Assembly (NCBI GenBank): GCA_950022495.1
Contig: CATLLJ010000002.1
Coordinates: 1-64,000, forward strand
DNA length: 64,000 nt
Direction: 5' to 3'
Source of the DNA: an uncultured bacterium
GTDB lineage: Bacteria; Cyanobacteriota; Vampirovibrionia; Gastranaerophilales; Gastranaerophilaceae
Position 1 is the first letter of the stretch, and each line of letters starts with the position of its first letter. Below, piece after piece: positions 1 to 64,000 of the stretch. The notes below the pieces were generated by a model that saw nothing but the letters and a program-made list of their open reading frames with translations, ran no database searches and had not been told where the DNA came from. The translations under genes were made by a program, and so were the position numbers.

Positions 1-87
1 CTCACAAAGCCGATTGCCCGAAATAATCGCACCATCTGCCCCGACCAAATTACTCAGTTTGTTACATTCACAAAAAAATATAAATAA
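1..87. other. left-edge fragment, possible gene end
   Basis: The first 84 bases are open on the plus strand and end in TAA at 85-87. The minus strand is also open here and reads a plausible stretch (GADGAIISGN). The piece is too short to decide strand or product, and no start codon with a ribosome binding site is visible. I do not recognise the protein in either direction. Confidence 0.15.
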
Positions 88-98
88 ACAATAAAAAC

Positions 99-170
99 TG
101 GGCCCGGAGGGATTCGAACCCACGACCAAAGGATTATGAGTCCTCTGCGCTACCGCTGCGCCACAAGCCC
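99..170 (-). tRNA. tRNA with CAT anticodon (elongator Met, possibly Ile2)
   Basis: The reverse strand folds as a cloverleaf of 72 nt. The acceptor strands are GGGCTTG (164-170) and CGGGCCC (100-106), the anticodon stem is GAGGA/TCCTT with loop CTCATAA, and the T-arm contains GGTTCGAATCC-type sequence. The discriminator base is A at 99. CCA is not encoded, unlike the tRNA-Leu later in the window. The G1:C72 pair argues against initiator tRNA, which normally has a mismatch there. A CAT anticodon can also be tRNA-Ile2 after lysidine modification, and the sequence alone does not settle which. Confidence 0.9.
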
Positions 171-289
171 AGATTTTAGTTGTCTGTACAACATATATTC
201 AATTTCAAAGGTACTTAAACAGGTACAAACCTTTTAAACCGCACCTCTTTTCTAAATTTATCATTAAAGTTTCAAAAAATCAAGAGCCG

Positions 290-1276
290 CTATACTAAAA
301 TAATATTCTTATCCTGATTTATCACTTCGCTTTTTTCAGGAAGAATTATGCAATCTGACAATTCTGAACCTTCAACGATTTCAGCATTATCCAGAACAAT
401 ACAATTATCTAATTTTACAAATTCACCAATCTTGCAATTATTGCCGATTACAGAATTCCCACTAATTTTACAGCTTGACGGGATAATTGTATTTCCGCAC
501 AGATATGCTCCTTCTGATATTCTATGAATATCAGAGGTTTCAATTTTACAAACCCCGTTAAATACATCATGCATTGACTGTTTGTACTGAGAAATTGTCC
601 CAACATCATTCCAGTATTCAGAAACCTCAAATGTATTTATTTGTTTTTCTTGTAAAAGTTTAGGAAAAACATTCTTAGCAAAATCGTAAAATGTATTTTC
701 CGGAATATAATCAAATATTTTATAACTAAATATATAAATTCCTGTGTTAATAAGATTGCTTTTTGCTTCTTCAACAGGCGGTTTTTCCTGAAATTCAGTA
801 ATATAACCATTATCATCTGTTACAACAACACCAAAATGAGAAACTTTTTCATGTTCAACCTGTTTAACACCAATTGTTGCAACCGCACCGGATTTTTTAT
901 GGATTTCAATACCATGCCTGATATCAGCAGTAGTTAAAACATCACCGGATAAAACTATAAAATCTTCTCCTTTTTCAAAGAAAAACTGGCATTTTTTTAC
1001 TCCGCCAGCAGTTCCGGAAAGTTCTGTTTCTTTTATATAATTAAAATTCACACCTAAATTATTATTTTCATAGCGGTTAACAATTTGATCAGCAAGATAA
1101 TAGGTATTTGATATAACATCTTTTACACCAATTGAAGAAAGCTGAGATAAAATTATATCCATTAGAGGTCTATTCATAACAGGTATCAACGGTTTTGGCA
1201 TAAGTAAAGTTATAGGTTCTAATCGTGAACCTAATCCAGCAGCCATAATCATTGCTTTAATATTCTTATCTGTCAT
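290..1276 (-). CDS. sugar-1-phosphate nucleotidyltransferase
   Basis: 328 residues. This enzyme probably joins a sugar-1-phosphate to an NTP to make a nucleotide sugar for surface glycans, in the cytoplasm. The N-terminal half is a nucleotidyltransferase fold: GLGSRL..T..MPK at residues 14-28 (phosphate-binding loop), LSGTAGG at 86-92, LSGDV at 109-113 (metal-binding Asp), EKP at 164-166 and NTGIY at 177-181. From about residue 245 the pattern of short hydrophobic turns with N/G/C fits a left-handed beta helix, as in mannose-1-phosphate guanylyltransferase-like proteins. The start is supported by an AGGGGG site just upstream. It is the last gene of a minus-strand cluster. The sugar and the base used cannot be read from sequence; GDP-mannose or dTDP-glucose type are both possible. 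Confidence 0.85.
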   Translation of the reverse strand: MTDKNIKAMIMAAGLGSRLEPITLLMPKPLIPVMNRPLMDIILSQLSSIGVKDVISNTYYLADQIVNRYENNNLGVNFNYIKETELSGTAGGVKKCQFFFEKGEDFIVLSGDVLTTADIRHGIEIHKKSGAVATIGVKQVEHEKVSHFGVVVTDDNGYITEFQEKPPVEEAKSNLINTGIYIFSYKIFDYIPENTFYDFAKNVFPKLLQEKQINTFEVSEYWNDVGTISQYKQSMHDVFNGVCKIETSDIHRISEGAYLCGNTIIPSSCKISGNSVIGNNCKIGEFVKLDNCIVLDNAEIVEGSELSDCIILPEKSEVINQDKNIILV

Positions 1277-1305
1277 ATATCCCCCTACATTTTAAAAAAA
1301 TTATA

Positions 1306-2073
1306 CTACCAAGGATAGTTTTTGTCCATCATCCAATCACTTTTACTAAGCATGGCCGCACAGGCAGACCCTGAACCAACTCCAAATTCATCGGTCGGCA
1401 CCTTTTTATTACAACCTTCATAAAAATCTCTTGATATCAAATCTTCGTAATTATAAACATCGTGTGGAATTCCGCATTTATCGTAACCGCCAAGGTGTAA
1501 GCCGCTTTGAATAGGAAATTCTTTATAAACTTTCTCATCACAAATCTTTGGCGGATTTTCATTATTGTACACATAAAATACAAACACATCACGTCCAAGC
1601 TTATTCACTCCAATAGGACCATTAATATCCACAATTATAGTTACTAAACCTTCTTTATTTTTATGAAATCCGATAACAGATTTATTTGCAAGAACTATAC
1701 TATATAATGATTTATTAAATTGAGCTTTATTTTTTAAGTCCTTATATTGAGGAGATTTCCAACAGCCTGTCTGGCTGCCAAGCTTACAATATGTAATTAT
1801 ATCCAAATACGGAGTAAAATATGTTTCTGCAAACTGATTAATCGGCATATTAGTATTATATTTACCCATGTCATCATCGGTAACCAATGAATACATTTTA
1901 TTTGCCTGAAGCAGTGTAGCATGTGTAACTCTCAAAGCTTCAATAGCCTGTTTTTTGCGAATTGAATTATAAACAGGACAAACCAGGATAACAAAAAGTA
2001 TTACAAATGCACAACCCAGAATTAAAAACCCTTTTAGTAATCTCATTTGAGTAGTATTACTTTTAAAATCCAT
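1306..2073 (-). CDS. pilin-like / type II secretion pseudopilin-like protein
   Basis: 255 residues with one N-terminal membrane segment (about 12-35) and an extracytoplasmic domain. The segment DINGPIGVNKLGRDVF at 149-164 and the ending SDWMMDKNYPW follow the pattern seen at the C-terminus of many pilin-like proteins of this group (D-x-NG-x-x-G-x-N-x-x-G-x-D-x-F). The N-terminus lacks the usual prepilin peptidase site: GF is present in LLKGFLILG, but no Glu follows at position +5. It may therefore be an unprocessed minor pilin relative. It has several paired cysteines outside the membrane. An AAGGGG site precedes the start. It lies 21 nt after lplA in the same orientation. Confidence 0.6.
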   Translation of the reverse strand: MDFKSNTTQMRLLKGFLILGCAFVILFVILVCPVYNSIRKKQAIEALRVTHATLLQANKMYSLVTDDDMGKYNTNMPINQFAETYFTPYLDIITYCKLGSQTGCWKSPQYKDLKNKAQFNKSLYSIVLANKSVIGFHKNKEGLVTIIVDINGPIGVNKLGRDVFVFYVYNNENPPKICDEKVYKEFPIQSGLHLGGYDKCGIPHDVYNYEDLISRDFYEGCNKKVPTDEFGVGSGSACAAMLSKSDWMMDKNYPW

Positions 2074-2094
2074 TACATTACCCCTTTGCCCATT

Positions 2095-2748
2095 TTACTT
2101 ACAACTAAGTATGTCAATTATTTCTTGTTTTGTCAACTCAGGATTAATCTCTTTTATTGAAACAATTTCATCTGTAGAAACTTCTTCTTGAAAAATTTCT
2201 TCCAGTAACGACTTATCATAATCATATAAAATTGAACCGTGCTGCAAAATATAACCTTGTTTACGGCACTGAGCAGAACCTATCAGTTTTCGATTTTGAT
2301 AACATAAATCAGCACCGGTTGAAATTAGCATGCAATAATCAAACCCCGTCTTAACAGGTTTTGAAGTTCCAAATGCCAAATCAATACCTAGAAGTTTGAA
2401 CTTATCAATAAAAATTTGAGAAATTTCTTTATAAGATGAAACTATATGTTCTCCATGTTCCAGATAGGAAATTGGGCAAATAAAACTATATGTAATCTCA
2501 TCATCATGTAAAAGTGCCCTGCCGCCGGTCAAACGTCTGACAATATCAACATTTTTATCCTTTAAAAAATCTTTATCAATAAATGCATCATCCTGGTTCC
2601 TGCCAAGGGAAACACATGCCGGACTCCAGCCATACAAACGAAAAATCGGATAATCCAACTGATCACGAATAGCATAATCAAGCAAGTCGTTATCAATTTG
2701 CATATTAATTTCGCCTGAATTCACTTCGTAAGGTATAAACTTCATCAT
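2095..2748 (-). CDS. lplA: lipoate-protein ligase A family protein
   Basis: 217 residues. The family attaches lipoate (or octanoate) to lysines of lipoyl domains such as GcvH or 2-oxoacid dehydrogenase E2. Visible landmarks are RRLTGGRALLHDDEITYS near residues 71-88, which is the RRxTGGxAVLHxxxLTYS signature, and NRKLIGSAQ with the expected active-site Lys at about residue 153. The length is short for E. coli LplA, which has an extra C-terminal domain, and resembles single-domain LplA/LipM/BPL relatives, so octanoyltransferase activity is an alternative. ATG occurs twice in a row (2748 and 2745). The start follows the previous stop by 5 nt, so it is probably translationally coupled to that gene. 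Confidence 0.85.
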   Translation of the reverse strand: MMKFIPYEVNSGEINMQIDNDLLDYAIRDQLDYPIFRLYGWSPACVSLGRNQDDAFIDKDFLKDKNVDIVRRLTGGRALLHDDEITYSFICPISYLEHGEHIVSSYKEISQIFIDKFKLLGIDLAFGTSKPVKTGFDYCMLISTGADLCYQNRKLIGSAQCRKQGYILQHGSILYDYDKSLLEEIFQEEVSTDEIVSIKEINPELTKQEIIDILSCK

Positions 2749-2753
2749 GAAAA

Positions 2754-4241
2754 CTAATAAGCTCCATATTCGGAATGAATAGAATATCCTTTACCATCCA
2801 AATCCGGAACTCTGATTTCATCTAACGGTGCAAAATTAAATTCATTAGAAGGTGCTGGAGTAAGATTTTTTACCGGCTGCAGTTCATCTACAGAATTATT
2901 TTCTGAAGATGCAGAGTCTTTTATATTTTTATCTTTTTCGTTGTTATGAATAAAAATTAAACCTTTAGTTGAATACTTATCCTTTTTCTTTTTTTCCGGT
3001 TTAACAGATTTTTCTTTATCCTCTGCCAATGCAATTTTATCCACTTCAGTACTTTCTTCTGTCAAAGTATCCTCATTTTGAGTAAGAGTATCTTCTTTGG
3101 TTGAAGCTTGAGGTTTATCCTGTTCAACATCGTATACAAATGGTCGTAATTGAGGAAGGTCGGATTTTTCAGATTTTTGCATTACGTTATTTTCTTCATA
3201 ACTGTACGATTCAGAATTATTCTGTTCAGAAGATGAAGTTACAAGATTATTAGTATAATTTTCAACATTCTTAATGGTTTCTGCATACGCTTCGTTTACT
3301 GAATTATCTTGAACTTCATTCTGTTTAACTTTTGAAGGTTCTCCGCTTTCTCTTGCTGCAAGTTCATTTTCAAATTGAACAAAAGCCTCGTTGCCTACAA
3401 ACTGTTCAAGTGCGGCACGTTTTGAAAAGAATTCTGATTTTGCACTGCGTTGTTTATCAATAGAAGCTCTATAGTATGCGTCTGTTATCAATAATAACTC
3501 TCTTGATGCATTATTTTGCTGGGCGAGTTTGAATTTTCTTTCGCGTTCCTCAACAAGTTTTGTAGTTAAATCAACCTGTTTTTTAGCACTCATATAGTCA
3601 TAATAAAGGTTAACCGCTGTTTGCTGCAAATCTTCGACTTTTCTAATCAAAATAATCATATCCGCATCATTAACCTTGGTATATTTATAGTTAAGAGCTT
3701 TCGTATCCTGTGTCATAATATTCAAGATATTACCGCCGATTAATGACGAACCCGCAAGTACAGGATTTGCAATACTTGCACCAACAAGAGTCGACATACT
3801 TGCAATTGTTGTTAAAACTTTTTTAATAGATTTACTGTCTGGTTTATCTGCATCAGGATTTGCAAGCTTATATAAGGCAAAATTAATAGTATCACTCTGT
3901 GTTGCAGCACCCTGCCATAACAAAGATAAATCTGAAACCATATCACGTTCATCAAATTCCAAATCCTGAGCAACCTCTTTTGACAATTGCTTTATACTCA
4001 AATCAGCATAAGTCATATCAGTAATTGATGCATCTTGGGAATTATCAATATGAGCATAAGTTTTTTCCGGCTTTAAAACTTCAGATTCAGCCTGTATATA
4101 CTGATTTTCAGGATGTTCAGAAATACCCACCCTGTATGCAGGAGGCTTTGGAAATTCTACATTATCCAGAGTTTCAGCATTCACAGAGGTAAATACTGCC
4201 ATAGAAATAACTAATGATAATAACAAACTTCTATTTAACAT
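2754..4241 (-). CDS. secreted coiled-coil protein, paralog of next gene
   Basis: 495 residues from the second ATG. That start is preferred because AGGAGG lies 8 nt upstream of it but only 2 nt from the first ATG at 4247. A signal peptide (LLLSLVISMAVFTSVNA) ends near residue 23. The middle shares a block with the upstream gene at 4231-5058: LWQGAATQSDTINFALYKLA, then a Gly/Ala/Ser-rich hydrophobic stretch, then a helical segment rich in Gln/Lys (VNLYYDYMSAKKQVDL) like outer-membrane-efflux coiled coils. The last 200 residues are low-complexity and rich in Glu, Lys, Asn and Ser. No known function is recognised. A periplasmic or envelope-bound role is inferred from the signal peptide. Confidence 0.7.
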   Translation of the reverse strand: MLNRSLLLSLVISMAVFTSVNAETLDNVEFPKPPAYRVGISEHPENQYIQAESEVLKPEKTYAHIDNSQDASITDMTYADLSIKQLSKEVAQDLEFDERDMVSDLSLLWQGAATQSDTINFALYKLANPDADKPDSKSIKKVLTTIASMSTLVGASIANPVLAGSSLIGGNILNIMTQDTKALNYKYTKVNDADMIILIRKVEDLQQTAVNLYYDYMSAKKQVDLTTKLVEERERKFKLAQQNNASRELLLITDAYYRASIDKQRSAKSEFFSKRAALEQFVGNEAFVQFENELAARESGEPSKVKQNEVQDNSVNEAYAETIKNVENYTNNLVTSSSEQNNSESYSYEENNVMQKSEKSDLPQLRPFVYDVEQDKPQASTKEDTLTQNEDTLTEESTEVDKIALAEDKEKSVKPEKKKKDKYSTKGLIFIHNNEKDKNIKDSASSENNSVDELQPVKNLTPAPSNEFNFAPLDEIRVPDLDGKGYSIHSEYGAY

Positions 4242-5058
4242 TACCATTACCTCCTATTAAAGCTGAATCATAATTATATTGATATAAATTCAAACCGTCC
4301 ACAACTTTTTTACCTGCAAGACGCTGTAGTTCTAAATGATATTTCTTTGCCATCTGCATGTATTTTTCTTCTTCAATTTGCATATCCTGATAGAGCGAAG
4401 ATGAAATAGAAACTTCCAGAAAATCTTCTTCGTCCATAGCTTTGGCATAATTCTTATTATATAAAAGACTTCTTGATCGGGTTTCTTTCAACTGAGAAAG
4501 GCTGCCTTTATAATTATAATAAGCATTTATAATCTTATCCTGCAAATTTTCCACCAATCCTGCAAGTTCAATAAGTTCTGTATCAGTCAGCGGTATCTCC
4601 TGCGGAATATTTTTTCTGTTAATAAGATTTTGTGCAATTCTTCCTGAGGCGTAAGAGGCTGATTGAAGCGCATAATCCGCACCGATTAAAGATGGAGCAA
4701 GAGAAGCTCCGGAAACAATTGCAGACAAAGTTTTTGCCATTAGTGAAGAATGTATTCTTCTCTGGCTTTCAGGAGTTGCAAGTTTTTTTAGGGCAAACCC
4801 GATTACCTGATTGTTTTCAACCGTACCCTTCCACAAATTGTCAATATCTTCCATATCTTTTTCTTTTTGAAGTCTGACAATTTCATCCATTATTTCTTTA
4901 TCACTTATAACAAGTGAATCTTTATCTTTATAATCAAGTTTAGGCAGTTCAATTTTATTCTGTTCGACTTCACCCAGATGGATTTCGCCCTCTTCAGACG
5001 CAACCACCGGAAGCAAAGTAACACACATAAGCCCTATAACAAAAAAAATCTTCTTCAT
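4231..5058 (-). CDS. secreted protein, tandem paralog
   Basis: 275 residues from ATG 5058. An in-frame TTG at 5094 would add 12 residues before a good signal peptide (MKKIFFVIGLMCVTLLPVVAS) and has no ribosome binding site, so it is not used here. The core LWKGTVENNQVIGFALKKLA, the following Ser/Ala/Gly stretch and the helix with INAYYNYKGSLSQLKETR align with the gene downstream, so the two look like a tandem duplication in which the downstream copy gained a long acidic/basic tail. The 3' end overlaps the next start by 11 nt and carries its AGGAGG. A TGCTATAAA element ends 6 nt before the ATG, so the operon may begin with a leaderless message. Function unknown. Confidence 0.7.
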   Translation of the reverse strand: MKKIFFVIGLMCVTLLPVVASEEGEIHLGEVEQNKIELPKLDYKDKDSLVISDKEIMDEIVRLQKEKDMEDIDNLWKGTVENNQVIGFALKKLATPESQRRIHSSLMAKTLSAIVSGASLAPSLIGADYALQSASYASGRIAQNLINRKNIPQEIPLTDTELIELAGLVENLQDKIINAYYNYKGSLSQLKETRSRSLLYNKNYAKAMDEEDFLEVSISSSLYQDMQIEEEKYMQMAKKYHLELQRLAGKKVVDGLNLYQYNYDSALIGGNGNVK

Positions 5059-5064
5059 AACAAA

Positions 5065-5073
5065 TTTATAGCA
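5065..5073 (-). promoter_or_regulatory. extended -10 promoter 6 nt before ATG
   Basis: The minus strand reads TGCTATAAA, then TTTGTT, then ATG at 5058. The TGn extension plus TATAAA is a sigma-70-type -10 element, and transcription would start at or next to the start codon. No Shine-Dalgarno sequence is visible. Confidence 0.5.
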
Positions 5074-5174
5074 CAAGAATGATAATAAATCCAATGATTG
5101 ATTAATTTTTACATCTTAGGATTGTTCATCAATTGAAAAAAAAAATCTAAAATAAAAGCACAGAGGAAAAAGAG

Positions 5175-5927
5175 TTGAGTGAACAATATTCGAAAACTAA
5201 ATATATGACACCCCTTTCTGCGTCTAAAAACAAAAAGGAAGCTTTGCGTAATAAAGCAGATTCTTTGAGAGAAAAAAAATCTTTTAAAGAAGCAATTTCT
5301 ACATATCTAAATTCAGTTTTAATTGATAGAAACAATGCTGAAACATATCTCGGACTGGGAATTTGTTATAAAAGTTTAGGAAAAATAAACAAAGCAATTG
5401 AATACCTTGAAAAAGCAGCTCTATTAGACAGAGATAAGTTTGAAACATTTTTTGAATTAGGTTTATGCCATTTAAAAAACGAGAAACCATGCTGTGCAAT
5501 AAAATGTTTTATTCAAGCCGTTCAAATAGAACCTGAAAACCCTGAAGCAATATATCATTTAGGTTTGGCTCATGAACAATCAGAAGAAGAAGATATGGCG
5601 TTAATGATTTATCAAAAATTAATCGAAAATTCGCCGAATTATTTAAATGCCTATGTTCGCAAATCAGCACTGCTTATGAAAATGGAATTATACAGACAAG
5701 CTCTGGGATTATATAATGAAATATTAAAAATTAATCCTAATTATACACAAATTTATTCTAATATTGGCTTATGTCTTGATAAACTCGGCAAACACACCGA
5801 CGCAAAAAGATATTACAGAAAATTTTTAGCATCCAGACCTGATGACGAAAACGCAAACTATATCTTAACCAGAGTTGAAAAGTTAAGAAGAATTTCTAAT
5901 AAAAATCAAAAATTATCACTGGTTTAA
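5175..5927 (+). CDS. tetratricopeptide repeat protein
   Basis: 250 residues with about six TPR units between residues 15 and 230, for example the repeated pattern A-x-x-x-L-G-x-C-x-x-x-L-G-x-x-x-x-A in AETYLGLGICYKSLGKINKA and its copies. There is no signal peptide or membrane segment, so it is probably a cytoplasmic protein-protein adaptor. The start is TTG at 5175, chosen because GAGGAAAA lies just upstream; the next Met, MTPLS at 5205, is a less likely start. It diverges from the secreted-protein cluster. The partner is unknown. Confidence 0.8.
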   Translation: MSEQYSKTKYMTPLSASKNKKEALRNKADSLREKKSFKEAISTYLNSVLIDRNNAETYLGLGICYKSLGKINKAIEYLEKAALLDRDKFETFFELGLCHLKNEKPCCAIKCFIQAVQIEPENPEAIYHLGLAHEQSEEEDMALMIYQKLIENSPNYLNAYVRKSALLMKMELYRQALGLYNEILKINPNYTQIYSNIGLCLDKLGKHTDAKRYYRKFLASRPDDENANYILTRVEKLRRISNKNQKLSLV

Positions 5928-5930
5928 TTT

Positions 5931-7145
5931 TTATAAATAATTCAGCGGCACATAATTGAACTGGCGAACTAAAAAATTTCTGCCCTTCATATATTCTTTA
6001 TGAACTTTTTCTCCTGCTTCACGAGCTTTTACTTCCAGATAATTATTTTGATAAGCCATATTCTTAGATAAGTCTTCAGTCGGCGATAAACGCGGATAGT
6101 CAAGACTTGCCTGCACATATCTAACAGCTTCCGCAATTTCAGCAGGATCAGTCAGTGACGGATATATTGACGCACAATGTTTTTCATACATAGAACAACC
6201 GCCATTCAATCTGCCAATTTGAGCATGCTGATAAGCATGTTCAACTTCATGTGCCGCGGTATCTGCAGGTAAAGAATATCTGGGAACATCTTTAAAATAT
6301 ATAGCTCCAAGGCGGGAATTAAAACATGCTACTGCATTCTCTGCAACCATACACCTCGAAGTTTTCACAGAAACATCAGCTTCCGCCAGCCCCTTGTCAC
6401 GTAATAAAAATCGGGCTAACGACTCCTGTTTTTTCTCGCCTGATAAAAAACGAAAGGCTAAAAATCTATCATCGGTAGGAAATTGAACATTTGAAGATTC
6501 AACTGTCCCAACAATATTTGGAACACCATCTTCCGTTAACTCCAGAGTAACTCCCATAACCTTTTTCGCTGACTTTGGTTCAGCTCCAAGATTTGCAGGA
6601 TATTCAGTCATTGTTACAGCAAATCTATCACCACCAGAAGCCTGATCAAATTCAGTTTTAGTAATATGAACTTTCCTCGGAAATCGAGAATTTTCATCCA
6701 TTTCACACATGTGAATAAACTGATCTTCCGTTGATATCAAATGCCAGCGGGATACACCATCTTCATCAGGCAGCCATTTTTCTGTAGTTATTTTTTTTGA
6801 TGTTATACCTTGCATCTTATCAGTTAATTTAAAATCATGCTCAAAAATTCTCATAACTCGAGGTTTATGAGAACCTTTTTCACACTTCCTTATAACCTTA
6901 CCTTCTTTATTAAAAAAACTAACAATCTCATGCCAGTAATCTTTTTCCTCAGTCTTCAAAATACGAACTCTGGTAAAGGTCTCAGCATCTTCAGGAACAG
7001 CCCAGGAATCTTTTGGAAATAACTTAATAGATAACTTTTTAGTTTTTTCTAATAACTTATATGATTTCTGTTTTAGACCTAATGCAGACCTGACAAAATC
7101 CGGAATTTGATTTAATAGAGATTGTAAACTTTTAAATAAAGACAT
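5931..7145 (-). CDS. unknown protein with HExxH motif
   Basis: 404 residues. The clearest feature is HEVEHAYQH at residues 299-307. It fits the HExxH zinc-peptidase motif and sits in a predicted helix preceded by LPADTAA. The N-terminal 40 residues are basic and amphipathic (LQSLLNQIPDFVRSALGLKQKS) with no classical signal peptide. The middle is rich in beta-type segments. I recognise no family. A metallopeptidase-like fold is an inference from the motif alone, and a third metal ligand cannot be assigned; E322/E324-type residues after the motif are candidates only. It converges with the TPR gene 3 nt away, with no clear terminator between them. Confidence 0.6.
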   Translation of the reverse strand: MSLFKSLQSLLNQIPDFVRSALGLKQKSYKLLEKTKKLSIKLFPKDSWAVPEDAETFTRVRILKTEEKDYWHEIVSFFNKEGKVIRKCEKGSHKPRVMRIFEHDFKLTDKMQGITSKKITTEKWLPDEDGVSRWHLISTEDQFIHMCEMDENSRFPRKVHITKTEFDQASGGDRFAVTMTEYPANLGAEPKSAKKVMGVTLELTEDGVPNIVGTVESSNVQFPTDDRFLAFRFLSGEKKQESLARFLLRDKGLAEADVSVKTSRCMVAENAVACFNSRLGAIYFKDVPRYSLPADTAAHEVEHAYQHAQIGRLNGGCSMYEKHCASIYPSLTDPAEIAEAVRYVQASLDYPRLSPTEDLSKNMAYQNNYLEVKAREAGEKVHKEYMKGRNFLVRQFNYVPLNYL

Positions 7146-7256
7146 AAATCCTTCACAATTTATTGCACGATTATATAAAAATTTCTCAAAATTAAATTTG
7201 CTAGATTATTAAAAGAAATTAAGGATATAAAGTTTATATTAAGACACCAAATACCG

Positions 7257-7265
7257 TGGTATAAT
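7257..7265 (+). promoter_or_regulatory. extended -10 promoter of the DegT gene
   Basis: TGGTATAAT is a consensus extended -10 element about 40 nt before the start codon at 7306. It leaves a leader with an AAAGGAG ribosome binding site. No clear -35 box lies upstream, as is common for extended -10 promoters. Confidence 0.55.
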
Positions 7266-7305
7266 AAAAACATGAATTAAGCGGCAGATAGTAAAGGAGA
7301 TAAAC

Positions 7306-8430
7306 ATGATTCCTATTTTTGATTCAAAACGCCAATATGCACAAATCGGCGAAGAAGCTGAAAAAGCAGTATGCGAAGTTATGAGATCCGGATGTTACAT
7401 CCTTGGACCTAACGTAAAAGCTTTAGAAAGCGAATTAGCAAGCTACATCGGATGCAAATATACAGTTGCATTAAACTCAGGTACAGATGCACTACACATT
7501 GCATTAAGAGCTTTAGATATCGGAGAAGGCGATGAAGTTATTACAACTGCATTCACTTTCGTAGCTACAGCAGAAGCTATCGGTATCGTTGGTGCTAAAC
7601 CTGTATTCGTTGATATTGATGCAGATACATATAATATTGATCCTGCTAAAATTGAAGCTGCAATTACTTCAAAAACAAAAGCAATTATTCCGGTTCACCT
7701 GTATGGTCAGCCTTGCGATATGGATGCAATTATGGCAATAGCTAAAAAACATAATTTAAAAGTTATTGAAGACTGCTGTCAGGCAATCGGTTCTTCATAT
7801 AAAGGTAAAAGAGTTGGTACATTCGGAGATATCGGATGCTACAGCTTCTACCCTACTAAAAACTTAGGAACAATGGGTGACGGCGGACTTTGCACAGTTA
7901 ACGACGAAACTTTAAGAGACAGATTAATCGCTCTTAGAAACCATGGTTCTATGGTTCGTTACCACAACGATGAACTTGGTGTTAACAGCCGTCTTGATGA
8001 AATTCAAGCAGCTATCTTAAGAGTAAAAGCTAAACACATCGATGAATGGAATTCTTTAAGAAGAGAACATGCTGCATACTATAATAAATTATTTGCAAAC
8101 TGTTCAGATATTCAAACTCCTGTAGAATTGGATGATACATATTGTGTTTATCACCAGTATACAGTTAAAATCCCTAACAGAGATGCAGTTCACAAAATGT
8201 TAGGCGAAAATGGTATTGGTGCAATGCTTTATTACCCGATTCCTCTTCACTTACAAAAAGTTAATGCGTTCGTTGGAATGGGTAAAGGTTCATTACCTAT
8301 TACAGAAGCTAACACCGATGTTGTTATTTCACTTCCAATGTTCCCTGAATTAACTCAAGATGAACAAGACACAGTTGCTCAAACTTTAATTTCTTGTATT
8401 GAAAAATCAAAATCTGCAGCTTGTGTTTAA
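7306..8430 (+). CDS. DegT/DnrJ/EryC1/StrS sugar aminotransferase
   Basis: 374 residues, the normal length for the family. These PLP enzymes transaminate 3- or 4-keto nucleotide sugars used in surface polysaccharides. Visible landmarks are LNSGTDALHIAL near residue 63 (phosphate-cup loop), IPVHLYGQPCDMD near 129, VIEDCCQAIGSSYKGKRVGTFGD (PLP Asp) and CYSFYPTKNLG with the Schiff-base lysine at K185. The start has AAAGGAG upstream. Codon use is richer in preferred codons than the neighbours, suggesting strong expression. The gene stands alone between its own promoter and a bidirectional terminator. The sugar substrate cannot be told; the nucleotidyltransferase at 290-1276 is the only other such gene near. 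Confidence 0.9.
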   Translation: MIPIFDSKRQYAQIGEEAEKAVCEVMRSGCYILGPNVKALESELASYIGCKYTVALNSGTDALHIALRALDIGEGDEVITTAFTFVATAEAIGIVGAKPVFVDIDADTYNIDPAKIEAAITSKTKAIIPVHLYGQPCDMDAIMAIAKKHNLKVIEDCCQAIGSSYKGKRVGTFGDIGCYSFYPTKNLGTMGDGGLCTVNDETLRDRLIALRNHGSMVRYHNDELGVNSRLDEIQAAILRVKAKHIDEWNSLRREHAAYYNKLFANCSDIQTPVELDDTYCVYHQYTVKIPNRDAVHKMLGENGIGAMLYYPIPLHLQKVNAFVGMGKGSLPITEANTDVVISLPMFPELTQDEQDTVAQTLISCIEKSKSAACV

Positions 8431-8448
8431 TGAATAACCTATAATATA

Positions 8449-8487
8449 AAAAAGACCTTTGACTTTCTATCAAGGGTCTTTTTTTAT
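8449..8487. terminator. bidirectional intrinsic terminator
   Basis: AAAGACCTT and AAGGGTCTTT form a stem around a short loop, followed by seven T on the plus strand, with an A-run on the other side. It serves the DegT gene and the convergent small gene whose stop is at 8484. Confidence 0.8.
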
Positions 8488-8768
8488 GCTGAAAGATTTA
8501 ATTTTTGGGCGACTGCCGGATCTGTATTTACAAAATTCTTTTTTAAACCATCTGATCCAATAACTGCATTTTCCGGAGTATTATGCGGCATAGATTCTGT
8601 TTTGGTTCCATCAAATAAAACTTGAAGCATATTATAAATAGGATTATTTGAAAGAGTGTTAGCTTGAGGAGAATCAGGATTTGGAAGATTATTAATCTCA
8701 GAATACTGGGTTCTCATATCAAGACCGGCTCTGCTATTTAATTGTACTCCGTTTAAAGAATTACTCAT
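8484..8768 (-). CDS. small unknown protein
   Basis: 94 residues, Asn/Leu/Ser-rich, with no signal peptide, membrane segment or cysteine. An AGGAGAG-type site lies just before the ATG, which supports translation. It is 9 nt downstream of another small unknown gene in the same direction and likely shares its message. I recognise no family. The sequence is soluble and partly disordered by composition. Confidence 0.55.
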   Translation of the reverse strand: MSNSLNGVQLNSRAGLDMRTQYSEINNLPNPDSPQANTLSNNPIYNMLQVLFDGTKTESMPHNTPENAVIGSDGLKKNFVNTDPAVAQKLNLSA

Positions 8769-8777
8769 TTATCTCTC

Positions 8778-9128
8778 CTAACCCATTGTGTGCAAAGTAA
8801 AACAACCGCCGCTAGGGTTACCTAATTCGTTATATGCCTGTAAATTTCCAACACCCGGATGCGGATAGAATTTACGACCTTGAACTTCTATACATTGATT
8901 CGGGTCTGTCATAACCTGAGTATATGCACTGTTTACATTTGCATCCAAACCTGTTGAATACCAGAATGCCTGTAAAATATTATTTTTAATAACACCAAAT
9001 GTTGAACTTATAATTTTACGTTGTAAATCATCACTTCTATCAATTTCGATATTAGAAGGAACATAATTACCTTCAGCAGCTCCTGCTGTTTGATTTACTG
9101 CTAATACGTTTCTTTGTTCTTGACCCAT
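8778..9128 (-). CDS. small unknown protein
   Basis: 116 residues. It begins MGQEQRNVLAVNQ, has a central helix (KIISSTFGVIKNNILQAFWYS) and ends in a Gly/Pro-rich section with two cysteines (C-x-E-V and GGCFTL). No signal peptide or known motif is seen. Only a weak purine-rich AGGACT site precedes the start. It pairs with the 94-residue gene downstream. Function unknown. Confidence 0.55.
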   Translation of the reverse strand: MGQEQRNVLAVNQTAGAAEGNYVPSNIEIDRSDDLQRKIISSTFGVIKNNILQAFWYSTGLDANVNSAYTQVMTDPNQCIEVQGRKFYPHPGVGNLQAYNELGNPSGGCFTLHTMG

Positions 9129-9250
9129 AAAATAGTCCTTAAATAACTGCTCTCTTATATATAAAGTATATAATTAGTAAATAATTGCTTTATTTTAAAA
9201 CCCTGCATTTACAATTCTTTACAATTATAGGACATATTGACAGAAAACAT

Positions 9251-9784
9251 TTAACCCTTTATTGCAGCCCAAGCTCGCACATCACCGCGTTCATATTTTA
9301 TTAAATAATAATTCTTACCTTCACCTGAAACATATTCAATAGAGGCTTCTTGGTTTATATCTTCATCCCCATTCACAGGCGGCATACCTTGTTTAGCTCG
9401 TTTTTTATTAGTTGCTGCAATCTCTTTTTCTTTCTTCTTTTGTTTTTTTAAAGACTTATTATCCCTTACCTGAGCGTACTCTGACATATCAATTTCAACT
9501 TTAAAAACCGGAATTATAGCAATAGCCTGCTTTGACTGCATTAAAATCAAAAAATCACGTTCATCCGACAATGCCAATTCGTAATGTCCCGGCTGGATAA
9601 CATTACCTTTATTGTCAGTTATAGCATCAACAAGCGACAGTGTTGGATAAGATGACTCTCGAAGTGCATAACGATAAATTGCCTGCGAACCCAGAACCAC
9701 ACCCGCAGAAATCTGCGGTTCTGTTGGATACACCCGAGTTTCAGAATGCATCATGATATTTTCAACATACATACCCTCAAACAT
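9251..9784 (-). CDS. unknown protein coupled to rnpA
   Basis: 177 residues. The first 110 look like beta-strand sequence (VGxx YRYALRE, GHYELALSDERDFLILM), followed by a Lys-rich helix (KKQKKKEKEIAATNKKRAK) and a short C-terminal strand pair. There is no signal peptide. Its ATG lies 1 nt after the rnpA stop, and AAAGG inside the rnpA tail is its ribosome binding site, so the two are translationally coupled. In many bacteria the slot after rnpA holds yidD/yidC; this protein is unrelated to either. Function unknown. Confidence 0.65.
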   Translation of the reverse strand: MFEGMYVENIMMHSETRVYPTEPQISAGVVLGSQAIYRYALRESSYPTLSLVDAITDNKGNVIQPGHYELALSDERDFLILMQSKQAIAIIPVFKVEIDMSEYAQVRDNKSLKKQKKKEKEIAATNKKRAKQGMPPVNGDEDINQEASIEYVSGEGKNYYLIKYERGDVRAWAAIKG

Positions 9785-9785
9785 A

Positions 9786-10136
9786 CTAAAGCCTTTCTAA
9801 TAATTTAGAAATACTGGCATCAATTTCAGAAAAAGTTTTTCCTAAAGCTCTTTCTGATCCTACAAACACTAATGACATATATTTTTGAGAATTTCCAAGA
9901 TTTCCATTTTTCAGCAGGAGTCTGTAACTTTCTCTCATAAGCCTTTTAAGTCTATTACGTTTAACTGCCCTTTTATGAACTTTTTTACTTACGACAAAGC
10001 CAACTTTTGTAGGGTAATCCTCTTTTTTCAAAATCCCTGCAAACAAAGTTACTCCACCCGAATGGGAGGAGTTTTTAACTTTATATGTTGCTTTAAAAGC
10101 AGATCTTTTTTTTAAACGATAATGTTTTGGTAACAT
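9786..10136 (-). CDS. rnpA: ribonuclease P protein component
   Basis: 116 residues, normal for the family. It is the small protein cofactor of RNase P, which trims tRNA 5' leaders. The family signature RNRLKRLMRES (RNxxKRxxRE) is near residues 60-70, with KVGFVVSKKVHKRAVKR just before it and the N-terminal PKHYRLKKRSAFKATY helix. It lies downstream of rpmH, the classic order, separated by 84 nt. AGAGGCAG precedes the ATG. Confidence 0.95.
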   Translation of the reverse strand: MLPKHYRLKKRSAFKATYKVKNSSHSGGVTLFAGILKKEDYPTKVGFVVSKKVHKRAVKRNRLKRLMRESYRLLLKNGNLGNSQKYMSLVFVGSERALGKTFSEIDASISKLLERL

Positions 10137-10220
10137 TCTGCCTCTTGTTAAATTTGTCAGGACATACAGACTGACCGCATCATAAATAATGACTTAGCAG
10201 CATTTACTGTCCCGTGAGGA

Positions 10221-10373
10221 CTAAGCACGTTTTTTAGCAGTGATAGCTAATTTATGACGACCGCGAGCTCTGCGTCTGTTAAGAACTTCTCTTCCGCCTG
10301 GAGTAGCCATTCTTGCTCTAAAACCGCTTACGTTTTGTCTTTTTCTTTTTGTTCCTTCTAGTGTACGTCTCAT
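10221..10373 (-). CDS. rpmH: 50S ribosomal protein L34
   Basis: 50 residues, beginning [20 protein letters not shown], highly basic, with the RxxGRxVLxRRRxRGRHKL core. The TLEGT..RK and SGFRARM wording resembles cyanobacterial L34 more than the E. coli form. The ATG at 10373 is preceded by AAAGGAAA. It is transcribed towards rnpA. A TTGACT-N17-TAACAT promoter lies upstream. dnaA, the usual neighbour, is absent; proC diverges instead. Confidence 0.95.
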
Positions 10374-10412
10374 TTTTATTTCCTTTTACTATTTATTTGT
10401 CGTATAATTCAG

Positions 10413-10441
10413 ATGTTATCGTAAAAAAACTAATTAGTCAA
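10413..10441 (-). promoter_or_regulatory. rpmH-rnpA promoter
   Basis: On the minus strand TTGACT and TAACAT are separated by exactly 17 nt, a sigma-70 type spacing, about 40 nt upstream of the rpmH start. Confidence 0.45.
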
Positions 10442-10469
10442 CAAAATAGGAAGGAATTGGTTAAATATT

Positions 10470-11276
10470 ATGAAGAAAACAATAGGCTTTATTGGCTGTG
10501 GAAAAATGGCAAGTGCAATTATAAGCGGAATCGCAGCATCTGAATTAAACAAAATATATGATATTCAAGGTTCTGAAATAACAGAAGAGATTGCTAAATC
10601 AGCATCAGAAAGATTAAATATTCCGGTTGGAAATGACAACCAAAAACTTGCACAGACATCTGATATAATTTTCATTGCAACAAAACCAAACAGTGTTGTT
10701 GACGTAACAGAAGAAATAAAAGAAAACTTATCCGAAGATAAGCTTATTGTTTCTATTGCGGCAGGAGTCTGCACTGAAAAAATTGAAAAAGTATTGACTT
10801 CAAACAGGGTTGTTAGAATTATGCCAAACACACCGGCTCTTGTAAAACTAGGCATGTTCGGGATTTGCAAAGGTTCCAAAGCAACCGATGCTGATTTAGA
10901 ATTAATTAAAAACCTGTTAACTTCAATAGGCAAATGCATAATTATTGACGAATCTCAAATCGACATTGTTACAGCAATTTCAGGTTCAGGTCCGGCATTT
11001 TTCTATCAAGTGATTGAAGACATGGCTCGTGCAGGAGAAAAATTAGGTTTAGAATATGAAAAATCTCTAACCCTTGCAACCCAAACTGCATTAGGTTCAG
11101 CTCAAATGATATTTAACAGAGGCGAAACTACGGTTCAAACACTTATTGATAACGTTGCAACAAAAGGCGGATGTACATTTGTTGGTATTAGCGAAATGAA
11201 AGATCAGTGTTCTGACAAATTATTCTTTGATGTAATTGATAAAACCACTCAAAAAGCTAATGCTTTAGGCAAATAA
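10470..11276 (+). CDS. proC: pyrroline-5-carboxylate reductase
   Basis: 268 residues, the normal length. It catalyses the last step of proline synthesis, reducing pyrroline-5-carboxylate with NAD(P)H. The N-terminal Rossmann motif GFIGCGKMASAI is at residues 5-16, VRIMPNTPALVKLGM is near 112, and AISGSGPAFFYQVIEDMARAG followed by GGCTFVGI matches the C-terminal dimer and substrate region. AGGAAGGA lies 14 nt upstream of the ATG, a long spacing. A strong terminator follows. No other proline gene is in the window. Confidence 0.95.
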   Translation: MKKTIGFIGCGKMASAIISGIAASELNKIYDIQGSEITEEIAKSASERLNIPVGNDNQKLAQTSDIIFIATKPNSVVDVTEEIKENLSEDKLIVSIAAGVCTEKIEKVLTSNRVVRIMPNTPALVKLGMFGICKGSKATDADLELIKNLLTSIGKCIIIDESQIDIVTAISGSGPAFFYQVIEDMARAGEKLGLEYEKSLTLATQTALGSAQMIFNRGETTVQTLIDNVATKGGCTFVGISEMKDQCSDKLFFDVIDKTTQKANALGK

Positions 11277-11300
11277 TAATATATTATAATATATTGCAAA

Positions 11301-11340
11301 GAAAATGACAGGTTAAAAACAAATAACCTGTCATTTTTAT
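11301..11340 (+). terminator. proC intrinsic terminator
   Basis: AATGACAGGTT and AACCTGTCATT form an 11-bp perfect stem with an A-rich loop and a T-tail, 25 nt after the proC stop. Confidence 0.85.
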
Positions 11341-11419
11341 TTATAACTCCCAACTTTTTATAGGATGAAAAATGAACTATTATATAGTTAAATCGTTATA
11401 GATACGTATGAGGATTAAA

Positions 11420-12874
11420 ATGCAATCATTTTCAAAAATAGCAGCAACTTTATTTATTGCAATGGCTTTATCTGTAAATACAGCTTTTGCAATTGACGAA
11501 ATCAAAGTTGAACAGGGCTCAATTTTAAGCCTGAATGATTGTATTTCTATTGCTCTTAATAATAATCCTGCAATTAAAAATGCCAGATACAATTATGGCA
11601 TTTCTAAATCAAATGTCGGAGTTGCCCGTTCAGAATTCTTCCCGACAATAGGAGTCGGAACAGGCTACAATTATAACGATACAAATACAAACAAATATAC
11701 GACAAACACTAATGTATATTCAGTTGAAGCTACATTGAACCAGCTTTTATGGAATTTCGGCAGGACTAATGCTCATATTAAAATGCAAAAATTCTATCTT
11801 ATCGCTGATGAATACTTATTTGACAATACAGTTAGAGAAACAACCTTTACCGTTAAACAAAAGTACTATGAAGTTCTTGCCGCACGTGCAACAGTTTTAA
11901 TCAACAAAGCCTATGTTGATATAAATGAACGAAATTACCAGAGAACTAAAGCGTATTATGATGAAGGCATAAAATCAAAAATTGATTTAGTTAATGCAGA
12001 AGTAACATTAAGTGATTCTAAAATTTCACTTATAAAATCCGAAAATTCTTATAAAAATTCACTTGTAAACTTAAATAATGCAATGTATTTAACAAAAGCT
12101 CCAAACTATTCAATTGCAGGAACAGAAGGTTTTAATATTCAGGATAATGTTGCACCCGTTGATTTAGCACATATTACTAAACCCTCAGGAGAAAAAGACA
12201 GTCATCTTCCGGTTAGTGTAAATGATGCAAAACTGGTCTCTTCTGTTGAAAAACTGGAAGTATTGACAGATTATAAAGTTTCAGAATTTCCATACTCTTT
12301 TGAAGAGTGTATGAAAATGGCTTATAAAAATAGAGCTGATTTAAAGGCATATAATTCAACTCTTGATGCAGTAAAAGAAAACCTTGTTTACGTAAAAAGG
12401 AACTATTATCCGTCAATTTCAGCAAATGCAGGATATGGATTTAGAGATACTAATTCCTCAAACTCCTTCAATGTAGGGGTTAATCTTTCAAGTTCACTCA
12501 ACGTAATGAACCAAAAATATCGTGTGGATGCTGCAAAATATCAGGTTGATATTGCCGAGAACTCATTAAATCAATTAAATCAGGATATATATTTTCAGGT
12601 ACAGAACGCATACATAAATATGATTGAACTTGAAAAACAAATTCCGCTTCTTGCCGTAAAAGTTCGTCAGACCCTTGAAAATTATGAACTTGCAGAAGGC
12701 AGATATTATGTCGGCTTAGGCGACTATATTCAATTACAGGATGCAAAAGTTAACTATAACAATGCACAGTGTTCTTATATTGAAACTATTTATAAATACA
12801 ATGTAGCAAGAGCAAATTTAGAAAGTGTAATCGCTCTTCCGCAGCAGGTTACCGTAACTTTAGAAGGAAAATAA
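11420..12874 (+). CDS. TolC-type outer membrane efflux protein
   Basis: 484 residues from ATG 11420. An in-frame ATG at 11408 has no ribosome binding site, while AGGA lies just before 11420. A signal peptide ends at NTAFA. Two repeats of the OEP fold are visible: LNDCISIALNNNPAIKNARYN at the front and a second, FEECMKMAYKNRADLKAYNS, near residue 295. Each is followed by long amphipathic helices and beta-strand segments with alternating Tyr/Asn (VGTGYNYNDTNT). It forms the outer-membrane channel of a tripartite pump. It is followed after one base by a MacA-like adaptor and then MacB subunits, so it most likely works with that pump. Confidence 0.9.
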   Translation: MQSFSKIAATLFIAMALSVNTAFAIDEIKVEQGSILSLNDCISIALNNNPAIKNARYNYGISKSNVGVARSEFFPTIGVGTGYNYNDTNTNKYTTNTNVYSVEATLNQLLWNFGRTNAHIKMQKFYLIADEYLFDNTVRETTFTVKQKYYEVLAARATVLINKAYVDINERNYQRTKAYYDEGIKSKIDLVNAEVTLSDSKISLIKSENSYKNSLVNLNNAMYLTKAPNYSIAGTEGFNIQDNVAPVDLAHITKPSGEKDSHLPVSVNDAKLVSSVEKLEVLTDYKVSEFPYSFEECMKMAYKNRADLKAYNSTLDAVKENLVYVKRNYYPSISANAGYGFRDTNSSNSFNVGVNLSSSLNVMNQKYRVDAAKYQVDIAENSLNQLNQDIYFQVQNAYINMIELEKQIPLLAVKVRQTLENYELAEGRYYVGLGDYIQLQDAKVNYNNAQCSYIETIYKYNVARANLESVIALPQQVTVTLEGK

Positions 12875-12875
12875 T

Positions 12876-14081
12876 ATGTTAAAAAACGATATTATAGCAG
12901 CATTTGCAAAGAAAAGAGTCATTATTCCACTGGCAATAGCACTTGTCGCAGCTGTCGGATTTGGAGTTAGTGCAACTTCAAACAAAGTTCAATACGAAAC
13001 AACAAAACTGGAAAAGTGTACAATTACACAGGTTGTTGAAGCTTCCGGAACGATAAACCCTGTGAATATTGTCAGTGTTGGTTCTACAGTTTCAGGTTTG
13101 ATGAAAGAAATTTATGTGGACTATAACTCTGAGGTAAAAAAAGGACAACTTCTGGCTCAAATCGACCCTGCAAATTTTCAAGCCTCAGTTGACCAAAACC
13201 GTGCACAAATCAATAATGCACAGGCAAATCTTGCAAAACTAAACGCACAAATGGTTATGGCTGAAAAAACTTATAACCGTTATAAAAATCTTTATGCTAA
13301 GAATTTCATCGCTAAAAGTGAATTAGATCAAGCTGAAAGCGATTACCTTGCACAAAAAGCTTCAGTTGGAGCACAAAAAGCATCCATTGCTCAAGCCCGT
13401 GCGACTTATAATACTGCAATGACAAACCTTGGTTACACAAGAATTATAGCACCGGTTGATGGTACGATAATTTCCCGCGATATTGATGTTGGACAGCCGG
13501 TTGCCGCAAGTTTTCAGGCTCCGGAACTATTTAAAATTGCACAGGATTTAACCAAAATGCAAATAGAGGTTAATGTTTCGGAAGCAGATATCGGCAAAGT
13601 AAAAGAAGGGCAGGAAGTTGAATACACTCTTGACGGCTACCCTGACAGCACTTTTTACGGAAAAGTTACTCAGGTAAGACTTGACTCAACTGTAACTTCA
13701 AATGTTGTTACTTATACCGTTATTGTCAGTGTCAGCAATGAAGATTTGAAACTAAAACCGGGCATGACAGCTAATGTTTCAATCATAACAAGCCGCAATA
13801 AAAATGTTATGTGTGCACCTTCAATTGCATTGAAATATACTCCTGAAATCGACGGTCAAAAATACAAAAATCAAGGCATTTGGATTCTTGAAAAAGGGAA
13901 ACCGCAAAGAATTGATATTAAACAAGGTGTGAGTGATGATGCAAATGTTCAAATAATTTCTAAAGCTTTAAAAATAGGTGACGAAGTTATTGTTGGTTCA
14001 ACAGGCGGAGGAGCAAAATCAAAAGGCATGACACCAAATAATACAAAACGCCGCGGCGGACCTCCGGGAATGTTTAGATAG
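12876..14081 (+). CDS. macA: MacA-like periplasmic adaptor
   Basis: 401 residues. One N-terminal membrane anchor (about 15-31) precedes a membrane-fusion-protein layout: split lipoyl halves (IVSVGSTVSGLMKEIYVDYNSEVKKGQLLAQID and GYTRIIAPVDGTIISRDIDVGQPV), a coiled-coil hairpin at about 105-175 rich in Ala/Gln, and a beta-barrel (VNVSEADIGKVKEGQEVEYTL). It links the inner-membrane MacB pump to the TolC channel in the periplasm. The C-terminus ends in an unusual Gly/Arg/Pro-rich tail (KRRGGPPGMFR). The start is 1 nt after the tolC stop, and AGGAAAA is its site. Confidence 0.9.
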   Translation: MLKNDIIAAFAKKRVIIPLAIALVAAVGFGVSATSNKVQYETTKLEKCTITQVVEASGTINPVNIVSVGSTVSGLMKEIYVDYNSEVKKGQLLAQIDPANFQASVDQNRAQINNAQANLAKLNAQMVMAEKTYNRYKNLYAKNFIAKSELDQAESDYLAQKASVGAQKASIAQARATYNTAMTNLGYTRIIAPVDGTIISRDIDVGQPVAASFQAPELFKIAQDLTKMQIEVNVSEADIGKVKEGQEVEYTLDGYPDSTFYGKVTQVRLDSTVTSNVVTYTVIVSVSNEDLKLKPGMTANVSIITSRNKNVMCAPSIALKYTPEIDGQKYKNQGIWILEKGKPQRIDIKQGVSDDANVQIISKALKIGDEVIVGSTGGGAKSKGMTPNNTKRRGGPPGMFR

Positions 14082-14090
14082 GAGAAGGCT

Positions 14091-15242
14091 ATGCAGGTAA
14101 AAGAAAATAAACAAGAATTTGTAAATCAAATTACAAATGGCCTTTCAAAATATAAAAACGAACGAAAAGCAACAATATTAAAACTTATACAAAAACCAAT
14201 TGCTGAACTTATTTTTATATTTATCCTTTTAATAGGACTAATCTTTATTATAGGATTTAACATATTTTTTGCTGCATTGTGTTTGATTATAGCACTACCA
14301 CGTATAATTAATTTTTTCTATATATTTTCCGAAGAAAACAAAAAATTTAAAAAATTCTTAAAACAAAAATATACTTCTATTATTTTGAAAACATTTAACT
14401 TAAGTAAAATAACAGACAAAGGTTTTACTAAAAAAATATTAAAAAAAAGCAATTTATTTGCTGATTTTGATAAACAAAAAAATGGAGATGTTTTAATTGG
14501 TAATTATAAAGATGTTGATTATATGATTGCTGAAACTAACCTCAGCTGGGGTTCAAAAGAGGAGGAAGTATGTGGTAATAGCTCCAGACCCAGAAAGAAT
14601 ACGACCGAAATATTCAACGGTGTAATAATTTCTTTTAAAACAAATAAAAAAATCACCTCTAAAACATCAGTTACTTCAAAATTTGATATTAAAATAAAAA
14701 ATAATCTTATAAATTATAAAGGTTTAATTGCACTTATAGCATTTATAACTTTTATGTGGATTTCGCCTAACCATTCAAAAGTAATAATAGAAGTACAAAA
14801 TTTATTTTTTAATTCTGACTGGCGAATTACGACTGCTTGCATACTAGCAGTTTTAGGGGTTTTTGCATTTATGATAGCGGATTACATCGAAAAAGAAAAA
14901 CTACAGGATGTAAAACTTGAAGACATATCTTTTGACAAAAGGTTTAATGTTTATACAAAAGATCAGGTTGAAGCAAGATATCTAACAACACCAACATTCA
15001 TGGAAAGATTAAAATCTCTTGAGACTGCATTTGGTACTAAGGGCATTAAATGTGCATTTTTTGATGATTGTATAATGTTTGCAATTCCAGCAAAAAAAGA
15101 TTTGTTTGAACTCGGAAGTTTATATAAATCACTTAATTCAAGCAAACAGGTTGAAGAATTCTATGATGAACTTAATTCAATTCGTGAAATGATTGATCAT
15201 ATGAAATTAAATAAAAAAAATAGGATTATAATATGGACTTAA
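14091..15242 (+). CDS. DUF3137 family membrane protein
   Basis: 383 residues. Two hydrophobic pairs are predicted, about 35-75 and 205-265, with a cytoplasmic middle and C-terminal part. The segment SFDKRFNVYTKDQVEARYLTTPTFMERL near residues 280-310 is the hallmark of the DUF3137 family, whose function is not known. It has a good GGAGAAGG site, sits between the adaptor and the ABC ATPase, and overlaps the ATPase start by 10 nt, so it is clearly part of this operon. That position is unusual for MacAB systems. A role in the pump is inferred from position only. Confidence 0.8.
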   Translation: MQVKENKQEFVNQITNGLSKYKNERKATILKLIQKPIAELIFIFILLIGLIFIIGFNIFFAALCLIIALPRIINFFYIFSEENKKFKKFLKQKYTSIILKTFNLSKITDKGFTKKILKKSNLFADFDKQKNGDVLIGNYKDVDYMIAETNLSWGSKEEEVCGNSSRPRKNTTEIFNGVIISFKTNKKITSKTSVTSKFDIKIKNNLINYKGLIALIAFITFMWISPNHSKVIIEVQNLFFNSDWRITTACILAVLGVFAFMIADYIEKEKLQDVKLEDISFDKRFNVYTKDQVEARYLTTPTFMERLKSLETAFGTKGIKCAFFDDCIMFAIPAKKDLFELGSLYKSLNSSKQVEEFYDELNSIREMIDHMKLNKKNRIIIWT

Positions 15243-15949
15243 TAGAAGTAAAAAATGCAATAAAAACCTATCAAACCGGCGAAGACTCTTTCAATGCACT
15301 GGATGATGTATCTTTGAGTATTAAAAAAGGCGAATTCGTTGCCATTATGGGAACTTCCGGCTCCGGAAAATCAACGTTCATGAATATGCTCGGAACTCTT
15401 GATAAACCAAATTCCGGCTCATATTTTTTGGATGGCGAAGATATGTTGAATTTAGATTCTGACAGGCTTGCGATGGTAAGATGTGAAAAAATGGGGTTTG
15501 TATTTCAGGGTTTTAACTTAATTTCCAGAACTTCCGCTCTTGATAATGTGTCACTTCCTATGATTTATAAAGGTATTCCAGAAGCCGAAAGGATTGAACG
15601 TGCAAAATGGGCTTTGAATATTGTCGGTCTAAAAAATCGTGAAGACCACATGCCAAATCAGATGTCAGGCGGTCAACAGCAGCGTGTTGCAATTGCAAGG
15701 GCGTTAGTTAATGATGCACCGCTAATTTTAGCCGACGAACCTACAGGTAATCTTGATACAAAAACAAGCATTGAGGTTATGGAATTTTTTATACGGCTTA
15801 ATGAAGAAATGGGTAAAACCATTGTTCTGGTAACACACGAACCGGATATTGCTGAATATACCAAACGTGTGGTTAAATTTAAAGACGGAAAAATAGTTCT
15901 GGACGAACCAAAAGAAAGATGGCTTGCCCATCGAACAAGAGAAACATAA
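15233..15949 (+). CDS. MacB-type ABC transporter ATPase
   Basis: 238 residues. It is a complete nucleotide-binding domain of the LolD/MacB class: Walker A GTSGSGKST at 40-48, Q-loop near FQGFNL, signature MSGGQQQRVAIARAL at 144-158, Walker B LILADEP at 164-170, D-loop TGNLD and switch His in LVTHEPD. In classical MacB the ATPase and permease are one chain; here they are two genes. It powers substrate extrusion or lipoprotein/peptide movement through the permease encoded next. The start overlaps the DUF3137 gene. Confidence 0.92.
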   Translation: MDLIEVKNAIKTYQTGEDSFNALDDVSLSIKKGEFVAIMGTSGSGKSTFMNMLGTLDKPNSGSYFLDGEDMLNLDSDRLAMVRCEKMGFVFQGFNLISRTSALDNVSLPMIYKGIPEAERIERAKWALNIVGLKNREDHMPNQMSGGQQQRVAIARALVNDAPLILADEPTGNLDTKTSIEVMEFFIRLNEEMGKTIVLVTHEPDIAEYTKRVVKFKDGKIVLDEPKERWLAHRTRET

Positions 15950-15955
15950 ATTCTT

Positions 15956-16027
15956 TACCCTCGCCCCTTGTGGGACTAGAAAATAGCGTAAGCGTTATTT
16001 TCTATTTCCCGTATGGGTGAGAGGGTA
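15956..16027. repeat. palindromic intergenic repeat (REP/MITE-like)
   Basis: Between the ATPase stop and the permease lies an imperfect 70-bp palindrome. Outer arms TACCCTC and GAGGGTA, middle arms with GGGA..TCCC, and inner arms AGAAAATAGCG and CGTTATTTTCT enclose a tiny loop. It is more GC-rich at the ends than its surroundings and non-coding. Sequence just past the right arm (GGGAGAGGGG) provides the ribosome binding site of the permease. Confidence 0.7.
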
Positions 16028-16042
16028 GGGAGAGGGGTCAAA

Positions 16043-17272
16043 ATGCTCGATTTTAAATCAATACTAAAAATGGCAACAGTGTCATTAAGAATAAACAAAA
16101 TGCGTTCAATGCTTACAAGCTTAGGTATAATTATCGGCGTAAGTGCAGTAATTATAATGCTTGCAGTGGGTTCAGGTGCGAGTAAAAAAATTGCAAAAGA
16201 TATGGAATCAATGGGCAGTAATCTTTTAATGATACGTTCTGCATCTGCAAAATCCGGCGGGGTTCGTATGGGTATGGGTACAAAGCCGACTCTAACAATG
16301 AAAGATGCAGCAGCGATTGAGGCAAAATCCAGAGGAATTCTTGCAATCGCACCGTATTCATCCGAAGGTAAACAAATTACTTACGGCAACCAGAACTGGT
16401 CAACTACTGTTGGTGGCACTACTATGCCTTATTTTATGATAAGAAATTATGAAATCGAATCAGGCAGAGTTTTTTTACCCGAGGACAATAAAAACAGCAC
16501 TAAAGTTGCGATTATTGGTCAAACCGTTTCAACAGAATTGTTTGGCGATGTTGACCCGATTGGAAAAACGATCAGGGTCGGCAATGTTCCGTTTAAAGTT
16601 GTGGGTTTATTGAAAACAAAAGGTTCAAGCGGAATGGGACAGGATCAGGATGATATGGTGTTCATTCCTATCACAACAGCTCAAAGGAAAGTCTTCGGAA
16701 CAGATTTTCCGGGTACTGTCGGAATGATTGCGGTAAAAGCTCAAAATGATGAAGTTATAAGCCTTGCTGAAGAAGATATCACTGAAATTCTAAAAGAACG
16801 CCACCATATCGGCAAAAATCAGGAAAATGATTTTGAAATTCGTAACCTTGCTGAAATGCAGGAAACTATAAAATCTGCAACAAAAACAATGTCTTTACTT
16901 CTCGGTGCAATCGCAGGGGTGTCGCTTATTGTTGGCGGAATCGGTATTATGAACATTATGCTGGTATCTGTTACTGAACGTACTAAAGAAATCGGCATTC
17001 GTATGGCAATCGGAGCAAAAGCGTCTGATATTAGGGTTCAATTCCTTATTGAATCGTTTTTGTTATCAATGATTGGCGGACTAATCGGTGTATTTATAGG
17101 AATCTCAGGAGCATTTTTAATGCAAAAGTTTGCCGGCATGAACATTGCTATAACTATAGAATCAATACTTCTTTCAATGGGATTTTCAGCGGCTATAGGC
17201 ATAGGATTTGGCTACTATCCTGCTTATAAAGCATCGTTATTAAATCCAATTGATGCATTGCGTTATGAATAG
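16043..17272 (+). CDS. MacB-type ABC transporter permease
   Basis: 409 residues from ATG 16043, chosen because AGAGGGG lies 5 nt before it. A reading from 16013 would start inside the palindromic repeat. A four-helix FtsX/MacB permease is visible: helix 1 at about 18-38 (RSMLTSLGIIIGVSAVIIM), a large periplasmic domain to about 270, then three helices at the end, with the conserved NIMLVSVTERTKEIGIRMAIGAKASDIRVQF after helix 2. It works with the ATPase, the MacA-like adaptor and TolC. The substrate is unknown; macrolide, peptide or siderophore export are all known in the family. Confidence 0.92.
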   Translation: MLDFKSILKMATVSLRINKMRSMLTSLGIIIGVSAVIIMLAVGSGASKKIAKDMESMGSNLLMIRSASAKSGGVRMGMGTKPTLTMKDAAAIEAKSRGILAIAPYSSEGKQITYGNQNWSTTVGGTTMPYFMIRNYEIESGRVFLPEDNKNSTKVAIIGQTVSTELFGDVDPIGKTIRVGNVPFKVVGLLKTKGSSGMGQDQDDMVFIPITTAQRKVFGTDFPGTVGMIAVKAQNDEVISLAEEDITEILKERHHIGKNQENDFEIRNLAEMQETIKSATKTMSLLLGAIAGVSLIVGGIGIMNIMLVSVTERTKEIGIRMAIGAKASDIRVQFLIESFLLSMIGGLIGVFIGISGAFLMQKFAGMNIAITIESILLSMGFSAAIGIGFGYYPAYKASLLNPIDALRYE

Positions 17273-17281
17273 TTAAAGAAC

Positions 17282-18370
17282 CTAATTAATTTCATCTGCC
17301 TTTGCTAAGAATTCTAATAGGCTTACGACTTTTGTCTTTCTGTTTCCGGCTAAAAACAGACCTGCCTTTAACCCAACAATGCATGCCGGACAGGTTGTTA
17401 TGACGTAATCTGTATTAGTTTCAGAAATATTTTTTCCTTTTTTTGTCATTAGTTTTTTGGCTAAATTAGAATTTTTTATTGCGAAAGTTCCTGCCATTCC
17501 ACAGCAGCTATCATAATCCTTCATTTCGGTATATTCAACATTTTCACAGTTCCCTAAAATTTGGCTAAAGAAAGCATCGTTGCTAAGATGGCAGGGTTTG
17601 TGAAATGTAACCTTTATATTTTTATTAAATTTGAAATGTATTTTTTGCAGTGCTATTAAATTACCCCATGGATAAATTTCAACAGGCTCAGTATTAAAAT
17701 ATTTAGAATAGTCTTTAACAGTACTTTCGCAGCTTGCACAATCAGCAACAATATAATCACAATCAGTGCTTAAAAGTTTCAAATTATATTTTGCAGCCTG
17801 TTCAAATCTTTCCATATTGCCTTCAGACAAAAACGGAAGACCGCAGCAGTCAAAATCGGGGTCAATTATCTCTATATCTCTATTTTTAAAGATTTTATGA
17901 AGATAATTATCAGTTTTCGGACAAACTTGATTAACACAGCCTTTAAAATAAAGTACTTTCATCGTTGGATTTTTACTAACATTTTTTTTAGGTCTAAAGG
18001 GTTTTGATATCAACTTTCCAAACCTTATGAAATTTCCAAAAATAAAACTGCCGTGAAGAAATTTTACGATTTTACTAATAAAACATCCATTCATATATTC
18101 ATACTTTGCTGTGTTTAAAATCTGGCAGACATCAATTCCTGCAGAACAGGAATTATTACATTTACCGCACTTTAGACACATATCAATATATTTATTTATG
18201 TTTTTTGAAAGCTTTAAATCACCTTTTGTTACACCGTGCAGCATGATAAATTTACCCTTGCTGACAGCACATTCATTAGAACTTAGTTCAAATATAGGGC
18301 AGACATCCTGACAAAGTCCGCATTTTGAACATTTATTTAACTCGTTTTGAAAATCTTTCAACTTCTTCAT
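17282..18370 (-). CDS. Fe-S oxidoreductase (GlcF/HdrD-like)
   Basis: 362 residues. Two 4Fe-4S ferredoxin motifs are at the N-terminus (Cys 14, 17, 20, 24 and Cys 65, 68, 71, 75). Two CCG domains follow (FDCCGLPFLSEG and DSCCGMAGTFAIK), the arrangement of glycolate oxidase subunit GlcF, anaerobic glycerol-3-phosphate dehydrogenase GlpC and heterodisulfide reductase HdrD. It passes electrons from a partner flavoprotein. No flavin dehydrogenase gene (glcD-like) lies next to it, so the partner is encoded elsewhere or the function differs. gpsA at 21569 makes the same metabolite that GlpABC uses but is far away. A TGCTATGAT element 6 nt before the ATG suggests a leaderless message. Confidence 0.85.
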   Translation of the reverse strand: MKKLKDFQNELNKCSKCGLCQDVCPIFELSSNECAVSKGKFIMLHGVTKGDLKLSKNINKYIDMCLKCGKCNNSCSAGIDVCQILNTAKYEYMNGCFISKIVKFLHGSFIFGNFIRFGKLISKPFRPKKNVSKNPTMKVLYFKGCVNQVCPKTDNYLHKIFKNRDIEIIDPDFDCCGLPFLSEGNMERFEQAAKYNLKLLSTDCDYIVADCASCESTVKDYSKYFNTEPVEIYPWGNLIALQKIHFKFNKNIKVTFHKPCHLSNDAFFSQILGNCENVEYTEMKDYDSCCGMAGTFAIKNSNLAKKLMTKKGKNISETNTDYVITTCPACIVGLKAGLFLAGNRKTKVVSLLEFLAKADEIN

Positions 18371-18376
18371 ACAAAA

Positions 18377-18385
18377 ATCATAGCA
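18377..18385 (-). promoter_or_regulatory. extended -10 promoter 6 nt before ATG
   Basis: The minus strand reads TGCTATGAT, six bases TTTTGT, then ATG at 18370. No Shine-Dalgarno sequence is present. Confidence 0.5.
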
Positions 18386-18496
18386 TAAAGTAAGACCACA
18401 CTTATCTTCACAAATTTTAACATTTAAAAGAAAATACTAAATTTTTAAAGAAAAATGCCGACTATATGAATAATCTTAGTAAAAAAGGGTATAATT

Positions 18497-18784
18497 ATGG
18501 CAGATCAAAATTTTACATTCAATAGACCTTACAAACCATTTGGACTTAACGTAAAAGTTCCTGAACGAACTCTGCAGCAGGCTGGTGAAACTCTCGAAGG
18601 AATTATCTCAGCTCCTGCGACGCCATTATTCCAGTTTTTAGAGGAAAACAAAGAAGTTTTCAACGGTGATGTTGCGTTTGAAATTAACAAAACAACAGCC
18701 CAGAACTTTACTATCGGTTCTGCAATGAGAATTGAAAATGAAAAAGTAAACGGAATGCCTCCGCATTTTGATATGCACTTCTAA
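18497..18784 (+). CDS. small unknown protein
   Basis: 95 residues, no signal peptide, no cysteine. The N-terminus ADQNFTFNRPYKPFGLNVKV contains an aromatic-Phe-Gly segment reminiscent of the N-terminal motif found in other unknown proteins of this window, though the match is weak. The rest is predicted soluble. AAAAAAGGG lies 6 nt before the ATG, and TATAAT overlaps that spacer. No family recognised. Confidence 0.55.
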   Translation: MADQNFTFNRPYKPFGLNVKVPERTLQQAGETLEGIISAPATPLFQFLEENKEVFNGDVAFEINKTTAQNFTIGSAMRIENEKVNGMPPHFDMHF

Positions 18785-18877
18785 ATTTGTAAAAATTTTT
18801 AAATTTCCCCAACTGTATATTGTAAAAATTTTAATTTAGCAATAATAATATGTTATAAATAAAAGGGGAGATTTATT

Positions 18878-19267
18878 ATGAATGTAAAATCAATTATAAC
18901 AATCTTAGCAATTTTAATTATTCCGATTCTTGCTTTTTTCGGATTGACATTCCACAAAGATACGTCATTTGTTGCCGAAGCAAAAGGTAAACCGCAAATC
19001 ATAAAATTTTCTTCAACAATGTGCTTAGAGTGTAAAGAAGTTGAAAAAGTTTTCAAAGAAGTATTACCAAAATACAATGATAGAATTGTTTATACCGAAA
19101 TTATTGTTGATAATCGCAATGACATGAATAACAACATGATAAGAAAATACAATGTACAGCTTGTTCCAACAATTATCATGCTAAATTCAGACGGCACACA
19201 GTATAAACGAATTGAATCATCTATCCCTAAAGAACAACTTGAAACATATATTGAAGGTTTAAAATAA
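18878..19267 (+). CDS. thioredoxin-like protein, membrane anchored
   Basis: 129 residues. An N-terminal hydrophobic anchor (about 5-23) is followed by a short thioredoxin fold with the active site CLEC at Cys 49/52, in place of the usual CGPC, and the cis-Pro region VQLVPTIIML. It likely faces the periplasm and exchanges disulfides. The stop codon overlaps the start of the CcdA-like gene, so the two are co-translated, and the natural reading is that the CcdA-like protein keeps this thioredoxin reduced. GGGGAG precedes the ATG. Confidence 0.85.
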   Translation: MNVKSIITILAILIIPILAFFGLTFHKDTSFVAEAKGKPQIIKFSSTMCLECKEVEKVFKEVLPKYNDRIVYTEIIVDNRNDMNNNMIRKYNVQLVPTIIMLNSDGTQYKRIESSIPKEQLETYIEGLK

Positions 19268-19965
19268 TGGAAAACTTAACACAGCTTTTTTCTACCCAAA
19301 CAAGTATCTATCTATTATTTGGTGCAGCATTTTTAGGAGGTTTGATTTCATCAATTTCACCATGCTCACTGTCAATGCTGCCGCTAATTATAGGCTATAT
19401 CGGCGGATATTCTAACGAAAAACCTTTAAAAACACTATTACAAATGATTGTATTTGTAATAGGTACAGGTATCGTTTTTGCAGTAATCGGTGCAATCTGT
19501 GCAATTACAGGCAAAATATTCATCGGAAATCCATATTTCGCATTAATTGTTGCGTCCATCATTATGATTATGGGGTTAAAAATCCTCGGTGTAATCGAAT
19601 TTGATTTACCGGTTATGATTAAGGAAATCCCGCAAAATAAAATGCATAATGACTTTTTGTATCCTTTGATTTTAGGTGCAGTATTTGCTCTTATCGGGAC
19701 CCCTTGCTCAACTCCAATTTTAGCAAGTATCATGGCATTCGCTTCAATTTCGGCTAAAATAAGCAATGCAGTAATTATGCTTTTCTTATTCTCAATCGGT
19801 CAGGGACTAATTTTAATTATTGCAGGATTTGTAACTTCTAAAATTAAAACAAGCGAAAAATTCTACCAGCTTTCCGAAAAAATCATGAAATTCAGCGGAG
19901 TTTTATTAATACTTGTTTCATTATATATTTTTTATAAGATTTTTGGCGGAATCCTTGTAAAATAA
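19267..19965 (+). CDS. CcdA/DsbD-type transmembrane electron carrier
   Basis: 232 residues with six predicted membrane helices. The two redox cysteines of the CcdA family are present: C33 in ISPCSLSMLP and C147 in GTPCSTPILA. The family carries reducing power from cytoplasmic thioredoxin across the inner membrane. It overlaps the thioredoxin-like gene by one base (the shared A of TAATG), so both form one unit. No cytochrome c assembly gene is near, so a general periplasmic reductant role is more likely than a dedicated haem one. Confidence 0.88.
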   Translation: MENLTQLFSTQTSIYLLFGAAFLGGLISSISPCSLSMLPLIIGYIGGYSNEKPLKTLLQMIVFVIGTGIVFAVIGAICAITGKIFIGNPYFALIVASIIMIMGLKILGVIEFDLPVMIKEIPQNKMHNDFLYPLILGAVFALIGTPCSTPILASIMAFASISAKISNAVIMLFLFSIGQGLILIIAGFVTSKIKTSEKFYQLSEKIMKFSGVLLILVSLYIFYKIFGGILVK

Positions 19966-19977
19966 CCATTTATATTG

Positions 19978-20040
19978 TATATTATAAGGGAGTAAATGAC
20001 TTGGGATAAATTTATATTCAAGCTTTACTCCCATAATATA
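19978..20040 (+). other. hairpin and possible 19-codon leader ORF before ribH
   Basis: ATTATAAGGGAGTAAA and TTTACTCCCATAATAT can pair with a two-base bulge around a 27-nt loop. The same stretch contains a short ORF, ATG at 19996 to TAA at 20053-20055, with GGGAG in front of its start and its stop touching the AAGGAG of ribH. There is no T-tract, so it is not a normal terminator. The ORF is too short to prove coding. Confidence 0.35.
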
Positions 20041-20067
20041 TTCGGATATTTTTAAGGAGTAGGTATA

Positions 20068-20532
20068 ATGAAAACATTTGAAGGGCAATTAACAACAACA
20101 AACGAGGATAAATTTTGTATAATTGTTTCAAGATTTAATGACTTTATCGGTTCAAAACTTTTATCTGGAGCAGTTGATGAATTAAAAAGACACGGAGTTA
20201 ATCCTGATAATATTGATATAGTAAAAGTTCCGGGAGCATTTGAAATCCCTGTTATAGCCCAGAGATGTGCAAAATCAAACAAATATAGTGCAATTATTAC
20301 CCTTGGAGCGGTTATAAAAGGTTCAACACCGCACTTTGATTATGTTTCTGCAGAAGTTTCCAAAGGAGTTGCACAGGTTAGCCTTCAAACAGGTGTTCCT
20401 GTAATATTTGGAGTGCTGACAACAGATAATATAGAACAAGCAATTGAAAGAGCCGGAACAAAAGCCGGTAACAAAGGTTCTGACGCTGCAAAAACTGCAA
20501 TTGAAATGGCAAATTTGGTTAAATTAGTGTAA
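20068..20532 (+). CDS. ribH: 6,7-dimethyl-8-ribityllumazine synthase
   Basis: 154 residues, the full length of the family. It condenses the ribityl-pyrimidine with dihydroxybutanone phosphate, the step before riboflavin synthase, and usually forms a 60-subunit shell. Landmarks are [12 protein letters not shown] at 21-32, VPGAFEIP at 54-61, [14 protein letters not shown] with catalytic His 89, and [23 protein letters not shown] for phosphate binding. The start has AAGGAG. No other rib gene is in the window, and no FMN riboswitch sequence is visible upstream. Confidence 0.95.
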
Positions 20533-20536
20533 TACG

Positions 20537-20558
20537 GAAAATCAGTTAACTGATTTTC
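20537..20558. repeat. perfect 22-nt palindrome before murQ
   Basis: Arms GAAAATCAGTT and AACTGATTTTC meet without a loop between the ribH stop and the AAAGGAG site of murQ. There is no T-tract after it. It could be an operator for a dimeric repressor, or a hairpin affecting read-through or stability. Confidence 0.5.
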
Positions 20559-20573
20559 GGAAAGGAGTCTGTT

Positions 20574-21467
20574 ATGGCAGAAGTGATTACCGAGTACAGA
20601 AACGAAAACACCAAAGATATTGATTTATTATCAACTATCGACATGGTTAGAAAGATGAATGAAGAAGATCTTATTGTTGCAAAAGTCGTAGGGGACGAAG
20701 CCGCTAATATCGCTGCAGCCATTGATATTATTGCAAAAGCTTTTAGAAAAGGCGGAAGATTGTTCTACTTTGGTGCCGGTACTTCAGGCAGACTCGGAAT
20801 TTTGGACGCTTCAGAATGTCCGCCGACATTTAGTGTCGACAGAGAAATGGTTCAAGGCATAATTGCAGGTGGTGAAAAAGCAATACTAAATGCAGCAGAA
20901 GGTGCTGAAGATAACTTTGAAGCAGGTAAAAATGACGCAAGTGTTATGACCGATAAAGATGTTTGCGTTGTAATTTCTGCAAGCGGAAATCCTAAATATT
21001 TACTTGGCGTTCTTGAAAAAGCTGATGAAATTGGAGCCGCAACAATTGCGATTACCTGCAACTCAAAAGGAAAAATTGCAGAAGATGCAGGACACGTTAT
21101 TTGTGCAGAAGTTGGACCTGAAGTCATTGCAGGTTCAAGCAGACTAAAAGCCGGTACTGCTCAAAAAATGATTTTAAATATGCTGTCAACAGGAGCAATG
21201 ATTAAAATCGGTAAAACTTACGAAAACTTTATGATTGACCTTAAAGCAGTTAACGAAAAACTAAAAGACCGAGCTATCAGAATAGTTTCACAAATTGCAG
21301 AAGTTTCTCACAGCGAAGCCCTTGCCGCATTATTAAAATGTGACTGGGAAATAAAAACTGCAATAGTTATGATTCAAATCAAAACAGATGTTGATAGTGC
21401 AAGATTAGAATTAAAAAAAGTCGGCGGAGTATTACGCAGAGTAATAAATAAAGAATCCGTTGTATAA
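20574..21467 (+). CDS. murQ: N-acetylmuramic acid 6-phosphate etherase
   Basis: 297 residues, the normal length. It cleaves the lactyl ether of MurNAc-6-phosphate to GlcNAc-6-phosphate and lactate during peptidoglycan recycling. The SIS domain signature is present: GGRLFYFGAGTSGRLGILDASECPPTFS, with catalytic Glu 81, and VCVVISASGNPKYLLGVLEKA. The C-terminal helical part (SHSEALAALLKCDWEIKTAIVM) is complete. No MurNAc kinase, PTS or AnmK gene lies beside it. AAAGGAG precedes the ATG. Confidence 0.93.
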   Translation: MAEVITEYRNENTKDIDLLSTIDMVRKMNEEDLIVAKVVGDEAANIAAAIDIIAKAFRKGGRLFYFGAGTSGRLGILDASECPPTFSVDREMVQGIIAGGEKAILNAAEGAEDNFEAGKNDASVMTDKDVCVVISASGNPKYLLGVLEKADEIGAATIAITCNSKGKIAEDAGHVICAEVGPEVIAGSSRLKAGTAQKMILNMLSTGAMIKIGKTYENFMIDLKAVNEKLKDRAIRIVSQIAEVSHSEALAALLKCDWEIKTAIVMIQIKTDVDSARLELKKVGGVLRRVINKESVV

Positions 21468-21477
21468 AATTCAAACA

Positions 21478-21516
21478 GAGCTTCATTGCCTCACGGACAT
21501 AGAAGCAATGAAGCTC
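21478..21516. terminator. hairpin after murQ
   Basis: GAGCTTCATTGC and GCAATGAAGCTC form a 12-bp perfect stem with a 15-nt loop, 11 nt after the murQ stop. The following sequence is AT-rich but lacks a clean T-run, so termination efficiency is uncertain. Confidence 0.55.
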
Positions 21517-21568
21517 ATAATAAATTTAGATTAAAACAAATTCCACTTAAGAGGAGGATAACAAAAGT

Positions 21569-22570
21569 ATGAAATTAACAGTTCTTGGAGCAGGATGTTG
21601 GGGGTTAACTTTAGCGTGGCTTTTAACAGATAATTTTGAAAATATAACAGTATGGGGCAGAGAACAGGATTTATCAGAAGATTTAATCAAAAACAAACAC
21701 TGTTCAAAACCTCTTGAAGTACAATTAGATAGTAAAGTTGAAATCACATCAGATTTATCAAAAGCAATCTCTAATGCAGATATTATCTTATCAGTTGTAG
21801 CAACATCCGGAACACGTGATGTTTGTGAAAACTTGAAAAAAGCAGGAATAAAACCTGAACAAATTCTTGTTAACGCATCAAAAGGTATTGAATTGCCGTC
21901 ATTGATGAGAATGTCAGAAGTTATTAAAGATGTTCTTCCTGAACAAAAATTAGTAATCCTGTCAGGTCCGACACTTGCAAAAGAAGTATTACAAGGAAAA
22001 CCAACCGCAGCTTGTGTAGCGTGTGAAGACATTGCAACTGCAGAATTTGTACAAAAAGCCTGCAACGTTCCAAACAAATTCAGACTTTATACAAACACCG
22101 ATGTTATCGGGGTTGAACTTGGCGGAAGTTTGAAAAACGTTATTGCAATTGCTTCAGGTTTTGCACACACAATGGGATTAGGCGACAACTGTTCAGGCTC
22201 GCTTTTAACACGCGGGATGGCTGAAATTGTTCGTGTAAGTATTCAACTTGGGGCAAACCCTTCAACTCTTTACGGACTTTCAGGTATGGGTGATTTGATT
22301 GCAACTTGTTCTTCACCTATGTCAAGAAATTACACAGTAGGTTCAATGCTTGCCCGCGGAAAGAAAATAAATGATATTCTTTCTGAACTTGGTTCTGTTG
22401 CAGAAGGTGTTAAAACATCTAAAGCAATTTGCGAGTTGGCTAAAAAACTGGACATTGAAGTTCCGGTTTCAAGTGCAATTTATGAAGCCGTTTACACTGA
22501 TATAACGCCGGAAGAATTATTATCAAAACTAATGAACAGAAAACTGAAAGAAGAAGAAAGATACGTATAA
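21569..22570 (+). CDS. gpsA: glycerol-3-phosphate dehydrogenase [NAD(P)+]
   Basis: 333 residues, full length. It reduces dihydroxyacetone phosphate to sn-glycerol-3-phosphate for phospholipid synthesis. The N-terminal nucleotide-binding motif GAGCWGLTLA is at 7-16. LSGPTLAKEVLQGKPTA contains the conserved SGP..A.EV, and the catalytic Lys lies in VELGGSLKNVIAIASG. TRGMAEIVR and LSGMGDLIATC are also typical. GGAGGA lies upstream. The stop shares one base with the start of the next gene. Confidence 0.95.
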   Translation: MKLTVLGAGCWGLTLAWLLTDNFENITVWGREQDLSEDLIKNKHCSKPLEVQLDSKVEITSDLSKAISNADIILSVVATSGTRDVCENLKKAGIKPEQILVNASKGIELPSLMRMSEVIKDVLPEQKLVILSGPTLAKEVLQGKPTAACVACEDIATAEFVQKACNVPNKFRLYTNTDVIGVELGGSLKNVIAIASGFAHTMGLGDNCSGSLLTRGMAEIVRVSIQLGANPSTLYGLSGMGDLIATCSSPMSRNYTVGSMLARGKKINDILSELGSVAEGVKTSKAICELAKKLDIEVPVSSAIYEAVYTDITPEELLSKLMNRKLKEEERYV

Positions 22571-23496
22571 TGAAATTTGCAGTTAGATATTTAAAAAATA
22601 CATATTATCCGCTAAATGTACCGGAAACAATCAAACTTGAAGACGGTCAAATGGTTATTGTAAGAACTGAAAAAGGGGAAGAAGCTCTTAAAGTTTTTAT
22701 TGTTAATTCTGAAATTGAACAAATTTGGAATAATTCAAAACATAAACCTGAGCCACTTCCTGTTATCAGAACTCTTTCACAAAGAGACTTACAAACCCTT
22801 GAAGACATAAAAAAAGAAGAGGTAGAAGCATTTTTTAAATGTCAGGCACTGGTAAAACAACATAAACTCGGAATGAATCTTGTTCAATGCCGTATAACTT
22901 TTGACAGACGCAAAATCACATTTTATTATACAGCACCTGAAAGAGTTGACTTTAGAGCACTTTTAAAAGATTTAACCCAAACATTCACAAGAGTCAGAAT
23001 CGACCTTCGTCATATCGGAGTTCGTGACGAAACCTCAATTTTAGAAGGTGTTGGAATTTGCGGACAACCATTCTGCTGTTCAAGTTTTTTAAGAAAATTT
23101 GCAACAATCAACGTAAAACTTGCAAAAGATCAAGGTATGCCGATTGCTCCAGGGAAAATTTCCGGCACCTGCGGAAGGCTTTTATGCTGTCTTACTTATG
23201 AATATTCAAATTATATTGATGCTGCAAAAGGCATGCCGCCGATTGGTTCATCTGTAATGACAACAGAAGGTTTGGGCAAAGTCTGCTATCTTCAATTTAT
23301 GAGCGGAAAAGTTGCGGTTAAAATGGAAGACGGTAAAACCAAAGAATTTGATAAAAACGATATTGAAATGGTTGATGCAGATGTTAACGTTGAGATTGAT
23401 GTTCCTGCAATAAATAATTACGCAGAAGAAGATTCGCAAAATATTGACATCCGCCAGCTTGAAGATGACAGAAACAGTTCAACAGGTAATATTTAA
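22570..23496 (+). CDS. ricT: PSP1 / RicT-type protein
   Basis: 308 residues. The PSP1 domain is complete: EVEAFFKCQALVKQHKLGMNLVQCRITFDRRKITFYYTAPERVDFRALLKDL, followed by RIDLRHIGVRDETSILEGVGICGQPFCCSSFL and KISGTCGRLLCCLTYEY. The cluster of cysteines is the one that binds Fe-S in the RicA/F/T (Y-complex) of Bacillus, which affects RNase Y mRNA processing. RicA and RicF are not in the window. The start overlaps gpsA by one base, so the pair is one operon. Confidence 0.88.
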   Translation: MKFAVRYLKNTYYPLNVPETIKLEDGQMVIVRTEKGEEALKVFIVNSEIEQIWNNSKHKPEPLPVIRTLSQRDLQTLEDIKKEEVEAFFKCQALVKQHKLGMNLVQCRITFDRRKITFYYTAPERVDFRALLKDLTQTFTRVRIDLRHIGVRDETSILEGVGICGQPFCCSSFLRKFATINVKLAKDQGMPIAPGKISGTCGRLLCCLTYEYSNYIDAAKGMPPIGSSVMTTEGLGKVCYLQFMSGKVAVKMEDGKTKEFDKNDIEMVDADVNVEIDVPAINNYAEEDSQNIDIRQLEDDRNSSTGNI

Positions 23497-23503
23497 AAAC
23501 GTA

Positions 23504-23785
23504 CTAATCGACTCTGGTAATAAAATCTACTTGTGCATCAGGAGTAATTCTGCTGTTGAGTTTTTGTAATAATTTTTCTAAATTTTCATCAGGAACATAT
23601 ACGTATAATGAACCGTCGCCAATCTGGAATTTTTTCTCGATTTTTTGAGCCTCAGCAGGCACAGTTGCATTTTTTACTGCATCAATAACAGTTTGTGACA
23701 ATGAATTTGAAGTTTTTCTCAAATTAAAAATTGCTCCAAAATTTGTATTTCTATCATAATTATTATTTACTGCCGGAATATTCAT
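23504..23785 (-). CDS. small unknown protein with N-terminal FG motif
   Basis: 93 residues. The first 18 are Asn-rich and end in NTNFGA (residues 14-18), the motif shared with three unrelated proteins at 39389-45663. The remainder is a small alpha/beta unit (VDAVKNATVPAEAQKIEKKF, then GSLYVYVPDENLEKLLQKLN). No signal peptide is present. The start has a GGGGGC-type site. It converges with ricT, 7 nt apart. Function unknown. Confidence 0.55.
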   Translation of the reverse strand: MNIPAVNNNYDRNTNFGAIFNLRKTSNSLSQTVIDAVKNATVPAEAQKIEKKFQIGDGSLYVYVPDENLEKLLQKLNSRITPDAQVDFITRVD

Positions 23786-23838
23786 TTTGCCCCCTTACGA
23801 TTTAGAGATTATAAAATATAAAAATAATATTTTTTGCT

Positions 23839-23880
23839 AAAAAAGAGAATGTTAAATAAAAAATTAACATCCTCTTTTTA
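23839..23880 (-). terminator. rpsF-ssb-rpsR operon terminator
   Basis: AAAGAG, ATGTTAA and the reverse TTAACAT, CTCTTT form an interrupted 14-bp stem with a T-rich tail on the minus strand, 23 nt after the rpsR stop. Confidence 0.75.
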
Positions 23881-23902
23881 AATTTTGTACTTCAACTAAA
23901 AA

Positions 23903-24130
23903 TTAGTCAAAAGTATAGCTGATAATAGCTGCTTCTCTAGCTCTTTTAATAGCTTTAGCAATCATTCTCTGGTGTTCAGCACAGTTACCTGTAATTCTGC
24001 GAGGAATGATTTTACCAGCTTCTGTTAAATATCTTTTTAATTTCGCAGCATCTTTGTAATCAATTGATTCAACTTTGTCTGCACAAAGACTACAATTTTT
24101 GCGTTTTTTCTTGTCATCTTGTCTTGCCAT
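23903..24130 (-). CDS. rpsR: 30S ribosomal protein S18
   Basis: 75 residues, basic. The family core is present: [60 protein letters not shown]. Four cysteines (C18, C21, C53 plus others nearby) suggest a zinc-binding C+ form. It is the last gene of the rpsF-ssb-rpsR set, the widespread order. Confidence 0.95.
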
Positions 24131-24192
24131 TTTTCTTAATTTGCCTTTCTAGCCTTATATTTCTACTAAATTATTTTACTATAATATTCTTG

Positions 24193-24603
24193 TTAAAATG
24201 GAACTTCCTCATCGTCCATTAACACATCAGCTTCAGCTGCCGCAGGAGCTTCCATTTCTCCAAAAGTTAAGATGTCACCGTCTTCAGAAACACCTGATAC
24301 TGATGAAGATGCACCCATCAATTCGATAGTAGCAGCTTCAATTTCGTATACTTTTTTCTCAGTACCGTCATCCATCTTGCTGACACCGCATTGTAATCTG
24401 CCTTCAACAAGTACTTTTTGATTTTTTGAAAGATTAGATACCACTTCTTCAAGAGCTTGTCTTTTTGAGATAACTCTTATAAGAATTTCGTCCTGAGTAC
24501 CGATATTCATTACAAAAGAAGAAACTGCAACATTATTCGCTGTGAATCCTGTTTTTGGTTCTTTGTAAACTATACCTGTAACTACTGCTTTTGCTAATGT
24601 CAT
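24193..24603 (-). CDS. ssb: single-stranded DNA-binding protein
   Basis: 136 residues. The N-terminal OB-fold carries the strands AKAVVTGIVYKEPKTGF, VSSFVMNIGT and QKVLVEGRLQCGVS. A short Ala/Glu linker leads to the acidic tail DDEEVPF, which recruits repair and replication partners in bacterial SSBs. The core is divergent compared with E. coli SSB, but the operon place between rpsF and rpsR and the tail make the call safe. AAGGATAT precedes the start. Confidence 0.9.
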   Translation of the reverse strand: MTLAKAVVTGIVYKEPKTGFTANNVAVSSFVMNIGTQDEILIRVISKRQALEEVVSNLSKNQKVLVEGRLQCGVSKMDDGTEKKVYEIEAATIELMGASSSVSGVSEDGDILTFGEMEAPAAAEADVLMDDEEVPF

Positions 24604-24766
24604 TATTAGATATCCTTATTTCTATTCATTCTTACCGCCTGTCAAATCAAAGATTTGTACGCTCATTCATCTGCTCTTCATTCGCAACGGCGGTCATATA
24701 ATGTTTCGTTTTCAGATTGCCGGCTTATCGCCGCCAAATTCAGACTTCACACCGGTTTACGCGGTT
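24604..24766 (-). other. GC-richer structured gap between rpsF and ssb
   Basis: These 163 nt lie inside an operon where 10-30 nt would be usual. They are richer in G+C than the neighbours and contain pairing parts: ACCGCC with GGCGGT about 50 nt apart, the perfect hairpin CAAATC-TTT-GATTTG inside it, and GGCGGCGATAAGCCGGC. No ORF or promoter stands out. Confidence 0.45.
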
Positions 24767-25066
24767 CTATACTGAAGCTTTTTCTGAAACTTCCATAAAC
24801 ATTGTTCTTAAGATATTATCATTTAATCTTAATTGTCTTTTGAATTCAGCAATTTTTTCAGCAGGTAAAGAAAGAATGCTTGTTAAGAAATAACCATCTC
24901 TGAAATTTTGAATTTCGTAGGCTAATTTTTTTCTGCCAACTTTGTCAGTAGATTCAACAGAACCGCCGAATTCAACAATAATTGAAGAAATTTTTTCGAT
25001 TAATTTATCAACTTCTTCAGCATCTAAATTTGGTTTGAATATAGTCATTAATTCATATTTTTTCAT
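24767..25066 (-). CDS. rpsF: 30S ribosomal protein S6
   Basis: 99 residues, full length: MKKYELMTIFKPNLDAEEVD start, a central GRKKLAYEIQNFRDGYFL strand pair, and RLNDNILRTMFMEV near the end. It binds 16S rRNA together with S18. GGAGACAA precedes the ATG. It heads the rpsF-ssb-rpsR operon, with the unusual gap after it noted separately. Confidence 0.95.
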   Translation of the reverse strand: MKKYELMTIFKPNLDAEEVDKLIEKISSIIVEFGGSVESTDKVGRKKLAYEIQNFRDGYFLTSILSLPAEKIAEFKRQLRLNDNILRTMFMEVSEKASV

Positions 25067-25132
25067 TTTAATTTGTCTCCTTTTGCTATTTATGACTGTA
25101 ATAATAAAATCTTATCATAAAAAAAGAAATTA

Positions 25133-25969
25133 TTACAACATGTAGTCCGCCGTAAAACTGTATTCAGCAGGGCCAATAAGAAAAATATCTTTATTCGGAT
25201 TTTCTTTAGTTCCGCTCCATTCAATGTTTACAGCCCCGCCAAGAAGATTAACTTTCACATTATGTTGTGTTAAGTTATTTAAAATACACGCAACAACACT
25301 TGCACAAGCACCTGTTCCGCAAGCGAGAGTAATACCGCAGCCGCGTTCATAAACTCGCATATCAATTTCATTTTCAGAAACGATTTTTACGAATTCAGTA
25401 TTTGTTTTTTCAGGAAAATATGAATGTTTTTCCATATCCGGACCATAATTTTCAGCCAAAAACATAGGATCATCTTCTGTGAAAATAATACAATGAGGAT
25501 TTCCCATTGAAACAGGTGTGATTTCAAATGTTCTATCTTTTACCTGAACTTGTCTTTCACCTTTAAACGGGATTTTTTCATATTCTAAGATTGGAGTACC
25601 CATATTTACGCGTACAGTTCTATCTTCCAAAATTTGAGGTTTAATAATACCTGCAAGTGTTTTAACACTAAATTCTTTTTTATTTACAAGCTTTTTATCA
25701 TAAACATACTTTGCAAAACATCTCATACCGTTACCGCACATTTGGGCAGTAGAACCGTCATTATTATAGAAAAACCAGCCTATGTCCGTTTCAGTATTTG
25801 CTGAAGTATCAGGAATTATCATTCCATCAGCCCCGATCCCAAAATGTCTGTCACAGATTTTTACAGCTAATTCAGACATTGAAAGACCTGTTTTTTCATA
25901 TTCAGAATAATCCATAATTACAAAATCATTCCCGCATCCTTGCATTTTTGTTATTTTAATATTTGTCAT
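25133..25969 (-). CDS. dapF: diaminopimelate epimerase
   Basis: 278 residues. It interconverts LL- and meso-diaminopimelate for lysine and peptidoglycan. Both catalytic cysteines are in place: C78 in TAQMCGNGMRC and C217 in GITLACGTGACAS. The N-terminal KMQGCGNDFVIMD is also conserved. GAGGTGG precedes the ATG. The aminotransferase part of the fusion protein at 42466 resembles the LL-diaminopimelate aminotransferase family, which would act one step earlier. Confidence 0.95.
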   Translation of the reverse strand: MTNIKITKMQGCGNDFVIMDYSEYEKTGLSMSELAVKICDRHFGIGADGMIIPDTSANTETDIGWFFYNNDGSTAQMCGNGMRCFAKYVYDKKLVNKKEFSVKTLAGIIKPQILEDRTVRVNMGTPILEYEKIPFKGERQVQVKDRTFEITPVSMGNPHCIIFTEDDPMFLAENYGPDMEKHSYFPEKTNTEFVKIVSENEIDMRVYERGCGITLACGTGACASVVACILNNLTQHNVKVNLLGGAVNIEWSGTKENPNKDIFLIGPAEYSFTADYML

Positions 25970-26027
25970 AATAATCCACCTCGGGCTAAATTATAACAAA
26001 ACAAGCATTTATATGCAAGAAATGAGC

Positions 26028-26699
26028 TTATGCCTTATAATCAACATGTACAGTCTGTTTATTATTGATATTGTTTTGAACTTCAGTATCTTCTTTTTTA
26101 AGCGGTTTATCCCAGTATTGAGCAACTTTTTTACCTGCTTTTTGACCTAAAGTTGAAGCACCGATTGAACCTGCAATAAACAATGCACCTCTTATGATAG
26201 GTACAAACTTCTTATCAATAGGTAATTTATCAAGGTATTTGTTAAGATTTTTCTTCATCCAGCCTTCACCGAGGAACATACCTGCGATACATCCAACCTC
26301 AGAAATCAAAACATTTTTTCTTTCTTCTTTTTCTGATGTTAAAACTTTTAAAGCACTTGATGCACAAATTAAAGTATTAACATTTTCACTGGCAAACTTA
26401 ACACCTTTAGTTATAACTTTTAATACAGGTTCTTCATTGGCAACAGTTTTAACACCATTTGCAAGCTTATTTACACCGTTAGAAACAGTTTTTAAAACTG
26501 AGCTGTCGTTACCTGCGGCAAGAACTGCACTTTGAGCACCTTTTGCAAATAGACTATTAAGCTCTGCTCCGGCTTTTAGAGCACTATAGGTTTGACCGGC
26601 AGCAATAGGAATTCTTCCCAAATCACCTGAATTCACCTTGTCGATGTTTCTTATTGCAAATCCAACTGTAGCAACATCACTGAAACCCATGAATGACAA
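26028..26699 (-). CDS. unknown membrane-associated protein
   Basis: 223 residues. Small-residue hydrophobic segments (VLISEVGCIAGMFLGEGW; FVPIIRGALFIAGSIGASTLGQ) alternate with Lys-rich amphipathic parts, and the repeat-like ANGVKTVANEEPVLKVITKGVKFA is present. No signal peptide. AAAGG lies before the ATG. It resembles glycine-zipper-rich proteins in composition only. No family recognised. Confidence 0.55.
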   Translation of the reverse strand: MSFMGFSDVATVGFAIRNIDKVNSGDLGRIPIAAGQTYSALKAGAELNSLFAKGAQSAVLAAGNDSSVLKTVSNGVNKLANGVKTVANEEPVLKVITKGVKFASENVNTLICASSALKVLTSEKEERKNVLISEVGCIAGMFLGEGWMKKNLNKYLDKLPIDKKFVPIIRGALFIAGSIGASTLGQKAGKKVAQYWDKPLKKEDTEVQNNINNKQTVHVDYKA

Positions 26700-26811
26700 T
26701 AACCTTTCACACTACTACTTACATTTATATAAAGTATTTTGAAAGTAGAAAATTGCACAAGTTAATAAATTGTTTACATTTTGTAAAATTAGGGGTAAAT
26801 AATCAATTCAG

Positions 26812-27807
26812 TTATTTATTACAGACAGTATCTGCAATTTTGGAAGCTGTAATTTTTAAACAATCAAGTTTTTCACAGGTTGTCTGGCGTCTAGCCCACA
26901 AACAAGGTTTTAATTCGCACTTATCATTAGCTTTTATGGCAACAACATTTTCATTTTTCGGAATAAGTGCATTATCATCAGTTGGTCCAAAAATCACATA
27001 AGTTTTTGTACCAAGAGCGACAGCCACATGCAGAGGTGCAGAATCAGAACATAAAAATTTATCCGCAGATGAAATAAGTTCACCTAAATCTTTTAAATTT
27101 TTTGTGGTTCCATACAAATTTTCAAAGTTTTGAGTTCTGACATTTTCAAGAATTGTTTCAATACATTCCTTGTCGTCAGGTCCGCCAACAAGCATAACTT
27201 TTTTACCTTCAGCAACCAATAAATCAATTGTCTTTGCCCAAACTTGAGGGGTTATTGTTTTAATACAACCTTTTTGAACACTTAATTTACTAACTCCGGG
27301 ATGGATTAAAACAGAATTAGAAATTTTATCTTTTCGATTAATAATGACCTCAGGAAGTTCTGTGTTAATATCCGTGATATTCCTGATTAAATCGTGGTAC
27401 ATTTTGCAGGCATATTGATTTTTGTTTAAAGGCATAGCATGTGTCAGCAAAAGTTTACTCAATTTTCCGGTATCATATCCGCAGCGAACTTTTATACCTG
27501 TTAAAAATAACAATATACTGATTAATTTATTACCGCCGGAAGAAACAACAATATCAAAATTTCCTTTCCGTGCCTCCAGTAAAAGTTTAAACATTTCAAA
27601 ATATTTATTTTTACCTTTTGGATCAATTAAAAGTAAATCATCAATCACATCGGTTAAATCTTTTACACTTTTACTTCTTGGCTCCAGAGCAAGAGTTATG
27701 TGCGAATTTTGAAATTCTTTTTTCAACGAAATAAGTGTCGGCAGGAAAAATATTTCGTCACCGATTCCGCCAAAATTTATAGCCAGTATCTTCTTACTTC
27801 CACTCAT
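26812..27807 (-). CDS. glycosyltransferase family 9 (heptosyltransferase-like)
   Basis: 331 residues from ATG 27807. A TTG at 27825 would add six residues but lacks a binding site. The GT-B family 9 features are clear: ILAINFGGIGDEIFFLPTLISLKK at the N-terminus, VLIHPGVSKLSVQKGC in the middle, and GELISSADKFLCSDSAPLHVAVALGTKTYVIFGPTD for ADP-sugar binding. The family adds heptose or related sugars to LPS core. The C-terminus is Cys-rich (CELKPCLWARRQTTCEKLDC), as often seen in this family. TATAAT ends 6 nt before the ATG inside the hydF tail. Confidence 0.88.
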   Translation of the reverse strand: MSGSKKILAINFGGIGDEIFFLPTLISLKKEFQNSHITLALEPRSKSVKDLTDVIDDLLLIDPKGKNKYFEMFKLLLEARKGNFDIVVSSGGNKLISILLFLTGIKVRCGYDTGKLSKLLLTHAMPLNKNQYACKMYHDLIRNITDINTELPEVIINRKDKISNSVLIHPGVSKLSVQKGCIKTITPQVWAKTIDLLVAEGKKVMLVGGPDDKECIETILENVRTQNFENLYGTTKNLKDLGELISSADKFLCSDSAPLHVAVALGTKTYVIFGPTDDNALIPKNENVVAIKANDKCELKPCLWARRQTTCEKLDCLKITASKIADTVCNK

Positions 27808-27813
27808 ACTAGT

Positions 27814-27819
27814 ATTATA
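27814..27819 (-). promoter_or_regulatory. -10 element 6 nt before ATG of the GT9 gene
   Basis: The minus strand reads TATAAT, ACTAGT, ATG (27807). The hexamer overlaps the hydF stop codon. No Shine-Dalgarno sequence lies between. Confidence 0.45.
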
Positions 27820-29011
27820 CTTCAAAAATTTTTATTGCACGCGGTAAAATTCCAAGACAATAAGAAATTGCTATTCCATAATTTGTTATAGGTACATTTT
27901 TCTGATTTGCTATCAAAATTCTTGATAAAACTTCCCGTCGATTTGTCATACAAGCACCGCAATGTATAACTAATTTATATTCGGAAATATCATGGAAATC
28001 GTGACCTGAAATATTTTCAATAACCAAATCTTTACCCGTCTTCTTTCTTAGTAAGTTTGGAATTTTAACCCTGCCTATATCGTCTTCAATTGCGTGATGC
28101 GTACAGCTTTCCAGAATTAAAACTTTATCACCGTCTTCAAGTGTATCAATAGCCTTTGCCCCTTCAGCAAAAGCCTTTAAATCGCCTTTTAACCGTGCAA
28201 AAAGAATTGAAAAAGATGTCAAAGGAATATCATCAGGTACAATTTCTGCCACTGTTTTAAAAGCCTGAGAATCTGTTATTACAAGAGCAGGAGGAGTTTT
28301 TAAATTATCTAAAGCATTCTGTAATTCTGATTCTTTTACAGATACCGTTACACAATTACTATCCAGCAAGTCTCTAATAGTTTGCACCTGCGGAAGAATA
28401 ATCCTGCCTTTTGGAGCTTCTTTATCAATAGGAATCACAAGAATTACAGTACTTTTTTCAGGAACTAAATCACCTGCAATTTGAGGCGAATTAACAAAGC
28501 TGTCAGGCAAAAGTTTCACCAAAGTTTCTTTAAATTTATAAACCAGTTGACCATCAGAAACTGTAGAAGTTAAAATTACGTGCTCAGACAGATTTTTCAA
28601 TTCAGTCAGAATTTCGTCATTTACTGCCTGTATATCTGTTTTATTTACTAGAATAATAAATGGAATATCAAGTTCATTCAGTTTTTGGATAAGTGATTTT
28701 TCATAATCATCAATCCCGTTATAATCACAAACAATTACAGCAACATCTGTTCTATTTAAAACTTTCATTGTTTTTTCTATACGTTCTGAAGAAAGTGCAG
28801 TAACGTCATTAATTCCTGCGGTATCTAAAAAGTTTACAGGACCAACAGGCAGCAATTCCATTGATTTTTCAACAACATCTGTCGTTGTTCCTGCAATATC
28901 AGAGACAATAGAAACATCTTGATTAGTAATTCTATTTAAAATTGAAGACTTTCCAACATTAGTTTTTCCAAATAACCCGATATGCAGACGCATAGATTTT
29001 AATGTTTTCAT
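27815..29011 (-). CDS. hydF: [FeFe]-hydrogenase maturation GTPase HydF
   Basis: 398 residues, full length. HydF is the scaffold on which the di-iron centre of [FeFe]-hydrogenase is built before transfer to HydA. The GTPase domain has GKTNVGKSS at 15-23, GTTTDVV, LDTAG and NKTD. The C-terminal 4Fe-4S ligands are present: C303 in ESCTHHAIEDD and C351/C354 in HCGACM. HydE, HydG and the hydrogenase are not in the window, so they must lie elsewhere. AGGAG precedes the ATG. It follows a strong terminator after rpsO. Confidence 0.95.
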   Translation of the reverse strand: MKTLKSMRLHIGLFGKTNVGKSSILNRITNQDVSIVSDIAGTTTDVVEKSMELLPVGPVNFLDTAGINDVTALSSERIEKTMKVLNRTDVAVIVCDYNGIDDYEKSLIQKLNELDIPFIILVNKTDIQAVNDEILTELKNLSEHVILTSTVSDGQLVYKFKETLVKLLPDSFVNSPQIAGDLVPEKSTVILVIPIDKEAPKGRIILPQVQTIRDLLDSNCVTVSVKESELQNALDNLKTPPALVITDSQAFKTVAEIVPDDIPLTSFSILFARLKGDLKAFAEGAKAIDTLEDGDKVLILESCTHHAIEDDIGRVKIPNLLRKKTGKDLVIENISGHDFHDISEYKLVIHCGACMTNRREVLSRILIANQKNVPITNYGIAISYCLGILPRAIKIFEV

Positions 29012-29028
29012 AAAACTCCTATTTCTAA

Positions 29029-29066
29029 AAAAACGGCTGACTTTCTTAAAAAAGTCAGCCGTTTTT
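29029..29066 (-). terminator. rpsO terminator
   Basis: AAAACGGCTGACTT and AAGTCAGCCGTTTT form a strong stem with a 7-nt loop and T-runs on both sides, directly after the rpsO stop. Confidence 0.88.
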
Positions 29067-29078
29067 ATTTCTTTAAGA

Positions 29079-29348
29079 TTAACCTCTAATTTTTAACTTT
29101 TTGATTAATTCTCTGTATTCGTCAAGATTTTGAGCTTTAACATAAGAAAGTAATCTCTTTCTTTTACCTACCATCATTAAAAGACCTCTTTTTGTAGCGA
29201 AATCTTTTTTGTTTGATTTTAGGTGTTCTGTTAATTCACTGATTTTTTGAGTCAACATAGCGATTTGAACTGCTGCTGAACCAGTGTCTTTTTCGTTCTT
29301 TCCGAATGATTTAACAATTTCTTGTTTGTTTTTCAAGTTAATTGACAT
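29079..29348 (-). CDS. rpsO: 30S ribosomal protein S15
   Basis: 89 residues, full length, with GSAAVQIAMLTQKISELTEHLKSNKKDFATKRGLLMMVGKRKRLLSYV intact. AAAGGATAA precedes the ATG. A TTGATT-N17-TATTAT promoter lies at 29405-29433. It is transcribed alone, between its promoter and a strong terminator. Confidence 0.96.
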   Translation of the reverse strand: MSINLKNKQEIVKSFGKNEKDTGSAAVQIAMLTQKISELTEHLKSNKKDFATKRGLLMMVGKRKRLLSYVKAQNLDEYRELIKKLKIRG

Positions 29349-29404
29349 ATGAGTTTATCCTTTTCTTTGTTGAGTGATTATTGGCGTAAGCACTCTACAT
29401 TAGG

Positions 29405-29433
29405 ATAATAATATGGTCAAAAAAAAAAATCAA
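29405..29433 (-). promoter_or_regulatory. rpsO promoter
   Basis: On the minus strand TTGATT and TATTAT are spaced by 17 nt, most of it a run of T. The leader to the ATG is about 50 nt. Confidence 0.55.
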
Positions 29434-29479
29434 GTCCTCGCCGGACGGGGTATTATACCACCAGTATTGGCATAATGTT

Positions 29480-29513
29480 TTTAAAAGAAAAGTCCTGCAA
29501 AATTTTGCAGGAC
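29480..29513 (-). terminator. terminator of the annexin-like gene
   Basis: A perfect 22-nt palindrome (arms GTCCTGCAAAA and TTTTGCAGGAC) is followed on the minus strand by TTTTCTTTT. It lies about 100 nt after the stop at 29617. Confidence 0.75.
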
Positions 29514-29616
29514 AAAATATTTCTACACTACTTTACTAACCTTAGGATATTATTCACATTTCTCTTATTGAGGAATCAGGAATTTATCTGATACTTATTT
29601 AATCTATCTATTCAGC

Positions 29617-30852
29617 CTAGAACCAAGTTAATGGATTGTACCATTTGAATTCTTTTTTAGGTTTTTGAGTTTCGCCTTGAGCTTGAACTGATGCTCCACC
29701 TTTAGCGTATGGAGAGCTGTATTTACTGCCCATTTTGTCACCAATTATTTTTACAATGTTATCATAGTTTTTGTAAACATCGTTGCTTACATAGAATGTT
29801 GAACTCATTTCTTTATCGATAGCTGCGAAATCTGCTGCACATTCATCATATACGCCTAATTCTTCAGCTTTATCACGTAATGCACGTGCCATCAATTTTC
29901 CGTATTTTACTTTATCGCCGCCTGCACAGCAGAATCCTGAGCTAGCATCCCACATAAATGCTTTCATTAAAGATTCACCGTGTTGAGCTGAGTGATATTT
30001 GTTCCAGCAAAGTACTAAGTCCATTACGTTATCTTTATCAACTAAGTCTAGAACTTCTCTCATTTTTTTGTCGTTAGTTCCAAGGCCTTCGATTGCATCA
30101 TAGATTTGGTCTGTAGCATTTCTTGTTGCTGTATCGAAATTATCAACAGTACCTTGAGCAGTTTCATTTGAAGTTTCTGTAGACTCACTTGCACCGGTTG
30201 TGTCAGTAGCTTCTGTAGTACCAGTAGCTTCTGTAGTACCAGTAGTTCCTGTTGAACCGGTTGTTTCGGTTGAAGCAACTGCAACTGAGTTAGCAAAATC
30301 TACTGCTTCATTTTTTAATTGTCTTGTAGCTACTTCAAGTTCACCCATTTTGTAGCATCCTGTTGCAGGATCTAAAGTTCTATCTTTAGCTAATTCTTGT
30401 ATTTTCTTTTCTTGTTCAATCAATTTGTCGATGTATTCTTGGATTTTTTGTTTATCTTCTTCAGATACACCTGGTTGATTTCTTTTGTTATCTAATAAGC
30501 TTTTTGCTTGAGCAATCATATTTAATGTAGACATTCTGCTTGCATCACCGATATTATTTAAAGCAGGAGTTGATAATGCTTGAGCATTTGCTACAGCTGC
30601 TTGTTGTATAGCTTGTGAAGAGCATCCGCCGCCAGCAACACCAGGAGCTGCTGCATAGCAGTTGAAGATTGAACTAGGGATTGTTGAAGTTCCGTAAGTT
30701 GCTGCAGCCATCGGGCTGAATGATGCTGTTAAATTATAAGGATTGTACGCATCAATATTTGTAATTTGGGTATCATTACCGAAATTAGTGTACATAGTAG
30801 GTAGACAATTCCAGAACATTCCATTTACTGTTGATAGATTTGTAGCAACCAT
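29617..30852 (-). CDS. Cys-rich unknown protein with annexin-like repeat
   Basis: 411 residues. Residues 1-85 are Asn/Ala/Ser-rich with cysteines and no signal peptide. Helices follow to about 190. A Thr/Gly/Glu linker at about 200-240 (GTTGTTEATGTTEATDTTG) is encoded by 18-bp near-repeats. From residue 249 the sequence IYDAIEGLGTNDKKMREVL and the next 40 residues closely follow the annexin repeat pattern (A-[ILM]-x-GLGTD-E-x-x-[IL]-x-x-[IL]), including GLGT at 256-259 and an acidic residue at 302 near the place of the distal calcium ligand. Only one clear repeat is visible, against four in true annexins. Binding to calcium or membranes is therefore an inference. The gene is monocistronic, with its own terminator. 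Confidence 0.6.
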   Translation of the reverse strand: MVATNLSTVNGMFWNCLPTMYTNFGNDTQITNIDAYNPYNLTASFSPMAAATYGTSTIPSSIFNCYAAAPGVAGGGCSSQAIQQAAVANAQALSTPALNNIGDASRMSTLNMIAQAKSLLDNKRNQPGVSEEDKQKIQEYIDKLIEQEKKIQELAKDRTLDPATGCYKMGELEVATRQLKNEAVDFANSVAVASTETTGSTGTTGTTEATGTTEATDTTGASESTETSNETAQGTVDNFDTATRNATDQIYDAIEGLGTNDKKMREVLDLVDKDNVMDLVLCWNKYHSAQHGESLMKAFMWDASSGFCCAGGDKVKYGKLMARALRDKAEELGVYDECAADFAAIDKEMSSTFYVSNDVYKNYDNIVKIIGDKMGSKYSSPYAKGGASVQAQGETQKPKKEFKWYNPLTWF

Positions 30853-31033
30853 AATTTTCCCCGTTTCTTTAACTTAATTTCCCTGTGTATTTATATAAAC
30901 AATTTTGAAATACAAAAATTGCCTTTTTATATTGATATTTTATATACAAAATATTAAAACCCAATAATATCAAGACTTTTAACCCACAACCACCTTGTTA
31001 CATTTCTTAACAAATATCTTATATACGTATTTA

Positions 31034-31042
31034 TGGTATTAT
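31034..31042 (+). promoter_or_regulatory. extended -10 promoter 6 nt before ATG
   Basis: TGGTATTAT, then TTCGGT, then ATG at 31049. No ribosome binding site is present. Confidence 0.5.
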
Positions 31043-31048
31043 TTCGGT

Positions 31049-31453
31049 ATGAAAACATTAGCAAGATTTATTCAAGAAAAAAGAGAAGAAAACGGCTTTA
31101 CACAAAAAGGTTTAGCAATTGCTGCAAATATACCTTTAGAAATTGTAGAAGAGGTTGAATCAGGCAAAGAGCTCTTTTTACCGGTGACTATCCGACAGGC
31201 ACTGGCAAAAGTTCTGAAATGTGAACCTTCAGAAATCAAAAAGTTTGAAAAAGACATTTCCGGTTATATTGTATCTCCTGAAATCATTGAAAGCTTAAAA
31301 GAACTGATTTTAAATGGGGCAGGAGGTTTAAAATGCCCTAAATGCGGTGCTCCGCTTATTACAAAAATTGAAAGAATGTATGATTTGGAAGATAATTTAG
31401 TTCTTCATCCAAAAGGACATTGCACCAAATGTTCATTCCAAATTCATTCGTAA
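31049..31453 (+). CDS. HTH regulator with C-terminal zinc ribbon
   Basis: 134 residues from ATG 31049. A longer reading from 30995 would run through the promoter. An XRE-type helix-turn-helix occupies 5-60 (RFIQEKREENGFTQKGLAIAANIPLEIVEEVESG). The C-terminal 40 residues hold two CxxC knuckles (KCPKCGAPL and HCTKCSF), a likely zinc ribbon. It is a DNA-binding regulator of unknown target. It diverges from the annexin-like gene and is followed by mnmE after 38 nt. Confidence 0.8.
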   Translation: MKTLARFIQEKREENGFTQKGLAIAANIPLEIVEEVESGKELFLPVTIRQALAKVLKCEPSEIKKFEKDISGYIVSPEIIESLKELILNGAGGLKCPKCGAPLITKIERMYDLEDNLVLHPKGHCTKCSFQIHS

Positions 31454-31479
31454 TAAATCTATAATTAAAATATTTATTG

Positions 31480-31485
31480 TATAAT
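31480..31485 (+). promoter_or_regulatory. -10 element 6 nt before mnmE ATG
   Basis: TATAAT, TGCATT, ATG at 31492. No Shine-Dalgarno sequence lies between. Confidence 0.5.
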
Positions 31486-31491
31486 TGCATT

Positions 31492-32841
31492 ATGAATATA
31501 ATGCAAGAATTTGAAACAATAGCTGCAATTTCAACACCGCTGGGAACAGGCGGCGTTGGTGTTATTAGGATTTCCGGAGACAAAAGCTTTGACATAGCAA
31601 CAAAAATTTCTAACAAGGAAAACTTGCCTGCCGGCAAAATTTGTCACGGCTGGATATTAGATGGTGACACAAAAATAGACGAGGTTGTCATTTTGCCGTT
31701 CAAAAATCCGAACAGCTACACAGGAGAAGATGTTATTGAAATTCAATGCCACGGCGGAGTAAATGTGGTTAGAAACATTCTGGATATTGTTTTAAAAAAT
31801 GGTGCCAGAATGGCTGAACGCGGAGAATTCACAAAACGTGCATTTTTGAACAAAAAACTTGACCTTTCTCAGGCTGAAGCCGTTGATGATTTAATTCATG
31901 CAAAAACTTCAAACTTTGCAATTCAATCAGCCAAAAATTTATCAGGTGTTCTTGCATTAAAGATTAATGAAATCAAAGGTGAAATTTTTGAAACAACATC
32001 CAGAATTGTTGCAGGAATTGATTTTCCAGAAGATGTTGCAGAGCCTGAATATTCATATTTGATAGACAAATTTAATCACTCTTTGTCAGAAATCAACAGA
32101 ATACTTGATTGTGCAAAAACTTCAGACATCTTAAGGCAAGGGGTAAAAGTTGCAATCGTTGGACGCCCTAACGTTGGCAAATCCTCATTATTTAATACTT
32201 TACTAAATATAGATAGAGCGATTGTCACAGATATTGCCGGCACAACAAGAGATGTTATTAAAGAGAATTTAGATCTTGGAGTTGCAATAACTCTTATTGA
32301 CACCGCAGGTATCAGGGAAGACGAAAATATTGATAAAGTAGAAGAAATTGGTATTGAATACTCTAAACAATCAGCACAGGAAGCTGATATGGTGTTGTTT
32401 TTATATGATGCCAATGCTGGTTTAACCGAAGAAGATAAACAAATTTACAATATAATTAAAGATAAAACACATATTATAGTTGCAAATAAAATTGACCTGA
32501 TTGAAGATGGGAAATTCACTCCGATTTTTGAAAATACTGCAAAACTTTCAACATATTCAAAAGACGGTCTGGATGAATTAAAAGAAAAAATGAAAAATAT
32601 AATTTGCAGCTTTTCACTTGAAGAGACAGAATTCATTACAAACAAACGTCAGCAAAGCTGTTTAATAAAATGCAAAGAAAGCCTTGAAAGAGCACTTTTT
32701 GCAGCAGAAACAGAAGAATTGCAGGACATGATTTATATAGATTTAAAATCTGCACTTCTTGCATTGGATGAAATCACAGGTGAAGTCATTACAGATGACA
32801 TTTTAAATAATATCTTTGACCATTTTTGCATTGGAAAATAA
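31492..32841 (+). CDS. mnmE: tRNA modification GTPase MnmE
   Basis: 449 residues from ATG 31492 (the in-frame TTG at 31477 lies in the -10 region; ATG 31501 is an alternative). With MnmG it makes the cmnm5 modification of U34 in tRNAs. The N-terminal folate-binding part (DTIAAISTPLGTGGVGVIRISG-like, then PNSYTGEDVIEIQCHGG) and the inserted G domain (GRPNVGKSSLFN, GTTRDVI, DTAGIRE, NKID) are complete. It ends in the catalytic CIGK. MnmG is not in the window. Confidence 0.96.
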   Translation: MNIMQEFETIAAISTPLGTGGVGVIRISGDKSFDIATKISNKENLPAGKICHGWILDGDTKIDEVVILPFKNPNSYTGEDVIEIQCHGGVNVVRNILDIVLKNGARMAERGEFTKRAFLNKKLDLSQAEAVDDLIHAKTSNFAIQSAKNLSGVLALKINEIKGEIFETTSRIVAGIDFPEDVAEPEYSYLIDKFNHSLSEINRILDCAKTSDILRQGVKVAIVGRPNVGKSSLFNTLLNIDRAIVTDIAGTTRDVIKENLDLGVAITLIDTAGIREDENIDKVEEIGIEYSKQSAQEADMVLFLYDANAGLTEEDKQIYNIIKDKTHIIVANKIDLIEDGKFTPIFENTAKLSTYSKDGLDELKEKMKNIICSFSLEETEFITNKRQQSCLIKCKESLERALFAAETEELQDMIYIDLKSALLALDEITGEVITDDILNNIFDHFCIGK

Positions 32842-32843
32842 AA

Positions 32844-33332
32844 TTACTTACACCATGTTGTATAATATGGCTTATTCTCAAATGTAAAAGACACATGCAC
32901 ACATCTTTTAGGATTATAACTCCAGCCATGTATTTTTGGTCCTACTTCTTTCAACGTTTTTTCATCCGGAGTATATAAATATAATACATTTATATTTTTA
33001 GCACCTAACATTGTTAAAGTATTTTTAAAATTACAGTAATAGGGAGAACTCTGTAATTCTTCATCAGACATATTCACATGTTTACGTGCATAATTTGTAC
33101 TTTCGCGTTTCAATTCCTGCAACTTTTTTTGTTTAATTTCAGGTGTTTCTTCCGACTTAAGAGATTTACGCGTTTGTTTTGATTGAGGTTTTATGGCTGG
33201 CTCAACCGGATTAGAAAGCTGTTCAGGTTTTACAGGAACTGCTCTTTGAACCTTTACAACATCAGCACTATTTGCATATTGTATACTTGCAAATAGTAAT
33301 AAAACCATAAATATTTTAAAAATAGTCTTCAA
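32844..33332 (-). CDS. secreted unknown protein
   Basis: 162 residues. The signal peptide MKTIFKIFMVLLLFASIQYANS precedes a disordered Pro/Lys/Ser-rich linker to about residue 80. A small C-terminal domain has two cysteines that could pair (YCNFKNT and RCVHVSF, plus the terminal C in TTWCK). It is 22 nt downstream of the EF-hand gene and probably in its operon. No family recognised. Confidence 0.6.
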   Translation of the reverse strand: MKTIFKIFMVLLLFASIQYANSADVVKVQRAVPVKPEQLSNPVEPAIKPQSKQTRKSLKSEETPEIKQKKLQELKRESTNYARKHVNMSDEELQSSPYYCNFKNTLTMLGAKNINVLYLYTPDEKTLKEVGPKIHGWSYNPKRCVHVSFTFENKPYYTTWCK

Positions 33333-33354
33333 AAAATTTCCCCTGACTATAGAA

Positions 33355-33909
33355 TTATTTTGAATTAAAACTTTTGTATTTATAACTCAAAATACTATAA
33401 CTATCTAAAGTTGATGAATTATCATCTCCATAAAAAATTGATGTTCCGGTTGCTTTTCTATAATTTTCTTCATCCATTTTTTCCTGCTTTGTACAAGAGG
33501 ATGCAAATGCGGAAATTTCTGCACTGGTAACTCTGCCATCATGATTTGTATCAATTTCATCAAAATGATCCATTATTTTACTTACCATTTCACTTGAATA
33601 TGCACCTGAAGCTGCCAGCTGAGATAATTCGTTGCGAGAAACTCCTGAAGTTGCAATAGTGTTGGTCATATTATTCATTTCATCAGCACTAATAATACCA
33701 TCACCATCTTTATCAATGGTTCCGAAATTATTCTGCAAATAAGAAGCGAATGACTGATCTAATGTTAAATAATTAGTCTTATCATTTCTAGCTGCCGTAA
33801 TATTTTTATAAGTTACACCGTCCTGTGGATATAATGATGCCAGATACGCATAAGTATTTGATAATCCGGATGAGATATTTGAAACAATTGATGATCCTGA
33901 TGATGCCAT
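33355..33909 (-). CDS. EF-hand calcium-binding protein
   Basis: 184 residues with two classical EF-hand loops: DKDGDGIISADE at about 66-77 and DTNHDGRVTSAE at about 116-127. Each has Asp at positions 1, 3 and 5 and Glu at 12, apart from Asn/His variants in the second. The N-terminus is Ser/Gly-rich with no signal peptide. It likely binds two Ca2+. The product downstream is secreted, so this one may act near the envelope, which is an inference. AAAGGAT precedes the ATG. Confidence 0.8.
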   Translation of the reverse strand: MASSGSSIVSNISSGLSNTYAYLASLYPQDGVTYKNITAARNDKTNYLTLDQSFASYLQNNFGTIDKDGDGIISADEMNNMTNTIATSGVSRNELSQLAASGAYSSEMVSKIMDHFDEIDTNHDGRVTSAEISAFASSCTKQEKMDEENYRKATGTSIFYGDDNSSTLDSYSILSYKYKSFNSK

Positions 33910-34040
33910 AATATAAATCCTTTTTGTTTAATAATAAATACAATTCTACCTTTCCTTTATAATAATGATGTTTTAAAAAATGTCAATATGTTTCTTTCTC
34001 TGATATAATATATATGAATTAAGAATAATTGAGGCTCATT

Positions 34041-34625
34041 ATGTTAAAAAATGAAAAAGAAATAATAAACACACTTAATAATGGCGGAGTAATAGCTTAT
34101 GTTACAGATACAGTCTGGGGATTAGGCTGTTTGCCTGAAAACGAAAAAGCTGTAAAAAAAATTTATGAAATAAAAAAAAGAGAAGCTCAGAAACCATTAA
34201 TTCTAATGTCAAATGAAGTATACAACTTACTAAACTACGTAAAACCAATCCCAAAAGTCGGACAGCAATTAATCAAAAAATATTTCCCCGGAGCTCTAAC
34301 CATTGTGACCGAAAAAAATGAAAACACTCCGGATTATATAACATCAAATATGTCAACAGTCGGAATAAGGGTTCCTGACAATGAAGTTTTCAAAAGAATT
34401 TGCGAAATAATTCCAAACCATGTACTCGCAACAACAAGTGCAAATCTTTCACACCAGCCGTCAGCAAAAACTTATGAACAAGCTGTTGAAAATATGACAG
34501 GACTTGCTGATTTAATTATTGAAGACTACGGACATCCCGCAAAAGGGTTAGAATCAACTGTTGCAGGAGTTATGGGCAACGAATTGAGAATATTCAGGCA
34601 GGGGCAGATTGTTATAGATATATAA
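34041..34625 (+). CDS. tsaC: threonylcarbamoyladenylate synthase (YrdC/Sua5)
   Basis: 194 residues from ATG 34041, with GAGG 7 nt upstream; a TTG at 34029 lies on that site and is not used. It makes threonylcarbamoyl-AMP, the donor for t6A37 in ANN-decoding tRNAs. YrdC features: GGVIAYVTDTVWGLGC, KIYEIKKREAQKPLILM (the KxR motif), FPGALTIV, VGIRVPDN and LATTSANLSHQPS. It lacks the extra Sua5 domain, so the short TsaC form fits. Confidence 0.93.
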   Translation: MLKNEKEIINTLNNGGVIAYVTDTVWGLGCLPENEKAVKKIYEIKKREAQKPLILMSNEVYNLLNYVKPIPKVGQQLIKKYFPGALTIVTEKNENTPDYITSNMSTVGIRVPDNEVFKRICEIIPNHVLATTSANLSHQPSAKTYEQAVENMTGLADLIIEDYGHPAKGLESTVAGVMGNELRIFRQGQIVIDI

Positions 34626-34681
34626 AGAATTTGTATTTTATTTAGTTTTAGACTAAACTTATATAAAACGAGGGAAAAATT

Positions 34682-36247
34682 ATGGAACTTATTTTATATT
34701 TTATTTATCTATATGTAATTATTTATACTGTATATTTTCTAATTCTTGCAATCAGAAATCTGAAAGATACACCTTTTCATATTGAAAGAAAATATTCTAA
34801 ATATGATGAGGTAAAGAACAATTTTGCAGTTATAATATACAGCCATAATCACAAAGATTGCCTGGAAGAACTTGTGGAAGAATTAAAAATGCAGGATTAT
34901 CCGCTTGCAAACTTCAAAGTTTACGCAGTTCTGGATGACTGTAATGACGGTTCTGAAAAACTATTTGAATATGATAAGTTCGTACATGTTGTTAATATCC
35001 AAGATGTCGGTACTCTGGGTAAAAACAAAGCACTTTCTATCTTATTAGAAGAGCTTAAAAAAGATGAAACTATTGATGCTTATGTATTTATTGACGGTAC
35101 AAGACATATTTTTCCTGACTTTTTAACACTTGCAAACGCGGCAATTCAAAAATCTGACGCAATTGTCGGAGAAGTAAATATTAATAGAGACGCTCTTGAT
35201 ATTGTTGATAATATCAAAGCTGTTTATAAAAAATACAAAGCAAACTTCTTTAAACAGTCAAGATCATTATTAGGCTTAACTACAAACATTGATTCCGGAT
35301 TATTTATAGTAAAAAAATCTGTAATTGATGAAGTTGATGAAATCAACTTTAAAGACATAAATTCAGAATTGGAATTCAGTTTATTATTGTCAAAAATGGG
35401 ACATAAATGTGTTTACAATCCTAATATTCAATCCGCAGTATTAGGTCAGGACTGCTCTTTTAAAAACCCTAGATTGACAAAAAGATTTAATCTATTGAAG
35501 AACAATTATAAAAATATTAAAGGATTTAATTTTACATTCATTGAACATGTATGCTCATTATTAAATCCAAACTTCTGGCTATTAGCAGGTTTATACGCAT
35601 TACTAATTATATATTCATATAATTGTCAATTTATTGTCCGCTGTAATGTTGTAATTTTTTCTGCAATATTGCTGATTGCAATCTTTGGATTAAGTCTGGT
35701 AAATGCAAAATTAAATACTAAAGAAATAATGTTATTACTTCTTTATCCGGTATATTCAATTTGTCATATTATAAGGAATTTCCCTCCAATTCGCTGCTTA
35801 TTGAAAAAACTAGGAGCAACATCAGACAAAGAAGTTGATAAATTAGCAATTGATGTTATGGTTCAAACAAAACACGGCGATAGAGGATGTAAATTAGAAT
35901 TTATTTCAACCGAAAACGGTTTGTCAAAAATAAGATTTATCTACAAAAACAAAAAATACACCACCTCATCACACCTAAGAATGATTGACGCTTTACAGCA
36001 ATTAAAATCAAAAATGGATGATTATGGTTTGGTTCTAAAAATTTGCAGTTGCTGTTCGATGTTCACATCTTGTGTTGACGGCTCAAAAAATATGTTAAAA
36101 GGACAATGTCATAATGATTACCCTAGTCCGCTGCTAAGCGAACCACGCCCGACTTTGATATGGAATTCCTGCTCTTGCTTTGAACAGGCAAAAGTAAATA
36201 ATTTCATTGAAGAAATGGCACAAGAAGTTGAAAATCAGAATGGATAA
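34682..36247 (+). CDS. membrane glycosyltransferase family 2 with Cys-rich tail
   Basis: 521 residues. One N-terminal membrane helix (1-25) precedes a GT-A domain: FAVIIYSHNHKDCLEELVEEL, YAVLDDCNDGS, VFIDGTRHIFPDFL. Then come SGLFIVKKSVIDEV and a pair of membrane helices near 295-350. This layout matches processive or polyprenyl-type glycosyltransferases. From about 390 there is an extra domain ending in a cluster of cysteines (ICSCCSMFTSCVDGS, GQCHNDYP, NSCSCFEQA) that is not part of the GT family. Sugar and acceptor unknown. GAGGG precedes the ATG. Confidence 0.8.
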   Translation: MELILYFIYLYVIIYTVYFLILAIRNLKDTPFHIERKYSKYDEVKNNFAVIIYSHNHKDCLEELVEELKMQDYPLANFKVYAVLDDCNDGSEKLFEYDKFVHVVNIQDVGTLGKNKALSILLEELKKDETIDAYVFIDGTRHIFPDFLTLANAAIQKSDAIVGEVNINRDALDIVDNIKAVYKKYKANFFKQSRSLLGLTTNIDSGLFIVKKSVIDEVDEINFKDINSELEFSLLLSKMGHKCVYNPNIQSAVLGQDCSFKNPRLTKRFNLLKNNYKNIKGFNFTFIEHVCSLLNPNFWLLAGLYALLIIYSYNCQFIVRCNVVIFSAILLIAIFGLSLVNAKLNTKEIMLLLLYPVYSICHIIRNFPPIRCLLKKLGATSDKEVDKLAIDVMVQTKHGDRGCKLEFISTENGLSKIRFIYKNKKYTTSSHLRMIDALQQLKSKMDDYGLVLKICSCCSMFTSCVDGSKNMLKGQCHNDYPSPLLSEPRPTLIWNSCSCFEQAKVNNFIEEMAQEVENQNG

Positions 36248-36262
36248 ATTACTAATCCGTAG

Positions 36263-36268
36263 TATAAT
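36263..36268 (+). promoter_or_regulatory. -10 element 6 nt before ATG
   Basis: TATAAT, TTAAGT, ATG at 36275, with no Shine-Dalgarno sequence. Confidence 0.5.
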
Positions 36269-36274
36269 TTAAGT

Positions 36275-37438
36275 ATGAAGAAGATATTTAGCTTTATATT
36301 AATATTAACATTACTTGCCGCTAATCTTTCAACGGTAAATGCTTTGGCTGAACCGCTCAAAGGCTCTGTTGTTGAAAACGACCAGTATCAAAGAATTGAA
36401 GATGAATTATTTACTGGCAAAGTTGAAAGTTTAAACCGAAAAGACATCATCAATATGACGGTTTCACAGGTTTTAGATTCGTCATTCTCAGTTGAAGGGG
36501 ACGAATTTTTTGCAGAAGTAACTTCAGATGTGTATGGAGATAAAGGAATTATTATTCCAAAAGGAACAGTCGCTCATGGCAAGTTAGCCAACACAACAGC
36601 TCCGGCAAGAGGCGGCAGAGAAGCCTCAATGACATTGTCCTTTGATTACTTGGTTACACCTGACGGACGCGAAATACCTATTGAAGGAAAAATGACAACA
36701 AAATTACATCCGGTTGCATCAGGTGCCAAAATTGTCGCACAGGATGTGGGATATACCGTTGCAGGAGGTGCAGTTGGCGGATTTATGGCACTGAATTGGC
36801 TTGGGCTGGAAGCTGCAATTGCATCGCAGGGATATACTCTTGCCGGTGGTGCAGCATTAGGCGGTGTTGCAGGTTTAGGAATTGCATTAATCAGAAAAGG
36901 TAATCACGTTTTAATTGCTCCGGGAGACGAAATCAAAGTTAAAATAATGTCACCGGTTGATTTACCTGTATATAAAGAAGACGCTTTAAAACAGGAAGAA
37001 GTGTTTTATGACGGTTTGACAATTAATATAAACGACATAAAACATGAAAAAGATCCTTTTGGTGAAGTAAACACATTGACTTTAACCGTATTAATTTCAA
37101 ACATGTCTGACAAAACATTATCAGGATTTGATATGGTCCTTGTTAATGATTACAATGCAAAATTCAGTCCTTCAATTTTTGGAGATACAAAATTAATGTT
37201 CAGACAAATTCACCCGGGAGATAAGTTAGTAGCGAATGTATCTTTTGCAGTAGATAATATCAATAGAAAATTCTGGTTAACATTCTACGATAGAAAAACA
37301 AGCGACGTAATTACTAAAATTTCATTAGATAATGCATATCGTTCTATCCCTCAAAAAACAAAAAAGAAAAATGAAAAAATAAAAACATCTAAAAAAAATT
37401 ATAAAAAAGACGAAGATTTTATGAACATGGATTTTTAG
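36275..37438 (+). CDS. secreted unknown protein with glycine-rich hydrophobic core
   Basis: 387 residues. A signal peptide (FILILTLLAANLSTVNA) leads into a beta-rich domain. DKGIIIPKGTVAHGKL and ASMTLSFDYLVTPDGREIPIEG resemble the core of VirB10/TrbI-type or similar envelope barrels (IPKGTxxxG and the DGxxxPLxG hairpin). Gly/Ala helices at about 160-210 (GGAVGGFMALNWLGLEAAI; GGAALGGVAGLGIALI) look like a glycine zipper. The tail is Lys-rich. Envelope location is inferred. Confidence 0.6.
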   Translation: MKKIFSFILILTLLAANLSTVNALAEPLKGSVVENDQYQRIEDELFTGKVESLNRKDIINMTVSQVLDSSFSVEGDEFFAEVTSDVYGDKGIIIPKGTVAHGKLANTTAPARGGREASMTLSFDYLVTPDGREIPIEGKMTTKLHPVASGAKIVAQDVGYTVAGGAVGGFMALNWLGLEAAIASQGYTLAGGAALGGVAGLGIALIRKGNHVLIAPGDEIKVKIMSPVDLPVYKEDALKQEEVFYDGLTININDIKHEKDPFGEVNTLTLTVLISNMSDKTLSGFDMVLVNDYNAKFSPSIFGDTKLMFRQIHPGDKLVANVSFAVDNINRKFWLTFYDRKTSDVITKISLDNAYRSIPQKTKKKNEKIKTSKKNYKKDEDFMNMDF

Positions 37439-37509
37439 TCCTGAAAAACTCTCAAATACTACGTATTGTAAAGTTTTTAGGAAAGGACTTGTAAAAAAAC
37501 TTTGAGTAT

Positions 37510-37526
37510 ATTACAATTATAGTAAT
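37510..37526. promoter_or_regulatory. possible operator before the BlaI-type gene
   Basis: ATTAC-AATTATA-GTAAT is an inverted repeat 22 nt before the start of the BlaI/MecI-type gene. Known BlaI/MecI operators have ATTAC-N4-GTAAT cores, so the half sites match but the spacing here is longer. Confidence 0.35.
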
Positions 37527-37548
37527 TAGAAAGTTATAGGAGGAAAAT

Positions 37549-37893
37549 ATGGTTTGCGGATCTTTAGAAATTGAAATTTTAAACATTTTTTGGAACTTTA
37601 CTTCAGCAAATGAAGATGTAGATATTTCAATTCAAGATGTAGTTGACGAACTTTCAAAAAATGGTGTTGAAAGAGCATATACAACTATTAAAACCGTTAT
37701 GGACAGATTAGTTTCTAAAAGCATCTTAGTTAGATATAAGGTTGGTAAAAAGTTTTTCTACAGAGTTACAATGGATAAAAGAGAAATGGCTCTGGACATG
37801 CTTAACGAATTCACAAACAACTTTTTCAACGGTGACTACGTTGAAATGATGCGTTTTGTTGAACACGAAACAGATAAACTTTTAGTAAAATAA
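37549..37893 (+). CDS. BlaI/MecI-type transcriptional repressor
   Basis: 114 residues, the typical size. The winged-helix domain is SLEIEILNIFWNF, DVVDELSKNGVERAYTTIKTVMDRLVSKSILVRYKVGKKFFYRV, with the family wording (AYTTIxTxxxRLxxKxxL) clear. A C-terminal dimer helix follows. Such repressors usually pair with a BlaR1-type sensor protease; none is adjacent. AGGAGGA precedes the ATG. It sits before a small unknown gene and a secreted protein that could be its targets. Confidence 0.9.
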   Translation: MVCGSLEIEILNIFWNFTSANEDVDISIQDVVDELSKNGVERAYTTIKTVMDRLVSKSILVRYKVGKKFFYRVTMDKREMALDMLNEFTNNFFNGDYVEMMRFVEHETDKLLVK

Positions 37894-37898
37894 TTATT

Positions 37899-38282
37899 AT
37901 GACAGAAGAGCTTACCGACAGGCAAAAAGTTGCCCTAATTCTAAAACTGGTCAGAATCGGGGATTTAAGTGTTAGAGAAGGAATGCTTGCATATCCCAAA
38001 GATACGGAAGATGAAAGCTTAATTGCAGCATATCACGCCCTTATTCACTACGAAGCCGATGAAGATTTAAGAAATAGGGATATGTTATACCGGGAAGAAC
38101 AGGATGACTATCTTGAATTTTTGTCGTATATTTTAGAAAGGAATGAAGATTTACCGGAAAATATTATTGCAAATTACAAACAATATTATGATTCCGCACC
38201 AATACTTCATAAAAAAACACTTAAAGGCTTTTTTAAAAGTTTCTGGAAAACACTCAATATAGACAAAAGGAGAGACAAATGA
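37899..38282 (+). CDS. small unknown protein
   Basis: 127 residues, acidic and helical, beginning MTEELTDRQKVALILKLVRIGDLSVREGML. No signal peptide or cysteine. It starts 5 nt after the BlaI-type gene and overlaps the start of the next gene by 4 nt (ATGA), so the three are one operon. No family recognised. Confidence 0.65.
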   Translation: MTEELTDRQKVALILKLVRIGDLSVREGMLAYPKDTEDESLIAAYHALIHYEADEDLRNRDMLYREEQDDYLEFLSYILERNEDLPENIIANYKQYYDSAPILHKKTLKGFFKSFWKTLNIDKRRDK

Positions 38283-39364
38283 AAAAATTACATATTGCAT
38301 TAGCAATTTTAGTTTGCACAATTATGTCATTATCACTAAAAGTTATTGCAAATGAAACTCAAACACCAGCAGCAGAACAAACTCAAGCAGTTGAACAGGT
38401 AAAAGACATTGAAATTATCCCGACAATGGCAAGCCCATCTCTATCTCCAAATAGGATTTGGGTTGGAACATTCCAAATCGTATGGAATGAAATGATGGAC
38501 AATATCATTTACGGTCCAATCAGATTTGAAAAATACAATTCAAAAGTTGCAAAAGCCTTAAATAAACAAGAATTCAAAAAAACAAATATTAGTTCAAATT
38601 CATACTATACAAAATATGGCGTTGTATCTCCTGATTTAAAATCAATAATTGAAACAGGAATCAAAGATAAATTCAATGAAACAAGCGACATATTAGACAT
38701 GTTTGACTGGACTTATGATCCAAATAGATTATTTGTCTATGCAATGTTGAAAAAAGATTTTAAATTTGTTACACCTTTCGACAAATTATCAGAAGGAGGT
38801 TTTGGACAAAACTACACTCCTGTTCAATATTTTGGTATAAACGAAGACAGTAATAAAAAATTATACAAAAATGTCAATGTTTTATTTTATAATTCACACA
38901 ACGACTTTGCAGTAAAATTAATTACAAAAGATAAAGATACAGTTCTACTTTATAGAACTGATGACGATAAAACTTTTGACAAATATTATGCTGATTTAAC
39001 ATCAAAAAATAAAAAATATTCCGGTAACAAAAAGTTCACATCTGATGATAAATTACGAATTCCTGATATAAATCTATATCAAGAAACTTCATTCCCTGAT
39101 GTTGAAGGACATGATATCAAAGGTACAATGTATAGAATTGATAAAACAATTGAAACCGTTGATTTTAAAATGAATAATGAAGGCGTAAAATTAAAAAGTG
39201 AAGCTGCAATAATGATGAAATGCCTCGCTATGCCAATTGAACGAGGTCGTAACTTCATGTTTACTGACAATTTTGTTTTATTCCTTATTGAAAAAGGACA
39301 AAAAGTGCCATATTACGCAATGAGAGTTCATGATATTGAGACATTAAATAAAACAGGTCGTTAA
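38279..39364 (+). CDS. secreted unknown protein, weak serpin-like C-terminus
   Basis: 361 residues with a signal peptide (LHIALAILVCTIMSLSLKVIA). The body is an aromatic-rich globular domain: NRIWVGTFQIVWNEMMDNI, DILDMFDWTYDPNRLFVYAML, VLFYNSHNDFAVKLITKDKD. The ending GVKLKSEAAIMM, then FMFTDNFVLFLIEKG and YYAMRVHD, resembles the order of the serpin hinge, F-x-F-x-x-x-F-x-F-x-I-x and final strand. That is only a distant likeness. An extracytoplasmic protein is safe; protease inhibition is speculative. GGAGAGA precedes the ATG, which overlaps the previous gene by 4 nt. Confidence 0.6.
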   Translation: MKKLHIALAILVCTIMSLSLKVIANETQTPAAEQTQAVEQVKDIEIIPTMASPSLSPNRIWVGTFQIVWNEMMDNIIYGPIRFEKYNSKVAKALNKQEFKKTNISSNSYYTKYGVVSPDLKSIIETGIKDKFNETSDILDMFDWTYDPNRLFVYAMLKKDFKFVTPFDKLSEGGFGQNYTPVQYFGINEDSNKKLYKNVNVLFYNSHNDFAVKLITKDKDTVLLYRTDDDKTFDKYYADLTSKNKKYSGNKKFTSDDKLRIPDINLYQETSFPDVEGHDIKGTMYRIDKTIETVDFKMNNEGVKLKSEAAIMMKCLAMPIERGRNFMFTDNFVLFLIEKGQKVPYYAMRVHDIETLNKTGR

Positions 39365-39388
39365 TATTTAGTAAAAAAGAAAATATAA

Positions 39389-42349
39389 TTATGGTTTAGG
39401 TGGATTAATTGTAAAATGATCCACCTTTAATCCATAACTAGCAATTCTTTTATTAACATTGATATCTCTATTCATATTACCTTCTTCAGGATTTAAAATA
39501 TATATCAACTCTTCAAAATCACTATCTTGAGTAATATTATTTTCATTCACCCAGTCTTTTATTTCAGACAAATATTCATTATAATGTCTTCTAATTTGAA
39601 CAAGATTAGGTTTCTTCTTAGGTGCAAATTTAAATTGTTCACTATCAACACCAATAGCATACGATTCTCCGCAAGGGAACTTTTTAACCAGAGATACTAA
39701 TTCTAATTTATCACACAGCATCTCTAAACTTAATTTATAAGCATTTTCGTCCCCTATGGTTTCATAAAATGCATCGGCTAAAGCCTGTTCCATAGCTAAC
39801 ATTTCTAATTTGCGTTCAAATTTTGAAATTCGAGCTTTTGGCATTCCAAATACTTTTGAGCCGCTTGCCGCATCTTTTCTTCTAACACAAACTTTATGCA
39901 TAAAATCATTCATTGTAAAACCATTATCGACGTTTGACCTTAATGCTAATCCAACTTCATCAATATATGAATTCACGAATTCCGGCGGAAGGAATGGAAA
40001 TCTGTGGCTGAAAAGGACCTTAGCATGTGCCAGATTATTTTTAAAATCAACATAAATACCATTATCTAAAGCTTCTGAGAGTAATGGATTAGTGCGTAAA
40101 CTTTCTGGCATATTGGCAATGAATTTTCTGGCAAAGGCTTTTTTAACATCCAGACTATAAGCAGTTTTATCAGAGAATAAAATTAAAGCGGATCTTCCGT
40201 ATGATTTTATATATTCAGCTAACTCATTACGAAGTTGAACATATTCTTGATTGCTTACCGACCCGTCATTACCATGAAGCAGGAAGTTATAATCTATAAT
40301 TTCTTCAACTTTTTCATCAGATAAATCTTTTTTAAAGTTTTCGTATAATTCATTTATTCTATTAGAATAATTTGATTTGTATTTATTCCTGATAAATAAA
40401 GTATACATTTTATTATTATTTTTATGAGAAATAATTTTTATTGGAGATTCTCCGCGTTCCAGATGATACATTGCCATTTTAACATCAGAATTTGACATCT
40501 CATAAACAGATGCATCATTTGTTGTGGCATACAATATCTCAGCCATTGCAGCTTCTATTGCTCTATTTACACGAGCGACACCCGGAAGTTCTTCTGACAT
40601 TATTAGTTTTAGTCTTGCTATATCTTCTTCAGAAATAGGTTCGCCTCTCAAATTTTTTGTCCAAAGTCTAACAACATCTTCCGGCAATTCATTTAAAACT
40701 TTTTCGTACATATCTGAATAGAAATTTTTTGGTATTGATTTAATTTTTCCATACACATGAGAATTATAAGCTTCCCTGAACTCTGTTTTATAATCTTGCT
40801 CTTCAACAACTTGAGATGCTTTTTCAAGTTCAGCCAGTCTTGCGGCTTCTTCTGCCTTCAACCTGTCTAATTGTTTAATCCTATAATTTTTATCTCTATT
40901 AATTTGATTTTTTAATTCTTCAAAAGTTCCGCGTTTAATAGCCAAATCAACTTTTAATTGAGATTGTCTGATATTATTTCCTAATTTTTCAGCATAATCT
41001 GGATGAGTTTCCCAGAACTCAGACATAACTCTTGATTGAAACTGGCTAAATTCGTCTGTTGAATATAAAATATTCACAGGCTTGTAGTGCTGATATTTTT
41101 TCAAATGTGCAGATAAATCTTTAATAATATCAAAACTATTGTTCCATGCATCAATCATTGCATAACGAACCGGTTCTGCTCCGGACTTCATTTTTGAGAT
41201 ATATTCAGTTCGTTCAACAGAAGACATCTTTTGCCATCTTTGAACAAGTCTAACCATCTTTTTAAGATGGAGCGTATCTTTATCTGCTTCTGATAATGAT
41301 TGTTCATAATTTCTAAGATTATGAGTCGCCCACATTATGAACAATTTATCATCACCTAATTTTGATTTAACCTTAACTCGTTTTGATTTTTCTACAGGTT
41401 CTGCTTCTTGCTCCGGCTCAACCCCTAAAGCTTTTTGTTCACGTTTTTCCGCACGTTTTACCTTTTTATAAGCCTTAAGCATAGCCGTTTCCGGATCAGT
41501 ATCCGCAATCATCTCTAATTTTTCATCTAAGGTTAATTTATTCCACCAGTTTTCAAAAGTTAATACAGATTTTTTTGCTCTTGAAGTTCTTTCCTCAACA
41601 CTTAAATTATTCCAAAAATCATTTAAACCTTTAGAAATTTTCTGCCCCATAAAATCTGAATAACCGTCACGGGTATAACGCAAAGATTGCTGGTATTCCC
41701 TATCAGGGGACTTAATCCCAAGAGCTTTTAACGTAGAAGAATGAATGAATTCAGAATCAGGATTACTTGATTTAAAATCAACCTTAAAATCTTCCTGCAA
41801 ATCATTTTCTAAATCTTGATTTATTTCATCAATAGTTTTAGCTTCTAAAAATATCTTTTTAACAAGATAAACAGTCAAATCTTCATTATCACGTAACGCA
41901 CCAATTCCATATAAATCCAGCAATTCTTTATTTTGTCTTAAAGAATTCAAAATTCCACGGGTAGATTTTACCGAATCGGTATCTCTCAATGAATCAAATA
42001 ACGGTTCTTCCGGATATGCATTTTTAATATATTCAACAGATTTTGCATCTTCCAGTTTTGCAAAAGCTTTTTGTTGAGCTTCTAACGGGGTATAAATCTC
42101 ACGATATTTAAGCGGTTCTACAAAGTTTCTTACAGTTATAGGCATTCTGTCTTTATTTTCATCATAAAATCTATTTAACCCTTTATCCACACGTGCACCG
42201 AAGAATAGCATATAGTCATTGAAATTATTAATCAGAGAATTCTGAGAGCCTGCTGTATATTTATTATTTATTTGATTTTCTTGATTGTTTTGAGGTTTGT
42301 TATTTTCATAACGCAGAACATTATATTTTATAACAGGGGAGATTTTCAT
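39389..42349 (-). CDS. 986-residue unknown protein with N-terminal FG motif
   Basis: The N-terminal 45 residues are Asn/Gln-rich and lead to FFGARV at 49-54. The rest is Glu/Lys-rich and mostly helical, with a long charged segment at about 290-330 and a coiled-coil-like stretch near 480-530 (KRGTFEELKNQINRDKNYRIKQL and following). Repeated short units such as W-x-x-L-x-x-E-E-R and M-x-x-x-W occur. No signal peptide, membrane helix or known domain is seen. It diverges from the aminotransferase fusion, which has the same kind of N-terminus. Cell location and role unknown. Confidence 0.65.
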   Translation of the reverse strand: MKISPVIKYNVLRYENNKPQNNQENQINNKYTAGSQNSLINNFNDYMLFFGARVDKGLNRFYDENKDRMPITVRNFVEPLKYREIYTPLEAQQKAFAKLEDAKSVEYIKNAYPEEPLFDSLRDTDSVKSTRGILNSLRQNKELLDLYGIGALRDNEDLTVYLVKKIFLEAKTIDEINQDLENDLQEDFKVDFKSSNPDSEFIHSSTLKALGIKSPDREYQQSLRYTRDGYSDFMGQKISKGLNDFWNNLSVEERTSRAKKSVLTFENWWNKLTLDEKLEMIADTDPETAMLKAYKKVKRAEKREQKALGVEPEQEAEPVEKSKRVKVKSKLGDDKLFIMWATHNLRNYEQSLSEADKDTLHLKKMVRLVQRWQKMSSVERTEYISKMKSGAEPVRYAMIDAWNNSFDIIKDLSAHLKKYQHYKPVNILYSTDEFSQFQSRVMSEFWETHPDYAEKLGNNIRQSQLKVDLAIKRGTFEELKNQINRDKNYRIKQLDRLKAEEAARLAELEKASQVVEEQDYKTEFREAYNSHVYGKIKSIPKNFYSDMYEKVLNELPEDVVRLWTKNLRGEPISEEDIARLKLIMSEELPGVARVNRAIEAAMAEILYATTNDASVYEMSNSDVKMAMYHLERGESPIKIISHKNNNKMYTLFIRNKYKSNYSNRINELYENFKKDLSDEKVEEIIDYNFLLHGNDGSVSNQEYVQLRNELAEYIKSYGRSALILFSDKTAYSLDVKKAFARKFIANMPESLRTNPLLSEALDNGIYVDFKNNLAHAKVLFSHRFPFLPPEFVNSYIDEVGLALRSNVDNGFTMNDFMHKVCVRRKDAASGSKVFGMPKARISKFERKLEMLAMEQALADAFYETIGDENAYKLSLEMLCDKLELVSLVKKFPCGESYAIGVDSEQFKFAPKKKPNLVQIRRHYNEYLSEIKDWVNENNITQDSDFEELIYILNPEEGNMNRDINVNKRIASYGLKVDHFTINPPKP

Positions 42350-42453
42350 GTATATTAATCCTTTCAGTACAATAATAATAAACTACCTGAAAAATAAATT
42401 TGCTAAATATATTAACTTTTTTTTAATTATAGCAAAAATATTTTCAGAGGTTT

Positions 42454-42459
42454 TATATA
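42454..42459 (+). promoter_or_regulatory. possible -10 element 6 nt before ATG
   Basis: TATATA, AATACT, ATG at 42466. CAGAGG lies about 16 nt before the ATG, too far for a normal binding site. Confidence 0.3.
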
Positions 42460-42465
42460 AATACT

Positions 42466-44568
42466 ATGAAAATACATGCTTTAAACACGGTAATAACCCC
42501 ATTAAAAAATATACAACTTGAAAAACAAAATCATATAAACGATACAAATAATAGAACTAAAGAAAACTCAATATCTCCAATTAAAGTATCGCCTAATCTG
42601 TCAATGATTTATTTTGGAAGCATAATTCCTCCGGCTAAAAGATTAAGTAAATCTGATTATTTAATTTCTTCTTATATAAGAGAAATAGGAAAAGCACGTA
42701 ATTTTCACGGAGATAAAAGTGTTGTAGATTTATCAATGGGCAACCCGGATTTAACACCGCCGGAAAAGGCTAAACAGGTTTTAAAAGAAAAAGTAAATGA
42801 TTTATGGTCACACAGATATAACAATCCTAAAGGTGAAGGTGCATTATTCCACACTGTAGCAACGTGGATGGAAAAACGCTTCGGTGTAAAAATAAATCCA
42901 AGAACAGAAGTAATGGCAGCTTCCGGAGCATCTGATGCCATCGACCATATATTCACAGCCTACGCCAACACCGGTGACAAAATTCTAGTTCCTAATCCGG
43001 GATATTCCCTATATGATGATTTAATAACAAGACACGATTTAAATAGAGTACCATTTGACTTGAATCCGGCAAAAGGATATTTACCGGACTTTTCACAAAT
43101 GCCGACAGATGCCAAAATATTAATTTTAAATTATCCGCACAATCCAACCGGCTCTTTCGCACCAAAAGCCGTATTTGAAGAAGCTGTAGAATGGGCAAGA
43201 AAGAATAAAGTATTAATTATTCATGATATGGATAACAGTGAGGTTACACATACAGGCATAAAACCTGCGGGTATTATGCAAGTTGACGGGGCAAAAGATT
43301 TAGCATTTGAAATCCATACAATGAGTAAAGCTCAAAGCATGCCGGGATTTAGAATTGCTTTTGCTGTCAGTGATGAAGATAATATTAACAACCTGCTTAA
43401 TGCAAAATACTTATCCGGCGGAAGCGTATATGTACCGGTTCAACATTCTGCAATCGCAGCATTAAAAGATGAAGAAGGCTACATTGATAAAGTTAATAAA
43501 ATATACAGAAGCAGAAAAAATACCACAATTAACTGGTTAAATAAACTTGGTTCGGACGCAAAGGCTACAGACGGAACATATTATTTGTGGGCAAAAATCC
43601 CTCCTGAATTCACATCTGACGAATTTTATAAATATGTATTACACAAAGCACAGGTTGCATTCACCCCCGGAACGGTTTTTGGCACAAACGGCGAGGGCTA
43701 TGTCAGAATAGTTATGTCTGCCGATGAAAATACAATAAACAAATGCTTCTCTCGCATAAAAAAAGCAGGAATAAGATTTAATACTCCAAAATCAAAACTT
43801 CAACAAAGCCTTCAGGAAGAAATATCAAAAATGGCTGACGGCACGTATTCTGTTGAGCCAAAAGCAGAGAGAGATTTCCGCGAATATCTGTTAACTCTGG
43901 AAAAACTTAGAGAAACATTACCTTTACGCTTTAAAAATAAAGGTCAGCAATTTGAAAAATTTATTCCGAAAAAAGACGTTCAACTTCCTTGGAATATAGT
44001 AAAAGACGGACAATATGTATATTTACAAAACGTCAGAGAGGGCAAGCCTTTATTTGGTAAAATGACAGATATAAAACCATTCAGTTCTAAATCAGAATAT
44101 ACAAAATTAGCTTCTGAAATAAAGAAACAATGGAATAGAAAACCATATCCGCAAGCAGATATTCTTCCGCCTTACAAATCCGGCACGCTATATCCGGATG
44201 CAAATTACTTTGTACTTCATAGTGAAGACGGAAGACTGCAGGCATTAGCAAATGTAGAAATCCAAAAAGACGGAATAATTTGGGGCAGAAGCCTTAACAC
44301 TGCACCTTGGAATCAAGGATCAGATGCAGAAATAAGAGGCTGCGGCAAAGCTGTAATAGCGAGAATGGTCAGTTTCTGTCTGGAAACAGGAAACCACACC
44401 CTGAAATTTGCAACGGACAAACCTGAAAATATAAGATTTTACAAAAGCCTTGGTATGGTTGAAGAAGGAAGTAGAAACTTCAATGGCGAAATTCATACAG
44501 TCTTAACATTCAATGAAGAATCTATGAAAATGTTCTTAAATAAATATCAAATCAATCTAACTTTCTAG
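42466..44568 (+). CDS. class I/II aminotransferase fused to GNAT acetyltransferase
   Basis: 700 residues. An Asn-rich N-terminal extension ends in YFGS at 49-52. Residues about 70-440 are a fold-type I PLP aminotransferase close to the DapL/AspC group: VDLSMGNPDLTPP, SGASDAIDHIF, NYPHNPTG, and the PLP lysine K288 in MSKAQSMPGFRIAF, then GTVFGTNGEGYVRI. Residues about 440-560 are a linker with aromatic and basic patches. The last 140 residues match a GNAT acyltransferase (EIRGCGKAVIARMVSFCLET, FATDKPENIRFYKSLGMVEEG). The substrates are unknown; DAP or another amino acid is a guess. The fusion and the N-terminus are unusual for either family. Confidence 0.8.
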   Translation: MKIHALNTVITPLKNIQLEKQNHINDTNNRTKENSISPIKVSPNLSMIYFGSIIPPAKRLSKSDYLISSYIREIGKARNFHGDKSVVDLSMGNPDLTPPEKAKQVLKEKVNDLWSHRYNNPKGEGALFHTVATWMEKRFGVKINPRTEVMAASGASDAIDHIFTAYANTGDKILVPNPGYSLYDDLITRHDLNRVPFDLNPAKGYLPDFSQMPTDAKILILNYPHNPTGSFAPKAVFEEAVEWARKNKVLIIHDMDNSEVTHTGIKPAGIMQVDGAKDLAFEIHTMSKAQSMPGFRIAFAVSDEDNINNLLNAKYLSGGSVYVPVQHSAIAALKDEEGYIDKVNKIYRSRKNTTINWLNKLGSDAKATDGTYYLWAKIPPEFTSDEFYKYVLHKAQVAFTPGTVFGTNGEGYVRIVMSADENTINKCFSRIKKAGIRFNTPKSKLQQSLQEEISKMADGTYSVEPKAERDFREYLLTLEKLRETLPLRFKNKGQQFEKFIPKKDVQLPWNIVKDGQYVYLQNVREGKPLFGKMTDIKPFSSKSEYTKLASEIKKQWNRKPYPQADILPPYKSGTLYPDANYFVLHSEDGRLQALANVEIQKDGIIWGRSLNTAPWNQGSDAEIRGCGKAVIARMVSFCLETGNHTLKFATDKPENIRFYKSLGMVEEGSRNFNGEIHTVLTFNEESMKMFLNKYQINLTF

Positions 44569-44582
44569 AAAGGTAATTTATA

Positions 44583-44603
44583 ATGATTTATAATGATTTA
44601 TAA
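44583..44603. repeat. 10-bp tandem duplication at a start codon
   Basis: TAATGATTTA occurs twice in a row from 44581. It creates two ATGs, at 44583 and 44593. The first opens a six-codon frame that ends at 44603; the second starts the 5'-nucleotidase-like gene. AAAGG is placed correctly for the first ATG only. Confidence 0.6.
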
Positions 44604-46082
44604 TAATAACCAGAAATACAACCCTTCATTTAACGGCATTACAAAAATATATGCCCTTACTGATTCCCATCAGGATACACGAAAAACCTGTGCTCTTCTA
44701 TCACATGTGCTTAAGGATGCAAAATCTGATAAAAATGTATTATTCCTAAATTGCGGTGATATGTTCAAAGGAATTTACCCCAGACAAATTGAAGCTGATA
44801 GTTATGTAACTCTTAAACAGGCAAAACCTGATATGGAAATGGTTTTCACTTTAGGAAATAATGATTTCGGATTTAACAAAGAAAATCTTGATTTTTTAAT
44901 TAATACAATTAAAAGATTTACTGCACAGGGAATACATACTGTATGTGCAAATATTTTTGAAAAATCAGGAAAAAGACCTTCCTGGCTAAAACCTTATACC
45001 ATTGTTGAACGAGATGGAGACAGAACATTAGTAACAGGTTTTTGTATCAATAATATTAATACTGCAAAATTTGGAATTACTGCAAAAAATCAACAGGAAA
45101 TTATTCCTGAAATAAATCAGGCGATATTAAATGAACATCTGGATAACGTAGTAATATTAAATCATGATTTTATGCCATCAAGTCAAGAGATAGTAAACCA
45201 CTGCAAGAAAAACGGTATAAATATAGATTTAACAATAGGCGGACATGAACATGACATAGTACCGGCTAATCAAGAATTAAAGATATATTATCCGCAAGCC
45301 TTCAGTGAATCTATGTATAAAATGACATTAAATAACAATACAGGCAGCAAATCATTGAATGTAATTGAAGAAATTAAAAGCAGCAACCTGCCTGTGTCTG
45401 GAATATTTGAGGAAAGTCTACAGCCTTTTGAAAAAGAATCAAAAATATTGGAAAACATTGCTCCATATACTTTAAATTTAACCAAACAATACTCCAAACC
45501 TTGTCCGCTGGGTAGTTTCCTCGCTGATGAAATGAAAAAAGCTGCAAATTCAGAAATTGCATTTTTCTCAACCGGTTTCTTAATGAAACCGCTTCCTTAT
45601 ACTGCTGATAGATTTATTACCAACTATAATTTCAAAAAACTATCATTGCAGAAACCCCAATAAAATCTGTTGAATTATCAATTTCAGATTTGAAATCAGT
45701 TTTCGACAACGCATTAAAGTCTTACGGTTATGGAAGCAATGCAAAATTCTTACAATGTTCCAACAATATTAAAATTGAAGGCAAAGATAACCCTGTTCTT
45801 AAAAAATTTGAAGTAAAACAAATTTTTATAAATGAAGAAGCACTCTTAGATAAGAACGGTCAGCCGCTAAATCCTAACAGAAAATTTAAATGTGCAATTG
45901 ATTCATATATTGCAGACGGCGGACAAGGATTTACTACACTTCAGCAAGCCGAAAAAACTGACATACTTCAAAATAATCAACCTCTAAAAATCAATGAGGT
46001 TCTTCTGGATGCAATAAAAAATGCACCACGGCAATACAAACCAAACTCAGAATATCCATCTTTCCAATTGATAGAATTGTAA
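44593..46082 (+). pseudogene. 5'-nucleotidase/metallophosphatase-like protein, frameshifted
   Basis: The first frame (44593-45663, 356 residues) has an N-rich start with NPSFNG (10-15), then a calcineurin-like phosphatase domain: ALTDSHQDTRK, FLNCGDMFKG, FTLGNNDFGFNKENLDF and TIGGHEHD. The C-terminal 5'-nucleotidase domain (IIAETPIKSVELSISDLKS through 46082) is in the next frame. The switch lies in a run of six A at 45634-45639. One more A would join both parts into one reading frame of about 496 residues. It is either a broken gene, a slippage-controlled gene or an assembly error in the homopolymer. The intact form would hydrolyse nucleotides or related phosphates. Confidence 0.75.
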
Positions 46083-46167
46083 AAATGATATATTATACTT
46101 TTTTCGCATATAACTTTCAGCATTATAGTAAATAATAAATATGGTAACTATAACGAAAGGAGTTAAT

Positions 46168-46470
46168 ATGAAACACGAAGAAGATAAAAAAACAATGAAA
46201 GAAAAAATGGATGAAACTGCGGAAAAGGCAAAAACAAAAGCCCATGAAGTAAAAGAAGACATCAAAAAAGGTGCGGAAAAAGCACGAGATAAAGCTCATG
46301 AAGTTAAAGGCCGTGTAGCAGAAAAAATTGACGAAACAAAAGAAAACATCAAAGAAGGTGCAGAAAAAATAAAAGAAAAAGCTCATGAAACCAAAGGACG
46401 AATTGCAGAGAAAATAGACGAAAAGAAACAAGAAATGAAAGATAAAAAAGAAGAAAAGAAGAAAGCATAA
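46168..46470 (+). CDS. LEA-like charged repeat protein
   Basis: 100 residues from ATG 46168, with AAAGGAG 8 nt upstream. The sequence is almost only Lys, Glu, Ala, Asp and Thr in 11-residue-like repeats (for example KAHEVKEDIKKGAEKARDKAHEVKGRVAEKIDETKENIKEG, then the same with KIKEKAHETK). This is the pattern of group 3 LEA and some CsbD/YtxH-like stress proteins: an amphipathic helix that is unfolded in solution. Protection of proteins or membranes under stress is a family-based inference. Confidence 0.75.
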   Translation: MKHEEDKKTMKEKMDETAEKAKTKAHEVKEDIKKGAEKARDKAHEVKGRVAEKIDETKENIKEGAEKIKEKAHETKGRIAEKIDEKKQEMKDKKEEKKKA

Positions 46471-46473
46471 TAT

Positions 46474-46503
46474 AAAAAGAGACTCCTTAGAGTCTCTTTT
46501 TTA
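46474..46503 (+). terminator. terminator of the LEA-like gene
   Basis: AAAAGAGACTC, CTTA loop, GAGTCTCTTTT, 4 nt after the stop, with T-tail. Confidence 0.88.
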
Positions 46504-46532
46504 TAACAAAAAAAACATCAATAATATTATAG

Positions 46533-46561
46533 TTGACAAATCCACTCATATTTACTATAAT
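46533..46561 (+). promoter_or_regulatory. consensus sigma-70 promoter
   Basis: TTGACA and TATAAT are both perfect consensus with a 17-nt spacer. It points into a roughly 120-nt leader that can pair ACACAAAA (about 46600) with TTTTGTGT (about 46640), and then into a decayed gene. Confidence 0.75.
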
Positions 46562-46690
46562 TGTAGCAAACAAAAAGAAAGATACATGCACGCTTACACA
46601 AAATTATTTAGACGATTTAGTCACTAAGATTTATTCTTAGATGTTTTGTGTTGTTTTATTTACAGTGTGAAAAGTACGTGAAAGGAGAAA

Positions 46691-47096
46691 ATTATACGTA
46701 TTTATGATGTATCTTGTAATGCTTATTCAGACAAAAGGAATAATCCAACATTCGGGTTCTGGCAGCCATCTATGGGTCCTGTTGAAAAAGGAATTCAATC
46801 TTGTAATTCCACTATAAGCACAAAACCATAAAAGCACCTAAAGACGGAGTTTGGCTATAAGGAAAAACGGGTGAGACGTTGAATACATTTGGCTTAGATA
46901 TGTACAACGCCATGTAAATATTAAAGGTTCCAGAGACAAAATTGAACGGGTAACTTTTAATCGATATAGTTGGGATGGAATTGTTGAAAGATACCAACAA
47001 GATTTATATCCCGATGGTAACTTGATTACAACAATAAAAACTATTTGCAGTAAAGGTGTTAAAAACATTGAAGAATTTATTGAGAATATTAAATAA
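46691..47096 (+). pseudogene. decayed gene
   Basis: AAGGAG at 46682-46687 is followed by a frame without a standard start codon (ATT or ATA would be first) that reads IYDVSCNAYSDKRNNPTFG and stops at 46829-46831. A second frame from 46875 gives a convincing 73-residue coding stretch (NIKGSRDKIERVTFNRY...EFIENIK) ending at 47094-47096. The two are out of phase, so at least one frameshift and a lost start separate them. The first part includes NPTFG, like the FG motif of other proteins here. Product unknown. Confidence 0.6.
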
Positions 47097-47120
47097 ATTT
47101 ATACAAGGTTCTCTGATAGC

Positions 47121-47157
47121 AAAAAAAGATTGCGACTTTGGTCGCTAATCTTTTTTT
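47121..47157 (-). terminator. tRNA-Leu terminator
   Basis: On the minus strand AGATTAGCGAC and GTCGCAATCT pair with one bulged base around a short loop, followed by seven T. It begins right after the tRNA 3' end. Confidence 0.8.
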
Positions 47158-47241
47158 GGTGTCGAAGAAGGGGATCGAACCCTCAAGGCATAAACCACAC
47201 GAACCTGAATCGTGCGCGTCTACCAATTCCGCCACTTCGAC
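47157..47241 (-). tRNA. tRNA-Leu (CAG)
   Basis: 85 nt including an encoded CCA (47157-47159 with discriminator A at 47160). The acceptor strands are GTCGAAG and CTTCGAC, the D-arm is GCGGAATTGGTAGACGC, and the anticodon stem CACGA/TCGTG holds loop TTCAGGT (anticodon CAG). A long variable arm GTTTATGCCTT and T-arm GAGGGTTCGATCCCCTT follow. All are typical of a class II leucine tRNA. The first 11 nt recur at each junction of the tandem array immediately upstream. Confidence 0.95.
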
Positions 47242-47666
47242 AAGGATTATATTGGAACTCGCGTCTCGTGGCGGATGTTCTCTCTTCAGAGAACCCTCTC
47301 GGAAAATGATACTTAATCATTTTCCTGCGGCAGAGTGCCACTTCGACAAGGATTATATTGGAACTCGCGTCTCGTGGCGGATGTTCTCTCTTCAGAGAAC
47401 CCTCTCGGAAAATGATACTTAATCATTTTCCTGCGGCAGAGTGCCACTTCGACAAGGATTATATTGGAACTCGCGTCTCGTGGCGGATGTTCTCTCTTCA
47501 GAGAACCCTCTCGGAAAATGATACTTAATCATTTTCCTGCGGCAGAGTGCCACTTCGACAAGGATTATTATTGGTACTCGCGTCTTGTGGCGGATGTTGT
47601 TTCCAACAACCCTCTCCTCTAATGTGACATTTAGTCACATTCTCGTCGGCAGAGTGCCACTTCGAC
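47242..47666 (-). repeat. four-unit structured tandem array at the 5' end of tRNA-Leu
   Basis: Three identical 106-bp units (47242-47347, 47348-47453, 47454-47559) are followed by a divergent 107-bp unit (47560-47666). Each unit ends in GCCACTTCGAC, the complement of the first 11 nt of the tRNA. Read on the tRNA strand, each unit has GTGGC pairing with GCCAC near its ends and CTCT pairing with AGAG. It also has a hairpin GGAAAATGAT/ATCATTTTCC and a hairpin GTTCTCT/AGAGAAC. In unit four the two hairpins are AATGTGAC/GTCACATT and GTTGTT/AACAAC, so pairing is kept while sequence changes. No protein is encoded. If the tRNA promoter is the TATAAT-like sequence near 47686-47691, the array lies in the pre-tRNA leader. 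Confidence 0.85.
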
Positions 47667-47747
47667 ATTCGACATCTATACATATATTATATTACAAACA
47701 CAAAATATATCCCCACTGTTAAACTTTATTCATGATAAAATTATTAT
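47667..47747 (-). promoter_or_regulatory. likely promoter region of array and tRNA-Leu
   Basis: On the minus strand AATATAATATATG lies about 25 nt before the first copy of the tRNA 5' end. No convincing -35 box was found. The segment is shared with the start of the divergent lipoprotein gene. Confidence 0.3.
47733..47741 (+). promoter_or_regulatory. extended -10 promoter 6 nt before GTG
   Basis: TGATAAAAT, TATTAT, GTG at 47748. No Shine-Dalgarno sequence. Confidence 0.45.
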
Positions 47748-48113
47748 GTGAAAAATTTATTTAAATTATTTCTGATATTTTTGAGCTTTTTTATTATCCC
47801 GGCTATAGCCTCTTGCGGGAATAATTCATCTGCAAATATACCTTCTCAGATTATTTCTTCTGTAAACGATAATATAAAATTTGTTGCAGATAATACTGAA
47901 AATTCTATAATTGCATCTAATACTCATAATTCAGAAATAATATCCTTTAGTGAAACTAAAGATTCTTCCGGCAACTGCCCGATTTATAAATCTAATTTTC
48001 AAAATAAATTAACACAACAATTTCTATATTTAAAATACAATCAATTATTTATTAGCAATTCTCATAAAATATCTTTCTATCTTAAAAATGAGATTTGCAC
48101 CAGAGCCCCATAA
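47748..48113 (+). CDS. small lipoprotein
   Basis: 121 residues from a GTG start. The N-terminus KNLFKLFLIFLSFFIIPAIASC is a signal peptide ending in the lipobox IASC, with Cys 23 as the likely lipid-modified residue and GNN following. The rest is Ser/Asn/Ile-rich with two more cysteines. No family recognised. Anchoring in the inner or outer membrane is inferred from the lipobox. Confidence 0.6.
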   Translation: MKNLFKLFLIFLSFFIIPAIASCGNNSSANIPSQIISSVNDNIKFVADNTENSIIASNTHNSEIISFSETKDSSGNCPIYKSNFQNKLTQQFLYLKYNQLFISNSHKISFYLKNEICTRAP

Positions 48114-48163
48114 TTCTCCTGTATCAAAATATAAATATACGTACAATTTAATAGGAGAATAAA

Positions 48164-48415
48164 ATGAATATCGAATTATTAAAACACGGTTGCTTTATTA
48201 TGGTAATCGGTATGGGTTTTGTTTACTTTTTCATTTGTATAATGATTTGGGCAATGGATTTAGTTGCCAAATTTATTAAAATGATAAACAAATATTTCCC
48301 AGAACAAATAGAAGAAGAAAAATATCAGCCAAAGAAAAAAACAAACGACAACGGGGCAGAAATAGCTCTTGCTATTGCCTGTGCTTATGCGAAAGGAGTA
48401 AAAGGTGTTAAGTAG
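48164..48415 (+). CDS. OadG-like small membrane subunit
   Basis: 83 residues. One N-terminal membrane helix (HGCFIMVIGMGFVYFFICIMIWAM), a short charged linker, then an amphipathic Ala-rich helix (AEIALAIACAYAKGVKG). This is the pattern of the gamma subunit (OadG) of sodium-pumping decarboxylases, whose Lys/Pro linker and Ala-rich tail bind the other subunits. The alpha and beta subunits are not adjacent; a transporter gene overlaps its 3' end by 11 nt instead. AGGAGAA precedes the ATG. Confidence 0.7.
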   Translation: MNIELLKHGCFIMVIGMGFVYFFICIMIWAMDLVAKFIKMINKYFPEQIEEEKYQPKKKTNDNGAEIALAIACAYAKGVKGVK

Positions 48416-49724
48416 TTTTATTTCAGCACATAATGTTGTAATTTCAGCCGGCTTATTATTAATTGCATACATATTTATTGCAACAGAAAAAATTCCTAAA
48501 ATGACAATTGCATTATTAGGTGCTGCAATTACAATTATTTTAGGTTTAGTCAGCCAGACCAAAATATCTAACGGTGCTATAGATCCACATTATTTCATTA
48601 ATTTCATAGATTTTAATGTAATATTTTTACTTGTTTCAATGATGATAATCGTATCAATTACAACTCGAAGCGGTGTATTTAACTGGATTGCAAACGAATT
48701 ACTAAAATTTACAAAAGGACACCCCGTAAAAGTTTTATTTGCACTCGGACTTTTCACCGCAGTAACAAGTGCCTTTCTTGATAATGTTACAACAGTTATA
48801 TTAATTATGCCTATAACTTTCGCTATTGCAAAAAAACTTGATGTAGATCCTATTCCATTCTTATTAACTGAAATATTTGCATCAAATATCGGCGGGACAG
48901 CAACCCTCATTGGGGATCCGCCAAATATTATTATAGGCAGTGCCGGAAACCTTTCATTCATGGATTTTATAAAAGAATTAACTCCGGTTATTCTTGTCAT
49001 ACTTTTCGTAATTGTAGGCTTGCTATCATTTATCTTTAGAAAAAAACTTCATGCTGATGAAGAAAAAATGAAAGAGGTTGCCTCAATTGACAATACTCAC
49101 ACAATAACAAATAAAAACCTTATGATACGCTCAACAATTACACTAGGACTGGTAATATTGGGCTTTATGCTTCATGATGTCATACATATAGAAACTTGTG
49201 TTGTAGCAATGCTTGGTGCTGCATTTTTATTAATATTTGAAAAACCAAACGAAATATTACACGATGTTGAATGGAATACTATATTTTTCTTTATTGGTTT
49301 GTTCATAATTATCGGCGGAGTTGAAGCTTCCGGCGGTATAAAATTAATGGCAGAATGGATAATACAGGTAACTCAGGGAAGTCAGGCTGCAACATCTATG
49401 ATAATTCTGTGGGCTTCAGGTATAATTTCAGGGATTATTGATAATATTCCGTACACTGCTACAATGTCACCAATGCTTGTAGAAATTCAAAAAACAATGG
49501 GCAGTGATTATACTTATCCATTATGGTGGGCACTATCTCTAGGTGCTTGTCTTGGCGGAAACCTTACAATTATAGGTGCAGCAGCAAATGTTATTGTCTC
49601 AGAAAATGCAAATAAAGAAGGACACCCTATAGCATTTCTTAGATTTATGAAATATGGCATTATGGTTGTTACAATTTCACTTATAATAAGTACAATCTAT
49701 CTATATATAAGATTTTTGCACTAA
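48405..49724 (+). CDS. ArsB/NhaD-type ion transporter
   Basis: 439 residues from GTG 48405 with AAAGGAG 6 nt upstream. Eleven or so membrane helices are visible. The inverted repeat signatures of the ion-transporter superfamily are present: TAVTSAFLDNVTTVILIMPITFAIA, ASNIGGTATLIGDPPNIIIGSAG and, in the second half, SGIIDNIPYTATMSPML and GACLGGNLTIIGAAANVIVS. This matches ArsB/NhaD/SLC13-like carriers. Na+/H+ exchange or organic anion transport are both possible. It is co-translated with the OadG-like protein. Confidence 0.85.
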   Translation: MLSSFISAHNVVISAGLLLIAYIFIATEKIPKMTIALLGAAITIILGLVSQTKISNGAIDPHYFINFIDFNVIFLLVSMMIIVSITTRSGVFNWIANELLKFTKGHPVKVLFALGLFTAVTSAFLDNVTTVILIMPITFAIAKKLDVDPIPFLLTEIFASNIGGTATLIGDPPNIIIGSAGNLSFMDFIKELTPVILVILFVIVGLLSFIFRKKLHADEEKMKEVASIDNTHTITNKNLMIRSTITLGLVILGFMLHDVIHIETCVVAMLGAAFLLIFEKPNEILHDVEWNTIFFFIGLFIIIGGVEASGGIKLMAEWIIQVTQGSQAATSMIILWASGIISGIIDNIPYTATMSPMLVEIQKTMGSDYTYPLWWALSLGACLGGNLTIIGAAANVIVSENANKEGHPIAFLRFMKYGIMVVTISLIISTIYLYIRFLH

Positions 49725-49749
49725 TTGACTTATAAATATACATTTGATG

Positions 49750-49782
49750 AAAAAAATACCGAACATCTGTTCGGTATTTTTT
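49750..49782. terminator. bidirectional terminator
   Basis: AAAAAATACCGAA, CATCTG loop, TTCGGTATTTTTT between the convergent transporter and nrdG genes. Confidence 0.88.
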
Positions 49783-49787
49783 ATAAT

Positions 49788-50273
49788 TTAAACTATACAC
49801 AAAACTTTTTCTTTCAGCGTTCTTTGAACATCAATTATTCTTTGATTAGAACTTCCAACCCACGGTAAATTTACATCCTTCAAATCTTCCATAAATTCAC
49901 CATCTACAAATACATCAATATATTGCAAGTTCGGATTGCCTTCAAAGTCTTCCCACAAAAACCCAGTATAAAGCCAAACTGTTTTAGCCGGAAATTTAGA
50001 TTTTATTTCCTTTGCGAGTTCAAAAACTTCATCTCTGTGCTGTGGATGAAGCGGGTCTCCGCCGCTGAATGTTATACCGGAAATATAATCTTTATCCAAT
50101 GCTTCAAAAAGTTCTTCTTTAGCAGCAGAATCAAAAGGAATTCCACCATTTATATCCCAGGTTTCAGGATTTTGGCAATTTTTGCAATGATGAGTACAGC
50201 CAGCAACCCATAAAACTACTCTAAGCCCTTCGCCGTTAAGCATGTCATCCTTTGTAATATTATGATACCTCAT
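49788..50273 (-). CDS. nrdG: anaerobic ribonucleotide reductase activating enzyme
   Basis: 161 residues. Radical SAM enzyme that puts the glycyl radical on NrdD. The cluster motif CTHHCKNC (CxxxCxxC) is near residues 31-38, then GITFSGGDPLHP (SAM/GGD motif). Full length for NrdG. It starts 2 nt after nrdD, so the two are one operon under the riboswitch-like leader. Confidence 0.95.
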   Translation of the reverse strand: MRYHNITKDDMLNGEGLRVVLWVAGCTHHCKNCQNPETWDINGGIPFDSAAKEELFEALDKDYISGITFSGGDPLHPQHRDEVFELAKEIKSKFPAKTVWLYTGFLWEDFEGNPNLQYIDVFVDGEFMEDLKDVNLPWVGSSNQRIIDVQRTLKEKVLCIV

Positions 50274-50275
50274 GG

Positions 50276-52540
50276 CTACATACTCACTCTATCTTTAATT
50301 TCTTCCATTTTGGCTTTATTTAATCTTGTATCGCCTTTTACTCTTGAATAAGAAAGATAACCGTTCATACGATCAATTTTTGTAAGGTTTTTACTGCCGC
50401 ATTTTGGACAAACATCCATATCCAATTCTTCATGACCGCAATCATCGCAATAAGATAATGAAAGATTAACACCTTCATAAAATCCTAAGTCCATTGCTCT
50501 GTTAACAAGTGTTTTTACAGCTTGAGTATTATAAGACACCGGATATTTTACATACTGAATTTTTCCACCATTCAATAAGTTCCAGAAACGTTTTTCTAAA
50601 TCCTGTTTTTTAATAGGTGAAAGATTTTCTGAAACATGGCAGTGGAAACTATTAGAAACATAACCTCTATCTGATACATCTTTAACAATTCCAAATTTCT
50701 TTCTAAATTGTTTTACCTGCAATCCGCAAAGATTTTCAGCAGGAGTGCCGTATATCGCATAAAGATTACCGTCTTCTTCTTTGTATTCTTCTACTTTTTT
50801 ATTGATATATTCCATTACTTCTAACGCAAATTGACCGTCTTCTGCTAAAGATTTACCATTATAAATTTCTTGCAATTCATTCAATGCAGTAATACCAAAA
50901 GAAGCAGTTGCTGTCTTAAGTAACGGCTTAATTTTATCATGTATGCCTAAATGCCCGCCGTAAAATCCGCCTTCACAGTATGCAAGAGGATTAGTAGAAG
51001 CCTTCAATTCTCCAAGATAATCATAAGTTCTTATATGGAGTTTTCTAATCATTTCCATATAATAATCAAGCACTTCATAAAAGTCTTTATTTTCTTTTTT
51101 AGCTTTTGCATAAATCATTGGAAGGTGAAGACTTATTGCACCAATATTAAATCTACCTACAAATACAGGAGTATCATTTTCATCAGCAGGTTTCATTCCG
51201 CCTCGTTCATACCAAGGTGAAAGAAATGCTCTGCAGCCCATTGGAGAAATAACTTTTCCGTATTTTTTATACATACTTGCAACATAACCTTCACCGGTTA
51301 AAGACAACCAGTCTGGATACATTGCCTTTTGTGAACATTCAATAGCTGCTTCATAAACATCTTCAAGAGGTTTATTTTCTGCGTGTAAATTTTTATCAAA
51401 AAGTAATACGATTTTAGGGAATAAAACAGGTTTCTTTTGACCTTTTTTACCCTGACCTTCTCTTCTAACATTTAGCATAATGATAGAAGCCATTCTTTCA
51501 AATTTACCTTGACCCAGCCCCATAGTTACTGTAATGAACGGGTAATCTCCGCGGCTTGAGGCTACAGTATTAAACTTGTATTCCCAGCCTTGAAATCCGT
51601 CATGGAAATCTTTTTCAACATCTTTTGTTGCCTGAATATCAGCATTTTCAGGACTGACACCCATGTCAACATATTTCTGATAATTAGCTTCGTAAGTTTT
51701 TTGAGCATAAGGTGCAAGAACTTTATCGACTTCCGGTAAAGTAAAACCGCCGTATTGCTGGCTTGCTGCAGCCATTGTAATATCACCGATAACGTCAAAT
51801 GCAACATCTAAAGATTTTGGCTCGTTATACCATAGGTTACCCATTTCAAAACCGCTTTTAAGAACGGATGAAACATCAAACAAACAGCAGTTCATAGTAT
51901 CACGTCTTGCTGACATGTCATGAATATAAATATAACCTTCGTTTATCGCCTGAATTTCTTCAACATTTAAGAAGAATTTTTTATATAATTCTTTATTTAA
52001 CTGATTGAAAATAAGAGAACGTTTTGTTGACACAAGTGCTGAATCTGCATTTGAATTCTCTTTATCTCCAATATACATAATTTTTTGGCTTTCTTGATAA
52101 ACTTTATCAAGCATGCTTACAAAATCTTTTTTATAGTTTCTATAATCTCTATAACTCTTTGCAATCTTAGGGTTTAAAGCCTCTAAAGAACTTTCAACCA
52201 CATCATGCATTTGCGGAATAGTAACTTCATTTTGTTCTAATTCTTTTATTTTCTTTTGAACCAGAAGTGAAAGAGTTGCTAAATCTTTATCTGTAAGAGT
52301 AACCATAACTCTGCTTGCAGATTTATTTACAGCTTTAACAATTTTTTGGAAATTATACTTTTCCTTAGAACCATCTTTTTTAACAATAGAAACACGACCA
52401 AGCATGATATCAGATACAGGGAATTGATCATTCTTATTATTTGACAATTCACTTGGTACAGTTGCTCCTGATATAACTTTTTGTCCGGCAACAGGTGTAA
52501 AAGATACAACCTTTTTTGCTTCTAAAAAACTCTCTTTCAC
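50276..52540 (-). CDS. nrdD: anaerobic ribonucleoside-triphosphate reductase
   Basis: 754 residues from GTG 52540, chosen because GAGGAGG lies 6 nt upstream. A reading from 52582 would add 14 residues without a binding site. It reduces NTPs to dNTPs under anaerobic conditions. The N-terminal ATP-cone (DIMLGRVSIVKKDGSKEKYNFQKIVKAV) is present, then the glycyl-radical barrel, the zinc site CDDCG...CPKC near the C-terminus, and the glycyl-radical loop RMNGYLS with the radical Gly at about 727. No class I or II reductase is in the window. Confidence 0.95.
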   Translation of the reverse strand: MKESFLEAKKVVSFTPVAGQKVISGATVPSELSNNKNDQFPVSDIMLGRVSIVKKDGSKEKYNFQKIVKAVNKSASRVMVTLTDKDLATLSLLVQKKIKELEQNEVTIPQMHDVVESSLEALNPKIAKSYRDYRNYKKDFVSMLDKVYQESQKIMYIGDKENSNADSALVSTKRSLIFNQLNKELYKKFFLNVEEIQAINEGYIYIHDMSARRDTMNCCLFDVSSVLKSGFEMGNLWYNEPKSLDVAFDVIGDITMAAASQQYGGFTLPEVDKVLAPYAQKTYEANYQKYVDMGVSPENADIQATKDVEKDFHDGFQGWEYKFNTVASSRGDYPFITVTMGLGQGKFERMASIIMLNVRREGQGKKGQKKPVLFPKIVLLFDKNLHAENKPLEDVYEAAIECSQKAMYPDWLSLTGEGYVASMYKKYGKVISPMGCRAFLSPWYERGGMKPADENDTPVFVGRFNIGAISLHLPMIYAKAKKENKDFYEVLDYYMEMIRKLHIRTYDYLGELKASTNPLAYCEGGFYGGHLGIHDKIKPLLKTATASFGITALNELQEIYNGKSLAEDGQFALEVMEYINKKVEEYKEEDGNLYAIYGTPAENLCGLQVKQFRKKFGIVKDVSDRGYVSNSFHCHVSENLSPIKKQDLEKRFWNLLNGGKIQYVKYPVSYNTQAVKTLVNRAMDLGFYEGVNLSLSYCDDCGHEELDMDVCPKCGSKNLTKIDRMNGYLSYSRVKGDTRLNKAKMEEIKDRVSM

Positions 52541-52569
52541 TATGAACCTCCTCAGTCTCGCAAGTATTA

Positions 52570-52645
52570 CAAAATCAATCAAGCATTCCGACTATACGGT
52601 TGCGGACCAGTGTGGGAATTCCACCCATGCTTTCCTCAATTAATT
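52570..52645 (-). promoter_or_regulatory. cobalamin-riboswitch-like leader of nrdDG
   Basis: In the 104-nt leader the minus strand reads AAGCATGGGTGGAATTCCCA followed by CACTGGTCCGCAACCGTATA and GTCGGAATGCTT. GGTGxAATTCCC, the CCGCAACCGT core and AGTCGGAATGC are the landmarks of cobalamin (B12) riboswitches, and AAGCAT pairs with ATGCTT to close the core. The peripheral stems are very short, so it would be a compact variant. B12-controlled nrdDG operons are known in bacteria that also own a B12-dependent reductase. Confidence 0.55.
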
Positions 52646-52651
52646 GTATTT

Positions 52652-52695
52652 ATTATACAATATTTTTTCAAACATGTACAACATGTTGAAAAAAT
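52652..52695 (-). promoter_or_regulatory. nrdDG promoter with overlapping palindrome
   Basis: TATAAT on the minus strand at 52652-52657 lies about 8 nt before the leader. A palindrome with arms TTTTTTCAAACATGT and ACATGTTGAAAAAA (one bulged A) around ACA covers the -35 region at 52663-52695. It does not match the NrdR box, so another regulator is likely. Confidence 0.45.
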
Positions 52696-52755
52696 TTCAA
52701 CCTATCGATTTACATGAAAATTCTATCACACATGAGAGTTTTTTAATATAAATTA

Positions 52756-54282
52756 TTACAATTCTTTATCTGATTCTTTAATCGGAGCACCAATAACTCT
52801 TTCGATTTCTGCAGCGTTAATATTGTACTGTAAAAGTGTCTGATAGTAATCTAATTGAGCATTCAAATAGGTGTTTTCAGAATCTTTGAATTCAATTGCA
52901 TCGCCAAGACCAACCTGATATCTGCGGAAGGCTTGATATTGTTGTTCTTTTGCCTGTTGAAGTGCCAATTTTGAAACACCGATACTGTCATGAGAATTCA
53001 TCAGGTTAATATATGCACTTTTTACATCCAGATAAACATTTTGACGTTCCTGTTCATAATCTGCAACATATTTTTTATAAGTTGCATTGGCTTCATCAAT
53101 TTGTTTCTTCAAAAGCATCATATTCAAATTAGAATACTGCAATTGAACACCAAGTTGATAACCGTAATCAGAATCAATTTGTCTTCCGCCGTACTGATAA
53201 GAGCCAAAAGCTCCAATATCAGGAGTAAAAGCTCGTTTGGCACTTCTAACATTTAATTCTGCAGCATCCATTCTTTTTTTAGCCGCCAATAAAGATGGAC
53301 GGGTAGATTCAGCAATTTCAATCAATTCAGGAAAATCTACAGCATACTCTTTTGTATTTAATCCATCTTTTAATATAACATCTGCAAGCTCAGGAATACC
53401 TACGGCATTTGCAAGTTGAACAGAGGCTAGTTCTAATGTATTTTTAGCCTTAATTAAATTAAGTTTTGCTTTTCCAAGGTTATATTCTGCATAAGTAACA
53501 TCAATTTTAGCTTTTTTACCAATATCAAAATATGCTCTTGCCTGCTTTAATTGAAGTTCATAATCCTGAACAGTAGTTTCGTAAACTTCACGCTGAATTT
53601 TTGCAAAAACCATATTGTAATAAGCAACCTTAACATTATAAATTACATTTTCAATACTTGTTTCAGCATCGTATCTTGAAGATTCATAAGTTCTTTTTGC
53701 TGAATCTGCCATTGATTTAGTTTTTCCAAAGTCAAATAAAAGCATATTTGCTGATATATTTGGTACATAATACATGTTATATTTTTGCGGAATAAGTTTC
53801 GCCATATTACCGCCCATAGTCATAAACATATCATTTCTGGAATAATTTACACCCGCACTTAATGTAGGAAAATAATTAGACCAAGCTTGACCTATTTTTG
53901 ATTTATAAATCTCAGAAGTACTAATTGCAGACATAATTGCAGGGTGATGGGTTATTGCAAGTTTGATACAATCTGTTAAAGTAACCTCGCCATTCATATC
54001 AGTATAAGAAATCTGACTGTCAATTGTCGGGAATTTTGTTTCATACATGCCTTCTGCTTCATGGGAAGATTTCGCTTTAGATCTGGCATTAGATTTAAGT
54101 TTTTTTATTTCTTTTTTATGATTAACTTTGACATTTTTTTCAGGTTCTACAATCTGAATTTCTTTTTCTTTCTTTGAAGCGAGCATTGTTTCATCAACAG
54201 ATTTTGCCTTTTTAGCAAGAGCAAAATTTGCACTTAAAGATAAAACCGAAGCTATTAAAATTGTATTTATAACCTTTTTCAT
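52756..54282 (-). CDS. TolC-type outer membrane efflux protein
   Basis: 508 residues with a signal peptide ending at ANFALA. A basic linker (KAKSVDETMLASKKEKE...) reaches about residue 75, longer than usual. The two OEP repeats follow: TLTDCIKLAITHHPAIMSAIS and, near 300, the second with ESTRPSLLAAKKRMDAAELNVRSAKR. It shares the channel fold with the TolC at 11420 but is clearly a separate paralog. It is the last gene of the RND operon, 2 nt after the pump gene; GGAGAT precedes the start. Confidence 0.92.
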   Translation of the reverse strand: MKKVINTILIASVLSLSANFALAKKAKSVDETMLASKKEKEIQIVEPEKNVKVNHKKEIKKLKSNARSKAKSSHEAEGMYETKFPTIDSQISYTDMNGEVTLTDCIKLAITHHPAIMSAISTSEIYKSKIGQAWSNYFPTLSAGVNYSRNDMFMTMGGNMAKLIPQKYNMYYVPNISANMLLFDFGKTKSMADSAKRTYESSRYDAETSIENVIYNVKVAYYNMVFAKIQREVYETTVQDYELQLKQARAYFDIGKKAKIDVTYAEYNLGKAKLNLIKAKNTLELASVQLANAVGIPELADVILKDGLNTKEYAVDFPELIEIAESTRPSLLAAKKRMDAAELNVRSAKRAFTPDIGAFGSYQYGGRQIDSDYGYQLGVQLQYSNLNMMLLKKQIDEANATYKKYVADYEQERQNVYLDVKSAYINLMNSHDSIGVSKLALQQAKEQQYQAFRRYQVGLGDAIEFKDSENTYLNAQLDYYQTLLQYNINAAEIERVIGAPIKESDKEL

Positions 54283-54284
54283 AA

Positions 54285-57200
54285 TTACATCTCCAAATCT
54301 TTTTCAGTGATTTCTTTTTTAGGGAATTTATCAACAAATTCCTGAACAAGAACATAAAATGCAGGAGTTAAGACAGCACCTAATGTACAAGCTGCAACCA
54401 TACCGCCAAATACTGTAGAACCTACAGAAATTCTTGAATTTGCACCTGCACCTGTCGCAAATATCATTGGCAATACACCGATAATAAATGCTAACTCTGT
54501 CATCATAATCGCACGGAAACGAAGTTTTGCAGCTTTAACCGCTGCTTCTTTTACAGATAATCCGTGTTTTTCATGTTCTTCTTTTGCAAACTCTACAATC
54601 AAAATAGACTGTTTTGCAGCAAGCCCGATAAGTGTAATCATACCAACCTGTGAATAAATATCAAATGATTGGTTAATCATCATCTGGAATATCAATGCAC
54701 CTAATGCAGCGATTGGTGAAATTAACAGTACAGCAACCGGAATTGTATAACTTTCGTACAAAGCAACAAGGAACAAGTATACAAACACAAGTGCAAAAGC
54801 AACAATCATTGCAGTTTGACCTGAAGCTTCTCTTTCCTGAGCTGAGGTACCTGACCAGTCAAAAGTCATATCAGAAGGAAGAACTTTTCTTGCAACTTCT
54901 TCCATTGCACTCATAGCGTCACCGGAACTTTTTCCAGGAGCCTGCTGACCTGTGATTTGTACAGATTCATACTGGTTATATCGTGTAATTGAAGCTGTAC
55001 CAACTGTTTGGTGAAGAGTTACGATTGATAACACAGGAACCTGAACCCCGTTTCTATTCTTAACATAAATTCCTTCTAAGTCAGTTGCTTTATCTCTGAA
55101 TTTGCTTTCAGCCTGAATTTGAACCTTGAATACACGGCCGTATTTGTTAAAGTCATTAACATAATATGTACCGAGCATTGAGGATAATGTTGAATACAAT
55201 TCCTGTAAATCAACATTTTGAGCCATAGCTTTAGCATAATCAATATCTAAAATATATTGAGGAACATTTGCCTGAAATGTTGTATTAACATTTGATAAAG
55301 TAGCATCCTGATTTGCGGCTGATATCAATTTATTTGCCCAGGATTCCATATCTTGAGAAGTATATTCGCCCTGAGATAACATCTGGAACTCAAAACCGCC
55401 CATCATACTCATACCATTAATTGCAGGAGGTGAAAATACAATAATTGATGCTTCTTTTGTATTACCGGCAATTTGTCTGATTTTAGATAGAATCGCAGTA
55501 TGACGCAAATCAGTCGGTTTACCCTGAACTTTTCTTATTACCCATTCAACAGGACCAACTCGGCGATCCGCGTATTCATCCAAAAGAATAATTGAAAATG
55601 CTGAGTTAACAGAACCCATTCCGCTGAATACTGTCAATTTTTTCTCATCAACACCATCAATATCTCTCACTTGGTCAACAAATTTTCTTGCAACCTGTTC
55701 TGTTCTTGTTAAAGAAGCACCATCAGGAAGAGTGATACTTGCAATCAATACGCCCTGATCTTCATCCGGAATAAAACCTGTTGAGATAAATTTGAAAGCA
55801 CCCAATGTTAAAACAACAATTATTAAATATGTTGTAATAACGAGCTTTTTATCATAAACAAACTTTTCAACAAATTCCATATAGAAATCTTCAAGCTTGT
55901 CAAAACATTTATTAAAACTTTCTACGATTTTTGCAGTTCTTTTATTTATTCTTTCTTTAATTCTTGCAAGATGGCTGCCAAAAGCATGTTTAGCATCAAA
56001 TGGGAGTTCTCCTTGAGGCTTCTCGTGTCCTAGAATATGAGAACACATCGCAGGTGACAATGATAATGCACAAATTGCAGAAATAGCAATTGATACGGCA
56101 ATACAAACAGCAAACTGCTTATACATAACCCCTGTCATACCGCCCATAAATATAATCGGAACAAATACTGCCATCAATACCATTGCCATCGCAACAAGAG
56201 ATGCACCAACTTCTTCCATTGTTAACTGAGTTGCGATAATTGCAGATTTGCCTTCTTCCATGTGGCGTTTTACGTTTTCAATTACAACAATCGCATCATC
56301 AACTACAACCCCAACTGCAAGAACTAACGCAAACAATGATAAAAGGTTAATTGACATCCCGAGAGCCTTCAATGCTGCAAAAGTACCTATTAAAGATACC
56401 GGAATTGTTACACAAGGAACCAGTGTTGCCATTCCGTCGCCTAAGAACAAGAAGATAATTAATACAACGATTACACCGGTCAAAAGAATTGTAAATTCAA
56501 CTTCTTTCATTGATTCGTGAATATAATCGGCATCATCTTTAATTGTAATGATTTTAATACCATTAGTCATTCTGTCATTAAGCTCATCAACTTTAGCGTG
56601 GACAGCTTTTGAAAGGTTAATAATATTAGCATCCGGTTGTTGTGAAATAACGATAACCGCAGACGGTTTACCATCAACCAAACCTAAGTTTGAGTATGAC
56701 TGTGCACCCAATTCAACTCGTGCAACATCTTTCATTTTTACATTTGAACCGTCCATATTTGAACGAATAATTATATTTTCAAACTCTTTAACATCTGCTA
56801 ATCTGCCTTTTGTTTTAAGAGTAAGTTGAAGAGCATTATTATCATCTGTTGGTAATGCACCCAACGCACCGGCGGTTACCTGAGTATTTTGAGCAGCAAT
56901 TGCAGCACGAACTTCCGATGTTGAAACATTTAACCCTGCCATTTTTTGAGGGTCAAGCCAGATTCTCATTGAATAGTCGCCGGCACCGTAAACGTTTACA
57001 TCAGCAACACCATCAACACGTTTCAATTCGTCTTTAATATATATAGAACCATAGTTGGTTAAATCTAACTGGCTCCAGCCTCCTTTTTCAGGATACAATG
57101 TCAAAATCAAGGCACCTGAACCTGATGTTCTGCTGACTGCAGTTACCCCTGTTCTTTGAACATCTTCCGGCAACTGTGTTTGAACCTGTTGAATACGGTT

Positions 57201-57545
57201 GTTAACATTCATCAAGTTAATATTTTTATCTGATCCAACCTTGAAATACATTGTCAAAGTATAGCTTCCGTCATAAGAAGTTGATGACATATATGTAAGG
57301 TTTTCAACCCCGTTCAATTTATTTTCAAGGACGGTAGCAACAGAAGACTCAATAACTTCTGCAGATGCACCCATATAATTTGCAGTAACCTGAATTTGAG
57401 GAGGGGTTACATCAGGATAACTTTCTTGTTTCAATCCAAGATACGAAATCATACCTACGATTACTATACAGATTGAAATTACCAGTGCAAATCTCGGCTT
57501 TTTTATGAAGAAAAATAATTTTTCTTTATCAAATATCTTTTTCAT
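54285..57545 (-). CDS. RND multidrug efflux pump (AcrB/MexB-like)
   Basis: 1086 residues, the usual size of AcrB-type HAE-1 pumps. Twelve membrane helices in two six-helix halves surround two large periplasmic loops. The proton-relay DD pair is in TM4 ([18 protein letters not shown]), motif D is at the N-terminus ([21 protein letters not shown]) and the second-half motif is [16 protein letters not shown]. It uses the proton gradient to expel drugs or lipophilic compounds. It overlaps the adaptor gene by one base. The inner-membrane pump works with the adaptor and the TolC in the same operon. Confidence 0.95.
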
Positions 57546-58714
57546 TATTTTTTACCTTTTTTCTCAAGTTTGGCATACTCTGCAGCAGAAAGGATTTTCA
57601 AACTTTGTCCTTCTGTTGTAATATTTTGAATACCTGCAACAACAACATCATCTTTCATTGTCAAACCGCTTTCAACAACCCAGTTGCTGTTTACATCGTC
57701 AGAAACTTTTATATCTTTTCTTACAGCTTTGCCGTCTTTTACAGTCCATACATAATATCCGCTCATAGCATCACCCTTTGTACATGCCTGAGGAACTGTC
57801 ATATATGAAACTTTTTGAGGTGCAATAAGTTTAACTTTCATATAATCACCCGGTACAAGATAACCGTTAGCGTTTTCAAAAGTTGCTCTCATTGGTATAG
57901 AACCGGAGTTTTGGTCAATTTGGTTATCTACAAAATCAATTGTACCGACTTTGTCATACCATTGACCGCTTTCAAATTGAATTTTAACCTGTACATCTTT
58001 AAATTTATCACTTGCCTTAATAAGTTTAACAAAATCCTGACTTCTTAAACTAAATGAAACATAAACAGGATCAGTACTTGAAATATTAACCAAAGGACCG
58101 GATGTAGCATTTACATAGTTTCCTTCAGTAATTTTAATTTTACCGATACGACCATCAATCGGGGATTTTATTGAAGTGTAGCCAAGGTTAACTTTTGCAA
58201 GTTCAAATTTTTGTCTTGCTGCATCCAATAATGCTTTATTGGAATTTCTTGAAGCTAGACTTGAATCAACATCAGAACGGCTGATTAAATCTTCTTTTAC
58301 AAGTGCGTTTGCTCTATCTAATTCCTGTTGAGCATTTTTCAACAATGCAGAATACTGGCTTACTGCAGCTCTTGAATTATTAACCTCTAATTGATATTCT
58401 TTAGGGTCAATTTGGAAAATCATTTGTCCTTTATGAACAAAATCACCTTCTTTAAAATATTTTTTTATCAAAAAGCCTGATACACGGGCAATAACATCAA
58501 CTGAATATTTTGCTTCAACACGTCCTGTAGATTCAGCTTCGATAAACACTTCTTCATTATGAGGGGTATCAATAACAACCTCTTTTGGCATTTTCATCAT
58601 TTGCTGCATAATCATACCGCCGATGAAACCTGCAATTTTATTATAAATTATAGGCACAACTATTATTAGTAGAATAAGTATAGCCAATTGTTTTCTTGTA
58701 AATTTTAATTTCAT
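57545..58714 (-). CDS. RND periplasmic adaptor (AcrA-like)
   Basis: 389 residues from ATG 58714, preceded by GGAGAAA. A reading from 58783 would pass through the operator. One membrane anchor (about 8-32) is followed by the MFP domains: [39 protein letters not shown] and [24 protein letters not shown] (lipoyl halves), a short coiled-coil hairpin, and the beta barrel. The anchor lacks a lipobox Cys. It is the first gene of the adaptor-pump-TolC operon. Confidence 0.93.
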
Positions 58715-58730
58715 ACATTTTCTCCAGTCT

Positions 58731-58756
58731 ATTAGGGTAGAATTTTCTACCCTAAT
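58731..58756. promoter_or_regulatory. MarR-type operator palindrome
   Basis: ATTAGGGTAGAA, two bases TT, TTCTACCCTAAT: 12-bp perfect arms. It lies over the start of transcription of the efflux operon and next to the -10 hexamer, so a bound dimer would block it. The divergent marR gene is the obvious source of the repressor. Confidence 0.8.
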
Positions 58757-58783
58757 AATACGTGAGATATACTGATTTGTCAA
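58755..58783 (-). promoter_or_regulatory. promoter of the RND efflux operon
   Basis: On the minus strand TTGACA (58778-58783) and TATTAT (58755-58760) are spaced by 17 nt. The -10 box overlaps the MarR-type palindrome by two bases. Confidence 0.8.
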
Positions 58784-58853
58784 TTAAGACTTGCATTTAT
58801 ACACTAAAAATAGTAGAATACAACATACGAGTAGAAAAAGAAACAGGTATGAT

Positions 58854-59330
58854 ATGATAGACAAAAATAAATACACAGAAATAGATGACCATCTTCCTTA
58901 CCAGATTGATTATACTGCAAATTTTAACAAATCATTCCGAAGAGAGTTCCAGACAAAATTTGTAAGTGAAGAAATTACTGCAGATGAATTGACTATATTC
59001 TATGCCATCTATTATGACCCTAAGATTTCACAATCCGAACTTGCAAAGTTTTTATTCAAAGGAAAAGCTCACGTCGGTAAAATCCTTAATGATATGGAAA
59101 CACGCGGGTTGATTAAAAGAATAGCAGATACACGTGATAATATTATTATAAAACGTAATGAAATTACACCAAAAGGTATGAAAATCTTTGAAAAAGGATA
59201 TGTTGAAGGGTTAAAAATCAAAGAAAGAATGAAACAAGAATTTACAGAAGATGATATTATACAATTTATCTCTTATTTAAAAAGATATCGCAAAGTTTTA
59301 AATTCTATTGTTGACGTAAAACTAAAATAA
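58854..59330 (+). CDS. MarR-family regulator
   Basis: 158 residues from ATG 58854; a TTG at 58791 would start in the divergent promoter. A winged helix is visible: ELTIFYAIYYDPKISQSELAKFLFKGKAHVGKILNDMETRGLIKRIADTRDNIIIKRNEITPKG, with the MarR wing D-x-R-D-x-x-x-x-x-x-x-x-T-x-x-G. It diverges from the pump operon, and the palindrome in between is probably its site. A ligand exported by the pump would relieve repression. A weak AGG lies before the ATG. Confidence 0.9.
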   Translation: MIDKNKYTEIDDHLPYQIDYTANFNKSFRREFQTKFVSEEITADELTIFYAIYYDPKISQSELAKFLFKGKAHVGKILNDMETRGLIKRIADTRDNIIIKRNEITPKGMKIFEKGYVEGLKIKERMKQEFTEDDIIQFISYLKRYRKVLNSIVDVKLK

Positions 59331-59357
59331 AAGAGCCTGCATAAGGCTCTTTTATTT
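59325..59357. terminator. bidirectional terminator
   Basis: AAATAAAAGAGCCT, GCAT, AAGGCTCTTTTATTT between marR and the convergent TPR gene. Confidence 0.88.
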
Positions 59358-59359
59358 CT

Positions 59360-62300
59360 TTATTTTCTCTCTAACTGTTTAATTACTTTTTTCTCCTGAC
59401 CATCTTTAACAACAATTTCGTTAAAAACCGGTTCGTTTTTACTTGTTTTATGCGAAACTGATTTTTTATTTTCAGAATCATCAATTATTACATCCTGCTC
59501 TATTATAGTTTCAGTTTTAACCTTTTGAACTTTCTGTTTTTTCTCTCTTACCGGCTTTTCATTTTCATCTTTTTTAATTCGTTGTTTTTTAACTTTTTCC
59601 GGTTTCACATCATCTGCTGAAAGCTCATCCTGTTCAACGATTTCGGATTTATTTTTCTTAAAAAGTCTATTCCAAAACAGCTCTCTTTTTTCCTTTTCTT
59701 GTTTTACAGCCGCTGGTTTTTCTTTTTTAACTTTAGATTTTTTATCTTTAAATGTTTCTGTCAGGTTTAATTCATCGCTAGAATCAACAGTTGGCATTTC
59801 AAGATTTTTTTCTTTCTTTAATTTAACCTTTTTTTCTTTCTTCACTTTGTTTGATTTTTTAATAACTTCTTCCTGCGGTTCAGTAACTTTCACAGCCGCA
59901 TCCCCCATAATTGCAGCATCTACAATTGAAGAAATAACCTGTTCTTTAGACTGCTTGGACTCTGTTTGAGGTTCCTCTGCAATTTCCGGCAGGATGTTTT
60001 CTTCTGCTGTATCAACAATATCTTGTGATGATTTCACGCTGTTTTTGTCTTTTTTAAATATTGACAAAAATCCTTTAGTAATAGAATTACTATCTTCAAG
60101 ATTTTCTAAATCCTCTAAATCCTTTACTTCAACCGGTTCTTCAGAAAGATGTTGCGATTCAACCTCAACATCTTTCACTTTTTTTAATTTTTCTTTTTTA
60201 ACCTTTACAGGTTTTTCTTCAGGAACAATTTCTTCTGATTCATCCTGAATTTGAATATCCTTATCTTTTTTGAACCAGAATAATTTTCTTTGTTTTTTTG
60301 CAGGTTCAAGGCTATTTGTATCCGCAGCTTGTTCTACAGTATCTGATACCGGAGTTTCTGCCGCAACATTATCTGATTGAATATCAGCTTCCGGTCTTAA
60401 CTGAATATCGTAACTATTTTGTTCTGACATATTAGTCTCAGGTAAAACCTCTACTGATGCTGTTTTATTATCCTCTAGTACTGGAGTTTCATTATTTACT
60501 GCCTTTATGATTTTTTCAGGATTTATCAATTCCGGAACAATAAGTACAGGTACTTCCGGCTCGTGATTTTGAACTAAAGTTTTTTCTTCATGAAGAATAA
60601 CTGGATTTTCTTCTCGAGAGATTTCGCCTGAAGTGGAAGTTTCTATATTTTTTGCTTGAATAGCAGCATTTGTATCTATATTATTATCTACAACAGATAT
60701 ATTTTCAGGAACTACATCTTGTTCATTTGAAGAATTTACAAATTTATTCGGAGCTTCAAGTTTTATAACCTCAGTGTCATCTTCAACAACAGGAGAGTCT
60801 TTATGTACAAAATCAAAATCCTGTGGATTTACAACAGCGTGTTGTTCAACGACATTAGAAGTGTCAGCTTTCACAATAATATTTTCAGTTGCATTGTTTT
60901 CAGGTTCGACTGAAACTTCAGATTTAGGATAAGAAATAACAAAACTTTCAGTATCTTTTATTTCTTTTGCAACAGTTTTAATTGCTGAATCTGTTTCTAT
61001 AATATCAACTTTCTCATTAGCGTTTGCAGTTTCCGGCTTGTTTTCAGAAACCTGCATATTAGAATTTAAGTTTTTAGGGAAATTATTATATCTAATTTCA
61101 AAAGGTTCAGAATATTTTTTTACAGGAGCCTCAAATAAAACCGATTTATGTTCAAGTTCAACTACATCCTCGGACTGTGATACTGAAATAATATCCTGAT
61201 TTTTAGGAGAATTATTTTCATTAGCAATCAAATCAGCTTTTTCGGCTTGTATGACTGATTGTTCTGCAACAATTTCACTTGCTTTAGCAAGCTCTTCAAC
61301 TTTATTTTCTTCTTGAGCAGTAACTATTTCAGTTTTCTCAGGTTGTGTCTCCTCAACAGCAGGAGAGATAATTTTTTCTTCTGATTTTACCATTGATTGA
61401 GAGAACAATTCTTGAGCAGCAAGCATTTTGGCAATCGAAGGCTGCTCAGCATCACCAATAATATTTTCAGAGGAATTATCAGTCCTTAATACAGGTGGTT
61501 CAATTTTACTTTCATTAGTATCAAAAACAACGGCAGTAGAATTGTCGGCAATATTTTGCACTGCATTTTCTTTAACTAATTTATCAGAATAATTTTTCGC
61601 AACATAATTATTTATAGTAGTGAATTTATAATTAGGATCTACAAATACAAAACTAATACCAAGATTATCAAAAGTAGTCCTTATATAATCATATTGATTA
61701 TCAATATCATCCACCGTAATATCAAAATCAGTTTTTAACAATGCAGGTAATTCATTATTATAAAATTCATTATATTTATTGTAATCTTCTTCGGATATAT
61801 TATCGCAAGCCAATACTGGAGTATATTTAGCCGCAGAATACTCAGCTTGTGAAAGTTTTTTGATAATTGAGTTTTCATAAGCCTGAGCTAAATATTTTTC
61901 GCAATCTTCACCTTTAGATTTTAGGATTTGAGATTTCAAATAACTTACATAAGAATCAAGTGTTTTTTCTTTATCAGACTTAACTTTGCGAACATCAGCG
62001 TTAAAAACATCGTTATCGTTATTATAAATTCGTTCCAAATCTGCAAGAGCAAGTTCACTTGATTGAAGTTTATTATATGCAAGAGCTCTTAAATATAAAA
62101 CAGAATTGGAATTTGAAACCCGTTTATTTAATAATTTTGTAGCCCCTGATATTACTGAACCGTAATCCCCATCCATATATTGGGCAATAATTTTGTAATA
62201 TGCACTGTTATAATCATTAGTTTTCAAGCGGATAGCGTTGTCAAAATTAGAAACAGCTAAACTAATATCACCCATCTGCAAATAATTTAAACCAATATAA

Positions 62301-63247
62301 AAATAGTATAAATGACAGTTAGGATTAAGCTCTAATGCATCTTTAAAATATTCAATAGACTTTTTAGCATCCTCTGCAGAAAAACTTTTTTCAGCTCTGT
62401 CATAATATATCTGCCCGATGCTTGCAAGAGATTCAAAATCTTGCGGATTATGTTTAAGAGATTTTGCAAAGGCAACTATTGCATCATTTTCCTGTTCCAA
62501 ACCAACAAGAGCAACTCCGTTCAAATAATATCCAAGATAATATTCAGGATAATTTGAAATTAAATATTGGCTTTTAAATATTGAATCTCTGTAATTACCT
62601 TTTTCAATATCTTCAATAGCACCATAAATATAAGAATCCACACCCTGCGGATTGAGAACTTTGCCATATTTTTGCGGACAATTTATTTGAGCAATTTCAT
62701 TTTTCTTCGGCTGCGGCAAATAAATATGTGAGTTATATTCTACAGCTTTTGAATAAGAGGTTTCATATTCGGGTTTATTCTGGGCTTTTTGAGCGTACAT
62801 TAAAGCTGCATACAAATTTCCAAGTTCCGGATTTTGAAGCTGTTCCTGTTTATCAGCACCAAGAACCATTGCACTCAAAACTTTTGTTCCGGTAATAAAT
62901 TTATCATCATCTGTTTTTAAATTCACTGCAGTCTGGTAATCGTTTTCAGCAAGAGCATATTTTCTTAATGCATAATACGCATCACCGCGAAGTTTATATC
63001 CTTCATATTTTTTAGGTTTAGATTGAATAAAAGCGTCCAAATACACTATCGCAGAATTATAATCTTTATTGGCAATAAGTTCCTCTGCCTTTTCAAAAGC
63101 TTCTTTATTACCTTTTATTTCATCAATAACAGGTGCAGAAAGCTCAACTGATTGAACATCGTCTGCCGCATAAGTTCTATTAGATATACTGCAGGTACCT
63201 AAAACCATCAGCATCATTAATACACATATCTTTTTATTGCTCTTCAT
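59360..63247 (-). CDS. large secreted TPR protein with disordered tail
   Basis: 1295 residues. A signal peptide (ICVLMMLMVLGTCSISNRTYA) is followed by TPR units from about 45 to 440, for example AIVYLDAFIQSKPKKYEGYKLRGDAYYALRKYALAENDYQTAV and IGLNYLQMGDISLAVSNFDNAI. From about 600 the sequence is Glu/Val/Asn/Lys-rich low complexity, becoming strongly Lys-rich at the end with repeated units such as KKEKKVKLKKEK and VKKEKP. Export to the periplasm or beyond is supported by the signal. The tail may bind polyanions; that is an inference. It is monocistronic. Confidence 0.75.
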   Translation of the reverse strand: MKSNKKICVLMMLMVLGTCSISNRTYAADDVQSVELSAPVIDEIKGNKEAFEKAEELIANKDYNSAIVYLDAFIQSKPKKYEGYKLRGDAYYALRKYALAENDYQTAVNLKTDDDKFITGTKVLSAMVLGADKQEQLQNPELGNLYAALMYAQKAQNKPEYETSYSKAVEYNSHIYLPQPKKNEIAQINCPQKYGKVLNPQGVDSYIYGAIEDIEKGNYRDSIFKSQYLISNYPEYYLGYYLNGVALVGLEQENDAIVAFAKSLKHNPQDFESLASIGQIYYDRAEKSFSAEDAKKSIEYFKDALELNPNCHLYYFYIGLNYLQMGDISLAVSNFDNAIRLKTNDYNSAYYKIIAQYMDGDYGSVISGATKLLNKRVSNSNSVLYLRALAYNKLQSSELALADLERIYNNDNDVFNADVRKVKSDKEKTLDSYVSYLKSQILKSKGEDCEKYLAQAYENSIIKKLSQAEYSAAKYTPVLACDNISEEDYNKYNEFYNNELPALLKTDFDITVDDIDNQYDYIRTTFDNLGISFVFVDPNYKFTTINNYVAKNYSDKLVKENAVQNIADNSTAVVFDTNESKIEPPVLRTDNSSENIIGDAEQPSIAKMLAAQELFSQSMVKSEEKIISPAVEETQPEKTEIVTAQEENKVEELAKASEIVAEQSVIQAEKADLIANENNSPKNQDIISVSQSEDVVELEHKSVLFEAPVKKYSEPFEIRYNNFPKNLNSNMQVSENKPETANANEKVDIIETDSAIKTVAKEIKDTESFVISYPKSEVSVEPENNATENIIVKADTSNVVEQHAVVNPQDFDFVHKDSPVVEDDTEVIKLEAPNKFVNSSNEQDVVPENISVVDNNIDTNAAIQAKNIETSTSGEISREENPVILHEEKTLVQNHEPEVPVLIVPELINPEKIIKAVNNETPVLEDNKTASVEVLPETNMSEQNSYDIQLRPEADIQSDNVAAETPVSDTVEQAADTNSLEPAKKQRKLFWFKKDKDIQIQDESEEIVPEEKPVKVKKEKLKKVKDVEVESQHLSEEPVEVKDLEDLENLEDSNSITKGFLSIFKKDKNSVKSSQDIVDTAEENILPEIAEEPQTESKQSKEQVISSIVDAAIMGDAAVKVTEPQEEVIKKSNKVKKEKKVKLKKEKNLEMPTVDSSDELNLTETFKDKKSKVKKEKPAAVKQEKEKRELFWNRLFKKNKSEIVEQDELSADDVKPEKVKKQRIKKDENEKPVREKKQKVQKVKTETIIEQDVIIDDSENKKSVSHKTSKNEPVFNEIVVKDGQEKKVIKQLERK

Positions 63248-63335
63248 ATTTACCCCGTTTAAAACCTAAATCTAACAAAATTATACAATAGAAATATCAA
63301 AATTTGAAGATATTACAAAGTTTTCATATTTAAGC

Positions 63336-63341
63336 TATTAT
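63336..63341 (+). promoter_or_regulatory. -10 element 6 nt before tag ATG
   Basis: TATTAT, AAAAAC, ATG at 63348, with no Shine-Dalgarno sequence. Confidence 0.45.
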
Positions 63342-63347
63342 AAAAAC

Positions 63348-63890
63348 ATGAAAAGATGCAGCTGGGTAGATGAAAAATCAGAATTATATATAAAATACCA
63401 TGACGAAGAGTGGGGCGTACCAAAATTTGACGACCACGAACTATTTGAACTACTTATTCTCGAAGGGTTTCAAGCCGGATTGTCATGGATTACCGTACTA
63501 AAGAAAAGAGAAGCTTTCCGAAAAGCTTTTGATAATTTTGATGTGCAGAAAGTTGCAGAATATAACGACTCAAAAGTACAAGAATTATTACTGAACAAAG
63601 ATATTATCAGATGCAAAAATAAAATAATTTCAGCAATTAAAAATGCTCAAATTTTCATTAAAATTCAACAGGAATACGGAAGTTTTTCAAAATATATCTG
63701 GAGTTTCACGGATAATAAAATAATAAAAAATACAACCGGAATAACCCCTGTATCAACTCCGTTATCTGATAAAATATCTAAAGATTTGAAAAAACGCGGA
63801 ATGAAATACGTTGGAACTGTAATAATTTATTCCTATCTGCAGGCAGTCGGCATTGTTGATGACCACGAAACTGATTGTTTCCGGTATTAA
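63348..63890 (+). CDS. tag: DNA-3-methyladenine glycosylase I
   Basis: 180 residues, full length. It removes 3-methyladenine from DNA in base excision repair. KRCSWVDEKSELYIKYHDEEWGVPKFDDHELFELLILEGFQAGLSWITVLKKREAFRKAF matches the family opening, including the Cys and the EGFQAGLSW segment. The zinc ligands are present: Cys 4 and His 17 near the start, and the C-terminal H-x-x-x-C (DDHETDCF). Confidence 0.95.
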   Translation: MKRCSWVDEKSELYIKYHDEEWGVPKFDDHELFELLILEGFQAGLSWITVLKKREAFRKAFDNFDVQKVAEYNDSKVQELLLNKDIIRCKNKIISAIKNAQIFIKIQQEYGSFSKYIWSFTDNKIIKNTTGITPVSTPLSDKISKDLKKRGMKYVGTVIIYSYLQAVGIVDDHETDCFRY

Positions 63891-64000
63891 TTTGTAAATA
63901 TTGTAAAATTTTGAAATTTAATAGCAAAATTATTTTTCTTTTGATTTAAAATAAACAATGGATATATTCTACGAAATATAAATGTATATAAGAGGAAAAT
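63891..64000 (+). other. right-edge intergenic region
   Basis: AT-rich sequence without an ORF or terminator hairpin. It ends in AAGAGGAAAAT, which looks like the ribosome binding site of a gene that would start just past the window. Confidence 0.4.

Follow-up and report, generated by a model that had tools for sequence, protein, structure and literature searches.

A clade-wide family of REP-like DNA hairpins in tandem units at the 5′ ends of Gastranaerophilales tRNA genes

Why should an intact tRNA gene be preceded by several copies of its own first nucleotides, each joined to a sequence that can fold? The question is raised by a tRNA-Leu(CAG) gene in the first 64,000 nucleotides of contig CATLLJ010000002.1 (hereafter, the window), from an uncultured member of the Gastranaerophilaceae. 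Upstream of this gene lie three identical 106-bp units and one 107-bp unit, each with its own copy of the first 11 nt of the tRNA, or 12 if base −1 is included (Table 1). The motif GCCACTTCGACA, whose reverse complement TGTCGAAGTGGC is base −1 plus nt 1–11 of tRNA-Leu(CAG), occurs at 47231, 47337, 47443, 47549 and 47656, giving spacings of 106, 106, 106 and 107, and Tandem Repeats Finder reports a period of 106, 3.5 copies and a score of 713; the array is therefore built as the original prediction described it. Read in the tRNA direction, a unit consists of TGTCGAAGTGGC, a hairpin core, a second hairpin (hp2), ATCC, GCCAC-GA-GAC and a spacer. The core of the window units reads ACTCTGCCG-CA-GGAAAATGAT-TAAGT-ATCATTTTCC-GAGAG, and GCCAC-GA-GAC is able to pair back to the tRNA start. 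A computed fold agrees with the predicted pairing: one unit plus the next tRNA start reaches −42.9 kcal/mol compared with −27.6 ± 3.4 kcal/mol for shuffles (z = −4.5). Reading frames that cross the array (e.g., 47138–47422) run through tRNA and repeats and show no signs of coding. A separate 87-bp tandem repeat, at 46251–46442 of the window, lies within a small lysine/glutamate-rich ORF (46141–46470, plus strand) whose product resembles LEA-like helical repeat proteins.

Table 1. Features of the tRNA-Leu(CAG) array (window coordinates) and sites of modular repeats and of the spacer motif in other contigs and genomes
Feature	Location	Strand	Basis
tRNA-Leu(CAG), complete; nt 1–11 repeated in each unit	47157-47241	-	ARAGORN; Rfam RF00005, 50.9 bits
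Unit 1, 106 bp, nearest tRNA; ends with copy of tRNA base −1 to nt 11 (47337-47348)	47243-47348	-	sequence
Unit 2, 106 bp, identical to unit 1	47349-47454	-	sequence
Unit 3, 106 bp, identical to unit 1	47455-47560	-	sequence
Unit 4, 107 bp, different hairpin arms, flanking stretches unchanged	47561-47667	-	sequence
Unit 1 hairpin core, ACTCTGCCG...GAGAG	47296-47336	-	pattern match
Unit 2 hairpin core	47402-47442	-	pattern match
Unit 3 hairpin core	47508-47548	-	pattern match
Unit 4 hairpin core, GACTAAATGTC apical type	47612-47655	-	pattern match
Unit 1 second hairpin (hp2), GTTCTCT-GAAG-AGAGAAC	47277-47294	-	sequence, fold, hp2 survey
Unit 1 stretch complementary to tRNA start (GCCAC-GA-GAC), putative eroded inverted copy	47263-47272	-	sequence, complementarity test
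Spacer, unit 1 to tRNA	47243-47262	-	sequence
TATAAT, probable −10 box of native tRNA promoter, upstream of array	47686-47691	-	sequence, empty-site alignment
Modular GC-rich repeat sites	G146 and G102 (L215-L244); CALUQY and CALVBO contigs (L062, L103, L117, L123, L131, L138)		
Spacer-motif sites at core-free tRNAs	G000:C7:40042, C12:42750, C1:25545 (L254, L255, L257)		

Is the array a local peculiarity? The conserved part of the units is the core, ACTCTGCCG-stem-loop-stem-GAGAG, of about 38–47 nt. Its pattern is present in 351 of 383 sampled Gastranaerophilales genomes at 1–87 copies each, with almost no matches to the reversed-pattern control, and a DNA search found matches in 54 of 98 relatives, so that the copies elsewhere on which the original prediction depended do exist. 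Since the core family is present across the order, the array in the window is not a local satellite. Among the matches listed in a scan of named genomes, most of those with an organism name came from Candidatus Gastranaerophilales or Melainabacteria; many others came from gut bacteria, and a few were chance matches. Outside the order, within the same phylum, the exact pattern gave 1–2 matches in a few cyanobacteria, most without a comparable hairpin, and with matches this sporadic we rejected a wider spread. The cores are dispersed, intergenic and on both strands, and reach 87 copies in a genome, yet the window's genome has 6 matches in total (0 for the reversed-pattern control), all in two tRNA-Leu arrays. 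The second array consists of two 128-bp units before tRNA-Leu(GAG), which carry the first nucleotides of tRNA-Leu(GAG) rather than those of tRNA-Leu(CAG). Unit sizes are 106–128 bp, and the units encode nothing. The core pattern also matches on 28 viral contigs, which form no part of the evidence used here.

Of the 234 units in the first locus set, 137 are followed by a tRNA on the same strand at a distance of at most 700 nt, 40 have no such tRNA and 57 run into a contig end, which leaves array copy numbers uncertain. Although so many contig ends might point to a chance satellite or an assembly artefact, this explanation is refuted by the homologues, which come from independent genomes, adjoin more than ten isoacceptors, include a divergent unit inside one array and covary; we give it practically no weight.

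Cores lie upstream of Leu (five anticodons), Pro, Met, Val and Lys tRNAs (90 distinct tRNA-proximal units) and, in a later survey, of Thr tRNAs. The family would be one of order-wide palindromic repeats tied to tRNA 5′ ends, and its units are not specific to tRNA-Leu(CAG), since other tRNAs and non-tRNA loci carry the core. The 90 units nearly always carry the start of their own tRNA, either nt 1–11 or nt 1–18/19, and the core follows C11 (of TGGC, nt 8–11) or sits exactly between G18 and G19 of the D-loop. The latter point, before GTAG (from nt 19), is found in Pro, Thr and one Lys unit. Usually the units also hold tRNA nt ∼18–26 or an inverted copy of nt 1–12; in Met, Val, Lys, Pro, Thr and Leu(UAA/UAG) units, nt ∼18–26 are as a rule 3′ of the core. 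Older units and leader copies aside, the duplicated stretch often starts 0–3 nt from the tRNA 5′ end, a possible boundary that is suggestive only, since decay outside the tRNA part would look alike. Arrays contain 1–4 units, and at tRNA genes the core is found only where a complete tRNA follows. At four loci (L122, L143, L062 and L117) two cores with different apical types lie back to back or nested, which suggests that cores may insert into cores.

How do arrays come and go? Within one genus, several tRNA-Leu(CAG) genes are without an array, and empty loci are about as numerous as filled ones. Two genomes of closely similar promoter region and identical tRNA differ in that one, G022 (L286), has two extra units exactly between promoter region and tRNA that are absent in the other, G026 (L291). 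At L294 (G044), the promoter stretch TTTGTAATATAAT and the tRNA are as in the window and the array is absent; here the stretch holding TATAAT directly precedes the tRNA. Comparison of empty and filled sites indicates that arrays are gained or lost cleanly and come to lie downstream of the native promoter-like stretch, from which we infer co-transcription of array and tRNA. The units behave like a small element, as the original prediction allowed: they sit at a tRNA 5′ end, the tRNA itself is complete, and tRNA-Leu(CAG) loci of relatives occur both with and without them. Two further loci (L307 and L312) hold fossil units, in which tail and spacer are kept before tRNA-Leu(CAG) and a recognisable core near the tRNA is lost.

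Clean empty sites, tandem arrays and a tRNA-start direct repeat on both sides could also be produced if the units were cassettes placed by a site-specific recombinase, with the tRNA 5′ end as attachment site, in the manner of islands at tRNA 3′ ends or of integron cassettes. However, the repeated stretch changes with every isotype and has two alternative ends, nt 11 and nt 18/19, unlike one attachment site, and the units (106–128 bp) contain no genes, unlike integron cassettes, making this a very improbable account. Genomic islands at tRNA genes likewise leave a complete tRNA, but they usually insert in the 3′ part of the tRNA and encode an integrase, whereas the core units lie at the 5′ end, are about 95 bp, have no gene and use many isotypes.

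If the units are inserted DNA, why are their stems so well paired? The stem changes with retained pairing noticed in unit 4 are visible in the sequence, and they recur among homologues: in 30 Leu-type units, 96.6% of the proposed pairs are standard and 77 double-sided changes are found, compared with 24.1 ± 3.7 for shuffles and 3–11 for slid structures. Such covariation, which exceeds all shuffles, would fit a functional structured RNA, either a leader that carries the tRNA start, is co-transcribed and controls tRNA processing or level, or a released small RNA. A three-way-junction-like structure, a CTCT/AGAG stem that is invariant across the 30 Leu-type units, a basal stem matched to the unit's own isotype, a conserved spacer motif and the position between promoter-like stretch and tRNA are all consistent with such a role. 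However, selection for RNA on the transcribed strand should make G-U far commoner than A-C. The core stems contain 1541 Watson-Crick, 8 G-T and 7 A-C pairs and the hp2 stems 283, 1 and 0, together 1,824, 9 and 7 (1,840 positions); since the stem search scored G-T and A-C alike, both counts are lowered and their ratio is unaffected. The acceptor and T stems of tRNAs at the same loci, which served as control, contain 760 Watson-Crick, 56 G-T and 6 A-C pairs. Unlike these tRNAs, the two hairpins covary almost without G-U pairs and show no excess of G-U over A-C. In the basal stem, T-G pairs are present (8 of 30 at one position), and the wobble asymmetry is uninformative there (G-T at 35 of 467 possible sites, A-C at 13 of 183). 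Given the shortage of G-U in the two hairpins, and since empty tRNA-Leu(CAG) loci are so common, copies occur outside tRNA loci and Rfam yields no match, we consider a functional RNA an unlikely explanation of the units, although the isotype-matched basal stem and the spacer motif, above all, leave some room for a regulatory or processed RNA.

The shortage of G-U in core and hp2 stems is better explained by upkeep of palindromes at the DNA level. Perfect stems can arise by template switching without passing through G-U, as published work describes (PMC8794818), and the pair counts favour this process over RNA selection as the one that may keep these stems perfect. Where the original prediction left selection on folded RNA and on single-stranded DNA as alternatives, the first has lost ground for lack of a G-U excess and the second fits better. 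In this family one can examine, in nature, whether perfect DNA hairpins originate and persist through template switching or through RNA selection, and the case cautions against taking compensatory changes by themselves as proof of a functional RNA.

In several hp2 hairpins the right arm repeats the preceding tRNA stretch in inverted form, as in GGTAGC-GCA-GCTACC (Met) and GGTAGAC-GAA-GTCTACC (Leu(UAA)), a pattern that fold-back copying would be expected to leave. GAA and GCA loops closed by C-G, which form very stable DNA mini-hairpins, are frequent in hp2. The tails were compared with tRNA starts in 82 units, which are not independent: duplex energy is −12.1 kcal/mol with the start of the unit's own tRNA, −9.6 with starts of other isotypes and −8.4 for shuffled tails. 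The match to the own isotype is strong in Leu and Met and weak in Pro(UGG) and Val, and a plain sequence comparison, in which the tails of 22 of the 82 units go beyond 5% of shuffles when set against the inverted start, gives a weaker signal than duplex energy. Judged from these matches, the tails can be read firmly as inverted copies for Leu and Met only.

We put the chance at about even that the array consists of miniature palindromic DNA repeats, REP-like in kind, that inserted at tRNA starts and have their stems kept by template switching, presumably with no function for the host. This explanation is supported by the order-wide family, the own-tRNA starts, the empty sites, the non-tRNA copies, the wobble-poor stems and the inverted tRNA copies. 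It is weakened by the isotype-matched tail and conserved spacer motif, which debris need not show, by the weakness of the inverted copy in Pro(UGG) and Val, by some T-G pairs in the basal stem and because no transposition event or enzyme was observed.

How might such a repeat enter a tRNA gene and leave it whole? The spreading module would be the ∼38–47-nt hairpin, settling in a tRNA D-loop or in other intergenic repeats. One possibility is that replication stalls at a core that enters or extrudes in the D-loop, and that the nascent strand then turns back on itself, makes an inverted copy of the tRNA start and returns to restart at the tRNA, with the only survivors being events that restore the tRNA. 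The order seen at tRNA genes is promoter, tRNA nt 1–11 or 1–18/19, core, D-arm remnant and/or fold-back (inverted) copy of the tRNA start, spacer and complete tRNA. The direct repeats would allow slippage to add or remove units, the stems would stay perfect through template switching from one hairpin arm to the other, and transcription of the array would begin at the native promoter, with the array then removed as a 5′ leader, presumably by RNase P. More tentatively still, and with the odds against it, the family may be a new class of gene-less mobile DNA hairpins that preferentially enter the tRNA D-loop, re-create the tRNA 5′ end in the same event by fold-back copying and multiply as tandem arrays in the pre-tRNA leader. 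If so, single-copy essential tRNA genes of several isotypes are open to colonisation. The core family appears to be a small DNA element of a kind not yet described, which invades essential genes and leaves them intact, and it illustrates how an element with no genes of its own can lodge harmlessly in a gene that the cell needs.

What draws the core to tRNA genes? In core-rich genomes it is also part of other modular repeats between genes, of which a single genome can have both filled and empty versions, for example filled GGTACAC-[core]-GTAGC-GAGTGGCGCC and empty GGTACAC-GGAGTGC-GAGTGGCGCC. The tetramer after GAGAG is most often GTAG (41 of 178 distinct sites, 23%), and since tRNA D-loops carry a conserved GGTAG, this sequence may explain the attraction. 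Large modular GC-rich intergenic repeats are also seen in which hairpin modules, the core included, replace or interrupt one another.

GTAG as the commonest right flank, and the exact insertions before it in Pro, Thr and one Lys unit, would also be expected of a REP-type element moved in trans by a RAYT (Y1/HUH) transposase that acts on single-stranded hairpins, with CTAC, the complement of GTAG, as target, as in IS200/IS605. RAYT-like Y1_Tnp genes are present in 121 of 367 genomes of the order, and in 5 of 28 fetched loci a core lies within a few hundred nucleotides of one. However, there is no Y1_Tnp protein in the window's genome and no RAYT in several core-rich genomes such as G102, G119, G204 and G321, the RAYT-like genes are directly flanked by hairpins other than the core (e.g., GTCGGTTGGGCATACCTGCCCAACA), and GTAG sits 3′ of the hairpin in the tRNA direction. 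By eye, Y1_Tnp presence shows no clear link to core number in Gastranaerophilales genomes, and the enzyme search, which covered Y1_Tnp proteins, identified no mobilising enzyme. RAYT is not supported as the core's cognate partner, and mobilisation of this kind appears improbable, though less so than placement by a recombinase. The RAYT-like Y1 transposase genes of Gastranaerophilales have REP-type hairpins of their own, GTCGGTTGGGCATACCTGCCCAACA, GTAGGTTGGGGTTTCTACCCCAACA and GTAGGGTGCAATTTATTGCACC (L245–L253, L319–L332).

The palindromic repeats described here can be compared with several known systems. Like GTAG REPs and REPINs with their RAYTs (PMC3733652; PMC3116915), they are short intergenic palindromes in many copies, have GTAG beside the hairpin at many sites and differ in loops and stems between subfamilies. 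In GTAG REPs, the GTAG tag marks one end of the palindrome in the majority of copies, and in most families in over 90% of them (PMC3733652), whereas in the core family GTAG is part of the flank and occurs at just 23% of sites. Further differences are that RAYT genes of the order carry other hairpins, that the window's genome has 0 RAYT genes, that G-T pairs, often present in GTAG REPs, are almost lacking, and that head-to-tail arrays lie at tRNA starts. The core family acts like a miniature mobile palindrome but departs from GTAG REPs in the share of sites with GTAG, in RAYT presence and in the hairpins that flank RAYT genes, while its many dispersed intergenic copies agree with them. These REP-like DNA hairpins, spread through the clade, show an uncommon preference for tRNA D-loops and a form of insertion in which the tRNA is left whole. 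The rtT repeats of E. coli tyrT (Rfam RF00391) are tandem units beside a tRNA gene, each with a piece of that tRNA. However, rtT repeats lie downstream and involve the 3′ end of one tRNA, whereas core units lie upstream, involve the 5′ ends of many isotypes and share a hairpin core; Rfam gave no RF00391 match at the array. Hairpin elements of mitochondrial genomes, e.g., the repetitive hairpin-forming elements of sponges, are gene-less small palindromes that spread through intergenic space (PMC2800124). The core is likened to them by this description, and differs in its bacterial chromosome, preferred tRNA D-loop site and remade tRNA start. Among Rfam families and ribozymes, only tRNA matched at the array, with chance-level matches in a relaxed search, and we found no description of such elements in open-access papers; the original statement that no described family fits agrees with the Rfam result.

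Finally, we note that a conserved 3′ spacer motif, TTGAAAATTGAATA, is present in 61 of 105 loci and also precedes core-free tRNAs in the window's genome, where 2 of 3 exact matches directly precede a tRNA. It is not a genome-wide repeat, with no enrichment at one mismatch (55 sites compared with 60 for the reversed control), and may be a general tRNA leader signal of the clade. In the same genome, TTGAAAATTRAATA or a one-mismatch form immediately precedes tRNA-Tyr and tRNA-Leu(UAA), both core-free, and lies a short distance ahead of tRNA-Gly.
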